A DNA stretch of 64,000 bases from Tetraselmis striata. Lineage: Eukaryota > Chlorophyta > Chlorodendrophyceae > Chlorodendrales > Chlorodendraceae. The translations under genes and the position numbers were made by a program. The notes below the pieces were generated by a model. The model had not been told where the DNA came from, ran no database searches, and saw only the letters and a program-made list of their open reading frames with translations. Below are positions 1 through 64,000 of this stretch, in pieces; position 1 is the stretch's first letter; every line of letters starts with the position of its first letter. The DNA is taken from the NCBI GenBank assembly GCA_006384855.1, contig VCJN01000965.1, forward strand, positions 62,001 through 126,000. The letters run 5' to 3'.

Positions 1-122
1 ATCGTATTAAGGATATACGATACACTCTCGTAGTGTGTCATCCACGGATCCTCCGCGCTTTGACAGAGCGCGGCCAGATCAAGAGCTAATCCTCACCCCC
101 TTGCAAGTACTCGTACCAGTAA

Positions 123-3100
123 TTTCTAGTAGTCTCCGAGCGGCCCCAGCCGCGGCCGCGCGGCGGCAACCGCGGCCTAGCGCTCACCGGCCTCGATGCT
201 CTCGCCCACCTGCATTCCAGGCTACACGACAGCGGGCCGGCGCGGCGGGGCGTAGCGCCGGCAGCGGCTTGGACAGTCGCCGACGCGCTTTCAGTCGCTG
301 GCGTCGCCGCGGGCGCCGCGTGGGCGCAGAGGATTGACGCCGCAGCCAGGTCGCTCCAGCCCGCCCGCGTCAGGCACCACCCGGCCGACGTGTTAGCTTT
401 CACCGAGGTCGCCGCCGCGTGGCTAGTCAAGGCGCGCGCCGTGCTGGCCGAGCGGCACCGCCGTCGGGGGGCGCGCCGCGCCGGTGGAGCTGGACAATCG
501 TCAGTGATGCCGTCGCCCGCACTCCCGTCCGTCGCTGCGTTCCGGGGCGTCGCAGCGCCCCCGGTTGTTGCCCCCACGCCGCCAGAGGTGGGTGCACCGG
601 CCGGCCACCCCGGTAGACAGGCCTCACGGGCTCGGTATCCGCCCCCCCTACTCGCCCATCTCCAGCCGGCGACGGGGTGGGGTGGGGTGCAGTGGATGGA
701 CCACCTCTCCGATGTGGACATGGTGCACATGCCGGCGGAGATGTCCATGGAGACGGCGGTGCCTATTGACTTTCAAGAAGCGTGGGCGGAGGCACAACGC
801 TGCGTGAATGAGCGGGTGGTGGCGGCGATGGAGGCCGATGACCCCGTGGTGTTGGATAGGGCGTTGAAGTGGAAGTACCTGCTGCCGCAATTGTTGCTTA
901 GGGCCCCGAGCCGAGGCGGACGGCGGCGGCTACAAGCCTTGGCGTGGCGCTTCCGCGCTTTCGCGGAGAGGCGCATGACCGAACTCGTGCACTCATGGGA
1001 CGACGCGCGCACTGAGGCGTTCTACGCCGGACATGCCCGCCAGCGTCGGACGGACGCCGATCTCTTTGCGGCGCTGCTCGTGGGCACCGCGGACACCGTT
1101 GTGGCGTTGGTGGAGGACGGAGAGCTCTCCCGAGCGGCGGGCCGACTATCTTCCAAGGGTATGGGCGACTTGTCCGATCCTGCTATCCTCGCCTAGCTGC
1201 GCGACAAGCACCCGTCCCGTAGCCACCCGATCCCAGACGCCGCGTATGACATTCCGGTGGACGAGGCCGCCCTGACGGTGGACATGCGCGTGCCGTACCA
1301 GCAACTCAAGCAGCACGTGGCGGCGGGGCCCTCAGGCATTCGCAACGAGTATCTCCGCTACTTGGTGGGCGAATACGCCCCGGCGTCCGGGCCCGCGGCA
1401 GTCCGCGCCATGTCGGAGGTTGCCTCCATGTACCTCCAAGGTCGCCTGCCAGGGTGGTTCAACCGGTTGTTCGCCTCCGCTAGGCTCGTGGCACCTGTCA
1501 AGAAGCTAGGCGAGGGGAGGGCCCCGGACGTGCGGCATGTGGCAGTCGGGGAGGCGGAGCGGCGCGCAGCGGAGCGGGCAGTGGTGGACAACATGAAGGA
1601 GGCATACGTGTCGGTGCTCGCTCCATCTCAGCTCGGCGTTGGCATTCCCGCGGGCGACTCTGTGCTCATCCACGGCGTCCGGCTCATCGCCGAGAAGCTT
1701 GGCCCACGTGCCGTCATCGTCCACTCAGACCTTCGCAACGCTTACAACGAGGGATGGCGCCGCACCATCATCAAGCGCCACATCGATTGCTCGCCACTGC
1801 ACCCTGTCATCCCTGCGCTCCTAGCCTCCCTCTCCACGGATTCGTATCTGGTCGTTGACGACCGGTCCGCCCCTCTGCGGTCGGAGGACGGCGTGCAACA
1901 GGGCGCACCTTTGGCCACGACTTCCTTTTGCGTCGCGATTCACCCCGAGGTGCAGCAGTGTGATACCACGTTGGAGGTCAATGACGGGGCGGCGCGCTTC
2001 AACGCCGACGATGGATTTTTGGTGGGCCTTCCGGAGCACGTTTGGCCGGCACTTCACGCCTTCCGCACGTCCATCAAGGCGTCCGTGGGGCTTGAGGTGC
2101 GCTTCGACAAGATGCAGACGTACAATGCTGACATGGAGGCCGCGCGGCGTGAGGCTCCGGCCGACATCGAGTGGCCCGAGCTAGATGGCCATCACAGCAT
2201 CGCGGTTCTGAACGTGCCGCTCGGATCGCCAGAGTATGTGCATGCGTACATGCGCGGCAAGGCGGAGGAGCTACGAGAGGAGGTGGACGCTAGCCTGAGC
2301 AAGCTTCTGTCTGCCAAGCCTAGCCGTCGGTACACCCACGCCTTGCATCACCACGCATGGGCCCTGCTCAAGTATTGCATGCAACAAAAGGCGGGGTATT
2401 GGCTCCGCAATTGTCTTCCGTCCGAGGTGGAGGCCTTTGCGGAGGCGGTGGATGCCACCATCCTCGCGGCGCTCGAACGGGTGCTAGGGGTCTCTTTTGA
2501 TCCCTCCACGTACGGCACCGACACCAATCCGGTGGTCACCGATTTCTTGGCGGAGCTTTTGCACGACCCCGACCCCATGGCAGGGGAGGTGGCTACCTTG
2601 AGCGAGGATGCAGTGGCCAGGGCGCGCAGCAGGCTTCACCTCCCCACTCGATTGAAGGGAGCTGGCATCCGCCGCATGGCTACCGTTCGTGATGCCGCCT
2701 TCATCGGCTGCATGAATGCCATCCTCCCAAGGTTCTTGACTAGGAACTCCGGCACCAACACCCCCACCCCTGGTTTCTTCGACCCACAGCTCGGGTCCGT
2801 ACTTGGCCGAGGCAGCTTCAACGCAAATTCTTCCGCCCGCCAGTATGACCACTTCCTCAACGATGCTCATGGGTCGGACAGCTACGCCGCGGAGATGCGC
2901 GAGGCGTGGGGCCGCCTCCAAGCGGCTACCACTGGCCATCTCGGCGACGCAGATGCACGCCAGATGGAGCGGGAAGTGGAGGCTGCGTCGGGCTCGCAAA
3001 AGGAGCTGACGGCATTTCTAGACCATGCCAACAACTCTCGGCTTCGAAATGAGGTGTGCGCTCTCCCTGCCACATGTAGGGAACGGATCTTGTTCAACCA

Positions 3101-3926
3101 GCTCGACGCGGCGTCAGGCATGTGGACAGTGGCCATCCCCACCGCGCGGACAGCCATGACTCCGCATGAGCTGCGGGAGGTCGCTGCCGGGTACTTCTTT
3201 CTGCCTAGCCTGTGCTTGGCCCCGCCGGTGGTTGGGTGCCAGATCATTCTACCCTCGACGGAGCACAACCCCGTCATTGTTGATCTATACGGCGACGCGC
3301 TCATGAACCTCCCGGCGCCTGGAGACGCTCACTGGCGTGTACAGCACGACGCTATCGCAGATGCCTTCCGCGATCACTGTGTTCACGACCTAGGTATCGC
3401 GGTACGGCGGGAGGTGGATTACTTGTTCCAGCAGGCAATGCCTCTCGGCAACACCGTACCCAGGGATGAACTCAAGGACCTAGTGCCGGACGCAGAGCTC
3501 TCCCCTCCGGCGTTCAACGTCGTGATCGGGAGCTATGATCCCCGGAGCTTGAAGTCCACGCTGCTGGAGTTCAAGACTATGCGGTACGGGGTCAAGTACA
3601 CTTCAGTGCCCCGGGCCACAGCTGTGGATCGGTTTGAGCGCTCCCTGTTGGGCGACATACAACGGGGGTTGGCTGCGCGCGATGCGGCGTGGCACAACAC
3701 ATATCCCGGACAGAAGGGTCCTCTTCGAGACATCCTGGATATGTCGGAGTACACGGGCATGGTCTTCGGCACAGTGGGTGAGGTGAGCAAGGGGGTGCAC
3801 CGCACAGTGCGTACGTGGTATCGCATGCTTGGCTGCGGATCGGGGTGCCCTCTCATCGCGGGGCACTCGGTGCATCACCCGGGCTCACCAGGAGGCCTTG
3901 CTCGCAAGATTTCCTCGGGGTTCTGA
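123..3926 (+). pseudogene. Non-LTR retrotransposon ORF: reverse transcriptase plus C-terminal nuclease-like domain, one in-frame TAG
   Basis: One reading frame is open from a TAA at 120-122 to the TGA ending at 3926, interrupted only by a TAG at 1194-1196; no ATG opens its first 350 bases, so the start is unclear. The part after the TAG is 889 codons and has RT signatures in order: GPSGIRNEYLR (finger/palm entry), SDLRNAYNE (first catalytic Asp), GVQQGAPLATTSF, and ARFNADDGFLVG at about 1999-2034 in place of the usual YADD/YLDDG. The part before the TAG ends in text typical of the region upstream of RT in this family (SDPAILA then LRDKHPSRS), so the TAG sits inside a domain; CAG to TAG would explain it. 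The C-terminal third contains HWRVQHDAIADAF and LLEFKTMRYG, which fit a restriction-like (PD-(D/E)XK) endonuclease. RT identity is secure; the nuclease is inferred. The copy is nearly intact and probably young. Confidence 0.82.
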
Positions 3927-4084
3927 GCTTGGTGGCCGCTCGAGAGCGCGCTCGCCGCCTCATCAGACGGCGCAGATTTGTCTGCCATCCCGTTGCTGAA
4001 GCTGCACAGCACGTCCGAGGATCACCCACACACACACGTGCTCGCGTGGCCCGGACTGAACCGTGTGCGCATCACTCATCCATC

Positions 4085-4450
4085 CCGCCTTATGCGGGAT
4101 GCGGGCCGCTTTTAGGCGGGCCACTTTTATGCATCCCGCATAAGGCGGCTTGCTGTGTTGATTTTCTAATTCTGGGGAACTGCCCTTTTTGTAATTCACA
4201 CCAGTAATTTCTTAGTTTTTGTAATTCACACCAGTAACCGGGACATAAAAGTTACTGCTTTTTTTGTGATTCACACCGGTAACCGGGACCTAAAAGCGGG
4301 CCGCTTCTACCCGTATATGCAGATTGCTGTGTTGATCTTTTTGTACTGCTTTTACCGGTGCGTTTGTTATAATACTGCCCTTTTATTAATTCACACCAGT
4401 ACCCGTCGTCGCTACTTGAAGTAATCCTTAGCACTTTATTTAGTCGCGCT
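4085..4450 (+). repeat. Interspersed repeat family A, clustered partial copies
   Basis: At least three copies of the core TTTTGTAATTCACACCAGTA, or close variants, lie here. They are preceded by GGCGGCTTGCTGTGTTGAT and by GCGGGATGCGGGCCGCTTTT. The same modules recur near 15.2, 16.3, 28.3, 38.1, 47.1 and 57.8 kb. The cluster fills the gap between the retrotransposon ORF and CG-1/IPT gene 1. Confidence 0.7.
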
Positions 4451-4763
4451 ACTCGCCTCAGTTGCATGTGAGCGCGCGCAGCAACAGACCGTCGTCATCA
4501 GACGCTGATGCTGTACGACGGGCGAGTCCGCAGCGGACACTGGAACTGGTATCAGCAGTAATCCTTAGTCGCTATCTCCAGCACACCGGGTACAGGTACG
4601 AGGCCGCCTGCAAAGCATTGCCAGCCCCCGCACCGCCGCCCGTTATTCGCCACACCTACGTTGCCCGCTCACTTGCCCCAACACCAGCAGCACTGCGCCA
4701 GCAGCACTACCATAGCACGTGGCACCACCATAGCACGCACCCACCGTAGCACTCGCAGCTGCC

Positions 4764-6149
4764 ATGGAGCTTGATAGTCAGGCGCCAGCTCCGGGGGGGG
4801 CGGCGACGTACCCGCACTCTGTGGCCGGGCAACAGGTCCAGGCTGCGCCGCCAAGGGAGCGGGCGCCGCATTCCGCGACGAGTGCCTGCCAGCTGCTCCC
4901 TGGCCGCGACGAGGCCAGCAGCGACTCGCGCTACGTCGTTAAGGCGCGCATGTCCTGGTTGAAGGCCGCCGAGGTCGCCACCCTACTCCGGCTGGGCTTC
5001 TCCGGCAGCCTTGTGCAGTCCGGCGCACCCGCGCAGCTGCCGACGGGCGGCTCGCTGTACCTGTACGACCGCAGGCGGGTGCGCCACTTCCGCGCGGACG
5101 GCCACAACTGGCGCAAGAAGCTCGACGGCAGCGCCGTCCGGGAGACGCACGAGAAGCTCAAGGTAGAAAACATCGACACACTCAACTGCTACTATGCGCG
5201 GGCGATGGAGCCGGCGGGCCTGCAGCGCCGCTGCTACTGGTTGCTGGAGGATGACAGCCTGGTGCTGGTGCACTACCTCACGGCGGGGGGGCGCGCGGGG
5301 ACGTCCAGGGAGAGCAACGACCGGGGCGTGCCGGCGGACGGACGGTGGCAAGATGCGCTGCAGCTGCTCACCAGCGCGTCGGTATTGGGGACGGCTCAAC
5401 AAGATAAGCAACGCCGGCGCAGCCACGACGAGGACTTCGGCGACTTCGACGATTTGCTGCAGGTGGAGCGGCGCGCCCAGTCCTACTCAATCTCGTCGAC
5501 CCGGCCCTCGCTGGAGGCGCCCCCCCGCGGCCGCCACTCGAGCCTGGAGGAGGACCGGGACAGCTTCATTCTGCCGGGGGAGAACTGGCTGGGGAACCGC
5601 CAGACGGCACAGCGCTGGTCGCGCGCCGCGGCACTGCCGCGCAGTATGCAGATGCCACAACCTGCCCTGGAGGCGATGGATACGCAGCCGCTGCTTCCCT
5701 GGGAGTCTTATCCCACTGCCACACACCCAGTCCCGGCATTGAATCCGGCGCCTTGCCAGCTGGCTAGCCAACAACTATACGGGGGGCTCATGGACGCGGT
5801 CGCGATGGCGCCGCAGCAAGAATACGCACCCCCCAATGGCCGGCCATCCATGGAGGATACCACTATGGCGGAGCACCCGGAGCCTTTTCAGGTGGTAGAT
5901 GTCAGCCGCAATGTGGTGGGCGCGCATGGAGGGGACAAAGTGCTGGTCGTGGGCACCATATACAGCAACTGCGATCTGCGCAATGGCGTGTACGTGGAGG
6001 TGGACGGCGTGCGGTGCTCCGCACGGCAGATCAATCCGGGCGTCATCAGTTTCATCACAGAGCCACACCATCCTGGCATCGCTCGCGTGATGATCAGCGA
6101 CTCATTCGGACATGTTATGAGCTCAAGCGTGCGGCTGCAGTTTGTGTAG
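4764..6149 (+). CDS. CAMTA-like transcription factor, CG-1 + IPT/TIG domains, short form, copy 1
   Basis: Single-exon ORF of 461 codons; the start ATG sits in a good context (gccATGG). Residues 59-172 are a clear CG-1 DNA-binding domain: SWLKAAEVATLL, GGSLYLYDRR, FRADGHNWRKK, ETHEKLKV, LNCYYARAMEP, QRRCYWLLEDD and LVLVHYL are all hallmarks. Residues 373-461 read as an IPT/TIG immunoglobulin-like fold (FQVVDVSRNVVGAHGGDKVLVVG ending SSSVRLQFV). The middle 200 residues are low-complexity and acidic/serine-rich. Known CAMTAs are usually 850-1200 residues and continue with ankyrin repeats and calmodulin-binding IQ motifs; here the protein stops right after IPT. It is expected to act in the nucleus as a DNA-binding regulator, but direct calmodulin control is not supported. 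A paralogue of equal length and layout lies at 44965-46344 on the opposite strand. A TGTAA signal follows at 6277-6281. Confidence 0.88.
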   Translation: MELDSQAPAPGGAATYPHSVAGQQVQAAPPRERAPHSATSACQLLPGRDEASSDSRYVVKARMSWLKAAEVATLLRLGFSGSLVQSGAPAQLPTGGSLYLYDRRRVRHFRADGHNWRKKLDGSAVRETHEKLKVENIDTLNCYYARAMEPAGLQRRCYWLLEDDSLVLVHYLTAGGRAGTSRESNDRGVPADGRWQDALQLLTSASVLGTAQQDKQRRRSHDEDFGDFDDLLQVERRAQSYSISSTRPSLEAPPRGRHSSLEEDRDSFILPGENWLGNRQTAQRWSRAAALPRSMQMPQPALEAMDTQPLLPWESYPTATHPVPALNPAPCQLASQQLYGGLMDAVAMAPQQEYAPPNGRPSMEDTTMAEHPEPFQVVDVSRNVVGAHGGDKVLVVGTIYSNCDLRNGVYVEVDGVRCSARQINPGVISFITEPHHPGIARVMISDSFGHVMSSSVRLQFV

Positions 6150-6276
6150 GCGGGCAGCAGGTTGCGATGATAGACCGCTCAAATACGCGTGTGCGCAGTT
6201 TTGACGTCGGTCCAATTGGCGTGGATTAGACTTTAGATTAGTACAAGTACCTGTCAGCCTTGAACGCATGACAACC

Positions 6277-6281
6277 TGTAA
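6277..6281 (+). terminator. Putative poly(A) signal TGTAA of CG-1/IPT gene 1
   Basis: TGTAA lies 128 bases after the stop codon. TGTAA is the usual polyadenylation signal in chlorophyte algae. A pentamer is common by chance; support comes from similarly placed copies after the other three host genes. Confidence 0.4.
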
Positions 6282-7700
6282 CACCCGCTTACATCCTCTT
6301 CCGATGCAGCAAGCTGGATCTCCTTCTGCTCTGCTCCTTGCATGTGCTGTTTCTTCTGCGTCTGGGAATTTTGCCTGCCATTCGTCCATATCTGTAGACG
6401 GCTGCACAACGTCGCAACTTTGCACCGTGTCATCAGTAGCGATTTGGTGCGTTTTTATCTTATCTTCTTTAAGCATGGCCTTAAGGCACCCATAGCAATT
6501 GATTCTTGCTCGAAGAGAGCCAAGCGCCGCATTCATCAACACCAATCATGCTGGATTTATCTTTGTCTTATCTAGCATCTTTCCCACACATAGCATGCAA
6601 TCACCATGGATGATTTATAATCCTGCCGTGCTACAATTAATTTACTGTAGTCGGAACTTGATCAGCAATACATATCAATCTATTGCAATGACGAAATGGA
6701 CGAGTAGTATGTCTCAGAAATTGCGAAATGCCATCCCTTCAACCCTGAACCGCTCCACACACATGCATCTATATATGTTCTAATTCTGTGCTACTGTCGC
6801 AAAAGATGTCACCGATCGTCACTACGTACCTACTATAATTGACAAACTTTTATTCGCAAATGTTGTGAGCCGATGGCTTCATGTCGCCCGATATGGCGGT
6901 CCACAATACGGAGGACTTGATTTTAGAGCACAGGTGTTGATATCGCCGTGGTTGGAGTGGGGCTAATCGTGATAGCGTAGTGGGTGACTGTGTGGTACAG
7001 TTGTACGCAGTAAATGTTCAAGTGGCGTGTATCATAAGCAGCCCCTGCCGCGATCAGCCCTCCTTCTACGGTAATCTCAAAGAAAAAGAGTCACCGCCAT
7101 GGACCTGTCCTGAAAACCAATAAGCCGCAAACTCGTTTGGAATGATTACACAAGACATCATCATCATGCCACAATGTTTGCTGAAGGATACAGTCTGCAC
7201 CTAGGGACCATCGGTAAGTCGTCGCAACCGCTGCCGGATTCCTCGCGACATGTAATCCATACCGCCATGTGCCGCGATATATCTACGATTAAGTAGCGAG
7301 AACGAGTGTATGTATGAGTCGCGCCGGTGGAAGCGTAATGGCAACAATGAATTAGGAGTACAGCAGTCATATGTTTGGGGGAGCGAAAAAAAAAACGTAC
7401 GTGATGAGGTAGCGACTACGACTGGTGCTTCAGACGCTACAATGAATAGTATAAATAATTTAAGCAGAATGCAATTATTACACAAACTACGGGGAGATGA
7501 TGCTCACAGCAGCTAAAAATACGACAGTATTACCTCCAGTAATCAGGATTACCAGATTTACAGGTACCATCATTATTCGCGCACGCTGCGCTTGGGTGTA
7601 ATTGGCGACTATCTCAAGCGTTATTTGCATGAATTATTAGCCACCGCGGATTATCTCCAGATATTGCACTGTTGGATTGATGCATTGCAATCATATCGCA
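6282..7700. other. No gene seen
   Basis: AT-richer sequence with only short, low-quality reading frames. I see no domain, splice-bounded exon or repeat match that I can support. Confidence 0.5.
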
Positions 7701-7719
7701 ATTATATAAACTTGTTTAC

Positions 7720-7915
7720 GGTGTTTCCCACCAATGTTAGCTGTTCCAGTGCAACCCGTCTGGTATATATATCCCGGTGGTTTCAATCGGGTAAGTTACT
7801 AGTACCCCCGGGTTTCAGTAAGGGCTGCCCCGTCGCCCGTGAGCCATGCGTTCCCGACCGGGGAGCTACTTAGGACAACCACCACGGCTCGCCTACCATC
7901 TTAGTCCCAGCTCGT
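7720..7915 (+). repeat. Direct repeat, left copy (pairs with 9928-10118)
   Basis: It shares long matches with 9928-10118, including CGCCCGTGAGC, GCGTTCCCG and CCGGGGAGCTA followed by TTAGGACA. The pair is about 2.2 kb apart in the same orientation. They could be decayed LTRs of one element or a segmental duplication; the interior has no recognisable retrotransposon domain. Confidence 0.6.
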
Positions 7916-8737
7916 TGCCTTCGGCAATGGCTTCGCGTACTTGTGCGCGCGAGGGTCGCAGCGGCTGATAAAGTCTGCATTGAGGCTCCGTTTCTCAGCA
8001 GTGAGCCATCATGCGCCACGCACCGACATACATTACATCATCGGCAGCAATAGCTAACCCCTCGGCGGTAGTGCGGTTTCCCGACTCGTGCGCCGAAAGA
8101 CGTTTTCCCTTGTTGCCATGGCTTTTCAGTTGGGACGTTTTCGGGTCACAATGCGCACAGTTTGTAATTGGAGCTAGGGAGTATCCGTTGGAGGGTTTAA
8201 ACCACAACACCGGAAGCCGAGTCGCAGTGCGGGCTTTTGTGGGCTTCCGCGGTAGAGCAAATTCTCGCAATATTCAACTCTTGAGGTTAGGTGGGGCGGA
8301 CTACGCGCTCAGTACCTCGGCCACTGCTCATCATGGCTGTTAACGACGACAACCACGCATGCCGCAACAGATCGGCGCGGACGGATGAGGACGCCCATGT
8401 CGTCGGCAGGACGGCCGTTTGCCATCATCCTGCAAGACACGTCAACTCGATCCGCGTGTCCTCGGAGAAGGGCGCCGTGGCATCAACAACGGTTGCTCGT
8501 TGTGATTTTCCCGAACTATTACCGGCGTACTTGGGCCGTTACGAGAATGGCGCCGCTCATGCGCATGTGTTTTGAGAGGGCTCGTTGCCCTCGCCCTCAT
8601 TGTAACGCAACAACGTGTATTGTGTAGTTGCAGTGGGAATTGTCTATGCGGCTCGATAAATCGTATTTCCGAGGCTTTCAACTGCGACGTCGTCGTCACA
8701 AGGACTACAACGACACCATGGAGCTGCCCGCCGGGTC

Positions 8738-8761
8738 GGGGGGGGGGGGGGGGGGGGGGGG
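8738..8761 (+). repeat. Perfect G24 tract
   Basis: Twenty-four consecutive G, preceded by GAGCTGCCCGCCGGG and a TC. A second 24-G tract with the same leader lies at 9009-9032. Confidence 0.95.
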
Positions 8762-9008
8762 ACAAGATTACCACAAGACGTGCTTGGCGTCTCGTGTTGC
8801 CGGTACTTACCTTTTCCTTCCTCCGGGCTTGGAACCTCGGCGGCCGTCGATGGTTGCAGCAGCGTCGGCCGCCTCCATCGTCATTACCATCGTCCCGACA
8901 ACGCTGGCATCCTTGTACGGCCCGCGTAGGCTATGCCAGAGCCTCTACGCCGGCCAACCCGTTCCCGAGGTCACGACACCCCACCTTCGACATCATGAGC
9001 TGCCCGCC

Positions 9009-9032
9009 GGGGGGGGGGGGGGGGGGGGGGGG
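9009..9032 (+). repeat. Perfect G24 tract
   Basis: Twenty-four consecutive G directly after GAGCTGCCCGCC, the same leader as the tract at 8738-8761. Sequence downstream of the two tracts differs. Confidence 0.95.
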
Positions 9033-9927
9033 TAGCTCCGCCACCTAGCGCTACATACCTACTATGCGTTATTTCGTGGCGCCATCGTAGTAGGTCTCCG
9101 ACTTTGAGGTGGTCGGCAGCCGTCGGTGGTGCAACATCGGCGGCCGCCTCGCTACACTCCGCGAAGCGAGACCTGCGACGACAACTTACCGAGTCGATGA
9201 TTCTTCTGCCACGTCGCCGGCGGCCACCGACCCCGACACACATCAAAACCGGCATGGCACGACTTCACCGGGTCCCATGTGCCCGCGCCCCGATGCGTTT
9301 TGCGGTTCAAGCGCCGCCCCAACCTCGTGCGAGGCGGCGGGACAACCGCCGCTGGTGATGGCCGCTGCCGTACTCCGCAGTCGTCGCGCACGGCGTCACG
9401 TGTTTGCCCCTCATAAGAAACACCGCCGGTACAGATGCATGGTTACCGTTGCGTCGCTTGTGGAGTACCGTACCTACCCTACCAAGTACGCTCTCGGGTG
9501 CCGGCACGCGCCGCTCGTACTCGACTAACATGTGCCGCTCTGTTGCGCACTCGCCAAGCTGTCCACTCCTACTAGCATGCACTCCCGGTTCTTGCCGGGC
9601 GCCGCCACGGTGCGCAGCAAATTGTTGCACAACGCCGTTGGGAGACGGCGCCTCCCTAACTCCGCAGCTCGTCCGGCATTGTATCGCTCCGACGTTACCA
9701 TCGTAGGCGCAACCGTCTCCCGACCAATTTTGCTCTACGCCTGCGCCTCGGTCGAGGTTGCACGCCCTCTCAGCGCGAGACCCCCTACATACCAAGACAT
9801 CTTCCGCCTGCTTATTCGTTTGATCAGCACGCTTGCCGACTGCCCACGCTCGCATAAACAAACCGCGTGTAACCGGCAAAGCCATACCCGATTGCACATT
9901 TGAAATGATCTAACTGTGTTTAAGGGG

Positions 9928-10118
9928 TTTTCCACCATTTTGTTTCTGTCCTATAGTGTAACCCGTACCGTTAGCGGTTGCTTCGGTTTCAACATGTCAA
10001 GTTACCGATACCACCGGGTTTCATTACGGGATGCCCCATCGCCCGTGAGCTTTGCGTTCCCGGCCGGGGAGCTATTTAGGACAGCCACCATCAGGTCGCC
10101 TGCCATCTTCCAGCTCTC
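9928..10118 (+). repeat. Direct repeat, right copy (pairs with 7720-7915)
   Basis: Diverged second copy of the 7720-7915 segment, sharing the CGCCCGTGAGC and CCGGGGAGCTA blocks. A C-tract of 23 bases (10182-10204) lies just beyond it. Confidence 0.6.
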
Positions 10119-10181
10119 TGTCTTCTGCAGCGCCCTCCCGTTCATCGTTGCGTTGAAGTTCTTGCGTTGCAAGCTCCACCT

Positions 10182-10204
10182 CCCCCCCCCCCCCCCCCCC
10201 CCCC
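10182..10204 (+). repeat. Perfect C23 tract
   Basis: Homopolymer of 23 C; the short proline- or glycine-rich frames across it are artefacts of the tract. Confidence 0.95.
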
Positions 10205-10209
10205 ACCAC

Positions 10210-11640
10210 CTTTCCGCTGAGTCTCCTATGCTATGAAATGGCGCTTCTTCATTGTAAGACAGCCTAGCACCCTTTTGGCAGAACATAGACGCGAATGCAC
10301 GTTTGAAATCATATTATTTTAGCCGGACGTGGAAAACGCATTGCCGCCGCCATATATAGTATAATGCCGTTAGTGCCGCTACCGCCGGCGGATATCATAA
10401 GGAATACGTCCCGTACGGCCGTCCTAGTACCGGTGTGTTCAATTACAGTACTATCTGCCTGTGCCTGTTGGAGACACATATATCGTGCACATATCGTCGC
10501 TACGACCATGACAATGTTGATCGAAGTAGTGTTGCTGCGGGCTGCGCTGGAAATTTGCTTTTTTTCGTTTTTTTTTTTGGAAATTTGCTTTATTGACGCT
10601 GAGCATGAGGGAGCATCGCCTTTCCAAGGTTTTCCGTTACCATATCGCTGTATGCTCATAACGCCGTCGTGAAGACGCTGCAAGGGTTTCTCCAGGAGTA
10701 GAACTCCGCCCAGTGAAACTCCTGGTCCTCCTCCTTCCTACCCGTGGACATACAAGCACAACACCTGCCCCGGTTTTCCGGTGCTGTTATTGATTGTCGT
10801 CCTGTGATCCTGTCCGACGGGCGAAAGTAAACAAGTCACTCTACAGTTTTTCATGTATGCTTCTGTTTTACATCATTTTGAGCAAGCGTCGCTATATATG
10901 AAAAAAGGTTTTAGTACCCTAAACATGAAAACCCTAAACATGAAAAAAGGTACGAGTACCAGTAGCGCTACTGTCCTTTTTGTAATTCACAACCAGCAGC
11001 GCTACCAGTCGTACCAGCCTGCGCCGGCCTGCTGAGCAGACCGGTACGAGTATTGATACCGGCTGAGAGCATACGGGTGGCGACCCGGTACGGCGAGGTA
11101 GTCGCTAGATACCGGGTACAATGAAACATTGATACTTTCTACAGGCATGCAGGTTGCCATTAATGTTTTAATACTTAATAGCGGTAATTTATTTTAACAT
11201 CACGCGCCGTTTGTACAATAATGACGACGATTTAGAAGACGAGATACCTGATGTCCCACAGTAGTAGTACCCGTGTGCCGGGATACGGTTGCTCGTGTCA
11301 AGTAAGGATTACCCAGTACTCAGTCGCTACAAAACGTCGTGTTTAATACCTCTGTTAGTACGAATGCGGCTGATTCATCAGGACACCGCCCTCGGCCTCG
11401 GGGGCTCGAGGCACGCGCAGGACGGTGAGTCAGCGTGTGCGCTGTCCTGATGGCACGCCAGATGAGGCTAATCCTCGATAATCCTGAAATATGCACGGGG
11501 AGGTAGCGCATATTTCAGTGCGAGTGCTGACACTGCTGACGGAGCTGGTAGCTCACGGTTAGGCGGAAGTTACGATCGTCAAACGAAAGGGGCATAGAAT
11601 CGTACCGGACACCCCCGGATAGCCCGGCTGTAGGAAATGG
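10210..11640. other. No gene; fragments of repeat families A and B
   Basis: Near 10665-10690 is a partial family B match (GACGCTGCAAGGGTTTC), and near 10970-10990 a family A core (CTTTTTGTAATTCACA). The rest is low-complexity or unique sequence without a supportable ORF. Confidence 0.5.
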
Positions 11641-11815
11641 GACGCGCGACCCCCCAGTTACGATCGTCAGCCGAAGCGGTCTCGCGCCCTATAACTTCGT
11701 CGAAGAATGGTCGGAGTCATGTCCTCCAGCCGTCAGCCGTTTCGTCGGAGATCTCCGACGAAAGCCATTCCCTCCGACGAAAGATATCAAGTGAGCCCGT
11801 CAGGCGCCATCGCAA

Positions 11816-11979
11816 CCCCCCCCCCCCCCCCCCCCCCCCCCGCCGCCCCCCTCTCCCCCCCACCCCTCTCAGCTTCCGTACCACCGCCGCACGTCCCGAA
11901 GCGTGCCAACACGTCCGCTTTTCGCGGTGCAGGCGACGCACCGGCTTGCTCCTCCCCCCCCCCCCCCCCCCCCCCCCCC
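11816..11979 (+). repeat. Two perfect C26 tracts 112 bp apart
   Basis: C-homopolymers at 11816-11841 and 11954-11979, each 26 bases. The open frames that run through them encode mainly poly-proline or poly-glycine and are not taken as genes. Confidence 0.9.
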
Positions 11980-12519
11980 TCGGTCAAGGTCCTGACACGT
12001 CTGCTGACTGCGCACAGTTAGGTCAACGAGGCGTCACGCAGCTCCCAGTATGCCAGAACCACACACCACCGACCCCGCCACTGCTCCTTCCTCCTTCATT
12101 GCCCTGGTCGACAAGGCTTGTGCGCGGATGGTCGAGTCGCCCCCTGCAGTCGCTGCGCGCGATGCTGCCCGTGATGCTGCTGAAGATGCCTTCTGGGACG
12201 ACGTGGGACATGGGCGAGACCGACGCCTACGTCGCCGTCACCGACGCCTCACCAACCCTTGTCTCCCCCGAAGCTGAAGCTGCGTGTGAAGACGGCATCG
12301 GTGATGGCCATACATGGCCCGAGTGCGGGGCAAGCCGATCCCTACAACTTGGACCGAGCCCGCCCGTGAGTGCTTTCTTCTATCCGGCCACCTGCCCTGC
12401 GGCAAGAACATTGGGGAGTTTTGCCTCGGTGGTACACCCCCACCGGCGCCGGTCCAGCCACAGGCCGCGCCGCTCAACGCGAGCTTGAGAACAACCGAAG
12501 AGGACTCGTCGTGAGGGGG

Positions 12520-12840
12520 AGGGGATTGAGGCCGCTCACAACCTCATGGCGCAGCATTTCGGGGAGCACAAGAAGGCATGTATCTCTAATGCCTCCGCAC
12601 TTTCCAAGAACAACAAGATACGATTGCACAACTCTTGCTGAAGCTTGGCGATGAGCAGCAAAGGGACAAGGCTATATATGCAGATCCTCATGAAGAATTT
12701 GGAAGAAGAGGATGAGGCTCCTCCCGCCCCCCAAGCCAACCCGGCCTTGTGAATGACAGCTTTCTTGCTACCTTTGACTACAACCCTGCCACTGTAGGGC
12801 AGATGCTGCAAGACAAGGCTGCTGCCGGGCCGCCAACTTT
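12520..12840 (+). pseudogene. Decayed ORF fragment, unknown family
   Basis: One frame reads as ordinary soluble protein (EAAHNLMAQHFGEHKKAC, then a change of frame to LKLGDEQQRDKAIYADP), broken by stops and frame changes. I do not recognise the family. The style resembles the decayed ORFs at 21.2-22.5 and 47.9-52.4 kb, suggesting a repeated coding element, but that link is weak. Confidence 0.25.
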
Positions 12841-12844
12841 GTTT

Positions 12845-13492
12845 TTGGAATATTCAGCATAGCGCCCCCCCTTCAAGTAGGAAATAATGTCACAACATGC
12901 ACCACCCATTACATCATCCCTACCCTAAATATATGTAGACACTTTACACAAAGTAACATGCCATGGCCTTGGGCAGCCATTCACGGCCCGGTCACACACT
13001 AACATGCAGACGCATGCATGCTTCAGCTTGCACAACATCATCTTTCTGATCATGTAGCTGATATGCTTAGCTATGGCCTCCTGCGTATCAGTGTGGTCGT
13101 CATCCAGCTCGACCTCCTATGTTGATGCGGGATGTTGAGCTACTATACTCAGACATGTACCAACCTCCGGGTTGGCGTCCATCCGCATTCGCTCCTTGAT
13201 CATTTCCACCGCTGCATATGCTGTCCCCCCAATGGCGTCCATCTCCAGTGTCCCCCAATCATCATAACGCTCCTGATAGTGTTGAGGCCATCGTACTGCG
13301 ACAACATGTTATGCAGTGTTGAGCACGACCGGAACATGTCATCCAGTTGTTCTTTGGTTGACATTCGAATGGACATGTGAGCACATGCCCGAATTTAACA
13401 AAGCATATATACTTCATGCTGCGTATACTTCATCATACGGCGCACAACACAACGTGAGCGGCATATGTACATATATGTACACATGCTGCACA

Positions 13493-13531
<39 letters not shown>

Positions 13532-14940
13532 ATAACAGAGCGCTGCAAGCCAGAGGCAGCGCCTGTCACTGTGCAGTCAGACGCTGAACATCGCACACAT
13601 TCATATATTATCATTCGGCGCAGAGCCCAGCGAGAGCGGCATATGTATATATGCATACGGGCTGCCATCACCGACGCATGACACACACTCACACACACAT
13701 ACAAGTGTCATGTTACGGCGCTGCCAGCCGCGCGCGTGGCCCGTCATAATGTCACACCTTCAGAACACGCCACCTTTTCTTGATCCCAAACACACATTCC
13801 GAGTCCTTTCGCACACTTTCGCTACTGAGAGCGCCAACAACCGCCAGGGCAAGTGTGCCAGCCTCATCCGGTTTGTGTGCCGCCATTGTCTCTCTCTTCA
13901 TCTGATGTGGTAGCCCCCGGGATTGATGGCATGTACACCCTTATGTTCCCGCAGGCTGCCATCATACCTATGCGTTTTGCCAGGTGGCCTCAGTGAAAAG
14001 TTTGTTCTCTCTCACCTGCAGTTGAAAACAACCTCAGCATTTTCTCGGCATGAGGGAACCAACATAGCAAGCAGGAAGAATCAATCTGCCAGCACGCACC
14101 TCACTTATGAACGGGTCATCTTTCACTATGGTTTTGTCATTACGACCCCCAGCAAAGGGGCCGTGGACAGAAAAGATCCACCTGCACAGCAGATACATAA
14201 CATCACAGCATTTGAGGGAGATACAAGGACGGCTGAGGCGCTTGAACCATCAAGAGTTGCGATAGTGTGGGGCGGGAGGGGGGAGGGGGGGGGGGGGGGG
14301 GGGGCTCAATGCTGGTGACCCACATTCATATTCCAAGCTCGTGTAGGTTACCCCTCTGTGCCAACCATATTGGCGCGCCGGGGTGGGCGAACATGCCGAG
14401 GCGCCGATAAATGTGGGGGGGTTTAGGGTTATTTAGAACATGTCGTGCTATACGCCGCGGCGGGGCGTGGTTGGAGCAGAGCGGGATGAGTGGGCGGAGG
14501 CTCGCTGAGCCGTGTGGATCGAGGCACCAATGGAGGATACCCGCTGAGCCGACGGCCCCCACGTCCCGCCATCCCGCGCCCCGCGCGCCCGCCGTTCGAA
14601 TTCGGCTAGCGCGCGCGCGCCGCCCGCCCCTATCGTTTAACGATCGTAACTTGGCGCGAATACCGGCGCAACTTCCTCCAACGAAACGGCCTGAATGGTC
14701 GGAGATCTTCTACAATCCTCCGATGGGAGCGCGCCCCGCGCCCCTTTCGTTTGCCGAACGTAACTTCTGCCTTATATCACTCATTCGTTGCTTTGCCGCT
14801 GCTTCGACCCCGGCACTATCAAGGTTATTTATTGTTGTGTTTTCCGAGATAGAAATGTCAAATGAGCCGACGCACGGTCGTCGCGCAGCATATAATTGCA
14901 TTGCACCACCGTTGATGCGCAAGTATGCACTGAACGTATT
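12845..14940. other. No gene seen; CA microsatellite and a G20 tract
   Basis: It contains a (CA)n run at 13494-13527 and a G-homopolymer at 14285-14304. Other reading frames are short and lack recognisable features. Confidence 0.5.
13494..13527 (+). repeat. (CA)n microsatellite
   Basis: About 17 uninterrupted CA units. Confidence 0.95.
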
Positions 14941-15004
14941 ATGATAACGATGTTACCACTAAGCGGCGCTTTGCGCCGGGGATTAGTGGAGGTGCCCTTA
15001 CCTC

Positions 15005-15165
15005 TTGGGTTGAGCCTCGTGCGGGATGCGGGCCGCTTTGAGCCGCCGGCTTTTCTTGTTCGCCCCCGGGACAGGACTGGCAGTGAAACCCTTGCAGCGC
15101 CTCTACGACGGCCGTTTAGGCAGTAATCCAGTTACGGAAAGCCCTGGGTAGGCGACGCTCCGTTT
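15005..15165 (+). repeat. Interspersed repeat family B copy
   Basis: It contains GACAGGACTGGCAGTGAAACC, CTTGCAGCGCCTCTACGACG and GCCGTTTAGGCAGTAATCCA. It matches 25610-25735 in the same orientation and 46945-47065 and 18830-18895 inverted. Confidence 0.7.
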
Positions 15166-15610
15166 CAGCCGGCATGTAGTGTTGATCTTTCAGATCTGCT
15201 TTTTAGCGGTAGATTTGTTAATAATTTTCTTAAGAGCAGTTTTAATTTTAAAAACAGATCAAATCTACGACTGCATCCCGCACGAGGCCGCGCCGGTCGG
15301 GCCGGTTGTCAGGTCTACGGGGCGGGCACGGCGCGAAACGCCAAGCCCGCCGTGTGTATCTGAACCGGACGCTGGACGCCGTCGTTCGACCGTCGCCCGT
15401 CCGTCGACGGATGCCGGGCCCCGGGTCGGCGGACGCGGGGCTGTATATGTGAGCGACATGCGGCGGCTACACCATATATACCGGTACTAATCCTTTCCCC
15501 TACGTCTTGGGTTGAGCGGAGGAAAAGGAGAGCCGCGTCCGAAATCGCCTGGAATATGAGAGAATTGATACCGGTCGCAATACGGTTTTATGACGGATTT
15601 TTAGGCGTCC

Positions 15611-15645
15611 TCCGTCCGTCCGTCCGTCCGTCCGTCCGTCCGTCC
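15611..15645 (+). repeat. (TCCG)n tandem repeat
   Basis: About eight TCCG units inside the foldback element. A shorter run with the same right flank (CTCCGTCA.ACGCGCTTCGTGTAT) recurs near 15795, giving an internal direct repeat. Confidence 0.9.
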
Positions 15646-16254
15646 TCCGTCACACGCGCTTCGTGTATTAACCGTCATACGTTCGGTGTTTGCTCGTTTT
15701 ATTTCTATGCGCTCTTACTACAATCCGTAAAATCCTGCGACTAAGACGAAGTTAAGTTGAATTACACCGGAAACATACTGCAAACATCACGAATGTCCGT
15801 CCGTCCGTTCTCCGTCATACGCGCTTCGTGTATGGACCGTCATACATTCGGTTTTCGCCCGTTTGATTTCACGGTACTGGTACGAGTACGGTAAAATTCT
15901 GAATGGATGCGCGTGTATTCTAGCCCAGGCACGTCGTATATCCGTCTGATACGCCAAAATAACGCGGTACAGTAGCGCGTTTTTACTGCTGAATCAGCAA
16001 GCGAGACTTGCCATCATCTTTACTTATACAACGACTATACGGTAGTCCAAGTATATGCTGTAAAATGATGCTGTAAAAAGGGGTCGCCGCGGTGCGGGGG
16101 CAGTCCGCCGACCCGGGGCCCGGCGTCCGTCGACGGACGGGCGACGGTCGAACGACGGCGTCCGGCGTCCGGCGCCGGTACAGGCGGCGGGCACGGCGAT
16201 TCGCGCCGTGCCCGCCCCGTAGATCTGACGACCGGCCCGACCTGCGCGGCCTCG

Positions 16255-16410
16255 TGCGGGATGCGGGCCGCCTGTGGGCGGCTTGTACTGTATTGCTGAT
16301 CTTGTAGTGCTGCTTTTTCTTTTTTTTGGGTATATATGGGGTAAACGTAATACAACTTTTAGCGGTGGGTTGGGTGCGCTGGCCTTTTTGTAATGCACAC
16401 CAGTAGTCAG
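16255..16410 (+). repeat. Interspersed repeat family A copy
   Basis: It starts with GTGCGGGATGCGGGCCGCC and GGCGGCTTGTACTG, and ends with CTTTTTGTAATGCACACCAGTA. It overlaps the inner arm of the foldback element. Confidence 0.65.
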
Positions 16411-16964
16411 CGGCCTGCTTTTTCGCGGCTTGCAGATTCAATATGTTTTACAAATTAATACTTCTCTGAAAAATATAAATTACTGACAATCTAATAACGC
16501 TAAAAGCAGTACGGAAATAATCCTCCTTATTACCCGGAAACAATAGTATTACAAGATCAACACTACAAGCCGGCTAAAAGCGGCCCGCATCCGGGCTAAA
16601 CCCAAGAGGTAGGGGCACCTCCACAAATCCCCGGCGCGAAGCGCCGCTTAGTACACCATAATCACCGGTAATAAAAACGCGCTGCGGTACCGCGTTATTT
16701 TGACGTATCAGACGAATATCAAGCGTGCCTGGGCTAGAATACCCGCGCGTCCATTCAGAAACGAGCCGTCTTCGTACCTGTACCTTGAAACCAAACGATT
16801 TAATACCGAACACATAACGGTTTATAAACGAAAACGCATCATGCAAGGACGGAGGAGGACGGACCTTCGTGATTTTTGTAATATGTTTCCGGTATAATTA
16901 AACATAAATTTGTCTGAGTTGCAGGTTTTTACGGACTGTGGTACCAGCGCCTTGAAATATATTT

Positions 16965-17029
16965 ACATGAGCTAGGAGCAGAAGGCGATATCGGAAATCA
17001 CCAAAATAAAAGGCAATCAGAAAGGTCCT
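16965..17029 (-). repeat. 3' end of non-LTR element (repeated at 57664-57745)
   Basis: Directly after the stop codon of the minus-strand nuclease ORF, about 65 bases including AGAAAGGTCCTCTACAGCGA and AGCAGAAGGCGATATC (plus-strand text) recur at 57664-57745. This fits an element 3' untranslated end. Confidence 0.6.
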
Positions 17030-18103
17030 CTACAGCGACTGCGGGGTGGAAGCAATAACATGAGAAGACGCAGAGTGGGCACGAGCACACGCATCAGACT
17101 TGGCCATCTGCACACCGGCAGAGAGAATGCCGCCCAGGGTACCATGCACGCAAGCCGAGACCCGCTGCAACAGCCCCCGCCGTGTGCGCGACAGGTGACG
17201 GCGGAACTCAGCAGGTTGGCCGGCGACAAAGTTTCGAAGTGCCTGAACGGATTGACCACGAAGAAAGCAAGAGGTCGGGGCGGAAGGACCGCCAGGGAAG
17301 TTGCGCACAGCCAATAGCACCGCGAAGATGTAGACCACAGTCAAAGCGGACTTCCCGAGTCGGCCGCGGTCCTCAACCACAAAAGGGTAGTACCGGTGAG
17401 CACCCTGCACTGGGGCGGAGGACGCCCGGTCCGCTGCCAACTTAGCATGCTCCGCCTCGGTCGCCGCGATTCCCGGGATGCACCAGCGGGGGTCGTTGCT
17501 CCAAGTGGGAGTCGTGGAGGACACGCACGCGAAGTCGATCATGTAATCGCACGCTGCCCCTCCCCACCCCGCCAGCGTCAGGTCCGACGGCCGCGAGCGG
17601 TCCGCTGGGCGCAGCCCACTCGTCTCAAGGGTCAAGTCGCCGGCTCCCGAGCGGTCCCGGTCAAGCACCGCCCCCGCATCAATTGCCACAGATGCCCACA
17701 GATTCTTCAAAGCGGTATGCATGCGGTGCTTGTAGTTCGCTACGGGGCATATGGGTAGATGATCCACGATGAAATCCGTAGGGCTCCGGTTCGAGCCATC
17801 CGTAGAGCGAAGCCATAAGGGATCAATACCACACGTTGGGCCAGGGCAAGTGACAAGCGCGGAACCTCCGCGCGGGCAAAGGCACAGTACCCGCGCAGCG
17901 GCGGCCGCATAAGCAGCATGGGGAATCTTGCGGGCGGACTCGTGATCCGACTGGAAAAGCGATAGGGAGCCCGGCCCGCACGCGCTGTACAGGCGCAGGG
18001 TATCAAGTCGCGAGGCCGCTGCACCAGTACGTTGGAAGCTGAGATCGAGGGCCACGAAGTCACGCAAGCGAATCGCACGGCTGAGGTGGCGTTGGACAAC
18101 CAT
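17030..18103 (-). pseudogene. C-terminal nuclease-like part of a non-LTR retrotransposon protein (5'-truncated)
   Basis: An open frame of 357 codons resembling the end of the large RT proteins that carry a restriction-like endonuclease. Key stretches are SGLRPADRSRPSDLTLAG, then ACDYMIDFACVSS, EAEHAKLAADRA and YYPFVVEDRGRLGKSA; the spaced Asp and Glu residues fit a PD-(D/E)XK-like core. No RT domain is found upstream, where a low-complexity frame begins at 18117, so the element is probably truncated. It differs from the 123-3926 element in sequence but shares the architecture. The copied 3' end at 57.7 kb supports the retrotransposon reading. Host-gene origin is unlikely but not excluded. Confidence 0.6.
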
Positions 18104-18116
18104 GGTCGTGGGTTGA

Positions 18117-18614
18117 TCATCGGAGGTCGCACCCGAACCCGTACCGGAGCGGAGCAGTAGAACCTAGCAGCGATTCTGGGAGGGAAACAGTGGCTGCTGA
18201 CGGAGGGTGTGCCACTAATTCGCCCGGCGACGGTATCTTCAGAGCTACAAAAGCGCATGTAGTAACGGTATTGGCAGTACTCGTACCGCCGATAGGAAGC
18301 AATTGCTGGGCAGCAGAGGCGGCCTCACCAGTACCAACTCCAAGAGGAGTGGCCGTAAAAGGAGATGTGGTGACGCGCAATCCTCCGCTAGTGCTCGTAC
18401 CCGTACGGGTCGTAGTACCAGCTGCTGGATCCGATGCAGCGGTGGTCGTAGCATTACTGACCGTAAGTAACTCGAAGATCTCGTGGGCGTGCCCATACGC
18501 CGCGCGTGCGCGCCGCACATCTTCTTGCGGTAACGTGGTTAGGGCCCGTACAGTCTCGTACACGCGGCGCGTCTCACGCGCCCATGGCAAAGCACTCGTA
18601 GCCACGGACGACAC
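18117..18614 (-). other. Open frame of low complexity, unknown
   Basis: 165 codons rich in Thr, Ala and Ser in the middle, with a more protein-like start (RETRRVYETVRALTTLPQED). It lies directly upstream of, and in a different frame from, the nuclease ORF. It may be an earlier ORF of the same element, or non-coding. Confidence 0.25.
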
Positions 18615-18829
18615 CTCGGCGCGGACCGCCTCGTATAAGGTTCCTTGAAATCAAACGAGCAAATATCGAACGTATATAGGTTCATCATCCACAGACGCAA
18701 CACACGCGGAGGAAGAGGAGGAGGAGGAAGTGGACGTCTCTGACTTCGTAATGAAAACGCGGTGTTTCCGGTATCGCCTCGCTCACACTGCGGTAATTTT
18801 GGACCGCCTCCTCCGTTTTCTCCGCCCAA

Positions 18830-18895
18830 CGGAGACGCTGCAAGGGTTTCACTGGTGCCAGTCCTGTCCCGGGGGCGGGAAAAAAAAGTAGGGGA
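18830..18895 (-). repeat. Interspersed repeat family B, partial copy
   Basis: It carries AGACGCTGCAAGGGTTTCAC followed by TGGTGCCAGTCCTGTCCCGG, matching 46.99-47.06 kb directly and 15.07 and 25.63 kb as reverse complement. Confidence 0.65.
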
Positions 18896-19180
18896 ATAAA
18901 ATATAGTGCGCCTCGTCAAATCATCGATATAATAACAAATATATAAATCACTCGTCGCATCGCGAGGGGTGTCGTGGGGCCCGGTGATCATTGATTGCGG
19001 GTCCATTACATGGAGCCCGGTTAATCCTTGCTGATAGTCTAGCTAGCAATGTACCGTGCGTGCTGGTACGGCCCGCGCCATCATCATCACAACTATTGAC
19101 TATACGAATTTGTACCGTAACCGTTGCGCACTGCCGTGGCAGATATGGAAACACATACAGTACTGGTATACTGTGCTACC

Positions 19181-19452
19181 GTTACAGCCCCCTTAGGACT
19201 TAGGCCAAATAGTCGTCTGGCCATGGATAGTCCTAAAGCGTCTGAGTCTGAGGGCCCAATAGATCGTTATTCCACACGGCTAAGAATAATGAGCGGAGAT
19301 TTGGGAGAAGGGATTCTTACAGTCCCGGATTTCGGTAACCTGGGTGACTCAATAACGATAGATAGATCCAATGGGCTCTCAGACTCAGCTCCTGCTTTAG
19401 GACTGTCTATGGCTAGACGACTACTCGACCTAAGTCCTAAGGGGGGTGTAAC
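19181..19452. mobile_element. MITE with terminal inverted repeats of about 85 bp
   Basis: The left end GTTACAGCCCCCTTAGGACT is matched by the inverted right end GTTACACCCCCCTTAGGACT; the match continues for about 85 bases per arm (AGTCGTCT.GCCAT, AGTCCTAAAGC, GAGTCTGAG.GCCCA). Flanks are tgctacc on the left and agctacc on the right, an imperfect 7-bp candidate target duplication. No coding potential for a transposase: a non-autonomous DNA transposon, 272 bp. Confidence 0.8.
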
Positions 19453-19559
19453 AGCTACCCGCACAACGATGCGACATTGCTCCAATTGTGACCGAGTTTG
19501 CGAGTCAACGCGAAATATCAAAGCGCTCCGTGCGACGATGTAACAATGAGCTAAATACT

Positions 19560-20170
19560 GCGGGGTGATGACCCGACAAACTAGCAACAGTCCAGCGTGG
19601 AGTCATCGCCCAATGAAAATGCCGCTATGGTTGTACTCGTATTCACGATAAAACTTGATGCTGCTTTTCGGGTGATTTCATGATCGCCTTTTGCAGCTAG
19701 CTTATGTAATTATTACACCGTAATGAAATTTTAAACTAACAACATGCGTGATTGCACAGCGACAGCAGAGACTGCAAGGTTTGGTGGGAAACAAAGAAGT
19801 GATTACAATGTCAGTGATAGGATACAATAAATATTGTAGTTAGTGGCTTTTGCTGCATCTCATGCTCTCGGCACTCCAATTGCTGAGGGTTGTAGATTCT
19901 AAGGTTGCATGTATCACAGTACATGTAAGCTCATGAGAGTTTGCTTGCAACAAATAAGGCTATATATATAATGTGTCAATTCAGGTCCTGCCTTAAGGGG
20001 CACGCCGATAATTATTATGTATTGACCGTTGTGTCATTTTAGTACTTTATCACATAACATGACTCAGTTACTTCGACACCCCTCCTGACTGAGAACATGG
20101 ATGAGAATACATGCATAAATAAATATAATAATCATTGCAAAGGATAAGAGCTTATTCACCATATTCATAA
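19560..20170. other. No gene seen
   Basis: AT-rich stretch between the MITE and the copia remnant, without a supportable ORF or repeat. Confidence 0.5.
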
Positions 20171-20176
20171 TCCTAG

Positions 20177-20935
20177 TCAACGACAGTGCCTCAAAGTGAG
20201 GATTGTTGACCGATTTGATGCAGATATCCGCAAGCACAGGGCGGCTGGACTCGTAGTAGATCTTGATGATGCATTGATGCCATCCCTGTGGGCATCGCGC
20301 ACTAAGTGCAGGCGAGTATCCATGTGTGTGGTGCGGCTGGATGTGTTGTCCGTTGTAGCAATAGCAATGCATGCATGGTTGCCTTTTGCAATGGGGGTTG
20401 GCAGTGTTAGCGGGAACTCTAACTCCCCCATCATTTGACGCAGGAAATTGGCCTCTTGAGTAGCCAAACTGAGCGCAAGGTAATCAGCCTCAGCTGTGGA
20501 GAGGGTCGCTAGGGGCTGCAGTTTGGAGGATGAATAACAAACAACTGCGCCGCACAGAAAGAAAACGAAACCGCTTATCGCTTTGCAACTACTTATTGGA
20601 TAAGTGTTTGGGTAGTTGGCGTCACTGAACCCACAAAGATTGAGTGTGCTTCCGCCAAAGGCGAGAAGACCTTGACCATGTGTACGGCTGAGGTGCCGCG
20701 GGCAGGTTCTCGCGTTCTCTATAGACACACCGCTTCCCGCGGTAACCCGTACCGTAGTTCGGACTCCGAATACACCACGGACAATACAAAACGCGTCAGG
20801 AACAGCCGCCGCCGGCGGTGCCATGCCATCCCTGCCACATGGCCCACCCACACAACGAGCCGGCCACCAGGTCGGTCGTCGGTCAGTCCAAGAGACTGGC
20901 AAGAGGCCCATGGGGCGGGGGCGGGGGGCGGGCAC
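20177..20935 (-). pseudogene. Ty1/copia RNase H remnant
   Basis: The central part of this 252-codon frame is the copia RNase H end of pol: RHLSRTHGQGLLAFGG (start of the domain), LNLCGFSDANYPNTYP (first catalytic Asp), SKLQPLATLSTAEADYLAL (catalytic Glu), and THMDTRLHLVRDA (equivalent to the usual KHIDIRYHFVRE). The usual DNQ motif is changed to GNHACI. The first 70 codons and last 40 are not copia-like. No RT, integrase or LTR is visible nearby, so this is a fragment. Confidence 0.75.
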
Positions 20936-21179
20936 TCGTAGTTACATGGTTTGACCGCGATGGTGTTGTCTGGGTACCGAATCGCCCGCGGACGCGGCAC
21001 GAGGCAACAACCCGCCCGCCCGTCGCCCGCAACACGCGAATAACTAATGCACTAGCTATTGTTGTCGACGGCCTCGACCCGCCGCAGCAAGGACGAGGCC
21101 CCGAACGCGGCGCGCGCATGGGCGCTTCGTCAGCACTGCGCGTGGGCCACGGCGCTCCGCTGCCCGCCCGCACGCCGTG

Positions 21180-22467
21180 CGCGATGGCGCGGTCGCCTCG
21201 TTGGAGTGGCAGCTGGCGGCCGCCCAATGAACATCACAGAAGCAACAGCTCGTACCCCGGAGCGTTGAGGAGCATGTGGTCGAGCTGCAGGCTGAGGTGA
21301 AGCAGATCCGCAAGGGCAAGGCATTGCAGCGCGCTGAGCAGCTAGCCTGGCGGGCGGTACATGACAAGGACGAGCAGCTAGCCGGCATGCGCGTGTAGCT
21401 CGAGCGCACTCGTAAAGAAGCTACATTGGAGCACACGCACCTCCATCTAGCGCTCGTCAAGTGCAAGCACGAGGAGGTCAGTGAGGCGCTCGAGATTGCG
21501 GCGATGCACCGTCTTCCAGCAGGACAGTCCAGCGAGTGCGTTTTGAAGGTGCCCCGCACCTTTTTGCAGTGGTCCGCGAACAACGCCGCTAAGAAGATCG
21601 GAGAGTTCCCAAACGGGGCGGCATGTCGTGCCGAGGACGACGCGGGGGGAGCCAGGCTGAAACTGCACGTTGCAGCCAAGCTCACCGATCGCTACCAGCC
21701 CCCTGCCCCATCCGGAGCGCCGTGCTACGGCCCGTGTTGTCCCCACGCAGCGACGGCTGTGGTCGACGAGATTCAAGAGCACTTCTCGCCGCAGTTGGGC
21801 GGCTGCCTAAAGTCACGTTGCAAATGCAGTGACAAGGGATACCAGCGCATGATTCGGGGCATCGGGCAGTGGTTTGATCCGGTCAAAGACGTGCATGTGC
21901 CACGCAATTTGTCATTGTTCGACATCCCCTTCCCACAGCTGTCCTCGGACCGTGCGGTGAGGGAATGGAGGGGCTATGCAACGGAGGAACACCATGTGTT
22001 GGAGGGCAAAATCGTGACTGCAGCCGTCCCCATCGGGATGGCTGTGGCCAACCGCATCTGGGACCTCCGGTGGTCCGGCTACGCCCTAGACTACGAGCAG
22101 CCCCCCCCCCCCCCCCCCCCCCCCCTCCCCCCTTGTCCAGGGCATCGTGGACTACGTTGGCGCTTATAGGGGTGTCAAGCAGACCACCGGAGTGACCAAG
22201 GTGGTCCAGCATGACGGCCTATAGAACAACAGCTTGGTAGGGAACAGTAATGTCGTTATGTACGAGGGGGGTGACGCCTATGAGGTGTTGGCGGAGAAGG
22301 GCAAGCGATTCTTCGACGGACTCAATGACATTGCCACCAAGGGAGTGACGCTACCAAATGGCACTAAGGTGCCAGTGATGTATGCGAGGGTGGGGGACAA
22401 CAAGTATCAGAATGCAAGCAGCGGGCAATGTGGTTGCTCTGCAGAGAAGGTATGCCCATGCACTTGA
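21180..22467 (+). pseudogene. Decayed coiled-coil ORF, possible transposon protein
   Basis: One frame carries a coherent protein with in-frame stops near 21229 and 21397: a charged coiled coil (VEEHVVELQAEVKQIRKGKA, AEQLAWRAVHDKDEQLAGMR), then a globular part from about 21500 (WSANNAAKKIGEFPNGAAC, KGYQRMIRGIGQWFDPVKDV, IVTAAVPIGMAVANRIWDLR) up to a C25 tract at 22101-22125. After the tract it resumes as GIVDYVGAYRGVKQTTGVTK, and then, past another stop, as FFDGLNDIATKGVTLPNGTK and a cysteine-rich end (CGCSAEKVCPC). I cannot name the family. The layout resembles large repeated transposon-encoded proteins of algae, which is inference only. Confidence 0.4.
22101..22125 (+). repeat. Perfect C25 tract inside the decayed ORF
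   Basis: It separates two parts of the same protein-like sequence, so it is either an intron-type insertion or an expansion in the element. Confidence 0.9.
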
Positions 22468-22469
22468 CA

Positions 22470-25400
22470 TTGCATTTACAAATGCAGCATATGCATAGAT
22501 GTATATATTATGTATAATATTTTGTATAATATATCAAACGTATAATAAATATCACCAAAGCCGTATCTATCGCGCGTCTTCTGCAAGAGGCAAGTGGGAT
22601 TCATCCACCAAGTGACATTTCTTGGACGACAGATCCGTACTAGCTACTGGTTTGTGCCTAGCGGTTTCCTAGAGCGATACATGGGATGTGCAATGCATCA
22701 ATAATCCACAATCATAAACCTTTTGCTCTTTTGATCCCCTGCTTGCAAGCGCTACTGCGCGCATGCATGCACCGTATATAGCGCTGCGCCTCAATGATCC
22801 CATAGTATTATGCAAATCAACATACGGAGGTGTAGACAAGATCCAATTTTCTTTGCATTTGCATTTTGACATCCATGCAAGAAAGTACACGCAAGTGTGC
22901 TGATCGACACGCAATGTAATGAATTCCCTTCAACAATACCAAATATCACTCACTTGCAGTTGCCATGCAAATAACAAGGAGTCGTACGCATGGAATTGGC
23001 ATTGGTTTACATGCATGCAGTCATGATTACATAATTCAGGGGAGAAGTATAATGTGTCAACAAGCATTCATTACACGAGATGGTGCATCTCGCTTGACCT
23101 TTTCATCACTACGCGCTGACGCTGGAATCTACATTCTCGGCTGGGTTGTTTGTGAATCTCCGCCAGGCAGCTCTTTTTCTTGTTCAGAAAAGGCAACAAT
23201 TGGAAGGGGGGGAGTTGACTGTCAAGCACTTAGGAAATCTTCGCCGCATGCTTGCACCCTGGACGAGTCTCCTTCACTTCAACCGTTGGAGGCATTGGGC
23301 TGGCATGCGATGTGCAGGCGCCCAACGCCTTGGCGAGTTGTTGCCTGTCGCAGTGGGTCTTGCAAAGGCCGTGAGAGCAGCTTTTGGTGGCGGGTCTCGC
23401 CTGGCATGCATTACGCACATCACAAATACTGGCAACTACCAACAGATACCAACGCATCATTACGCAGCGTGCGGTGATGTATGGCTTATCTAGATAATGA
23501 TACAATTCAATACTACAACCTAGTATCGATGATTGACTATGTGTTCATGAGAACCAATAGCACATCTCTTTTTCAGCCGCATAATATATAAAGCAAGCAG
23601 CAATGGTGCACGTGCGCACCCCATACATTCGCAACTTTCTAGCATCTGCCTCGTTGGCCATTCACATGCTCTATGCATAATGGACAACATCTGTTTTTTT
23701 TCCAAAACTCAAAGTCTTCCTTCAGCGCCTGCGCTTGCACCCAAGTTTCAATCAATTGTCAAATATTGAAGTGAACAACTCGTCAAGAAACTGCAGCAAA
23801 ATGATACTGTCGGTCGACACATATGAGGCGCATTGCCAAGCATTCCATATTACACTTACACACCCAACTAACTAACCGCATCGGCTTTTCTTCCGCGAGA
23901 ACCGGGATGCCAGCGGGTTCCAGTTCCAACGCCCCACACATGTGTCATGCTGGGCAGCGGTATCAAGCGCATCTTCCGTAGCATACTCTGCCATCGTGTC
24001 AGCTGGGATGCCAGCGCTTGCTCCAGAACTTTGTCCACGCCTCGCCTCGTTCCTCCGTGAGTGTGGCTTGTGCTTTGATCGTTCCAGCCTGGCGCTTGTT
24101 GTCCTCCTACTTTCGCAAGCACACAGTGTTACAAGCACCTATATTGTGTCAACAAATGATTGTACAACAAAACATCGATCGGGAGTATGCACGTCATGGC
24201 ATTAGGGTTTGTAGGTATTAGTGTTTACCAGCGTTGAAGACCGTTCCCTGAGTGCACTCATTTTGCGGCTCAGTCTTGAGATGCTTTGCTTGTTCTTCAC
24301 TGTGTCTGTCAAAGCTCGACCCCAGCTGCGTAATCGAAATCACAACAGCAAGGGATGGAGCGGGGTGATTACGAAAGCATGACGAAGCCTCATCAAAAAC
24401 TGTGTGAAAAACTATGATGACTTTTTTGAGAGGACTCGCTGCATGCGTGCCGCGCCAGAGGTCTGCATAGCGAGAAGTATCGTATCATAATGATAGTGGG
24501 TGGGCGGCGACTACTTACGATGTGTATGCATCCCAAACTTTCTTGGGCATCAAGACATGATACCTAATGTTCTCTGCAAGAGTGACGGGCAGGGTAGCAC
24601 AATCCGTCTGAATCAAGCAGACATGAGGGCGCACAGGGGAAAGACTGAATTCAGAAAGATTGACGACAGCCAATTACTCAATTGTTCTATTGCACAATGG
24701 CACCGCGTGACGCGATACGGGTGAGCGACTCAGAGGCGGGGCGAATTCTGGGAGTGGCTTCACGGAAGTACGCACCTGCCAGGGACCTGCCGGGTCGCCG
24801 TCGCACAACACATATGCAGTTCCTATTATGCAGGCCGAGAGGAAAGGCACGAGTATGTGGCGTTGCGGCATACACAACCGCGCGCATGCGGGGGGGGGAG
24901 GGGGTGCAATAGTCTTATCGCACATATGACGATATCTCAGAAAACACAGAAACCCATGCTGCTACTGATCGATAGTGCTGGAGGTCGAATAAGCAACGGC
25001 ACAGCAGCGAATGAGTGATACAACCGCGATCTAACATGTTCGGTCAGCTGTGTCAACAGTCGCATGCACGACCTGTGCTCGCGTGTAGTGCTTGCGAGCA
25101 AAGGGACCGTGTGTCACGAACTGCCGTTGGCGATTGGGCCGTCGCGTGCCGGCGGTGTTGGGCAGGTCAATTCCCTCTGCCGTCCTATCCAACGCTCGCC
25201 ACCCCTTGCGCGAATACGACGAGCAGTCGATCAGTTGCATGGCGAGCGTGGCCGTGCCTGCCGACCCGTAAGCATACAACACGCGTACCTCGTTGTTGTT
25301 TCGTTGCGACGACTGGCGGCAGCGCGTCCCGCCATCCGCGCGCTTCTGCATTTCTAGCTCCGTTGTTACTCTCGCTTGATGTTATTTGGTGAAGCTTTGT

Positions 25401-25600
25401 TACCGTAACGCGGCGTACATGTACACCGTACGCCGGATGTCCGCCCATGACATGAATCCGCGTTGCGCACTGCTAGCCGGTTACGCGCATTGCGTAAAGT
25501 GTGGATTCCGGGTCATGCAATACTTTGCAGCATTGACTGCTCTGATGCTCGCATGCTGGGTGCTATGCTCCTTGCTCCCGGCGGTGGATATAACCCCGAA
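22470..25600. other. No gene seen
   Basis: Over 3 kb with many short frames but no recognisable domain, exon structure or strong repeat. AT-rich with simple TA/TG stretches. Confidence 0.5.
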
Positions 25601-25609
25601 CCGGAGTCG

Positions 25610-25735
25610 CTTGCTTTTTTTTTTCGCCCCCATGACAGGACTGACAAAAGTGAAACCCTTGTAGCGTCTCTACGACGGCCGTTTAGGCAGCGATCCATCT
25701 ACGGGAAGCCACGCTGGGTAGGTAGCCCTGGAGGC
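25610..25735 (+). repeat. Interspersed repeat family B copy
   Basis: It contains GACAGGACTGACAAAAGTGA, CTTGTAGCGTCTCTACGACG and GCCGTTTAGGCAGCGATCCA. Closest to 15005-15165 and to the reverse complement of 46945-47065. Confidence 0.7.
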
Positions 25736-25839
25736 TTTGATATTTATAGTCAATAAGCAGATTGCCGAAGCATTCTGCAAGTCTAATTAGAGGGCAATGA
25801 CGGGATTTCAAACACTGTAATGGATCACCGTCTAAAACA

Positions 25840-26870
25840 CTGCCATCGAAATACCCAGCACTGACCACAAAAGGTCCGCCCTACCCATAATTTGGGCGTC
25901 GGCCCATTCGAGTAATGCGAGTCGGGGCAAGCCCCATCCCGCGGCGGAGCAAAGCATTTCGGGAGTGCGATGCATGTGCTACAAGAAAGGCAATGTGAGG
26001 GAGGGCCCGACGCCATAAATGGAAAAAATCCCATTCCGAGTAAAATCTTGGGCGCCGTGAAGGGAGGGGAGTACCCCGCCAAAAAATACGGCAGGTAAGT
26101 CGTCCTCGGGTGTTGACGCAATAATATGACTGCTAATAAACTTAACTCCGGAATTAACAACCCCAAAGCATGACGGTGATATACCCCCAATACCGCAGGC
26201 ACTCCACCAACATATGTTCAATATAGTCTCAAATTCACTTCCGCGACATGCAAGGCAGTCTTCATGGAACCGCTCAGGCATGGCATGAATCCGGGCCAAT
26301 CGGCGGGCAGTGGGAAATACTCGGGTGCGCAATTGAATCACAATGTGCAGCCCGGCCATACCCCCGGCGGAGACACCCGCAGTGTACTGTGGCAACGGGT
26401 TTGATTGTAAGATGCCTTGAGATATATACCCCAGGTTTTAGCACCGGCTAACACTGCCGGCGATTCGTAACGCGCCCACACCGATGCCTTTACTAGTTCA
26501 GCGGCATCGCGCCCGGCTAGTGATCTCCACTCAAGTCGAAGGTGCGTTCCCTCATCAGGTATGTAGCCCATCGGGCAGCTTGTTCGCGTAACGCGGTATC
26601 GTCAAAAACCGGCCATCATCCCACACTTACCCCAAATCCCAATTAAATGGTCCTTCGCCCATTGCGAGAAGTGGGCGAACATGGCACGCATGTTATCGAA
26701 CGCGCCTGTGATACCAACAACGTCGTCCGTATGTAATTGACCCGGCACCCGTACTGGTTGCCTTATGGCTGCTAATGTGTCGGTGCACCATGGTACATCA
26801 CACCCTAGATGTTCTACTCCATCGAATATATCGTTGATAAATAGGTTAAATACACCCCTCCACATAAAGT
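25840..26870 (-). pseudogene. Decayed non-LTR retrotransposon fragment (RT plus C-terminal Cys region)
   Basis: At 26602-26865 the minus strand reads FNLFINDIFDGVEHLGCDVP, then GQLHTDDVVGITGAFDNM and FSQWAKDHLIGIWGKCGMM: the B-E motifs of a LINE reverse transcriptase, with HTDD where YADD is expected. Further downstream on this strand, in other frames, are FHEDCLACRGSEFETILNI (the Cys-rich end typical of such elements) and TARRLARIHAMPERF. Frames change and stops intervene, so the copy is dead. It belongs to a different clade from the two other non-LTR elements in the window. Confidence 0.6.
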
Positions 26871-27329
26871 CCCATGCCCATTTCTCGCCGACTCATTTGA
26901 GCGTATTACAAATAGTAGGGCAGCAGCTGAATATAGGGTTTACGACCTGAAATCCTGGAATGTTGCACATTTATGCTTAGCCTTTTTCACAATAGGGTGT
27001 AAGCAAGCCCTTTGGCCCTAACAAGTGTCCTACACGAGTGGCACTTGCGCCACGCTGAGCGTTTCCAGTCGCCCGACAACAATGGGGGTTGGTGCCCCGC
27101 ACTACGTCCCGCCACGCATGCATCGACCATTGCATGTTGGGATGGCCATGGGTGGGCGAGGAAACATGTCAGCAAAGAGGATAGGGTATTTTGGGTTGGG
27201 GTGGGGCCATAGTGGCGTGCGCCCGTGCACGACGTGGCGTGATACCATCGCCACTGCAGTGCTGCCTTGATGTATGTGGTGCAGCTCTCAAACTCGCGGT
27301 ATGGCTCTGCGCCTAGCATTGCGAGGAAA

Positions 27330-28300
27330 CGTCAGAAATTTTTTATATAAAACCACTAAATACTGGGCGAGCAGGGCTGCAATTTCCACAGTAGCAGCAC
27401 GGTCGTCCGGGGTCATTTAGGCTTTTCGATTTTTTAAAAATAATATATATGTCGAAACCTGACGTTTCTTCCACTGTGTGGTCAACACTTGTAGTAGGCG
27501 TGAAACTTGAAGCGAAGTGGATCTCAAAACCTGATACATGGTGGCAAAACGATGTGTTGTGTGTACTCGTGCACGGACCACTCATACTTGCACGTGCCTC
27601 CCTTGAGCGATGCCCACGGCCGCCATGCCAGATCCCCCTTTCACAACATCGCTTCCATCAGCATCGACGCATTAAGGTGCACGCCATTGCCGTCTCAATG
27701 GGCTCACCATGGCGCGCTATAAGCATGCGGCCATGCACTACTATAGAAAAGCTTTGGCCTATAGCAAAGAGGCCGCAATAACCCTCTCCCGCCTGCGCGT
27801 GCAACGATCACAGCCGCATTTTGTCCATGCATGGTTTTACCCATCAACCATCGTCGTCGAAACGTAGGGCTTGGTCCATGCCGTGAATGACCTAATCTTA
27901 TGACCTTGTATGGATAGTGATCATACCAATGGTGATGTGGTATGAGTACGGGGGCAGTGGTGTCCCATGCCTATTTATGCACACTATGAATGGTGCAATT
28001 TGTGGTTTTGAATAAGCGCTAGCGCCAGAAGCGCTATGGCATGATTTTGCCTAATAATAAATGAAAGTGTTGACGGCAACGGCTACATGGGGTGTATCGC
28101 TATCACGGCATTCCCCCCCAGCCGTACGACCCTGATTAACATGCATGCACGCGCACGGTCTCAGTGTAGCCGCGCATGGGCATGTGGATCAAATTCGCGA
28201 ACCCTTACTTATGTGGAAAGGTGTAGGATAGGGGAAGCAGGCGGCGGCGGGCGGCGGCGCACGACTACTAGCGACTACGGCCACGCTCTAAAAGTAGCAG
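27330..28300. other. No gene seen
   Basis: Mixed-composition sequence; short frames only, none with recognisable features. Confidence 0.5.
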
Positions 28301-28304
28301 GGGC

Positions 28305-28385
28305 TTTTATTAGGCGGCTTGCTGTGTTGATCTTTAAGTACTGCTTTGTTACTGGCCTTTTTGTAATTCGCGCCAGTAACAGTAC
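28305..28385 (+). repeat. Interspersed repeat family A copy
   Basis: GGCGGCTTGCTGTGTTGATC, then TACTGC, then CCTTTTTGTAATTCGCGCCAGTAAC (given in parts); same order as at 4.15, 38.07 and 57.8 kb. Confidence 0.65.
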
Positions 28386-29229
28386 CAGAGGTCTGGCGCC
28401 TGGTCGGCACCCGCGCTCACGGCGGCGGTTGGGGGTTGACCAGCGTTGACCACGACTCACTGCGCTTGACAGCACACACTGTTTCCACCGCCAAGCACCC
28501 ACGGGAGCAGCTCGTACTATACCTCATCGGCAGGCGCCCGAGGGGCCGAGGCCGTGCGTCCCAGAGGTAATCCAGTTATTTGTCACTCGCACCTGAGCTG
28601 CGCCGCAGCTACCCGGCTACACTATGCCTGGGAATTGTCGAGCGCTGCTCTGCAGAAACAGGGAGAGGCCATCCAGGCGGAGCGGGACTTGGTTTGGTTT
28701 GCACTGCGACGCCGCAGCGGCACGACTCCTCGGTCCGACGGCGTTGCTGTTGCTGCCTTATCCGCTACCCGTAAGCAACCTGCCGTATCTAGGGGTATCA
28801 GCAGCCATTGGTAGCTGCCAGTTTAGGGTTCTCTCCGGATCTTTCGGCGGTGTGACCTACTGGAATACCGCTGTATGTGTGTGAGTGTGTGTGTGGGGGG
28901 GTGGGGGGGGGGTGGGGGGGTTCTTGTGCGGGTTCGGAGTATTGCCCGCCCCGCCAACCTCCGACAACACACAGCCTGCCTGAAGCGTACCGGCACGGGA
29001 ATCAGGGTTGGGGTTCTTCTGCGCGGGATACTGGGATAGCCGATGGCGAGCAAGCTGCCGTATATAGGGCTGGGCACGGGGTTGTGTCCGCACTGGTACC
29101 TCGCCGGCTCTCTGGTAGCCGCTTCATCTAAGCAGACGGCGCGTCGGACATGTGGACCCATGCCAGGCCTGCGAGCTCGCACGAGAGCTTTGGTGCACTG
29201 CGTAGGGCGCCGACAAGAGTTGCGCTCAA

Positions 29230-32200
29230 ATGGCTTCCATGGTCGCAACGGAGACTCCACCAGCAAAGGTGCTCAAGGTGGCTTCCCCCATGGTTCGGGG
29301 CACCGGCTCCCCGGCCTCGCGCGCCTTCGGCCGGGAGCTGACCAACAGCCCGGCAGCCGGAGGCGGGTCGCCGCAGAGCAGCCGACAGGTGGCGAAGAAG
29401 GCGCCACGCACCGGCGATCGTCGGCGGAGCGGCGCTGCCGCCTTGCGAACACCCACCTCGGCCCTGAAGGTCCCCCCCTCTTCCTCCTGCTGTCGTGCCG
29501 AAGCTGCGACTCCCATACAAGTCCGTACCGTCCCCGCGAGGCTCTGTTCAATTGTCTAGTCTTTCAATGCGGCTTATTGGCCAGACGAGTGCCCGACCTT
29601 TCCCCTCTATCGCTATTTGACGTCGCCGTGGTATGGAGAAATAGTAGCAACTAAGTCTCTCCCGCGAGCGTCAAGTGGCCGTTGTGGTCCAAGGCAGCAC
29701 CCTCATTCTGCTGAGACCGCTGCCATGCCAACCCTGTGGCCTCCGACAGACGCTCGATGAGGACGACAGCCTGGCTCGCACGCAGGAGCGGCTGCAGCGG
29801 ACCCACGACTCGCTGCTGCAGAAGCTGTCGCAGCGGCGCAAGAAGGGTGGGGCCACCGGCCGCACCACCGCATCCTCGCGGCTCCCGGGTCTGTCACTCA
29901 CCGCGCCCCTGCCGCCGCCCCGCGCTCCGCCCGCCGCAGACATCAAGGCGCGCGAGACGCTGGCGCACAAGCTCACGTACGTGACGGGGGAGCGGCAGCG
30001 GCTGACGCGCAAGCTGAACCGGTCGCAGCTGGAGCTCCAGACACGCACCACCGCTACCAACAGCGCCCTCTCGGCGATGCCGGGCGCACAGCTCGACCAG
30101 CTCGAGTCGAAGGATCTGCAGGTGCGAGGGGCAGGGGGGCGCTGTGTGTGGTCATCCCGGTGATGTCGGCACGCGGGCACGCGCTGACACTGTCCGGGGC
30201 GTTGCGGGCCGCAGATCGCTGCGCTCCAGGAGGAGCTCCAGAGGGCGAAGGAGCGGCTGGCGTTGTCCGAGGCGGGGCTGGCCAAGCTGGCGGCCGCGTC
30301 GGAGAGCTGCCCTGCTGAGGATGACGTTGGCCATGCGCGCCTGGCGGAGCTGCTGGAGGCCGAGATGAAGGCGGACAAGGCCAATGCCAAGGTGGGTGGG
30401 TGGGGGGGGGGGGGGGGGGCATCCGAAGCTTGCATTGCTGTACTCATTGGGTTCCCTATTATTCAGTGGCCGGGATTTTGACCCCCACCCCCCCCCCCCC
30501 CCCCCCCCGGCGCCTGGGTCAGGTGAATTAAAGTGTTGTAATACTGATTCTCGTGAATTAGTATCAAAAGATCATATGATTCCCGGCATACTCGCAGCTC
30601 TCATGATACTTTTGGGCGTCACGTAATACCACCCAGTTGAGGGGATTTCTCCTGAACTCAAGGCGAAATCCACGGCGCCAGTAAAGTCCAGTTCGCCATG
30701 TTAACGCTACGTGAGCTGCCTCACGCAGACGGCATGACCAGGACATCTACAACGTTGACATGATCTGCCTTTTGTCCATATAATTTTGGTGCCACTTAGG
30801 TCAGCTTCATCCCGCACGTCAGTGTCAAATCGAACTTAGCTAAAGTTACCTGGTTAACAGGAACTGAAGTGAACCTGACAGAATCAAGTTAATTCGGCTC
30901 AAATGGCTTCCTCCCGCCACAGCTTTGCGATCACGCAACTCGATTCCCCACATTTCCGGGGTCCGCATGTTCAAACGCGGCCATGTTGCTGGCTGGTACC
31001 TCCAGGTGCTGGGTACCGTCGCAGAGGAGCTGCTGGCGGCGAACGGCCTGTACCGCAGCCGCTGCGCCGAGGCGGAGGCCCACGTGCAGGCGCTGCAGGT
31101 GCTGAACCAGGGGAAGAGCGAGGTGGAGCGGCAGCAGGCGGAGCGGATCCAGAACCTGGAGGCAGAGCTGGACAATGTGCCCCTCCCCCCCCAGAAAGTT
31201 TGAGAAAGACATGCTATCGCCGCATCAACCGCAATCGGGCGCGCTTATTTATTCATATCGACATTCGGTACACGAAATGTGGTCAGAGTTGGGATTTCAG
31301 AGCGCCCTCCCTCGCACGGTCTCGGGGCACTTCATGCAGTGCCTGCAACATGCCGATCCGTGTCAGCGCATGAGCTCTGCGCTGGTCGCGCACACGCTAT
31401 GCTGAAAAACGTCACCGTGACGGCCTCCAGCTGCGATGCGGATATCAGGTTTCAGCAAATACAAATTATCGCATAGCCAGCACGGATGATGGCTTTTGGT
31501 GGCAAAGTGTATAGGTTGCTGCTAGCCTGCATAGCTTAATTCTTTATTGTTCGGTATGAGGGTGAGTGCAAGCAGCCCCGGAGTGACGGCGCGACTGGTG
31601 CCGGGTGCGCCCTGCAGGCGGTGGTGGGAACGCACGATCGCTGCTCCCATAACTCCCCGACTGAGCTGAGCTGAGCTGAGCTGACCCGGGGGCGGACGCG
31701 GTGCCGCTGGCCGCGCGCACTGCAGGCCCGCAGCTACAGCTGGCAGCACGTGGAGCAGCTGCAGCAGCTGGAGATCGAGATGCGGAATGCGCACGAGCAC
31801 CTCGGCCAGCAGTCCAAGGAGCTGACCACCAAGGCACAGGTCAGTGCGCATCGGGCTGGTGGTGATGCGTGTCTTTCTCAGAACCTCAGTGCTCCCCCTG
31901 CAGGCGCCGACATGCAGGCGCCACCTCTACTAAAAGAGCGACTACTTTTGCTCGTACAAACCGGTGCCGTCGAATGTTGTTCAAAAGTTTCGTGGTCATT
32001 TTGTCGAGATTTTTCCGTTGCAGTTGACACCAGAAAGGGCAGGGCGCGTTTTTGGTGATCGGGTTGATGTTACCGTGCTCTTTGACTTAATTCCAGACAT
32101 CAAGAGTTGGACTCGCCTCGAAAACAAGCATATACTCCCCTACCCCAGCAGTTGATAATCCAGAATTCATACAAACCGCAGGCCAGTGCATGGGAAAACG

Positions 32201-32436
32201 GAAACGTCCGCGCGTTGAATTGGCACCGGTACGCGCAGGATGGTGGGGGGGGGGGGGGGGTGCACAATGTGCTGACAATCTCGGGCCTTTCCCTCCTCGT
32301 GCGCCCGCCGCAGCTGATTGAGCACCTGGAAGCCCGGCTGGAGGCTGCGGAGGAGTACCTCGAGGGCGCCCAAGCCGAGCTGGAGTCGCTCCGCCCGCCC
32401 AGCGGCACGCCCAGCACCGCCCCGGCCTCCACCTGA
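29230..32436 (+). CDS. Coiled-coil protein, six exons, function unknown
   Basis: Six exons joined by consensus AG acceptors and GT donors, every intron in phase 0: 29230-29469, 29750-30121, 30215-30391, 31006-31176, 31726-31839 and 32314-32436, giving 398 residues. The first 80 residues are basic and low-complexity (start caaaATGGCTTCC). Exon 2 adds a charged helix (LARTQERLQRTHDSLLQKLS), a proline-rich linker, and a second helix. Exons 3-6 are almost entirely coiled coil (IAALQEELQRAKERLALSEA; QALQVLNQGKSEVERQQAER; VEQLQQLEIEMRNAHEHLGQ; LIEHLEARLEAAEEYLEGAQ). No enzymatic motif is seen. Intron 3 is the longest (614 bases) and holds G and C homopolymers. It is convergent with the aldo/keto-reductase-like gene. 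Function unknown; a structural or scaffold role is only a guess. The 5' end could extend upstream. Confidence 0.72.
30402..30508 (+). repeat. G18 and C21 tracts within intron 3
   Basis: G-homopolymer 30402-30419 starts ten bases after the donor site; C-homopolymer 30488-30508 follows. The two could pair to form a hairpin in the intron. Confidence 0.85.
31661..31683 (+). repeat. (GAGCT)n short tandem repeat in intron 4
   Basis: Four GAGCT units, about 40 bases before the exon 5 acceptor. Confidence 0.85.
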
Positions 32437-32682
32437 CACAGCGCTCGACAAGCATCCAACACACTCAAGCACACCGCGAGGCAGCAATCACCCGCGCCAG
32501 AGGCAGCGTCGACCTGTGTGGTGTTTACATTTATCGCTGTAGGTCCGTGGCCGCCAATTGAGAAAATTGAATATCCATTTTTTTGACATGCTGTAGTATT
32601 GGCTTGATGCCGCCATGAGCAAAGCAATGCTCTGGCTCCATCAGCAAGGCTAGGAATACGGACTACATGCGCCTCAGCCAAT

Positions 32683-32687
32683 CTGTA
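32683..32687 (+). terminator. Putative poly(A) signal TGTAA of the coiled-coil gene
   Basis: TGTAA about 250 bases after the stop codon; the nearest good match downstream. Weak on its own. Confidence 0.3.
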
Positions 32688-32689
32688 AG

Positions 32690-33376
32690 GCACTCAGGCA
32701 GTTGGCATTCGATGCTGTGTGTAAGGGCGAAACATAAAGTGCGTCTGGGGCTCTGGGCTGCCCCTGCCCCGAGGACCGCAGTAGGTTGATAATGTAAAGG
32801 TGCTAATGTGCACAATGGGGTCCTGGATGCTGATGGGGAAGTCATTTGTGGCTGGTGCGGCCCTCAAACCAGGACAGCATATACGGCGGTCTTCAAGCGG
32901 GCCGCACAGGCTTTTGGTAGACGTGATTCAGACAAGCGGCAACACCGGTATCGTAATGCACTCAACCACACGCCCTGGATTCATAGCGACTATTCTTTAC
33001 GCTGTGAATCGTAAGAGAATAGATAATCTTTATGATTAGTCTAAGTCGTAAATTTAGACTAGTACATTTAGTCTACATTTAGTAGCCTAAATGTAGAGGC
33101 GAGTACTCGTAGTACCGAAGAACTGTAATAAAAAAAAGCACAGATATGCAGGGTGCTGTGCTGCACAAACCGTACCAAACCGCTGTGGAGTAAAGTCGTA
33201 GACTCTAGACGAGGCGACCACAAAACTGCTGCGGTAATGAAAGAATACCGCAAAAGGTCTGGGCTACTGCCGGCTGCATGTTGGGCTCCAAAACCATCCA
33301 TTACTGTGTGCTGATTGTGCGTTACTAACATCTTGCCATGACCACAATCAAAGAATAATCAGACGATTAATAGTCG
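32690..33376. other. Convergent intergenic region, no gene seen
   Basis: It lies between the 3' ends of the coiled-coil and aldo/keto-reductase-like genes. A stretch near 33040-33095 is built from imperfect TTTAGTCTA/TAGACTAAA-type repeats. Confidence 0.5.
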
Positions 33377-33381
33377 TTACA
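33377..33381 (-). terminator. Putative poly(A) signal TGTAA of the AKR-like gene
   Basis: On the minus strand, TGTAA lies 54 bases after the TGA at 33435-33437, a typical distance for this signal in chlorophytes. Confidence 0.45.
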
Positions 33382-33434
33382 GGTCAAGCTATATGTATCG
33401 GGGCAAAGAGGAGGGGTCGGGTGGGCGGAGGGGT

Positions 33435-36400
33435 TCATGCAGTGGCGGCGACGATCTTGGCGAGGTCGTCCTCGTCCAGGAAGGACCCCTTGTGGAAGAG
33501 CTTGTGGTCAACGCCTGGCGTCTTGTGGTCTATCCACACCGGGTTGCCGTACGGCATCCAAACAAAGGGCTCCCAGTTGACAGGGCACAGCGGGAAGGTG
33601 CCCTGGTCCATCTGGAAGCGCATCGCCACAGACTGCATCGACACCTACACGAGCGCATCACCTCATGAGCACAGACACATGGCGGGCACCACACTCTGCG
33701 CTGCCGCGCACGCGAAAATCATGCCGCACGTGGGAAGTGCACATATACATAATACCAAAACACTTCTGAGATAAATATACATAAGCACAACTATATACAT
33801 ATCCCTGTAAATAGGCGAGTATTAAACCGAGGAAGATTCCTCGATAGCCGGCGGGCGCGTACCTCGTGCTTGTCCCCGATGGCCTTCAGCACCGCCAGCA
33901 GCCCCTGGAAGCGCTCCCACCCCCCGAACTTGTTGAGCAGGTCCAGGCACTCGGCCACGGAGTCCAGGTCGGGGTCGTCCACCAGGGTGTCGGGCGACTC
34001 CACGCCCAGGTACTTCTCGTTAATGAGGCCGCCGAGGGTGCCGTTGCGCGCGACCACCTTGATGCCATACTCGGCGCAGAGCGCGAGCACGGGCTCCGCG
34101 CTCCGGTCGCACATGTGATACTCAATCTGAGCCGAAAGAAGCAATGGGGTTGTGTCAAACTGGCCGCATGATCGCGGAAACGCGGCACCAGATAGCGCCA
34201 ATAATAGCCAGCCGCGGGACCGATCGTTTGCTGCTGCCCGCCGTTTTCAACAGCGCCGGCTCAACAGCGCTCGCGTATATGGTCGCTATGTACCCATATA
34301 TACCCGCATATATCCCAGCCAAAAAACATAAGACTACCTTACTGTACAAAGCTAAACGGTCCGATGATAACACCCCCCCCCCCCCCCCCCCTGCGAAGAG
34401 GAAAAATTAAATAAACACATAAATAACTTAGGATATGTCACGAATATTTCGACGCGAATGTGCAAAACAATGTTCGTTACTTTTTGGCCTCGCGGATCGC
34501 ATTTAACTATACGGTGTCATACATACGCTAAATTCCAATGAGGTATGTGCATTAAATCACAAGTAGCGATCGGACTGCACTCCCACCGCGCAAGTCATCG
34601 ACTGCGCAAAACAACGCAGAACGTCACCCTGAATGGGCTCTGACTGTCTGGTCTCATGAATATTTTCGTTGGATAATACCCCTACCCACAAACCATATTG
34701 TTAGCTGCTGGAAATACCATACGAGGAGGGTATTGCGTGTGGGGTATTGCGACTCGCAGGTATTCAAGCGGGATTACACCCCCAAAATGAGGCCATCTAC
34801 TCAAATTAATGCCACATGCGCTGCCGTTCCAAGGTGAGTCGTGGGTGTTCACGCATCGGCAGCTAGTAGCGAGAGAAAGGATGGGAGATGCACGAGGATG
34901 ACTGACGGGAGGCCTGGAGGGGGGAGGGGGGGTCGTCCAGCGCGCACCTGCACCATGGTCACGGGGATGCCCATCTGGATGGCGTCCAGGATGGCTCGGT
35001 ACGGAAAGTTGAGCAGGCCGACCGCCTTGACCTTGGCGGGCGCGTTGATGGTCACCTCCTTGGTCTCCGGGTCCACGGTGGCGTCGTCCAGCGTGAGCGC
35101 CTTGAGCGCCTTGAGCGTCGGCATGATGTCGCGCTCCTGGAAGTCCCACCACATGATCTGCACGCAGTCCAGCTGCGGCGTCTCCATGCGCGCCAGGCTG
35201 CGGTCCACCGCCGCCGTCACCAGGGAGGGGTCGAACTGGTCGGTGAAGATGTTGGGCACGAGCTTTGTGAAGATTTGGATCTTGTCGGGGCCGCGCTCCA
35301 GCTCGTACCTGCGCGCCGCCACGGTGGGGCATCGGAGCCTTATAAATTGAGTCATGCAACCATGGGCATCTACGAGTGCCACAGCAACCGGACAATCCGC
35401 CTGAAATTGGAGCTGGTATGAACGCCGATTCTCCTGTATTCTCCCGCGCTGTACACTTCAACAGGCAGCAGCAGGCAGGTTGTGCTCTTGCAACCGTGCC
35501 GACCCCTCTGTGTGTGAGTGCGTGTGTGTGTTTGTGTGGGGGGGGGGGGGGGGGGGGGTGGATGTGTTTGCCAATACCAACACCCATTGGGAAGTGATAC
35601 ATGCATCGGATTGAAACCACTTGAATGATATGCATACACGTCTTGCCAACATAACCTGGAACATGAAATGGGGCTCGCGAGTGGAAAAACTTATGAATTA
35701 TTTTGCAACAACAAATGGGAAGCTCCGTGTAGTGTCCGTGCTGCATTCCCATATATTTCATGGCAACTTGTAGGTTTTCGCTCTCTGCGGAGGGAGCGAG
35801 GGCAAAGCGGTCATATGCCGCCAACTCAAAGGCTGGTTACGGTGTAAGTGTGTGTGTGTGTGTGTTTGCGTGTACGGTTAGGCGGAGGCTGAAGGGCTTG
35901 GCTACGCAGAGCCATGTGGTGTGGTCCGACTTGACCTTTCCCTTCGCATCAGCCGAGGCATGATTGGGCCTCGCGGCTGAGGATGCTGGGCTGGTTTCCC
36001 AGCTGAGGAGATACGCATTTGGAGGAGGGGGGGGGGGGGGGGGGGGGGAGGCGCGCCTCCTCTTGAAGGTGGCCAGCATCTTCTCCACGCCCGCAAACAT
36101 GTCCAGCGAGTTGGACTCCCCAAAGAGCTGGGCCAGCGGGCAGTGCGGGAAGGACGGCCCGCTGACGTCGAAGCTGGTCAGCCCGGCGTCGGCGAGCGCA
36201 AAGAGCGTGTTCATCCACGGCACCAGCGACAGCGTGTCGCCCACGTACGACCCTTTCACCTCGCCCAGCGCCGCCTCCGCCTCCGCAAACTGCTCCTGCA
36301 CCTCCGCCAGCTGCGTGTTGAGCTCCTGTGCCACCGAGAGCCACGACGTCAGCACCGCGTCGAGGGGCTGTCTGAGGGCTGCGCTGGGGAGGGATGCCCC

Positions 36401-37361
36401 TAGATGTGCCAGGGCATTCGGGGAGCATGTGATGCTGCAGGATGAAGGGCAGTGGGGTTTGGGGGGGGGGGGGGGGGGGGGGCACCTCCTTGGCGTCCAC
36501 CTCCTTGTCAGGTGTCGCCTCCAGCTTCGCCTCCAGCGCAGAGATATCCATTTTCAGCTTGTTCCATGTCTGCATCGCATTGGACCTGGCAATGCGGCGG
36601 GGGATGATCTGAAGGGAGGAAAAGAGGTGGGGGGGGGGGGGGGGGGGCATCGTCAGGCGGCCGCGTCCCCTGTGGGCAGTGCCGGGCAGCAGTAATCTCC
36701 AGGTTGATGGAGATCCTACGTTGTACTCCGGCGCGCCCGGCTCAAAGGAGGGCGGCGGCTCCTCGCCCTCGGCCGGCTCCGCCTCGGCTGGGATCCAGCT
36801 CTCCTTGAGCAGGTCCTGCGGGAGGGAGAATGGATGGGTTTCCAGAGTTTGGTGGTTAATGGGGAGGGAAGGGGGGGGGGGGGGTGGGGGGGTAGGGACG
36901 GGCCTTGAAGCGTGGGATGTCGCGATCGCGCGACACGCTGGCATGGGCCTCCTTCCGCATGCGTCCACGCCGCGATGCCATAGCATGTTCCTCTCCCCTT
37001 ACCGATCCAATTCCCCTTACATCAAGTCTACATTGGTGAACTTTAATTCAATCACAGCAGACCCCTTCTCCTCCAGCACATGATGGCGAACTTTCCCAGT
37101 TCTAGACGTAGCGCGGCATTGGCGGGCCGAGCTTGCCGATGCGCCCTCCGACGCGCGACGACCAACCTCTCGCATCTCCACTCTGCCCCCCCCCCCCCCC
37201 CCCCCGCTTCTTTTTTGAGGATGCGTGTGTGTCTGCATATGCATCGATCCACGGGCGCTTCGAGCCCAAAGGGGCACTGTGCGATTCCGCATCGGAGGTG
37301 AGTACAATGGCGGCTCTTAGCGGAGAGTTCAGGGGCACCACAGGGCGCGAGGCGGGGGCTT

Positions 37362-37392
<31 letters not shown>

Positions 37393-37672
37393 GCGGCGCG
37401 GGGGGCACCTCGGCGAGGCCCGCCGGCCACACGGAGCTGACGATGGGCGCGAGCGGTGTGTCCTTTGTGAGCTGCACCGCCGGGCGCGTGCTATTGTACA
37501 ACTCCTTCAGCAGCGGATCCGGCGGCGGCTCCTGCACCGAGGCCGCTTTGCTGGCCTGGCTGGCCTCCGCCTCCAGCGGCGCCTCCGCGCCCTCGCCGCG
37601 TTCCTTCATCGGCTCCTCCTTCGTCATGCCGCCGCCCGGTTCGTCGCTGCCGCGGGACCCCCGAGTGAACAC
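33435..37672 (-). CDS. Aldo/keto reductase-like protein with long N-terminal extension, multi-exon
   Basis: Exons on the minus strand, with splice sites I can see: 37409-37672, an exon ending at 37032 (start unclear), 36904-36951, 36720-36815, 36486-36569, 36057-36367, 34948-35308, 33863-34126 and 33435-33644; about 560 residues. The C-terminal 310 residues are an AKR TIM barrel of the bacterial/plant type with HWWDY at strand 4: FALADAGLTSFDV, DKIQIFTKLVP, LDCVQIMWWDF, VKAVGLLNFPYRAILDA, GIKVVARNGTLGGLINEKYL and FGGWERFQGLLAVLKAIGDK all align. The catalytic Asp and Lys are present, but the Tyr is replaced within DVSGPS and the His of HWWD is Met. The N-terminal 250 residues are acidic, proline-rich and partly coiled coil. 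Two introns appear to use GC donors (after 36904 and 36057). Probably a barrel with altered or no reductase activity. Upstream exons may be missing. Confidence 0.7.
34373..34391 (+). repeat. C19 tract in an intron of the AKR-like gene
   Basis: It is a G-tract on the coding strand, in the 821-base intron 34127-34947. A C-rich stretch (coding strand) also follows the donor of this intron near 34921-34935. Confidence 0.85.
35538..35558 (+). repeat. G21 tract in an intron of the AKR-like gene
   Basis: C21 on the coding strand, within the 748-base intron 35309-36056, next to a GT-rich stretch. Confidence 0.9.
36027..36048 (+). repeat. G22 tract just inside an intron 5' end
   Basis: C22 on the coding strand, starting eight bases after the exon end at 36057. 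One of a series of such tracts in this gene. Confidence 0.9.
36461..36482 (+). repeat. G22 tract at an intron 5' end
   Basis: C22 on the coding strand, directly after the donor GTG of the intron that follows exon 36486-36569. Confidence 0.9.
36629..36647 (+). repeat. G19 tract in an intron
   Basis: C19 on the coding strand within the 150-base intron 36570-36719. Confidence 0.9.
37186..37205 (+). repeat. C20 tract in the first intron
   Basis: G20 on the coding strand, in the intron between exon 1 (ends 37409) and the exon ending at 37032. Confidence 0.9.
37364..37393 (+). repeat. G30 tract at the first intron's 5' end
   Basis: C30 on the coding strand, 15 bases inside the intron that follows exon 1. 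The longest homopolymer in the window. Confidence 0.9.
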
Positions 37673-38059
37673 GCAACTACGCGGAGACTCTGGCTCGCGT
37701 GCCCTGGCCCCTATAGTGCTGCTCTTGTCTTGTTTGATTCGTGGTCGCAGTGGCGCGGGAGGTTGACGCCAGTGGGTGCAGGGGTCGGTCGGTGACTGAC
37801 ATGCGACATGCTGGCGGCGACATGGCAGGCGCGCCTGTGGGTGCCGGTATAATCTTTTTGGTTACAGGGAGAGCGTCAAGAGAATGCACGGAAAGTACTG
37901 GGGAAGGAAAAAAAAGCCTACATTCAAGCAGACCCTCTGGGTGCGCCGGTATCCGCCGGCTGCTCGCGGCCCGCCGCGCGCGGCTTATGGCGCGAACGCT
38001 GCTGATGCGCCGAGTACACGTACTAAGGATTACTACCTGCAGGTAGCAGTAGTCGTACG

Positions 38060-38135
38060 CTTTTAGGCGCGGCTTGCTATGTTGATTTTCTAATTCTGGG
38101 GAACTGCCTTTTTGTAATTCACACCAGTATTCGTA
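38060..38135 (+). repeat. Interspersed repeat family A copy
   Basis: GCGGCTTGCTATGTTGATTT, TCTAATTCTGGGGAACTGCC and TTTTGTAATTCACACCAGTA; nearly identical to 4146-4207. It lies upstream of the AKR-like gene. Confidence 0.75.
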
Positions 38136-38269
38136 CGGGTGCCCGTACCTGTACCTACGTCACGCATTAGGGTGACATCGTCGTCTTACAATCTATATAT
38201 CTCGTATTTAGTCGCTAGGTATTTATAATAACTCTTAGTTTTATTATTTTTGGAACTCATGTCAAATAA

Positions 38270-39040
38270 TGGGAGGTAGACAGCGAGGATTAGCCGAAAA
38301 GTGCTCAGGCTTACTTCCACGAAAACCGGGCGGGGTACTTGCGGCAGAGCCACAAGAGAGAGGGAGGGCGGGTTGTGCGGATAGGAGGCCAGCACAAAAC
38401 TAAGAGAGTAGTCCAGTCTAGCGGACGATGGTTTTATGAGATTTGATGGGTACGGGGGAGCCCGCTGTTTTTCGCCGCGGGCGGCACACAAAGTGGCGTA
38501 CATCGGCTTGTTAGTGTTGAAGCACCACAACTGCGCGTGGTCGATTACTACCGAGACCGCGGGCAGCTGGTGTCGAACCCCGCATACCCTAGGGTGCAGG
38601 GAGGGAAAAAGGAAAACCCAAGAGCACAGCTCTAAACATTTCAAAGGGAAGTAGGCAGGGAGGATTAGCTAGCCACCTTGGTCTTCATGACTGCGGAGTG
38701 AGGGGGCGGGGCGGCGCCCGGCGGAGCGGGGGCTTTGCCGAGCAAGAAGGTTGCGAAGGACCACATGGGGGGAGAGCCAGCGCAACAGAAGCGCGGCGGC
38801 GCGGGTAGGAAGCGTTCTCGGGTCGATGCAGTCGTTGATTACTGCAGAATTCCGGGCCCAGCCGCCCCATTGTCGGATTTTGTCCAGGGGCACGCTTGCT
38901 GCTGTATGTTGAAGCACTAAGACTGCCCGTGGTCGGTCACTGGCGTGGCGCCGAAATCGCGGGCATCTAGTGTCGACCCCCGCATACCCTAAATGCAAGG
39001 AGGGGGAAAGGATACCCCAAGAACATAGCTGTAAACAAAA
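38270..39040. repeat. Tandem duplication, about 385 bp per unit
   Basis: Units at about 38270-38650 and 38648-39040 share GGGAGG(T)AG.CAG.GAGGATTAGC at the start and TGTTGAAGCAC, GTGTCGA.CCCCGCATACCC, AGGAGGG and CCCAAGA.CA.AGCT at the end. The minus-strand frames across them (152 and 153 codons) mirror this duplication and have no recognisable domain. Confidence 0.65.
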
Positions 39041-39287
39041 CAGCCCTGTTCGGAACCCGTGATGACGAAGTGACGTACCGCAGGCGCGTCGTGTCGTCAT
39101 ATATCCGTCAATCATTATGTACGACAGCACACGGTACCATTACGTATTATATATTATATCCCACATATATTACTATCAATAAGTATATAATGCTACATGG
39201 GTCGCGTAGTATCGATATTCTGATACTAGCAGGAGGAGGGGGAGCGTATCAACTTTTATTTTCCTAGGTACATTCCTAGGTACATTC

Positions 39288-39560
39288 CTTGTCCCCTCGG
39301 TTGAGCGGTCGTCTCCTATACGAGAGGTCCTGGGTTCGACTCTTGGTCGATGTATTTCGGCAATATATATCGGCCCGGCGTGTCCCGGGTTTACCTAGCT
39401 GATGCAATAGTCCTTCGGGGTTCGAATGAGGCAATGGTCTATCCATCTGATAGAGTATCAAAGGCTGTGCGCCAGACCTACGACTGCAGTTGGCGCAAGA
39501 GGTCAAGTCATGGGGCGGCTTCGGCCGATGATGTCCCGGGGCGAACTTTTTCTATTATTT
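39288..39560 (+). mobile_element. tRNA-derived SINE, copy 1
   Basis: The head resembles a tRNA: box A-like GGTTGAGCGGTC near 39299 and box B GGTTCGACTC near 39333. A tail follows with GGTCGATGTATTTCGGCAAT, GGGTTCGAATGAGGCAATGG, CCAGACCTACGACTGCAGTT and GGCGGCTTCGGCCGATG. The whole 270 bases recur inverted at 47420-47682. Too diverged from a working tRNA fold at the acceptor stem to call a tRNA gene. Confidence 0.75.
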
Positions 39561-40560
39561 TTCTGGGATGTAAGTGTATAAGGCAGGTCCAATTTGATTT
39601 TATGTTTTAGACCCCCCCTCGGTTTCCACCCCCTCTATTTTATTTTTGTTGATCTCACAGTACTCAGTAGAACATGCCCAAAGTTGCATAATAACTACCA
39701 TTGGCATGACCTTTTTAATGGTTTTAATGCATGGTTGTGACTGTGCAGAAGGGGTGTTCCCTGCTATATGCAAGCATAAAACGGAGAGGGTGTGGGGCAC
39801 TTTTTGGAACCATCAACAAATTCCAGTCAACATCAAGGCAACCCAACCATATGGTGGCCCTATCCACCCCTCCATGTAGTGCTATGCGGCCGCTGATCTG
39901 TTGTAAGTCGCTGCTATTTGTTGCTATTGTTGCGGCTGCTCTGCCCTCGGCTCACCCATGCTACGCAATGTTGTCTGCATATCTACCTCATGCAGCTTCT
40001 CAACACAATTGGTCTTGGCGCCCCTCACGCGCACCTGGTACCCGGCAACACGCTCGCGGGTTTTGCACAGGGGCAAAACAATGTTGTAGGCAGTCTGTAA
40101 CTCAGCATCAATGAGTAGGCCTCCATCTGAATCGCCTGCCCATCATCGCGATGCGTATGTAGTCAGTGGGCACAACATAGCAAGGCATACATTAAGATAA
40201 GGCAGGGCCAAGTAATGAGGCAAGAAAAGAATTGAAATTGAAATTGAAAGAAGGGGGTGCAGAGATGGCAGCAAGCCTCACCTGATGACCATGCACACTA
40301 CACTGCACACAAGCAGATGCGGATAAACTCCCAAGTAGGATTCTTCTGCTTGTGTGCGTGCAGTACTCAATCTCCACTAGAGCAGCACAAGTCAGGCGGG
40401 AATCACACACAAAGGAAGCGTGATGAGGATGGTCCTCATCCAGAGGTTGCATGCCACTCAAGTGTCAGAGTTCTGACCGTCTGCAAGGCCATTGACAGCC
40501 AGCCACTACCTGCGCCACAGCAAGGTGACGTGATGGTTAATCAGTGGAATGTCAGCTGCA
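39561..40560. other. No gene seen
   Basis: No supportable gene. A short GAAATT tandem lies near 40231. Confidence 0.45.
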
Positions 40561-40599
40561 GATGATATATTGAATGTAGTATGCAGAGGGAGGCAGAGC

Positions 40600-41016
40600 A
40601 GCTCACCGCCAGTTGGTAGTCTCCTATGGTGTGAGAGGTGGCTCCTCGTCATCAGCTCGCGATGGAAGCACCATGTTGCAACATGCTTGGCAAGAGAAGA
40701 TGCACATCGGCTTCTGGCAATCCGGCTCCGTGCAGCGCACAATTCCACGCCGCCGTCAAGAGCCTCCGATCTGGAATCCCGTCCGATTGCCAGCTACACA
40801 AGCACGGGACGACACGACAGTCGCAGTGTCTTGCCTAGCAGCCGGTTGTGTTGGCTGGTCAGTAGGCGGTGCCATGTGCGACTGCTGGCCCCGGCCACGG
40901 CCCCAGCCACCCCCGCTCGAAGTCGAGGATAAACTTGGCAAGAAGCCGGTCTTCCCATATCACAGTGATCTTCAGGCAGAAGTCGTCGTCGTCAGCCTTT
41001 ATCTTGGCGAGGAGGG
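40600..41016 (-). pseudogene. Possible exon remnants, unknown family
   Basis: On the minus strand 41016 to about 40900 reads LAKIKADDDDFCLKITVIWE and then DRLLAKFILDFERGW, which looks like real protein. About 150 bases further a different frame reads RCTEPDCQKPMCIFSCQACC, a cysteine-rich stretch. No start, and splice sites cannot be fixed. Possibly a gene fragment or a decayed transposon ORF. Confidence 0.3.
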
Positions 41017-41019
41017 GTG

Positions 41020-44000
41020 AGATGGTGGGTTAGGGTGGGTTAGCGGGAGGTGTCTGTCCAGCCCGGCCAAACGCCGTCTAAGGATATGCCTGGCCTGGAT
41101 ATTAACGGCGGTGGTGCGGGACTGAGCCCCCGCCAGGCGCTCATGCACCGCTCCCAGCCGCCGAGTACTGCTTAAGTACGTGAACATAAAGTTGAGGCCA
41201 CTTACAACGTGACGCCCCCCCTCCCCTTTGTTTCTCCGGAAATTAGAGTACTTAAACATTTAATCCGACCTGCCTAATCCAGTTCCCGAATTCGGCGGAA
41301 TCTAGCGGTTTACAGCGGTGTCCATCATTTGTCGCTTTCTGGATGTGATATCAGGACATAAGTGTTAAAATTGTACATCTTGGACACTAGTTTGGACAAT
41401 CTCAGCCCGCGCGTGCTGATTCGATGCGCTGACGCGGGGCGGACTCAGGCGAGCCCACATGCGGCAGCGCGCGGGATGGAGGCAGACCAGGCAGCGCGCA
41501 GCCCTCCAGTAGTTCACGTCCGTCCCGTCAAACCTCCCACACGACGGACAGGACATCTTTCGTGCATATAGGGCGGGAAATATCTTGGGGGAAATTGGCG
41601 CCAGGGAATTGCGAGTGCTTCGGGCAACGTGTCGAATCCCGCCCCAGGTGCGCCTTCAACCAGACGGATTCCAAGGTCCAGCAGCTGCCTGAACACTGAC
41701 GGCCTTCTCCACGGGCCGCATGCTCGGAGGAGAACATTCTGCGGCTGTGGGAATCAAACAGTGGCAGCGGGCGGTGCAAGACACTTGGCGGCGGGAACGC
41801 GGCCGAGGGCCAGGGCACCCTACAGTGCCCCCCCCCCCCCCCCCCCCCCACCCCCCCTTCCTCCCAACCTATTCCCCCTCCACCCCCTGCACAACACGCC
41901 TCGCGGCGCCCCTGTACTCCTCTACCCGCACCTGCAGCGGCTCACTCAACTCGCAGCTGCCCCCCCCTCTGCACCCTTCCTTCGGTATTTGTGCCTCTCT
42001 ATGCTGAGTGCGATGGGCTGGCTTCACCGCGGCAGAGCGCCTCCCTGCAATCCAGTTACAAGGTAGCGGATGAGCCCCGCAGCAGCAACGGCCCATCGCG
42101 AGCACAAGCAGCAGCCACAGCGGTATCAGCACCCCCAAGCGTCCACAGTAGCAGCGGCAAAAGCGGCACCTGCAACACTGGTGCGTGCCCATATAACTAC
42201 ACTACACTCCCGCTCCGCCGCAACTTACACTAGCATTGATTGCAACGTGTAATTCACTGGTGTTACAAGAACCCAAACACATGCACTGTGCTGACCGCAA
42301 CACACATGCTGCCATCATGTTATTCATGCGACATGTCGCTGCTAGCAAGCTGCTACTCCACGCTGTGTGCACGTGTCTGCATGCCGGTCTGTTTGTGTTG
42401 TATGCATGCATGTATATTACACCTGCAAACACGTATGTATGAATTTACACCATGTATACCACCTGTACCTACAAAACTGTAAACCTGCTGCGCAGCTGTG
42501 CTAAATTTAGCTAAATGACGTGCACAATAGCACAATGGCGTTATTAGTCATACATTATGCCTTTTTTGCGCAGTATTCTTATGCTCATAATTATGCCATA
42601 ATGAATATATTATGTTAGGCACTCAGGCAGAACATAGCTATGCGCTTACAGCACTGATAGCAATTTTATGTCATGTTGGTTATGTAACGTTTAAAAACTT
42701 TAGCTGGCTACTGTCACTCTGCTGGGGTCCTGGGATTGCAGCGCTCTACGATGTGCCCGCGGCTCTCCATCGCCACCTACAGAAGCATGCAATTAAGCAT
42801 TGATTCAATACAATGCGAACACAATGCGACAATGTGCCATAGCCTGCGGGTACAACCTGAGAGGCAATGAATCCATTTGATTCTATATTGTGTACCAGAA
42901 ATAATGCAGGGCAAAAACAATCAAAGGGTTGTGCCGTCTGCTGCTTGCCAGCACGATCTTAGCATGATTTCAGCAGCTCCACGCTGTTGCTTTCGTTTCG
43001 ACTAAGGGGCTGTGTCGGATTTAAAGGTGGGATAATCCAGAGTGCCATATTCCCATCGACCACTTGGAAACACCGCGAAACTCCTGCGGCAGTCCCCTGT
43101 GTTGTTCGGCCTATACACATAGAAGGTGGGGACAAAGCACTGCACGCTGTAAGACAAAGCAAACGTTGGAACCGCAACGCGCTGCGGGCCAAACGAATAC
43201 TAAGCGTTGTGAGATGCGGTGTGGAGAGGCCAGATCAAGGGTCGGGTGGGGATGGGATGATGTGTGCGTCGGGGTGATAGGTCTGGGGCGCACCTGGGTG
43301 GGAGCGCTATGGTGGAGGGATGTGAGTAGCTGCGCATGTTTGCGAGCAGCCCTTGACGACTGTCCACCCGCGGTCCAGCCGCGATTAGCAGTACTAGTAG
43401 TCGCTATATTAGCTGGCCAATCCCCTGGCTGAAATTAATTTTCTTACATCGGTGCTTCAACATGAAATCCTCTCTCTGAAATCTAGTTCTTGGCGTACAA
43501 TCTGTCTCAGTACTTTTCGCAGACAGCATTTTCATATGAATGTTTTTTGGTGTTTGATGCGCCCCTCTCCCTCCTGATACTAGCGGCAAAAAGGCCATAA
43601 GTACGCGGTGAATATGGAAGGATTATCGCATGACAGTACCCGCGTGCGTACGGGTAGTAGTGTTTATCCCTAATCATCAGCAATTATAACATGTTTTTAA
43701 TCAGCAGCAGCAGGTGCTGTACCGGTACTACACAAGGATTACTCCCCGTAGCGACTATTAATGATATCGCGGTCACATTTAATCAGCTCGTTGCGATGAA
43801 ACTTTTGCAACACTACAACTGCTATTATCAATAACAGCATAATAATTGTCCATGGATAAGGACAGCATAACATAATTGGAAAATGCTAGAAGGGTGGCAA
43901 AACACGGCCAGGGCAAGCACCGCCATTTGAAGTTTCAGCCACCTACGCGCTAGTACTTTCTACAAGGGAGTAGCATCTGCTCGTTAGGATTGCAGGCCTT

Positions 44001-44890
44001 GCGACGCAATGATGGGGCAAATCCGCAAATGCAATCATCCACCTATATGCTCTCTCACTATATGCTCTCTCACTATATGCATCTAACTTCGGACCTTGCC
44101 AGGTGCCCATATATAAGGAGATGTAGGAGTGCAACATAACTATGTCGCGAACCAGAGAGAAACAGGCAGATATCTTACACGTGGAAGAGCTGTGGGCGGC
44201 GACTCAAATTCATTGGATGAATAATAAAGTACTGAAAGCTTGTCAATTTGGTTGTGCGGATATACATGCAAAATGTTTCTATCGTATATGTATGGTCTCA
44301 GAAATATAGGTATGACATACATCAGGTTCATCCAGCGCAGGAAGCAAACGAGGCGCGCATGAACGCGTATTGATATGATTTGGTGTGAAGAACGTAGTGC
44401 TCCTAGGGAGTGCTAACCGTCTATATCACATACACTGGTGGCCGGTAAATTTCAAATTGGGCTTGCACTTGCATCACTGTGTGTAAACGCAATTGGTAAG
44501 TACACACGGCCACCGAGAATTTGGGCACGTAATTAAATAATCACGCATCCTGAGAAGTGGTTCAAGCATGGATTAGTGAAACTGCCGCTACCAATCACAA
44601 TCACATTCAGCACCACCTGCAATACATGCTCCACAAGGGTTCACCAAATGCACGCATGTGCCCATCACGTGGATTGCCAGTGAGCGCAATCCGCGGTGAA
44701 CAGAGGTGCTAGCCACACGGTAAAAGACTGTTATACATCCCCTTGCTTGGTGTCAATTGCTTGCATACAGCAGGTGGCCACAGAACGAGTCACAACATTC
44801 GTTCAATTACAAAAACTAGTGTGAGATGTTCTGTACACATCTGAAAATCTCGCTCTGTGAAGGCTATACCTGCTGCAATGTGCCTCCCTG
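41020..44890. other. No gene seen; C22 tract at 41828-41849
   Basis: About 3.9 kb without a supportable ORF. It contains a C-homopolymer and a short tandem (TATGCTCTCTCAC twice, near 44046-44075). Confidence 0.5.
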
Positions 44891-44893
44891 CAA

Positions 44894-44898
44894 TTACA
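44894..44898 (-). terminator. Putative poly(A) signal TGTAA of CG-1/IPT gene 2
   Basis: On the minus strand, TGTAA lies about 66 bases after the stop codon at 44965. Confidence 0.4.
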
Positions 44899-44964
44899 TG
44901 AGTGTATCTACAGCGATCGAGTACGTGAGAGCTTCTCTGCACTGCGGCAGCGATGCTGGAATTA

Positions 44965-46344
44965 TCATACAAAGCGCAAGACTATGCCCGAGCTGATTAC
45001 CATACCAGTCGCGTCTCCAATCACAACATGTGCGATGCCTGCCACATGTGGCTGTGTCAAGAAGCTTATTACTCCTGATTGGATGACCTGAGCGGGGCAT
45101 GCCACGCCATCGACCTCCACGCACACTCCGCCGCTCAGGTCGCAGCCGTTGCCCACAATCATGACCTTGTCTCCTCCATGAACAGGGACCACCTCGCGGC
45201 TGATATCCACGATGTTGTACAGCCCAGTTAGAGGGCTGTGCGCAGAATCTCTGGCTCCGTGGTGCTCGTCCATCGAAGGTCTGCCGCTGTGGGTGCTGTT
45301 CTCGCTCATCACCGACACGCTGTCCGTATCCATGTCGCTAGCAAACAGCTGATCGCGAGAGACCTCCGGCAAGGGTCGCTGTGCGATGCTCGAACCAGGG
45401 AAGTTATCCCACGGCAGCAAATTGTCCGACATCAGCGGGTCTACGGCATTCCATGGTAACTCCGAAGTGCGCGGCGCTGCAGAGTGACCAGTAACCGATC
45501 TGCTCGACCAGCGCCGCCCCACCGGGTGGTGCTCCACCCAACCTGCCCCCGGCAGTGCGAATGTGTCCCGAGCCTCGTCCAGGCTCGAGTGCCGTGACGA
45601 GCCTTGCAGGGAGTCCTGCTGGATCCCCGAATCTACCCGCAACGCGTCCATGGTAGCGCCGAAGCCCTCGAGTTCGATATGGGGGCGCTTCAGCTCCTGC
45701 CAGGCTTGCTGCCCGATAGGTTCGTCCGCGAGCAGACACATTTGTATCGTCTCTCTCCAGTCCTCGTCACGAACGCCATGGTCACTGACGTCCATCGAGT
45801 CTCGTTGATTGGTGTCCCTCAGGCCTCTGCCGCTGGTGCCTGTTAACAGGTAGTGCACAAGTACCAGGCTCTCGTCCTCCAGCAACCAGTAGCAGCGGCG
45901 CTGCAGGTCCGCCGGCTCCATCGCCCGCGCGTAGTAGCAGTTCAGCATGTCGACATTGTCCACCTTGAGCTTCTCGTGCGTCTCCCTCGCGGCACTGCCA
46001 TCGGACTTCTTGCGCCAGTTGTGGCCGTCGGCACGGAAGGAGCGCACGCACTTGCGGTCATACAGATAGAGCGAGCCGCTGATGGGTTGCGCCGCCGGCG
46101 CCGCGGAAAGCGGGAGGCAGCCGGCGAAGCCGTGTCGCAGCAGCTGTGTGACCTCTGCAGCCTTGAGCCATGAGTTACGCGCCTTGCGCAGAATGCGGGC
46201 TTCGACACTGGACATGCTGATGTCGGGCTGCAGCGACCGTGCCATTGACTTCGTGACGGGGGCTGCAACCAGGGCAGCAGGTGACTGCTCGAAGATCGCC
46301 GCCGGTTGCGCGACGGCCTTCTTGGAACGGAATGCCGAAAACAT
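44965..46344 (-). CDS. CAMTA-like transcription factor, CG-1 + IPT/TIG domains, short form, copy 2
   Basis: Single-exon ORF of 459 codons on the minus strand, paralogous to 4764-6149. CG-1 domain at residues 51-166: SWLKAAEVTQLLRHGF, SGSLYLYDRK, FRADGHNWRKK, ETHEKLKVDNVDMLNCYYA, QRRCYWLLEDESLVLVHYL. IPT/TIG fold at the C-terminus (about residues 373-459: NIVDISREVVPVHGGDKVMI to SSGIVLRFV). The middle is Ser/Asp-rich, with a segment (SSRHSSLDEARDTFALPGA) that matches the equivalent in copy 1 (GRHSSLEEDRDSFILPG), so the paralogy runs the full length. The N-terminus differs (FSAFRSKKAVAQ). Like copy 1 it lacks ankyrin repeats and IQ motifs. Both domains are intact with no stops, so selection has kept it. 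Expected nuclear DNA-binding regulator. Confidence 0.88.
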   Translation of the reverse strand: MFSAFRSKKAVAQPAAIFEQSPAALVAAPVTKSMARSLQPDISMSSVEARILRKARNSWLKAAEVTQLLRHGFAGCLPLSAAPAAQPISGSLYLYDRKCVRSFRADGHNWRKKSDGSAARETHEKLKVDNVDMLNCYYARAMEPADLQRRCYWLLEDESLVLVHYLLTGTSGRGLRDTNQRDSMDVSDHGVRDEDWRETIQMCLLADEPIGQQAWQELKRPHIELEGFGATMDALRVDSGIQQDSLQGSSRHSSLDEARDTFALPGAGWVEHHPVGRRWSSRSVTGHSAAPRTSELPWNAVDPLMSDNLLPWDNFPGSSIAQRPLPEVSRDQLFASDMDTDSVSVMSENSTHSGRPSMDEHHGARDSAHSPLTGLYNIVDISREVVPVHGGDKVMIVGNGCDLSGGVCVEVDGVACPAQVIQSGVISFLTQPHVAGIAHVVIGDATGMVISSGIVLRFV

Positions 46345-46944
46345 AGTGCTGCTACTGATGATATATTAAATGCTGCTGCCCCCGGAGTGTTGGCGCTCGG
46401 CGGAGCTAAACCAGGGGCAGTCCAATTGAACAGCGGTATGGTGCAAGTAGCAGTAGAAGGGATGGCACAGAGGACGCAGTCCCACCGCTAGCGAGTTCGT
46501 ATGCTGCCGGTGGGTCTGCGGCTAGCGATGTGGCCAGTGTTTGCTGCCGCTGCTGCTCCACTTGACTCTTGTGTGTACTGCTCCCGGGAGCGGGCCAGAC
46601 TCGTGTGCAGGTATGAGATATCAGTAGCGACTCCCCATGCTCCGCATTTATACGGAAGGAAACGAGCAGTCGCTAGGCTGATATTATTCGTGGGCCGTGG
46701 CGAACGAACAGCTGTATTAATCTACTCCTTATGTATGGGTAGCCACTACGAGCGAGGAGGGTGGTACCCGCGTATAGTACGAGAAACTGTGCGTAACGTT
46801 GTATGGCGCAGCCGCCCGCCCGCTCGTGCCCGAGCGCCGAACGGCGCTCGCCCGCCATTTCTTACCGGCTCGTACGCGCGAAATTCCGTCACTGGCCAGC
46901 AATTAGTTTTGCAGAATCCTTCGGCAATTTGCTTTATGACCATA

Positions 46945-47065
46945 ACGGAGCGTCGCCTACCAAGTTCTATCCGTAATTTGATGGCTGCCTAAAAGGCCGT
47001 CGCAGAGACGCTGCAAGGGTTTCACTGGTGCCAGTCCTTAACCCGGGGCAGGGAAAAATAATCTG
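46945..47065 (-). repeat. Interspersed repeat family B copy
   Basis: It carries GCTGCCTAAAAGGCCGTCGC, AGACGCTGCAAGGGTTTCAC and TGGTGCCAGTCCTTAACCCG; reverse complement of the copies at 15.1 and 25.7 kb. Confidence 0.7.
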
Positions 47066-47094
47066 GTACGCGCGGTACTGACATGACGAGTGGG

Positions 47095-47145
47095 GTTTTA
47101 GCGGCGGATTTTTTGCTGGCCTTTTGTAACTCACACCATTGTCGT
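47095..47145 (+). repeat. Interspersed repeat family A, partial copy
   Basis: TTTTAGCGGCGGATTTTTTG then GGCCTTTTGTAACTCACACC. The order family B (inverted) then family A is also seen around 15 kb. Confidence 0.55.
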
Positions 47146-47419
47146 ACAGGTACCGTACACTCGTAGGCTCGTAGCCCAGCAGTAGCAAATTGCTGATGCT
47201 GGACTGCACGACTACGAAACGCGTAACGCGTTATCGGTACTGGTACGCGTATAGCGACCAGTGCCGAGGCGGCGCGATGGTCGCTATGTTGTAGATGTAT
47301 GCAATAATCGATGTAAAAGAGCGTAAGTTACAATCGATAATAAAGTAGCGATGTATTGCGCGCAGTCTCATAGCGACCACATGGGGAAATTTGCAAAACA
47401 GGTTCTAAAAAGGAAGGTA

Positions 47420-47682
47420 GAGTTCGCCCCGGGACATCGGCCGAAGCCGCCCGAGCACTTCACCTCTTGCGCCAACTGCAGTCGTAGGTCTGGCGTAGCC
47501 CTTAGCCATTAGACCTTAGACCTTAGACCATTGCCTCATTCGACCCACGAAGGGCTAATGCATCAACCAGCAGGTAAGCCAGGGACACGCTTGGCCGATA
47601 TTGCCGAAATACATAATCGACCAGGAATCGAACGTGGGCCTCTCGCAAAAGTGACGACCGCTCAATCACAGCAAACGAATTT
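47420..47682 (-). mobile_element. tRNA-derived SINE, copy 2
   Basis: Reverse complement of the 39288-39560 element with about 80% visible agreement: box A-like TTGAGCGGTCGTC, box B-like CGTTCGATTCC, then GGTCGATTATGTATTTCGGC and the CCAGACCTACGACTGCAGTT and GGCGGCTTCGGCCGATG blocks. It has an extra short ACCTTAG tandem not in copy 1. Confidence 0.75.
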
Positions 47683-47885
47683 GAAATTTTTTACCATGTG
47701 TAAAGTGCCCGACGAACCCCGGCAGCCAAGACCTTGGGTCCCAAGGGGCCCACATTGTTCCTATGGCATGCATGTTCATGGCCTCAAACTCAACCTCTAG
47801 CCCCCTTGGAAGGTCCCCGGGCCGGTGGGGTGGTGGGCTTTGGACAGGGCGGGCTGTTCAATGGGCCGATATGGTCATGTAACAA

Positions 47886-48725
47886 TTGGCACGTTTGCTG
47901 CTTGGCAAATACAAACCTGTTGCTCAACCCGTTCACCCCGCCTTCGCCGCACAACACGAACTGCACCATTGCCGCCGCGACCATGTGCGTGGCGGCATGG
48001 TGTTCGAGAGGAACTGCGGGAAGAGGTCGTGCCCTCACACCAAGAAGGGGGCGGTCCTCGGCGCGGCGAGCAAGTCGGCAGCGAAGCCGCTGCCGGCTGT
48101 CGGCAAGAAGCCGCCGGTCAAGGCTTCAAACAAGTCTATTGTCACCCACATCCAAGAGCAGCTCGACGCAGCACGCATCATATTGGACGGCAGAAACGAG
48201 CGGCTCAAGGCGACGAGCCTAGAGCTGGAGCGACAAGTGCCGTGAAACGAGGAGCCAGCGGTCAACATGAGGCTGTATGCGGTGGCAGCGAAGCAGAGGC
48301 ATACAAGATTGGAAGCAAAATTTTCAAAAATGCTGTGGGAGGAGGCGCAGAGCTACTCCGACGAGGATGGAGGCGACGACGACCCATGTACCCGACAGCG
48401 CAAGCGAGGACGGCCCATGAACGACACCAACAGCGCACATCGGAGGTTGTGAAAGGAATATGCAGCGGACATGGAGGAGTTCAAGGCTGAACGTTTTTTT
48501 GAGGGCGGGGTGCTAGGTGCGGGGGCCTGCGTGAATCGTCATGCAGACACCCCTACCACATATGCGACATCAAGAAGGCGAAGCTGTCATGGCTAACGGA
48601 GCAGTTTGCGCCGCGGACCCAACCAGCGAGACGGTTCTTGTCGGAGATGTACATGTGCAGCCTCATGTGGGGCGCGGAGTACGGTCTGATCGAGAAATAT
48701 CAATGCCCGTGCTGCAAGGTGACCC
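47886..48725 (+). pseudogene. Decayed multi-part ORF, unknown family
   Basis: Successive protein-like pieces: VFERNCGKRSCPHTKKGAVL and SIVTHIQEQLDAARIILDGR (frame 1), then after a stop RLYAVAAKQRHTRLEAKFSK, then KEYAADMEEFKAERFF, and near 48545-48720 in another frame CDIKKAKLSWLTEQFAPRTQ and AEYGLIEKYQCPCCK, the last ending at AAG|GTGACCCCCCC, a donor with the C-rich start typical of this genome. Stops and frame changes mark it as decayed. Family not recognised. Confidence 0.35.
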
Positions 48726-49495
48726 CCCCTCCCCCGCCCCCTTCCACCATCTGCCTCGGAGCAATGTGCAATGTACTGAGATCTTATTCATAATAATTCC
48801 GCACGAATGGATTACACGGCACGAGCGGAACCTACCCAAGAACATGTATGAACCAGTACAAGATGTTCCTGGCTGTCCACAAAGGGCATCGCCCTGGCGA
48901 GGCAGCCCACCTGCCCATCGATTCTTGGAAGGCGGTCCCCGACTGCCTGCACGGTTTCATCAACAACCCCACCAGCTAAGTGTTTGCGAGCATCACGTGC
49001 GACTGCAATAGCAAGAAGCAGAGGGGGACATTTGCCAATGACTGAGCGACACCTACCCTGGGCGTCAACGCTGACATGATGCACCAGAACAGGGAGGCGG
49101 AGCGTGGGCCGACCAAGAAGGTCCAAAAGTGGAATGGTGTTGGGATGTGCTGGGATGTGCTCGGCCGCTCACCTCAGATGTCGTGCGTCCATGTTGGTCA
49201 CGGCGCACCCAGTGACCCCCGAATGGAGATTTAGCGCAATATACATGTACGAACCTTTTAAGAATCAAAGCCTCAGTACTTTGCGCATTAGTATACACTT
49301 GACGGCGTAGACCGCGCGCGGTCAGGCGACTACCATGCGCAGCACTCATCGATAAACGCCCCGGTGATACGCGGTCTTCCTATTGCCAACAGATACTCGG
49401 CGTCGCGAAAGTTTTCTTGCATGCATGCCAGTCCCATTTAGCCAACAACGCTCGCGGTCGGGTGGGTCTCGACGACGAGACGACCGCTGTGCAGC

Positions 49496-50165
49496 ATGCC
49501 CAAGACCGCGAGACGATCCACGCCATCGGCGGCGTATGACAAGCGGAAAGAACGGAACGTGGGTGGGCGGAAGACAGGACTAGCCGGCGCGGGCGAAGCG
49601 CAGCAGCCGCTCAATAGCTCCGCGGCTAACGCCCACGCGGTTGCACAAGCGGGAGCCGAACCACCCGAAGGAATGGAAGGGGCGAAAGAGGAGGGAGAGG
49701 CCGATGCTATTGAGGAGCCAGGCTCGGCGACTTGTGGAGAGGGCGATAACGACGACATTGGGCCGCAGTAGGACATCCGGGGGACCGGGAGGTGATAAAG
49801 CTAAATGCCAGTGTCGCATCGTTACATACATGCTGCGCTCGCGCAGCAAACGAGCAAGACCGCGGCGCAGCTCAACAAGCTCAAGGAGATACATGCGCAT
49901 TACGGGGAGCTCGTGCTCACCGCTGAGGCGGAGTACAACAAGTGACGGAAGCTATATATCGCACCAAGCAGCGCAAATACAATTAGCTGACGGAGCGGTT
50001 CGGGATTCCTACGACGGAGCTGGCGGATGCCGAGGAAGAAGCCGAGAGAGAGCACTAGTCCAACGAGCATTTACGTGAGAACAAGTCTCGCCTCATGTCC
50101 TTCGCTAGTCGCGGCATGAGTTTCCGGGGGCGCAGAGGAGGAGGCCGAGGGCGGCCAGATGGAGG
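49496..50165 (+). pseudogene. Decayed ORF with coiled coil and RG-rich segment
   Basis: 49496-49771 is an open frame of 91 codons (TARRSTPSAAYDKRKERNVG). About 60 bases on, another frame reads QQTSKTAAQLNKLKEIHAHY and GELVLTAEAEYNK with stops, ending in a Gly/Arg stretch (SRGMSFRGRRGGGRGR). Unrecognised; probably part of the same decayed family as the neighbours. Confidence 0.3.
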
Positions 50166-50476
50166 GACCGGTCGGCCGGCGCTTTGAGCGTCCGAACGGC
50201 CGGCAATCCGCGTGACTATCGGACGGCCTCAGCGTGAGGAGCGCTGCAACTCCGTTGTCGATACTAGTGCGAATGATGTTGCAGCTCTGGCGGTAGATTC
50301 GGACGTTGGTGGCGGTGCGGCCACCTCGTGTCGACGCCGGTGGCGCAGCGGCTAATGCACCAACAGAGGATGTAGATGGGCGGCAAAGCGTGCGCCCTGG
50401 ACAGCCTAAGATCACTGTGGGCCGCGTGGCTCGAACATGCAAGCCCATGGATGCCGGCAGGAATGAGGATGGCAAG

Positions 50477-50499
50477 CCCCCCCCCCCCCCCCCCCCCCC
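50477..50499 (+). repeat. Perfect C23 tract
   Basis: Homopolymer followed by TCCTCACCACCACCACC. Confidence 0.9.
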
Positions 50500-50654
50500 T
50501 CCTCACCACCACCACCATCATACCAACCATGGGTTAGGCGGCAGCGGCGTGATCTCCGGACCAGATTTACAACTCTCTATGGCCCCATCATAATTGTTGT
50601 TTGGTGGCAGGACAACGAGCGTGTCGGCTTAGATGCCTCCCACTGACGAGTGAT

Positions 50655-51335
50655 AGTGACCCGATACTGGTCAAACACGCGTGGCAGTCTGGGATTGTGC
50701 TGATATGGTAGCTTGAAATCAGATTCCAGGAGGCGAGACGTGTAATAGTGCCGATGGCGCGGCGAGCTTACTCGGCGTGCGAAGAGCTATGATGTTGCGA
50801 AAGCGGGCAGAGACGAGGGACGCGGGGCGGGTCATCTTGGTGTGCCGTGGGCGAGACGCAATCATGGCGCCCACAAAGCAACAACACACCCACACACAAA
50901 AAAGTCTTCAGATATATGTCTAAGCTCCTCATATAGACCTTGAAACTTGGTTGGGGTGGGCTGTGGAGATTACCCAAACCATCCCCGCGGCGGCGGCTGG
51001 GCAGTTGAAGCTCATAGAAACAAGATTGCGGCAGGAGCGGCCGTCAAGATCGCAAGGCATAGTGACCCGATGGTCAAACACGCGTGGCAACTTGGGATGG
51101 TGCTGATATGGTAGGTTGAAATCAGATTTCAGGAGGCGGTGCCGATGGCGCGGCGAGTTTACTTGGCGTGCGAAGAGCTATGATGGTGCGACAGCGGGCA
51201 GAGACGAGGGACGCGGGGCGGGCCATCGGGGTGTGCCGCGGGCGAGACGCAATCATGGCGCCCACAAAGCAACAGCACGCCCACACACACAAAAATCTCT
51301 AGATATAGATCTTAGCTGCTCATAGGGATCTTGAC
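50655..51335 (+). repeat. Tandem duplication, period about 400 bp
   Basis: Units 50655-50945 and 51058-51335 share AGTGACCCGAT, GGTCAAACACGCGTGGCA, GTGCTGATATGGTAG, GTGCGAAGAGCTATGATG and GCGAGACGCAATCATGGCGC with a few substitutions and small indels. No coding content is evident; the strong match suggests a recent event. Confidence 0.8.
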
Positions 51336-51744
51336 CTGCACGCCAGGGGCAGCGTGGAGGGTGCCCGAGCTCCCCCGCCGAAATTGGTTGAGCTGGATGT
51401 GCCGCGGAAACCGACGAAAATCGACGCCGTCCAGCTGAACGTGCACTCCACCGTGGGATTGTGCGGGCCTTAAACGAAATGACACAGACGGAAACTCGGC
51501 GACGGGGGGACTTACTTGGGGTACAATGGCTCACATGATTCATCTCGGAAAGATGGGCAGCACGCGTGTGTGGGCGAGGGTGACAGTGGAATGTCGGTGG
51601 GCAGGTGAGATGTGCCCGCCGTGGTGTTGGGTGCCTACAACTAACGGTATCGCGTCGCGACGCGCAGAAGTGAGACAGCAAAAGGTAGAAATAACGTACG
51701 GGTACGGTAGATCCGTGCAATTGTTAAAGTCATTATTATCAACA

Positions 51745-52401
51745 CCGTGCGGGTGCGCCGTGGTGCCCATGGCGCATCCCAAGTTCGAGTTGTACTTGGG
51801 CTGCCACGGCAAGTTCATCCGCGTCATCGCCATGTGGATTATCGACGGGATCGCCAAGGAGCACTGGTCAATGTAGGGGCAGCAATCAACCTGGCAAGTC
51901 AGGAATGGCTACGCGCCTTCAACCGAGTGGCGAGCCCTCAGAACGTCACCCCGACGGTGCACACTGTGGTCGCTCATTACGGCTATACATATATATATGT
52001 ATGTATATGTACATACATACGACATGGTCGCAAAGCTAGGCCCGATGCTCGGTCACTGCACTGAAGGCATGGAGCACAAGCGCAAGCCAATTAAGCGTGA
52101 TGGAAGGGAGCACACCAACTTCCGCGACTTCAACGCCGAGTACGCCAGCCCCTTCGCCCCCTCCATCATGCGGTGCGCCCGCCGACTCATGTCCATACAT
52201 TGGGTCGAGACTCATGTGCCACGAGGCCAAAGCAACAAGCGCAGCAAACGCAACACCTTCGCATCCACAGCAGAGCGGCTCAACGGGGCAAGCAAACCTG
52301 TGAAGGCCAAGCGCGACGCGCTACTCGACGAAGTTGCACGGCTGCAGAATGAGAGGCAGGACAAAATGAATGCATGTGGCGGGAACATGGATGAGGCGTG
52401 A
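51745..52401 (+). pseudogene. Decayed transposase-like ORF
   Basis: 51765-51876 reads AHPKFELYLGCHGKFIRVIA and MWIIDGIAKEHWSM; 52024-52401 is an open frame with MVAKLGPMLGHCTEGMEHKR, KPIKRDGREHTNFRDFN and a lysine-rich coiled end (KAKRDALLDEVARLQNERQD). The LGP...TEGMEHK..K pattern recalls the terminal catalytic part of large DNA-transposon proteins in algae and fungi. This is a pattern impression, not a family assignment. Confidence 0.35.
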
Positions 52402-52948
52402 ATATAGTTAGATATTAACATGTGTAATTACACCCCGCCGGCGCCTGGCACGTCGTTGCCTGCCGCCTCCACGTCCTTCACAACCCAGTTGCGCACCAAA
52501 GTGCACTACTGCGTGGACGTCAGCGGGCAGGTGATGCATGACAGCAGCGCCCCGCAGCAACTCTCTAACGTCATATTGCACATGTAGTTCATTGCAGAGG
52601 TAAATGTGGGCGGCACTCCATGCCAGACTTCCTCGTTGTCGGTATCAGTCCATTTGTGGGGGAACTAGGCTCTCGCACGACTTCTTAATTATACTGTAAT
52701 ACCCTGTATTTATCATGTAATCTTACCAGTAGTATGACACCCGTCTGTAGTCATTCCGTGACATACTCGTAGGGCGTCCATGTGTTGGTGGGGGTCGACA
52801 GCGTCAGCGTAGCCAATCTTTCCCACGTTGAACAACACCATGAACCATTGCAGAGTGAAGTGCTTAGAATCATCACCCCCGGTGTGACTCAGGTAGGTGA
52901 CCCCATCAGGATAGTACCTGGTTTAATGGATAACAACAATGGGGAACA

Positions 52949-53389
52949 TCAACACTGCGATCTAGTTGGCGTCAACAACCACATATACGCAAAGCCTCCG
53001 TGCCTAGCTCGACCCAAGCCGGTGAGCCGCCTCGCTGTAGCCGTGTTGCTGATGACAAAGTGCTCCTCGCCGGAAAGCTTGTCATCCTTGGTCCGGAACT
53101 TGTGCCAGGTGGTGTGGAAGTCGGGCCCTGACTTGAGCTGCTCCTTCGACATGTTTCCGACGTGAGTACCCCATCTGACACCCACCCTCCGCTTCTTCAG
53201 CCTTGTCGCCGGTTGGGTGCGGAGAGTGCCTGTGCCATTGTAGGAGGTTACGACCAGTGCGGCGTCCAAGGAGCCTCCGCACTCGTTACATGTCATACCC
53301 ACGACATGGCCTTGTCGCTCCACCGCAGTGAAGAAGACGCACTGCGGGCAGGTCGACAAAGCGCCATGCAACACCCCGGAGCACATCAC
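52949..53389 (-). CDS. Hypothetical zinc-ribbon-like ORF, possibly partial
   Basis: An open frame of 146 codons. Near the start are two CxxC pairs, CPQC and CNEC, 19 residues apart, followed by GG, as in a zinc ribbon. The second half is charged and protein-like (GNMSKEQLKSGPDFHTTWHK, FRTKDDKLSGEEHFVI). No start-codon context or splice site confirms the limits. It could be an exon of a host gene or part of the decayed transposon cluster to its left. Confidence 0.35.
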   Translation of the reverse strand: MMCSGVLHGALSTCPQCVFFTAVERQGHVVGMTCNECGGSLDAALVVTSYNGTGTLRTQPATRLKKRRVGVRWGTHVGNMSKEQLKSGPDFHTTWHKFRTKDDKLSGEEHFVISNTATARRLTGLGRARHGGFAYMWLLTPTRSQC

Positions 53390-53839
53390 AGATCAGCGAC
53401 GCCGCGGGACACTAATCGAAAATCCAAGAACATACGGACCTAGTCAAATGACATGCCGATGTTATACGAGTGGATGTTTCAGTCGAGGCGCTCTGCGGAG
53501 GAAGCCCATTCAGTTGGGTGGCGGACATCCGGCAGCGGTGCGAGTCAGTGCAGTACGAAACTGAACCGCGCCTTGGCACACGCGGCCCATTAAACAAGGA
53601 TCCGGAGGTCAATGCGGTACGAGGCGGTCCGACAGCCCCTCCGCTACCGTCAGAGGGAGTTTGCATCGCACTTGCGGTATGGGTCGGTGCCGGGACGCGT
53701 GGTGGGCCCGTAGGAGTCGCCGACTGCGCGCGTGGGTGAGCCGCATCTGGAAAGTGTTGGCGAGCGACAACGCAGAACGCGTCACGCACACGTCGCGTGA
53801 TGAAACTTGCAGAAATGAGAGGGCTTCAAGATTGCTCGA

Positions 53840-56070
53840 ATATTAAATACGTTTGCTGTGATCGAGCGGATAAGGAATGCACTTTCTGGTATAATTCTGG
53901 CTTTATTCATAGAAGAGGGTCAAACCCGGCTTTCGCGAAAAGGGTGCAATGACGAATTGTAAAACAGGGCGTCCCCGATCTTGCCACTCTTGGACAATTG
54001 CGACCGACGGTGCGACGGTGCGACCGGCCCGTAGTGAGATCGACCGATCGAGATATGCGCGCCGACGGGGTTTTGCAAGAACACAGGTATGTTAAAGCAG
54101 GGAGCGGCCGCATTTGCCAAAGATGTGATTAGCTTACATTTTGGTAGGAAAAAAGGCCCACGGGCCGATGCAATTCAAAACAAGAAAAAAAAGGAGGTTG
54201 GGAGGGCGCGCAAGCTGTCAAGCTTGCACACAGGCAGAAGATGGACACCCATCGCTGCTCCGGTGCGTCATATGGCAGGCGTATGCTGCGGTAGCGGGTA
54301 CACCCTTGCGCAGCGAGTGCGATGTCCACATGAAGCCGTGGGGCCTTTGCTCCCCCCGCTCTTGTGCCACGCCCCGCAGCCAAGCGGTGACGGTAGGTGC
54401 ATGACGTCCACTTAGCCGTCTGCTTGCTGTGGGTGATCGCCCATCGAGCTGTCGGCAGCCCTCGCCCGCCACTGCAGCCGGCGCGTGCAACATCAAAGTA
54501 TTGCGGCAGGGCCGCGCTCCGGGGCTGCGCCTGTACCGGCCTCCCAGCGTGCCAGAATCCGGCATTGTAACTTATTGTTGCGCTCCACGCCACGCTGGCC
54601 CTAACGTGTACGATGGTATAGCAAAGCAAGAACAAGGCGGCCACACCTTGCAAGCACAAGCACAAGCATCCCTAGCGGGGTCGTAGCCGCTCAGGCGGCA
54701 CCGCCCGCAGCCGCAGCATGAGCAAGCCGCGCCTCCCCGGCACTCACGACTATGAAAGCGAGTGGGACACGGACGACGACACATCCCGCCCATCTGGTAA
54801 CTCGCACCAGCAACGGCCGCGCGATCCGCCGTCGCGACAAACCGGCCAGCTGACCCAAGAATCCCGGCCATTACCAACCCTTCGGGCCGACATGGCTAAT
54901 ATACCATGTTTCACACAATTATGATACTACCACCCGAAACATGGAACAAACACATCGCTGATTACCGTAGCAGTTTTTCCTTCCCCGAGAATAAAAATTC
55001 CTACTCCAGTGAAGGAGGGCATCGCAGCCCCCGCGAAACCCTATTGGCCGGCTCAGCGGTGGATAAATAATGAGCGACACTTAGCTATTCCGGTTAGCTC
55101 CCTTCCCCCATCTCACCGTAGATGGTCGCAAAACGGCAGTGAACAAAAGTGCTCAGCTTTATGAACCTGGGTAGTGGTGAAAAGCGAACGTGGCAACTTT
55201 GTCAAGTCTACTCGTTCTTGGTGACAACGTTGTGAGCGTCGTAAAAAGCAAAAGTGGTATGATCGGCCGTAATCTCCGAGTTCGCCCTTGCAAAAGAACG
55301 ACTCGGGACGCTTTAGAAAGGCAACTGGACATATATCTGTGAGGTGCGATCCCGACCACAACAAGGTAGTGGTGGAGGGTGGTGTCTCCTCACGGTAGGT
55401 TCAAGAATGTTATGTTGGCTTTTCCGGCCGTAATCGCAAAGTCTCAGTACGGGATGAGGGTCGGCACACTGATCGCTACATGTGCGCAAGGTTCACAAGA
55501 GTAACGATCGGTAGGTAGAATACGCACCAAATGTGGGGAGAGAAGGTGTGAGAGGCAGCATGGTTCAGCAGGCTAGAGAGGTTCTCGGGAAACGAATGGT
55601 ATGGAGGGTGAAAGAATGCTTACAATTTTGTACAGCAGCCCACAAAAGTCTCCGCATATTTTTTGTGGGTACGATTTGGGTTTGGTCGCTTCTAATCGGA
55701 AACCCACGCATCATAGTCTACACCGTTGCAGCCATTACGAGGATAACCATGAAAGAGCGTGCACACGGTGTGCTGGGGCCAATGCGACGGCGTGCGTGGC
55801 GCGCGCGTCGCCTGTTATGCGGGACTGCCATTGTAACAAGTGTTGCACGGCCGGGCTCTGAACGGTTTGAGCGCACGGCACGCCGACATTTGGCCATAAA
55901 GAACCGTGTTTTTCTCCCAGGTCGCCGAGATACATGCGTTGGCCACCTACCCCAGGCCGCGCGGCACATGGTTTGGAGTCTATGGTCAGCTAGTGGGCTG
56001 CATGCGACATTCGCAAACTGGTTGTTCGCCGTGCAAGAAGGAGTAATATTGCAATCACGTTTTAATTCAT
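53840..56070. other. No gene I can support
   Basis: It contains frames of 68-179 codons (for example 54718-54924 and 55533-56072) without recognisable domains, codon evidence or splice context. Confidence 0.45.
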
Positions 56071-56073
56071 AAC

Positions 56074-56179
56074 ATTTTGGCGGTTTATCAGATTGGGCTG
56101 AAATTTAGTGCGATGGAAAGCCCTTTACTTGCGCTTTCCAACGCAATAATTTACAGCCCAATCCAATAAAACGCTGAAA
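56074..56179. repeat. Imperfect palindrome, arms about 47 bp
   Basis: The left arm TTATCAGATTGGGCTGAAAT and GTGCGATGGAAAGC pair with the inverted right arm (TTATTGGATTGGGCTGTAAA, TTGCGTTGGAAAGC); loop about 12 bases (CCTTTACTTGCG). It could be a very short MITE, a hairpin transcript or a recombination product. Confidence 0.7.
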
Positions 56180-57660
56180 TTTCATGGCATGTCAAAGTTA
56201 CCCCATGTTATGGTATCCCAGCCGACCCAATCACTGTGGGTGGGGGCGCATGATGGGGGCATGTAATTTGCCCTTCCATGCAAGCTCCCAGGCGCGAGGA
56301 CCCCTTGGATAGGTCTCCACGTCGCGTGGACCCCGTCATTATTTTGGCTTTTCCCCTTGGATGATGGGTGACATGTGTTAAAACATGCGCGGAGCCTTGT
56401 GCAGCAGTGGCCACATTATTATTGTTGTCGACGGGGCCAATGAGCCCGCGCTTAGCCTACGGTGCGGGCGGTATAAGCATGCACCTATGGAATCGAAGGC
56501 ACTTTATGTGTGCTTATTTCACCCAGCGAGGTGCTGCGGCCAACGGCGCTTATCTTGCACCTTGGAAAATTGTGGGATGATTGGCCCCATCACGACGACG
56601 GCATTTCTGGCACACTATCATGGAAATGCCATGCATTGCATCGGTAGCGTGCATGGATTGGGCTCAAGCTCGGTCGTCTTACAGCGCATGCATACGTCCA
56701 CCCACCACCGGCAGCGTGCGGGGCTATGCGACGGATGGTAGCTAGTTAGCTACGCCGCCAACAAGTCGCCCCTTATTATTCATCGCTCGTTTTTTTTCTG
56801 TGGTTTTAGTAGCCATGTGCCAAACAATGCCATATTGCCGAAGAACAATTCTAAAAGTGCGATAACCGGGACGGGAGAAACGGCTGCCTCCTTGGCGTAG
56901 GAGACTTGCATACACTTGATTACAAGCAAGGCTCCATGGCCCCGCGGCCCCATGGCTTGGGCACCAAGGCGAGGATACGCGCGGATTTCTATGTAGAAAG
57001 ACTTATGTGGACTGGTGTATGTGCTGCGGAGGTGACATATATCATATACACATGCATATGAGCTGGAGAATCGGGTGACGATGCGCATCAGCAGATGGCA
57101 AGGAGCGCCTCGGGTGACAGGTACCCGGGTCATTATGTCTACATGTGACTGATTGAGGGGCTACTAGGTCTTGTAGGGTTTGGTCATCCTCTCACAATAA
57201 ATTGGTACGGGAGCGGTGTCGGACGTGCGCGCGCGTCATGAATACACGTTTTATGATTCAGATCCATAGCGTTTGACTATGCCCGCCAAATCGTCCCTTC
57301 CGTATAATATACACACAGACTGGTAGCGAGTATCGAGTACTTTCGATACTGGTACCGTAATGTATCTGCCCCACTATCTACGGTCGCTATTAAATTGTCG
57401 CGGCGGCATCATCGTGTCTCCGATTGGATTTTCTATCAAAGGCTGTTATCTTATGCTACGGTACCTGGCACAAGGCTAGGACTCCTAGGAGTAGTACGGG
57501 TACAGTCGCTATGCTCGCGTATATTACGCAGTTTTTTCTTACTGCTCAAGCGTGTGGGCGTACTGTTGGGGGCGGTAGGTAAATTGCGGTGACGCCGTAC
57601 AATTAGGGGTGACGAACTACACCAGGTACCCGTACCAGTACCAGTACTTTTAGTGATGTT
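56180..57660. other. No gene seen
   Basis: Only short frames, no domains and no strong repeats. Confidence 0.5.
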
Positions 57661-57663
57661 TAC

Positions 57664-57745
57664 ATGACGAGCTAGCAGCAGAAGGCGATATCAGGAAATC
57701 ACCAAAAAAAAGGGACAATCAGAAAGGTCCTCTACAGCGACTGCG
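57664..57745 (-). mobile_element. 5'-truncated non-LTR element, 3' end only
   Basis: About 80 bases matching the end of the nuclease ORF and its 3' flank at 16965-17046 (AGAAAGGTCCTCTACAGCGA and AGCAGAAGGCGATATC shared). Severe 5' truncation is the usual outcome of target-primed reverse transcription. Confidence 0.6.
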
Positions 57746-57779
57746 GGTTTTACCAGTACTTTTTGTAGTAGGTGGATTT

Positions 57780-57915
57780 ACTGTTATTACTGCCTTTTTT
57801 GTAATTCACACCAGTACCTGTCAGATCTCCAGGTGTGCTGATCTTTAGTACTGCTTCTAGCAGTAGGTGGATTTGTTACTGTCCTTCTTGTAATTCACTA
57901 CACCAGTCCCTGGTA
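57780..57915 (+). repeat. Interspersed repeat family A, two copies in tandem
   Basis: TTTTGTAATTCACACCAGTA at 57797-57816 and a variant (CTTCTTGTAATTCACTACAC) about 80 bases later, with GTGTGCTGATCTTTAGTACTGC between them. Confidence 0.65.
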
Positions 57916-57973
57916 TCAAAACGGACAGGGTATCGACGTACCCGGGTAATTGCTTGGGACTGAAAAGCGAACA

Positions 57974-58012
57974 GGGGGGGGGGGGAAGGGGGGGGGGGGG
58001 GGGGGGGGGGGG
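57974..58012 (+). repeat. G12 and G25 tracts separated by AA
   Basis: Perfect G runs at 57974-57985 and 57988-58012. The flanking GTTTCACAAGGAACGT block (58016-58031) recurs at 58290, just inside the DIRS-like ORF end. Confidence 0.9.
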
Positions 58013-58291
58013 CAGGTTTCACAAGGAACGTCTTGTTTGCCGAAGAATGCCAGGTCTGGTTACAGGTTGTGATAATCAGGAATTTGCAGGCATACAATCC
58101 CACAGCCATGGAGGGTTGGGCGAGCTGTGGTGCGCTCGATGGAGCGTGCCACAGCAAAGGAGAGTGACCGGTCGGTCCGCCGTGAAGGCAGGTGGTGGCT
58201 CTGACCGGCCCCCGCAATCGTGCGCGCGCGCACACGCGCTACGGGCTATCTCGTACAGGTAGAGAAACCATATAAACTAGTTTAGAACATT

Positions 58292-60190
58292 TCACAAGGA
58301 ACGTTTGGTTTGCCGACTAGAAAATGCCGGGCGCAGCAGGCCACGGGCGGGGGTCACGGCGGGAATGTTGAAGGCGACGACAGGCCAGCGGGGTGCGCCC
58401 ACGGGAAGGCGGTCGCCGGTACGGCCAGGAATGAAGAGGTCGTGGCGCGGCTTCCAAGAGCGCATGTCGGAGCACATCTCCGAGAGGAGCTGGTACCAAG
58501 CTTTGTCAGGCCAGTAGGGAACAATGACGACGGCTGGGGCACCGCTGGACTCAAGTTTGGAGACTAGATCGCCGATGAGGTTCCACGGAGGGTTACACCA
58601 GTTACGTTCGCAACGCCATGCAGCGTCGGAGAGGCGCAGGGCGTCGACGGCCTCGCACCGCGGGTCACGCCAGCGGGCGTTGTAGCGGGGTAGGAGGGCG
58701 TTTTCAGAAGTCGCGAAGCGGTCGATGGTGCAGGCGCCCCATTTAGCAGTGAGCGAGGCGAATCGACGAGGGTTGAACTGCCAGTCGTCGCAATCAACCT
58801 CGCGACTAAGGCGGTCAGCCCAGATATTCGCCGCAGAACGGATGTAACGCACGGAAAGGGTGATGCCGTGCGTGTCCATGAGGTACCACGTTTTGCGTAG
58901 CTCAGGCATGAGGCGTGGAGAGCGAGAGGTGAGGTTAGTGAGGACGCCGACAACCGCTTGGTTATGAACGTGCAAGCGCATGTGGCGATTCTGGAGCATG
59001 GGGAGGAAGGACTCGATAGCCAAGCGGACGGCTTTGAGCTCTTTCAGGGTAATGTGCGCATTGCGGTCATCGTCGTACCAAAAACCCCGAGCTTCACGGT
59101 GCTCGTTCAAAACGGCACCCCAGCCGTACGACGAACTGTCGACATGTAGGTATCCGGTTTCGACGGGGCGGTTAATGGGACGGCCGTTGTGTTGGGTGGG
59201 CACACCCACCCACCATTGCAGATCGCGTTCGAGCTGGCGGGGTAAGCTTGCTTTGTCGCGGCCGGATCAAGAGTCGCGCGTCTTGAGCACATCATGCAGC
59301 TCACGAAGGGAGAAACGGGCAGGGGCAATGGCCAAGTAGACAAATTGGCATCTGCCCGCGAGAGCGGCCAACTCGCGAGCTGGCAACCACCGACGATCGC
59401 GTTTTGCTCGTTGGATCAGGCGTTTGGCCGCGCGAGCAATGCTGGCGAGTTTCTCAGCGGGCGCGCGAAGAGTAGGTGACCCCGATGTGTCAATTTCTAA
59501 CCCCAGGTGCACGAGCTTCTGGGTGGGCTCCCACACGCCCTTGTTAGGGTTGCGCAGCAGACCAAAGTCCGAGAGGTGGCGTTCGACGTAGTCACGTTGC
59601 CTGATGGCCTCAGCCTGAGTCCGAGCTAGAAACAGGAAATCGTCCATGTAGGGCAACATGCGCAGGCCAAATCGTCGCCGGGGAATAGGTGTGCCGTCTG
59701 CTTCACGACGCAATGCCCTAGTGAGGACGTTGGTGAATTGGCAGAAGTAATAGGGGGACAGAGACCAGCCCATGGGAAGGCCAGCCAGTCGGTACAGAGT
59801 GCCGCGGTAATCGACAGTGAAAAAATCCCTGTCCTCAGGGGCGATTCCAACCGCGTAAAACCCGTCCTGTTGGTCCATCTGCAACATGTCGTCCCCAGGG
59901 CGCGCCAGGTTGCGTAAATGCGAAAGCGTCTCAAACGAAAGATCGCGCGTCTCGCAATAGCGGTTCAGGGGGCGAAGGTCAATGATGAGCCTCCATTTGT
60001 TTGTTCCAGGCTTAGGAACCAGGAACAGCCGGGACACCCATTTTGCGCAGTAGCCTCGCTCCCAGGCCCCAACGGCCAGGAGGCGAGCCAATTCACCGTC
60101 CATAAACTCCAGTTGAGCAGGAGTAGTGTTATACTCCATTTCCCTATAGCCATAATGTTCTGCTATACTAGCAGGTATAACTCCCCGCAA
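58292..60190 (-). pseudogene. DIRS-like retroelement ORF: RT, RNase H, Dam-like methyltransferase; one in-frame TGA
   Basis: One minus-strand frame broken only by a TGA at 59267-59269. RT part (59270-60190): WVSRLFLVPKPGTNKWRLII, DLRPLNRYCE, MLQMDQQDGFYAVGI (catalytic Asp), LPMGWSLSPYYFCQ and LPYMDDFLFLA. After the TGA: RDLQWWVGVPTQ, RNase H with LHVDSSSYGWGAVL (Asp) and LKELKAVRLAI (Glu), but LHVHNQAVVGV where VDN is usual, so one catalytic Asp is lost. Then a Dam-like adenine methyltransferase fold: WGACTIDRFATSENALLPRY, NWCNPPWNLIGDL (NPPY-like motif) and AVVIVPYWPDKAWYQLL. This domain order is that of DIRS elements (such as Volvox Kangaroo). The tyrosine recombinase expected downstream is not found. 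The left (5') end abuts the gypsy LTR at 60222. Confidence 0.85.
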
Positions 60191-60221
60191 AGGTAGTACG
60201 ACTACGCATCCGCGGAGTCGC

Positions 60222-60539
60222 TGTACATATTAGTATTGCGGGCGTAAATATTAGTAGTATAAGGCCGAAGACTGTTCTGGAATTCTCTAGAGTTCTCTGA
60301 CTCAAGCCTTACGTGGCTAACACAGCACGGGTATCCCATGACACCCGGCTAACATAGCACAGGTATGACTATGACCTCGGCGGGTATAAATACCGCCTCG
60401 GACAAGTCTACTAGGTAGAATTCAGAGACAGAACTATAACCCAGGAACCCCTGTAACCAGAAGAGATTGGCCATACTTTCTAAATCCTTCCGCTGCATCC
60501 TAAAGGGCCTAAAGAACAGGCTTAAGCTAGAGCCTAACA
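60222..60539 (+). repeat. Probable 5' LTR of the Ty3/gypsy element
   Basis: Inferred limits: starts TGTACATATT and ends CTAACA, the TGT...ACA ends usual for LTRs, about 318 bp. A TATAAA lies at 60385-60390 inside GGGTATAAATACC. Two bases after the proposed end is a possible primer-binding site. The 3' LTR is outside the window, so the borders are not proven. Confidence 0.5.
60385..60390 (+). promoter_or_regulatory. TATA box in the probable LTR
   Basis: TATAAA within GGGTATAAATACC, about 190 bases before the gag ATG, at the position expected for an LTR promoter. Confidence 0.5.
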
Positions 60540-60541
60540 CT

Positions 60542-60553
60542 TGGTTTCGGAGC
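60542..60553 (+). promoter_or_regulatory. Possible primer-binding site
   Basis: TGGTTTCGGAGC differs at two positions from the initiator-Met tRNA complement TGGTATCAGAGC as it occurs in plant retrotransposons. Its place right after the proposed LTR end supports the call. Confidence 0.4.
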
Positions 60554-60578
60554 TTAGACAGCGGTAAGCGACGTAAAG

Positions 60579-61738
60579 ATGGCTACACCAGGAGAGACAC
60601 CACCTGAGGACAGCGGAAGCTTTCCGGTAGCGGCCACTGCCGGCGAAGCACAGCCGATTCCGCTCGAAGGAGGTCAAGAGGGCACGCAACCAACCCTCGC
60701 AAACATGATGAGCATGCTTCAACGACTAGCCGACCGAGTCGAGACTATGTCGACGGAGCAAGCGAAGATGCAAGAAGTAGCGCAAGCTACGACGGCGGCA
60801 ACGGCGGAGATTCGCCGCTCGGACGAGTACGTGCGACAAGGCTTCAGTCATTTCGACGACCGAGTGAACCGGAGCCGAGTTGTAGAGCAGCAGATGCGAG
60901 ACCAGCTTCGTTATGCCCGGACCAGCGACATGCATGGACACATGCCGAGCGATGTGAAACCAGCGAAGATCGAGAAGCTATCGACTACGAATATCGACGA
61001 GCTACGGAACTGGTTTCGTCATGCACGGGCTACCTGAAATATCACAATGTAAACCCGGAGGAACCTCGTAGCGTGTACTGGGCATCTGGCTATTTTCACG
61101 GACCCGTATCCAAGTGGTGGTACGCGCAAGTGGCGAGTACGCACGACGAAATTGGCGGCGGTTTTACCGGTATTACGCACATGGAGGCGGCACTAATCAC
61201 CGAATTCTGTGGACGTACACCGGCGAAGCCAGCTCGTATCAATCTGGATCGCGCGACACAGCGGACTACATTACAGAAGTACGCGAATTATTTCCGCGAG
61301 CAACTACTGGAGTTACCCCATCGTCACGAGGAAGATAATGTACATGACTTCCAGCGCGGACTGAAACCCCATATTCGAAAGGAAGTGGCCCTGAAAAACC
61401 CTAAGACCCTGGCAGAAGCTGTACAGTCAGCTCTGGCTGTTGAAGCTGCGGAGCGGGAGACAGATGTGCACCGCGAGATCCGTCGCGAGCGCCTAAACAT
61501 CATGGACGACGATGGCGACGACGACGAGCAGTACTACAGCAGTGCTGAGGGTGAAGCTACAGAACAAGAAGACGACCTGTTGATGGCGCGGCGATTGACC
61601 GAGGAGGAGTTTGAGAGATTTAAGAAGGAGGGACGCTGCTTTATCTGCAGGGCGAAAGGTCATGTTGCGTCCGCGTGCCCGAGCAAGAAGAAGAAGATTT
61701 CCGAGTATCGACCCAGAAAGACCCGGCCGGGAAACTAA
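60579..61738 (+). pseudogene. Ty3/gypsy gag with zinc knuckle, one frameshift
   Basis: The ATG at 60579 opens 152 codons (QRLADRVETMSTEQAKMQEV, a coiled coil; then STTNIDELRNWFRHARAT) ending at a TGA at 61035-61037. The protein continues in another frame from about 61034 (LKYHNVNPEEPRSVYWASGY) through the capsid-like region (KWWYAQVAS, ALITEFCGRTPAKPARINLD, YANYFREQLLELPHRHEEDN, DFQRGLKPHIRKEVALKNPK) to a CCHC zinc knuckle (CFICRAKGHVASAC) and a TAA at 61736-61738. A single small indel explains the frame change. The retrotransposon Gag identity is clear; the copy is broken. Confidence 0.82.
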
Positions 61739-61741
61739 GAC

Positions 61742-62866
61742 GTGAGTCGGCCGCGCGGCGCGCGACAGGGTGAAGGACTGTCCCCTAAAACGGCTCGCGA
61801 GACTGCAGAAGTACAGCCCTCGTATCCTCGAACGACACCGAGGCATGATTTCCTCCACAAGGATTTCAGCGACTGGATGGTACATCGCGAATTATTTCAC
61901 GAGTACACGAAGAAATACGGACCCTGCGACCTGGACGGAGCTTGCGATAATGACGGCCTCAATTCTCAAGTTTCTGGTAGTTTTTGCTGTCCGACGCGCC
62001 CATTTCAGGAACAGGATCTCGGAGAATATCGGCGTATTTGGCTAAATGCCCCGTATGACCGAATTGAAGAATTTTTGGGCCACTACCTTCGACAGAAGTT
62101 ATTGCATCCGCATCTACGAGCAATTATTGTGGTCCCAAAATGGTCGCGTAAGCCGTGGTTTCGACTACTTAGAAATTTTCGTCTGGTGGATGAGTTGCCA
62201 GCGGAGACTTCTGTGTTTACGTGTCCAACGAACGATGGCATAGAAGGTGCGAGACAAGATGTTGGCCCCACTCGATGGGCGACACGGATCTACGCTGACG
62301 ATGGCGCCGGCGTACGGTTCCTACCGCAGCACCTGAGAACCCCACCGAAGCATGAGTGGACGCACTCGAAGGTTCTAGTAACCGATGGAAGACGAGTGCT
62401 TCTGACTGTAGAAGACAGCGGACTGATTTGGTTTCCAGAAGGCAAGCGCGGCGACACGGACGCGACGCCGGAGACAACAGCAGTACGACGATTACTCGAG
62501 CAAACTGGGTACCGGGTACAGGAGAGCAATCTACGGTACCTCGGCACTCAGCGGACGGGAGACAACCGGTGTCCTGTATACCTGTATCGCGCTCGTCGTA
62601 ATATTGTACCTACGAAGACCCCTTTGAACCGTGCACTATGGACAACCTGGAAGAAATTATTGGAGGCACGAAGTACGGGTTATCTGGAGACGGAGACAGT
62701 ACGCTACCCACTACGGTACGAAAGCTTTGGCGAACAAATTGATGAATATGTCAACCGTAACGTCCGACTACCTGGCGAAGACTCCACATCGCGTTTGTGC
62801 AACGTATCTTCACCGAGTGGTACCCGACTACTGACTATTACTGGCGAATTGCGAGGACGACACTGA
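61742..62866 (+). CDS. Dam-like methyltransferase + Nudix-like region at the N-terminus of gypsy pol
   Basis: 374 codons in the same frame as the end of gag and the protease; only the gag TAA separates them. Residues 46-165 match the Dam-type adenine methyltransferase pattern: YGPCDLDGACDNDGLNSQ, IWLNAPYDRIEEFLGHYL (NAPY in place of NPPY) and RAIIVVPKWSRKPWFRLL. The neighbouring DIRS-like element has the same three blocks with matching spacing. Residues 205-300 look like a Nudix fold: KVLVTDGRRVLLTVE, LIWFPEGKRGDTD and TTAVRRLLEQTGY; the Nudix box REUxEE is RRLLEQ and the upstream Glu is Ala, so hydrolase activity is doubtful. The first in-frame ATG falls at residue 46, so expression may need readthrough of the gag stop. 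The last residues (LLTITGELRGRH) belong to the protease domain. Two domains by pattern; not checked by search. Confidence 0.6.
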   Translation: MSRPRGARQGEGLSPKTARETAEVQPSYPRTTPRHDFLHKDFSDWMVHRELFHEYTKKYGPCDLDGACDNDGLNSQVSGSFCCPTRPFQEQDLGEYRRIWLNAPYDRIEEFLGHYLRQKLLHPHLRAIIVVPKWSRKPWFRLLRNFRLVDELPAETSVFTCPTNDGIEGARQDVGPTRWATRIYADDGAGVRFLPQHLRTPPKHEWTHSKVLVTDGRRVLLTVEDSGLIWFPEGKRGDTDATPETTAVRRLLEQTGYRVQESNLRYLGTQRTGDNRCPVYLYRARRNIVPTKTPLNRALWTTWKKLLEARSTGYLETETVRYPLRYESFGEQIDEYVNRNVRLPGEDSTSRLCNVSSPSGTRLLTITGELRGRH

Positions 62867-64000
62867 AAAATACTGGTGGACTCTGGTGCAACCGAAAATT
62901 TTGCGAGTACTGAATGGGTACAATAGCATCAGTGCCCTACAGTATCCGGAGGAAAACACCGTATAAAACTGGCGAACGGCAGTATGAGTACCAGTACCAA
63001 ACGGCTGAGGAGCGAAGTACTTACCGTAGGAGCTTTCGACTATAAATTGGACGCTATAGTTACAGACCTGGAGAAATTCGACATTATTCTCGGACAACCT
63101 TGGCTGGAAACAGTTAATCCTGACATTGACTGGACTGCTAAAATTATCAAACACCGGAAGACTGGACAACACATTGCTACAGCGGAACAGTATACAGTAC
63201 CTACGACGGTTTACCATCTGGACGCGGCTAAGATGTCGAAGGAGCTGAGGAAGAGTCGCGGCGAGGAACTGTTTGCTGTTGCGGTACGCGAGGTGTTCGA
63301 TGCGGTAGCTGAGCTGCGCACGGACCAGTCGACCGAGTGGACCGAGGAGCTCAAGGAGTCCCTTATGGAGTTTGCAGACATCATCGCGGAGCCTACTGAC
63401 CTGCCACCGGAGCGCGAGTTCGACTTTGAGATCAACCTGGAAAGTGATGAACCCCCCAAGGAACGAACGTACCGTATGTCACCAGCGGAGTTGCAGGAGG
63501 TACGGTCTCAACTGGAGGAATTGTTGGCAAAAGGGTGGATTCGTCCGTCCAAGTCAAACTACGGCGCCCCAATTTTATTTGTGCGTAAGAAAGACGGCAC
63601 TCTGCGCGCGTATGTGTGTGGACTACCGTAAATTGAATGACCTTACGAAGAAAGACCGGACCCCGCTTCCTCGTATCGACGAATTATTGGACTCATTGCA
63701 TGGTGCGACTATTTTCAGTACTCTGGACCTGTATAAAGGCTACCATCAAGTACGAATTAAACCGGAAGACATCCACAAAACAGCGTTCCGGACACACTAT
63801 GGACTCTACGAGTACTGTGTGTTACCTTTCGGCTTGACAAACGCCCCAGCTGGATTCCAGACTATGATGAACCGTGTTTTGAGCCCATATCTCGGCAAAT
63901 TCTGCGTGGTATACCTGGACGACGTGCTGATCTACAGCAAGACAGCTGAAGAGCATCTCGAGCACATCAGATTGGTGCTACGGGAGTTGCAACGACACCA
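62867..64000 (+). pseudogene. Ty3/gypsy protease and reverse transcriptase (runs off window), stops and a frameshift
   Basis: Directly after the TGA at 62864-62866 the same frame reads KILVDSGATENFAS, the retropepsin active site, then hits a TAG near 62918-62920 and resumes through FDYKLDAIVTDLEKFDIILG (protease flap/end, ILGQPWL), a linker, and the RT start: RTYRMSPAELQEVRSQLEEL and GWIRPSKSNYGAPILFVRKK. At about 63615, in a TG repeat, the frame shifts; the next frame gives VDYRKLNDLTKKDRTPLPRI, LDLYKGYHQVRI, THYGLYEYCVLPFGLTNAPA and VVYLDDVLIYSKTAEEHLEH (YLDD at 63912-63923). RNase H and integrase would follow outside the window. Clear Ty3/gypsy RT; the copy is not functional as read. Confidence 0.88.

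Follow-up and report, generated by a model that had tools for sequence, protein, structure and literature searches.

An abundant and recently active Ty3/gypsy LTR retrotransposon of Tetraselmis striata encodes, at the head of its Pol, a predicted Dam-like N6-adenine methyltransferase (MT) domain followed by a Nudix domain, and both domains are kept by purifying selection. Our main reading, to which we give about an even chance, is that this Pol opens with an adenine methyltransferase of the type carried by DIRS elements and phages, which would be delivered with Gag-Pol beside a Nudix domain that is probably non-canonical. This suggests that the element may chemically mark its own DNA or RNA. 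The DNA studied, called here the window, is a stretch of 64,000 nt of contig VCJN01000965.1 (positions 62,001-126,000 of the forward strand).

The element in the window and its open frame

The element is 6.7 kb long, with LTRs of 413 bp, a gag gene and then a Pol of 1539 codons, and it is chromovirus-like. The window holds the beginning of one copy, whose RT, RNase H, integrase and 3' LTR run past the window end (locus L031). It is noteworthy that this copy lies, on the opposite strand, inside another MT-bearing retroelement of the DIRS type. The features are the following:

58292..60126, minus strand: DIRS-type RT, RNase H and putative Dam-like MT (NPPW), interrupted by the gypsy element
60122..60126, no strand: left copy of the target-site duplication AGTAG, repeated directly after the 3' LTR, beyond the window end
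60127..60539, plus strand: 5' LTR of 413 bp, TGTTATAC...CCTAACA, identical at 412 of 413 positions to the 3' LTR outside the window
60542..60553, plus strand: primer-binding-site-like TGGTTTCGGAGC, directly after the LTR, by sequence
60579..61738, plus strand: gag, Ty3 capsid-like, with CCHC knuckle; in this copy the frame is interrupted near 61037
61729..61738, plus strand: GGGAAAC heptamer and then TAA, the stop of gag; proposed site of the -1 shift into pol
61820..62302, plus strand: MT domain, putative Dam-like N6-adenine methyltransferase; Pfam core 61871-62164, NAPY at 62045-62056
62315..62722, plus strand: predicted Nudix domain; Pfam core 62372-62596, degraded box WFPEGKRGDTDATPETTAVRRLLEQTGY at 62429-62512
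62867..63580, plus strand: protease of retroviral type (VDSGAT at 62876-62893) and linker to the RT, from Pfam and ORF reading
63580..64000, plus strand: start of the reverse transcriptase (approximate), the domain order being taken from copy L033

The stretch at 60542..60553 resembles what we take to be the initiator-tRNA type of primer-binding site. Paired LTRs of about 413 bp, together with PBS- and PPT-like stretches, were present in all four full copies that were read, and a matching 5-bp target-site duplication in two of the four. The flanks of L033 and L034 have no matching duplication, and the two LTRs of L033 show 7 mismatches over 414 positions; both observations may reflect recombination between copies. 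The gag frame of L033 has 393 codons and is overlapped in the -1 frame by pol (1539 codons), which encodes the Dam-like domain (57-154), Nudix (224-298), protease (about 380-482), RT (627-787), RNase H, integrase and an SH3-like C-terminus. The integrase domains, found by Pfam in L033, set the element apart from DIRS elements and their tyrosine recombinase. The chromodomain PF00385 had no match in L033 at E 0.01, and the match in the relative P0013 (E=0.0076) was under the cut-off. Furthermore, 32 of 34 loci, or 28 of 30 when distinct places are counted, have GGGAAAC immediately 5' of the gag stop TAA; the two exceptions failed to match the search string. A search for a stimulatory RNA fold 3' of the heptamer gave no significant structure (z=+1.0).

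With a single mismatch over 413 positions between its LTRs, the window copy was inserted recently. As the sequence-only reading of this DNA had noted, gag and RT are disrupted in it, with frame changes near 61037 and near 63610, respectively. In addition, there are in-frame stops at 62864-62866 and 62924-62926, on either side of the protease active site, and a length difference just 3' of the heptamer. These breaks may be young mutations or assembly errors. The same reading had described about 370 in-frame residues between the gag knuckle and the protease, and in fact 61739-62866 is open over 375 codons. Its start at 61742 had to be abandoned, because the natural start is not there: pol of the relatives overlaps the gag end in the -1 frame.

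This ORF of 374 codons is predicted to consist of a Dam-like N6-adenine MT domain and a Nudix domain. The proposed Nudix fold was borne out by a match of the window ORF to PF00293 over residues 211-285 (E=5.2e-6; 27 bits, cut-off 21.1). On the proposed Dam-type fold, Pfam, profile-profile comparison, structure model and fold searches agree, with a PF05869 score 2 bits under the cut-off (residues 44-141, E=7.6e-6, 26.1 bits; cut-off 28.1). Three copies of the same family, C230, C2480 and C1240, score above this cut-off (32.1, 30.9 and 30.5 bits), and protein P0001 reaches 28.0 bits. The full Pol of L033 was matched by NUDIX (1.4e-5) and Dam (4.5e-5). In the distant relatives P0002 and P0013 the NUDIX match is stronger (1.2e-10 and 2.9e-13), and the Dam match (1.8e-5 and 3.7e-4) is similar to or weaker than in the window and L033. 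The NCBIfam model TIGR01712 matched the MT far under its cut-off.

The structure model and the fold searches supported the MT fold and likewise the Nudix fold; a model made from a 14-row alignment was poor (pLDDT 51.9) and was set aside. The nearest solved fold of the MT is the cap-specific adenosine methyltransferase PCIF1/CAPAM (PDB 6irz and others), whereas at the sequence level the MT profile matched nothing in the PDB, PCIF1 included, and no WW domain was found in the Pfam scans of the window and L033. Fold searches of the Nudix domain returned MutT matches, with many substrate classes tied. Against PDB sequences, the best match of the window ORF had E 0.12, and P0002 matched an Ap4A hydrolase (E=1.6e-4). 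No PHROGs family was matched by P0001, and phrog_111 (DNA methyltransferase) was matched by L033 at 0.0091 and by the DIRS frame of the window at 2e-7. The Pfam matches of the window and L033 include no C5 cytosine methyltransferase domain. A chance profile match was considered as well, and it is ruled out by the homologues and by the profile-profile comparison.

Copies, selection and relatives

The segment is encoded at no fewer than 110 scored places of the genome (from 1215 first-look candidates), 57 of them with a stop-free frame of at least 1500 codons, and a search with the RT scored at least 134 places among 2319 candidates; both 110 and 134 are lower bounds. Twenty copies were taken down the RT ranking, blind to the segment: 18 span it end to end, one partly and one not at all. 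Among 12 stretches picked by the Nudix, L045, L051 and L054 gave no segment match. The segment is a fixed part of the family, apart from single copies with deletions. A single insertion into one copy is ruled out by the genome-wide copies, the relatives and the RT-picked sample.

To evaluate selection, the first 30 loci were left out, since they had been ranked by the segment itself; small frame-changing indels, present in 5 of the 18 spanning copies, were skipped in the variant counts. With respect to L033, the MT has 2 nonsynonymous and 5 synonymous shared variants (in two or more copies) and 15 and 7 singletons, a contrast that is suggestive on few shared variants (Fisher p=0.09). For the Nudix, the shared variants (3 nonsynonymous, 4 synonymous) and the singletons (6 and 10) have similar ratios, 0.37 and 0.29, and the contrast is uninformative; the linker and protease start gave 1 and 1 shared, and 6 and 6 singletons plus a stop. 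When the shared variants of MT and Nudix were pooled (5 and 9), they departed from neutrality (binomial p=0.011). Selection on the segment, which the sequence-only reading had supposed, was computed in the older copy L046, whose DNA is 86% identical and contains stops: 20 nonsynonymous and 32 synonymous changes in the MT (ratio 0.27, p=3e-6) and 35 and 33 in the Nudix (ratio 0.52, p=0.005), that is, purifying selection with greater constraint on the MT than on the Nudix. In the diverged copies L047, L048, L049 and L056 the ratios, based on few changes, ranged between 0.44 and 2.87, a mixed pattern as expected of decaying copies.

A first search for homologues yielded 11 proteins with 49-70% identity, and a larger one 37 that include these 11; overall there are 39 distinct proteins, mostly metagenome fragments. 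The long relative P0013 (1547 aa) has the domain order of L033 throughout, the MT-Nudix-protease order is kept in P0012 (860 aa) and P0013 at 57% and 44% identity, respectively, and in P0009 and P0011 the Nudix continues into the protease active site. The identity to P0013 is 47% for the MT, 46% for the Nudix, 42% for the protease and 77% for the RT; judged by these alignments, MT and Nudix are conserved no less than the protease. In the metagenome fragment P0029, the gag zinc knuckle continues directly into the pol frame, as if this lineage or copy had no frame change at the gag-pol junction. On viral contigs, four stretches fit a pattern and none was confirmed.

Origin of the methyltransferase and state of the catalytic residues

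When the genome was searched with PF05869, 122 of the 150 candidates scored were matches, and ten stretches were retrieved. One of them, L039, represents a second gypsy family with a pol of 1534 codons, in which a Dam-like domain (E=1.3e-4) is followed by protease, RT, RNase H, integrase and a chromodomain (PF00385, E=1.6e-7). The MT of L039 occupies the same place as in the MT-Nudix element, and no Nudix was matched by Pfam in its pol up to E 0.1. It should be mentioned that in L039 (1110-1160), and also in L040, gag and pol form one frame with a single TGA, followed by CGG, between them, which suggests stop read-through, not frameshifting, at this junction. L035-L037 and L042 are DIRS-type by inspection, with the Dam-like domain 3' of the RT; in L037, a frame of 424 aa adjoining this domain has a weak match to a phage-integrase N-terminal domain (E=0.005), the recombinase being read by eye. 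The DIRS-type frame of L042 (518-2605) has 696 codons and NAPF in motif IV; frames of 696 codons hold 20 of the 122 PF05869 matches, and one of these 20, L042, was read.

The comparison of a gypsy MT profile (11 rows) with a DIRS MT profile (5 rows) aligned 140 columns with a probability of 99.3 (E=1.7e-20), and DIRS MT and phage Dam share 31.8% identity (E=2e-7). The gypsy MT of P0014 compared directly with phages by tblastn gave nothing under E 0.4, and in the fold searches against named viral predictions phage Dam lead. As far as these comparisons go, the gypsy MTs are homologous to the DIRS MTs and, through these, to phage Dam. In a tree of 19 rows, unrooted and built from a short domain, all 11 gypsy MTs lie on the same side of a branch supported at 88/85 (90% of bootstraps), which fits one gain of the MT in gypsy elements.

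Motif IV of Dam-type MTs is [DNS]PP[FYW], where the Asn, the Pro and the aromatic residue matter most. The sequence-only reading had pointed out NAPY in place of NPPY, and it is found in the window MT. Among the 27 aligned rows of MT-Nudix type, motif IV is NAPF in 13, NAPY in 4 and NAPL in 2, and each of NALF, NALL, HPPY (P0004), HAPY (P0013), NAQF, IAQF, KCAI and QIEK (misaligned) occurs once; NAPY and NAPF thus account for 17 rows, and the remaining 10 are further from NPPY. The MT-only rows have NPVY, NPVF and NPPY, the last in P0036 alone among the 30 aligned rows with letters at motif IV. In the home family, motif IV is NAPY or NAPF in all 18 readable RT-picked copies and NPPY in copy L053. 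Since the L042 frame of DIRS type has NAPF, the first proline has been lost outside the gypsy elements as well.

Degradation of the Nudix box had also been proposed, and it was confirmed with the consensus Gx5Ex7REUxEExGU: the box ends in RRLLEQTGY, and the amplified copies have other residues in place of two of the three REUxEE glutamates. Of 66 home-family loci, 60 have RRLLEQ and one has RRLLGQ, with five unread and some places counted twice; L046, among these five, has RRISEK. The 14 metagenome rows include two with all three glutamates (P0002 and P0013), one with two (P0006), nine with the middle one alone and two with none, and the Gx5E part of the box was out of register in the aligned rows inspected. 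The Nudix of the amplified family is probably no longer a canonical hydrolase.

Proposed function and its alternatives

In the main reading, -1 frameshifting at GGGAAAC would place the MT and the Nudix in the minority Gag-Pol product, which would carry them into the particle with the RNA, the RT and the integrase, and the protease would then free both domains. The MT would methylate adenine N6 in nucleic acid of the element itself, with the newly made cDNA as the most likely substrate, and the methylated copy could then resemble active host chromatin or escape degradation. Methylation of cDNA has been suggested for the cytosine DNMT of DIRS elements (in the Discussion of PMC5890265). According to PMC12695648, 6mA accompanies transcriptionally permissive chromatin across unicellular eukaryotes, and given this link an element that writes 6mA could imitate host genes that are active. 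The Nudix was probably a nucleotide pyrophosphohydrolase at first, because the three REUxEE glutamates all persist in P0002 and P0013; in the amplified family, where two of them are gone, it would most likely work without canonical hydrolysis, either binding nucleotides or RNA or serving as a scaffold next to the MT. The degraded Nudix of this family and the glutamate-complete P0002 and P0013 form a natural series for the role of Nudix domains in retroelements. As the copies are recent and numerous, the question of adenine methylation is directly testable by long-read sequencing.

Betaretroviruses have a dUTPase between the frameshift site and the protease. The element shares with them the heptamer and an extra nucleotide-metabolism fold before the protease, although it has Nudix and MT instead of dUTPase, its host is an alga, and no frameshift-stimulating RNA was found in it. 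PMC3835772 lists GGGAAAC as the -1 site of MPMV, SRV-1, JSRV and others. Dam-like MTs were already known in DIRS-type retrotransposons (PMC3783388), whose MT is homologous and which have MT-bearing families in this same genome; DIRS elements carry the MT after RT-RNase H and a tyrosine recombinase, with no protease and no DDE integrase, whereas here the MT precedes the protease, a Nudix comes next, and LTRs and integrase are present. KnitGypsy-Dnmt3 and SymbioDIRS-Dnmt3 of algae have a DNA methyltransferase within a gypsy or DIRS Pol under purifying selection, but these are cytosine methyltransferases, which PMC5890265 calls structurally unrelated to Dam-like ones, and the term Nudix is absent from that paper. 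The phage N-6-adenine-methyltransferases (PF05869, TIGR01712) match the element MT by profile and fold, and differ from it in having NPPY instead of NAPY, in scores near (Pfam) or far under (NCBIfam) their cut-offs and in that the element MT is part of a polyprotein. Dam-like MTs had thus been known from DIRS elements, and cytosine methyltransferases from a small number of gypsy and DIRS elements; here a domain of adenine-MT type and a Nudix jointly head a gypsy Pol with many open copies. The literature surveyed, mostly without subscription journals and in part, contained no description of a Nudix domain in an LTR-retrotransposon Pol or other retroelement, and PMC8547959 does not mention methyltransferase, gypsy, Nudix or Dam.

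Several observations count against the main reading: the Dam score under the cut-off, NAPY instead of NPPY, the lost Nudix glutamates, the lack of an RNA fold at the frameshift site, the few shared variants, the ratios of 0.44-2.87 in four diverged copies and a nearest solved MT fold that is an RNA cap enzyme rather than a DNA enzyme. A PCIF1-like MT could write m6Am at the cap-proximal adenosine of the element RNA, with the Nudix as a cap-binding relative of decapping enzymes, and the pair would protect or label the genomic RNA. We regard this as rather unlikely: the sequence-profile search of the PDB did not recover PCIF1, which may be the nearest solved fold by default, phage Dam lead among the named viral predictions, and the Nudix matches are tied over many substrate classes. 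The more specific proposal, quite unlikely in our view, is a cap-metabolism pair in which a PCIF1-like m6Am writer and a pseudo-decapping Nudix, made with Gag-Pol, shield or label the RNA genome against decapping in the particle; if true, it would be a retroelement-encoded epitranscriptome system. The Nudix could instead still hydrolyse a damaged or non-canonical nucleotide, as the betaretroviral dUTPase does, with the MT being secondary. Its position between frameshift site and protease, the heptamer parallel, the MutT matches and the complete glutamates of P0002 and P0013 would agree with such nucleotide-pool sanitation, which we nonetheless hold to be very unlikely in view of RRLLEQ in 60 of 66 loci, with two of the three glutamates replaced.

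The departures from both consensus motifs could also mean that the two domains are catalytically dead modules that bind nucleic acids or nucleotides and are kept for particle assembly or RNA binding, since motif IV is not NPPY in 29 of 30 aligned rows (P0036 being the exception) and at least one REUxEE glutamate is missing in 12 of 14 metagenome rows. However, 17 of 27 rows of MT-Nudix type and all 18 readable RT-picked copies retain the Asn, the Pro and the aromatic residue in motif IV, NAPF is used by a DIRS family that has 20 matches within frames of 696 codons (one read), and constraint in L046 is stronger on the MT than on the Nudix; we consider dead modules unlikely, yet a reading of some weight. 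Finally, the segment could be a degenerating passenger, a functionless piece of host or DIRS sequence, given that the copies are very alike and one burst could spread any passenger. The domain order kept in P0013 and P0012, the purifying selection in L046 and the MT in the same place in the second gypsy family (L039) make this highly improbable and close to refuted.

Elsewhere in the genome, the LHC frame L080 had its best single-domain matches among green chlorophyll a-b proteins, which points to a green plastid lineage; the entry with the top score, 9vfj (Euglena), is a polyprotein whose domains score lower when taken singly. Other features were observed in the window. At 123-3926 (plus strand) there are two long frames that by eye are like those of a non-LTR reverse transcriptase; the second had no Pfam match at 0.001. 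Two similar proteins with a CG-1 domain (PF03859) are encoded at 4734-6149 (plus strand, E=7.7e-36) and 44965-46365 (minus strand, E=3.1e-38), each as a single open frame and in opposite directions.
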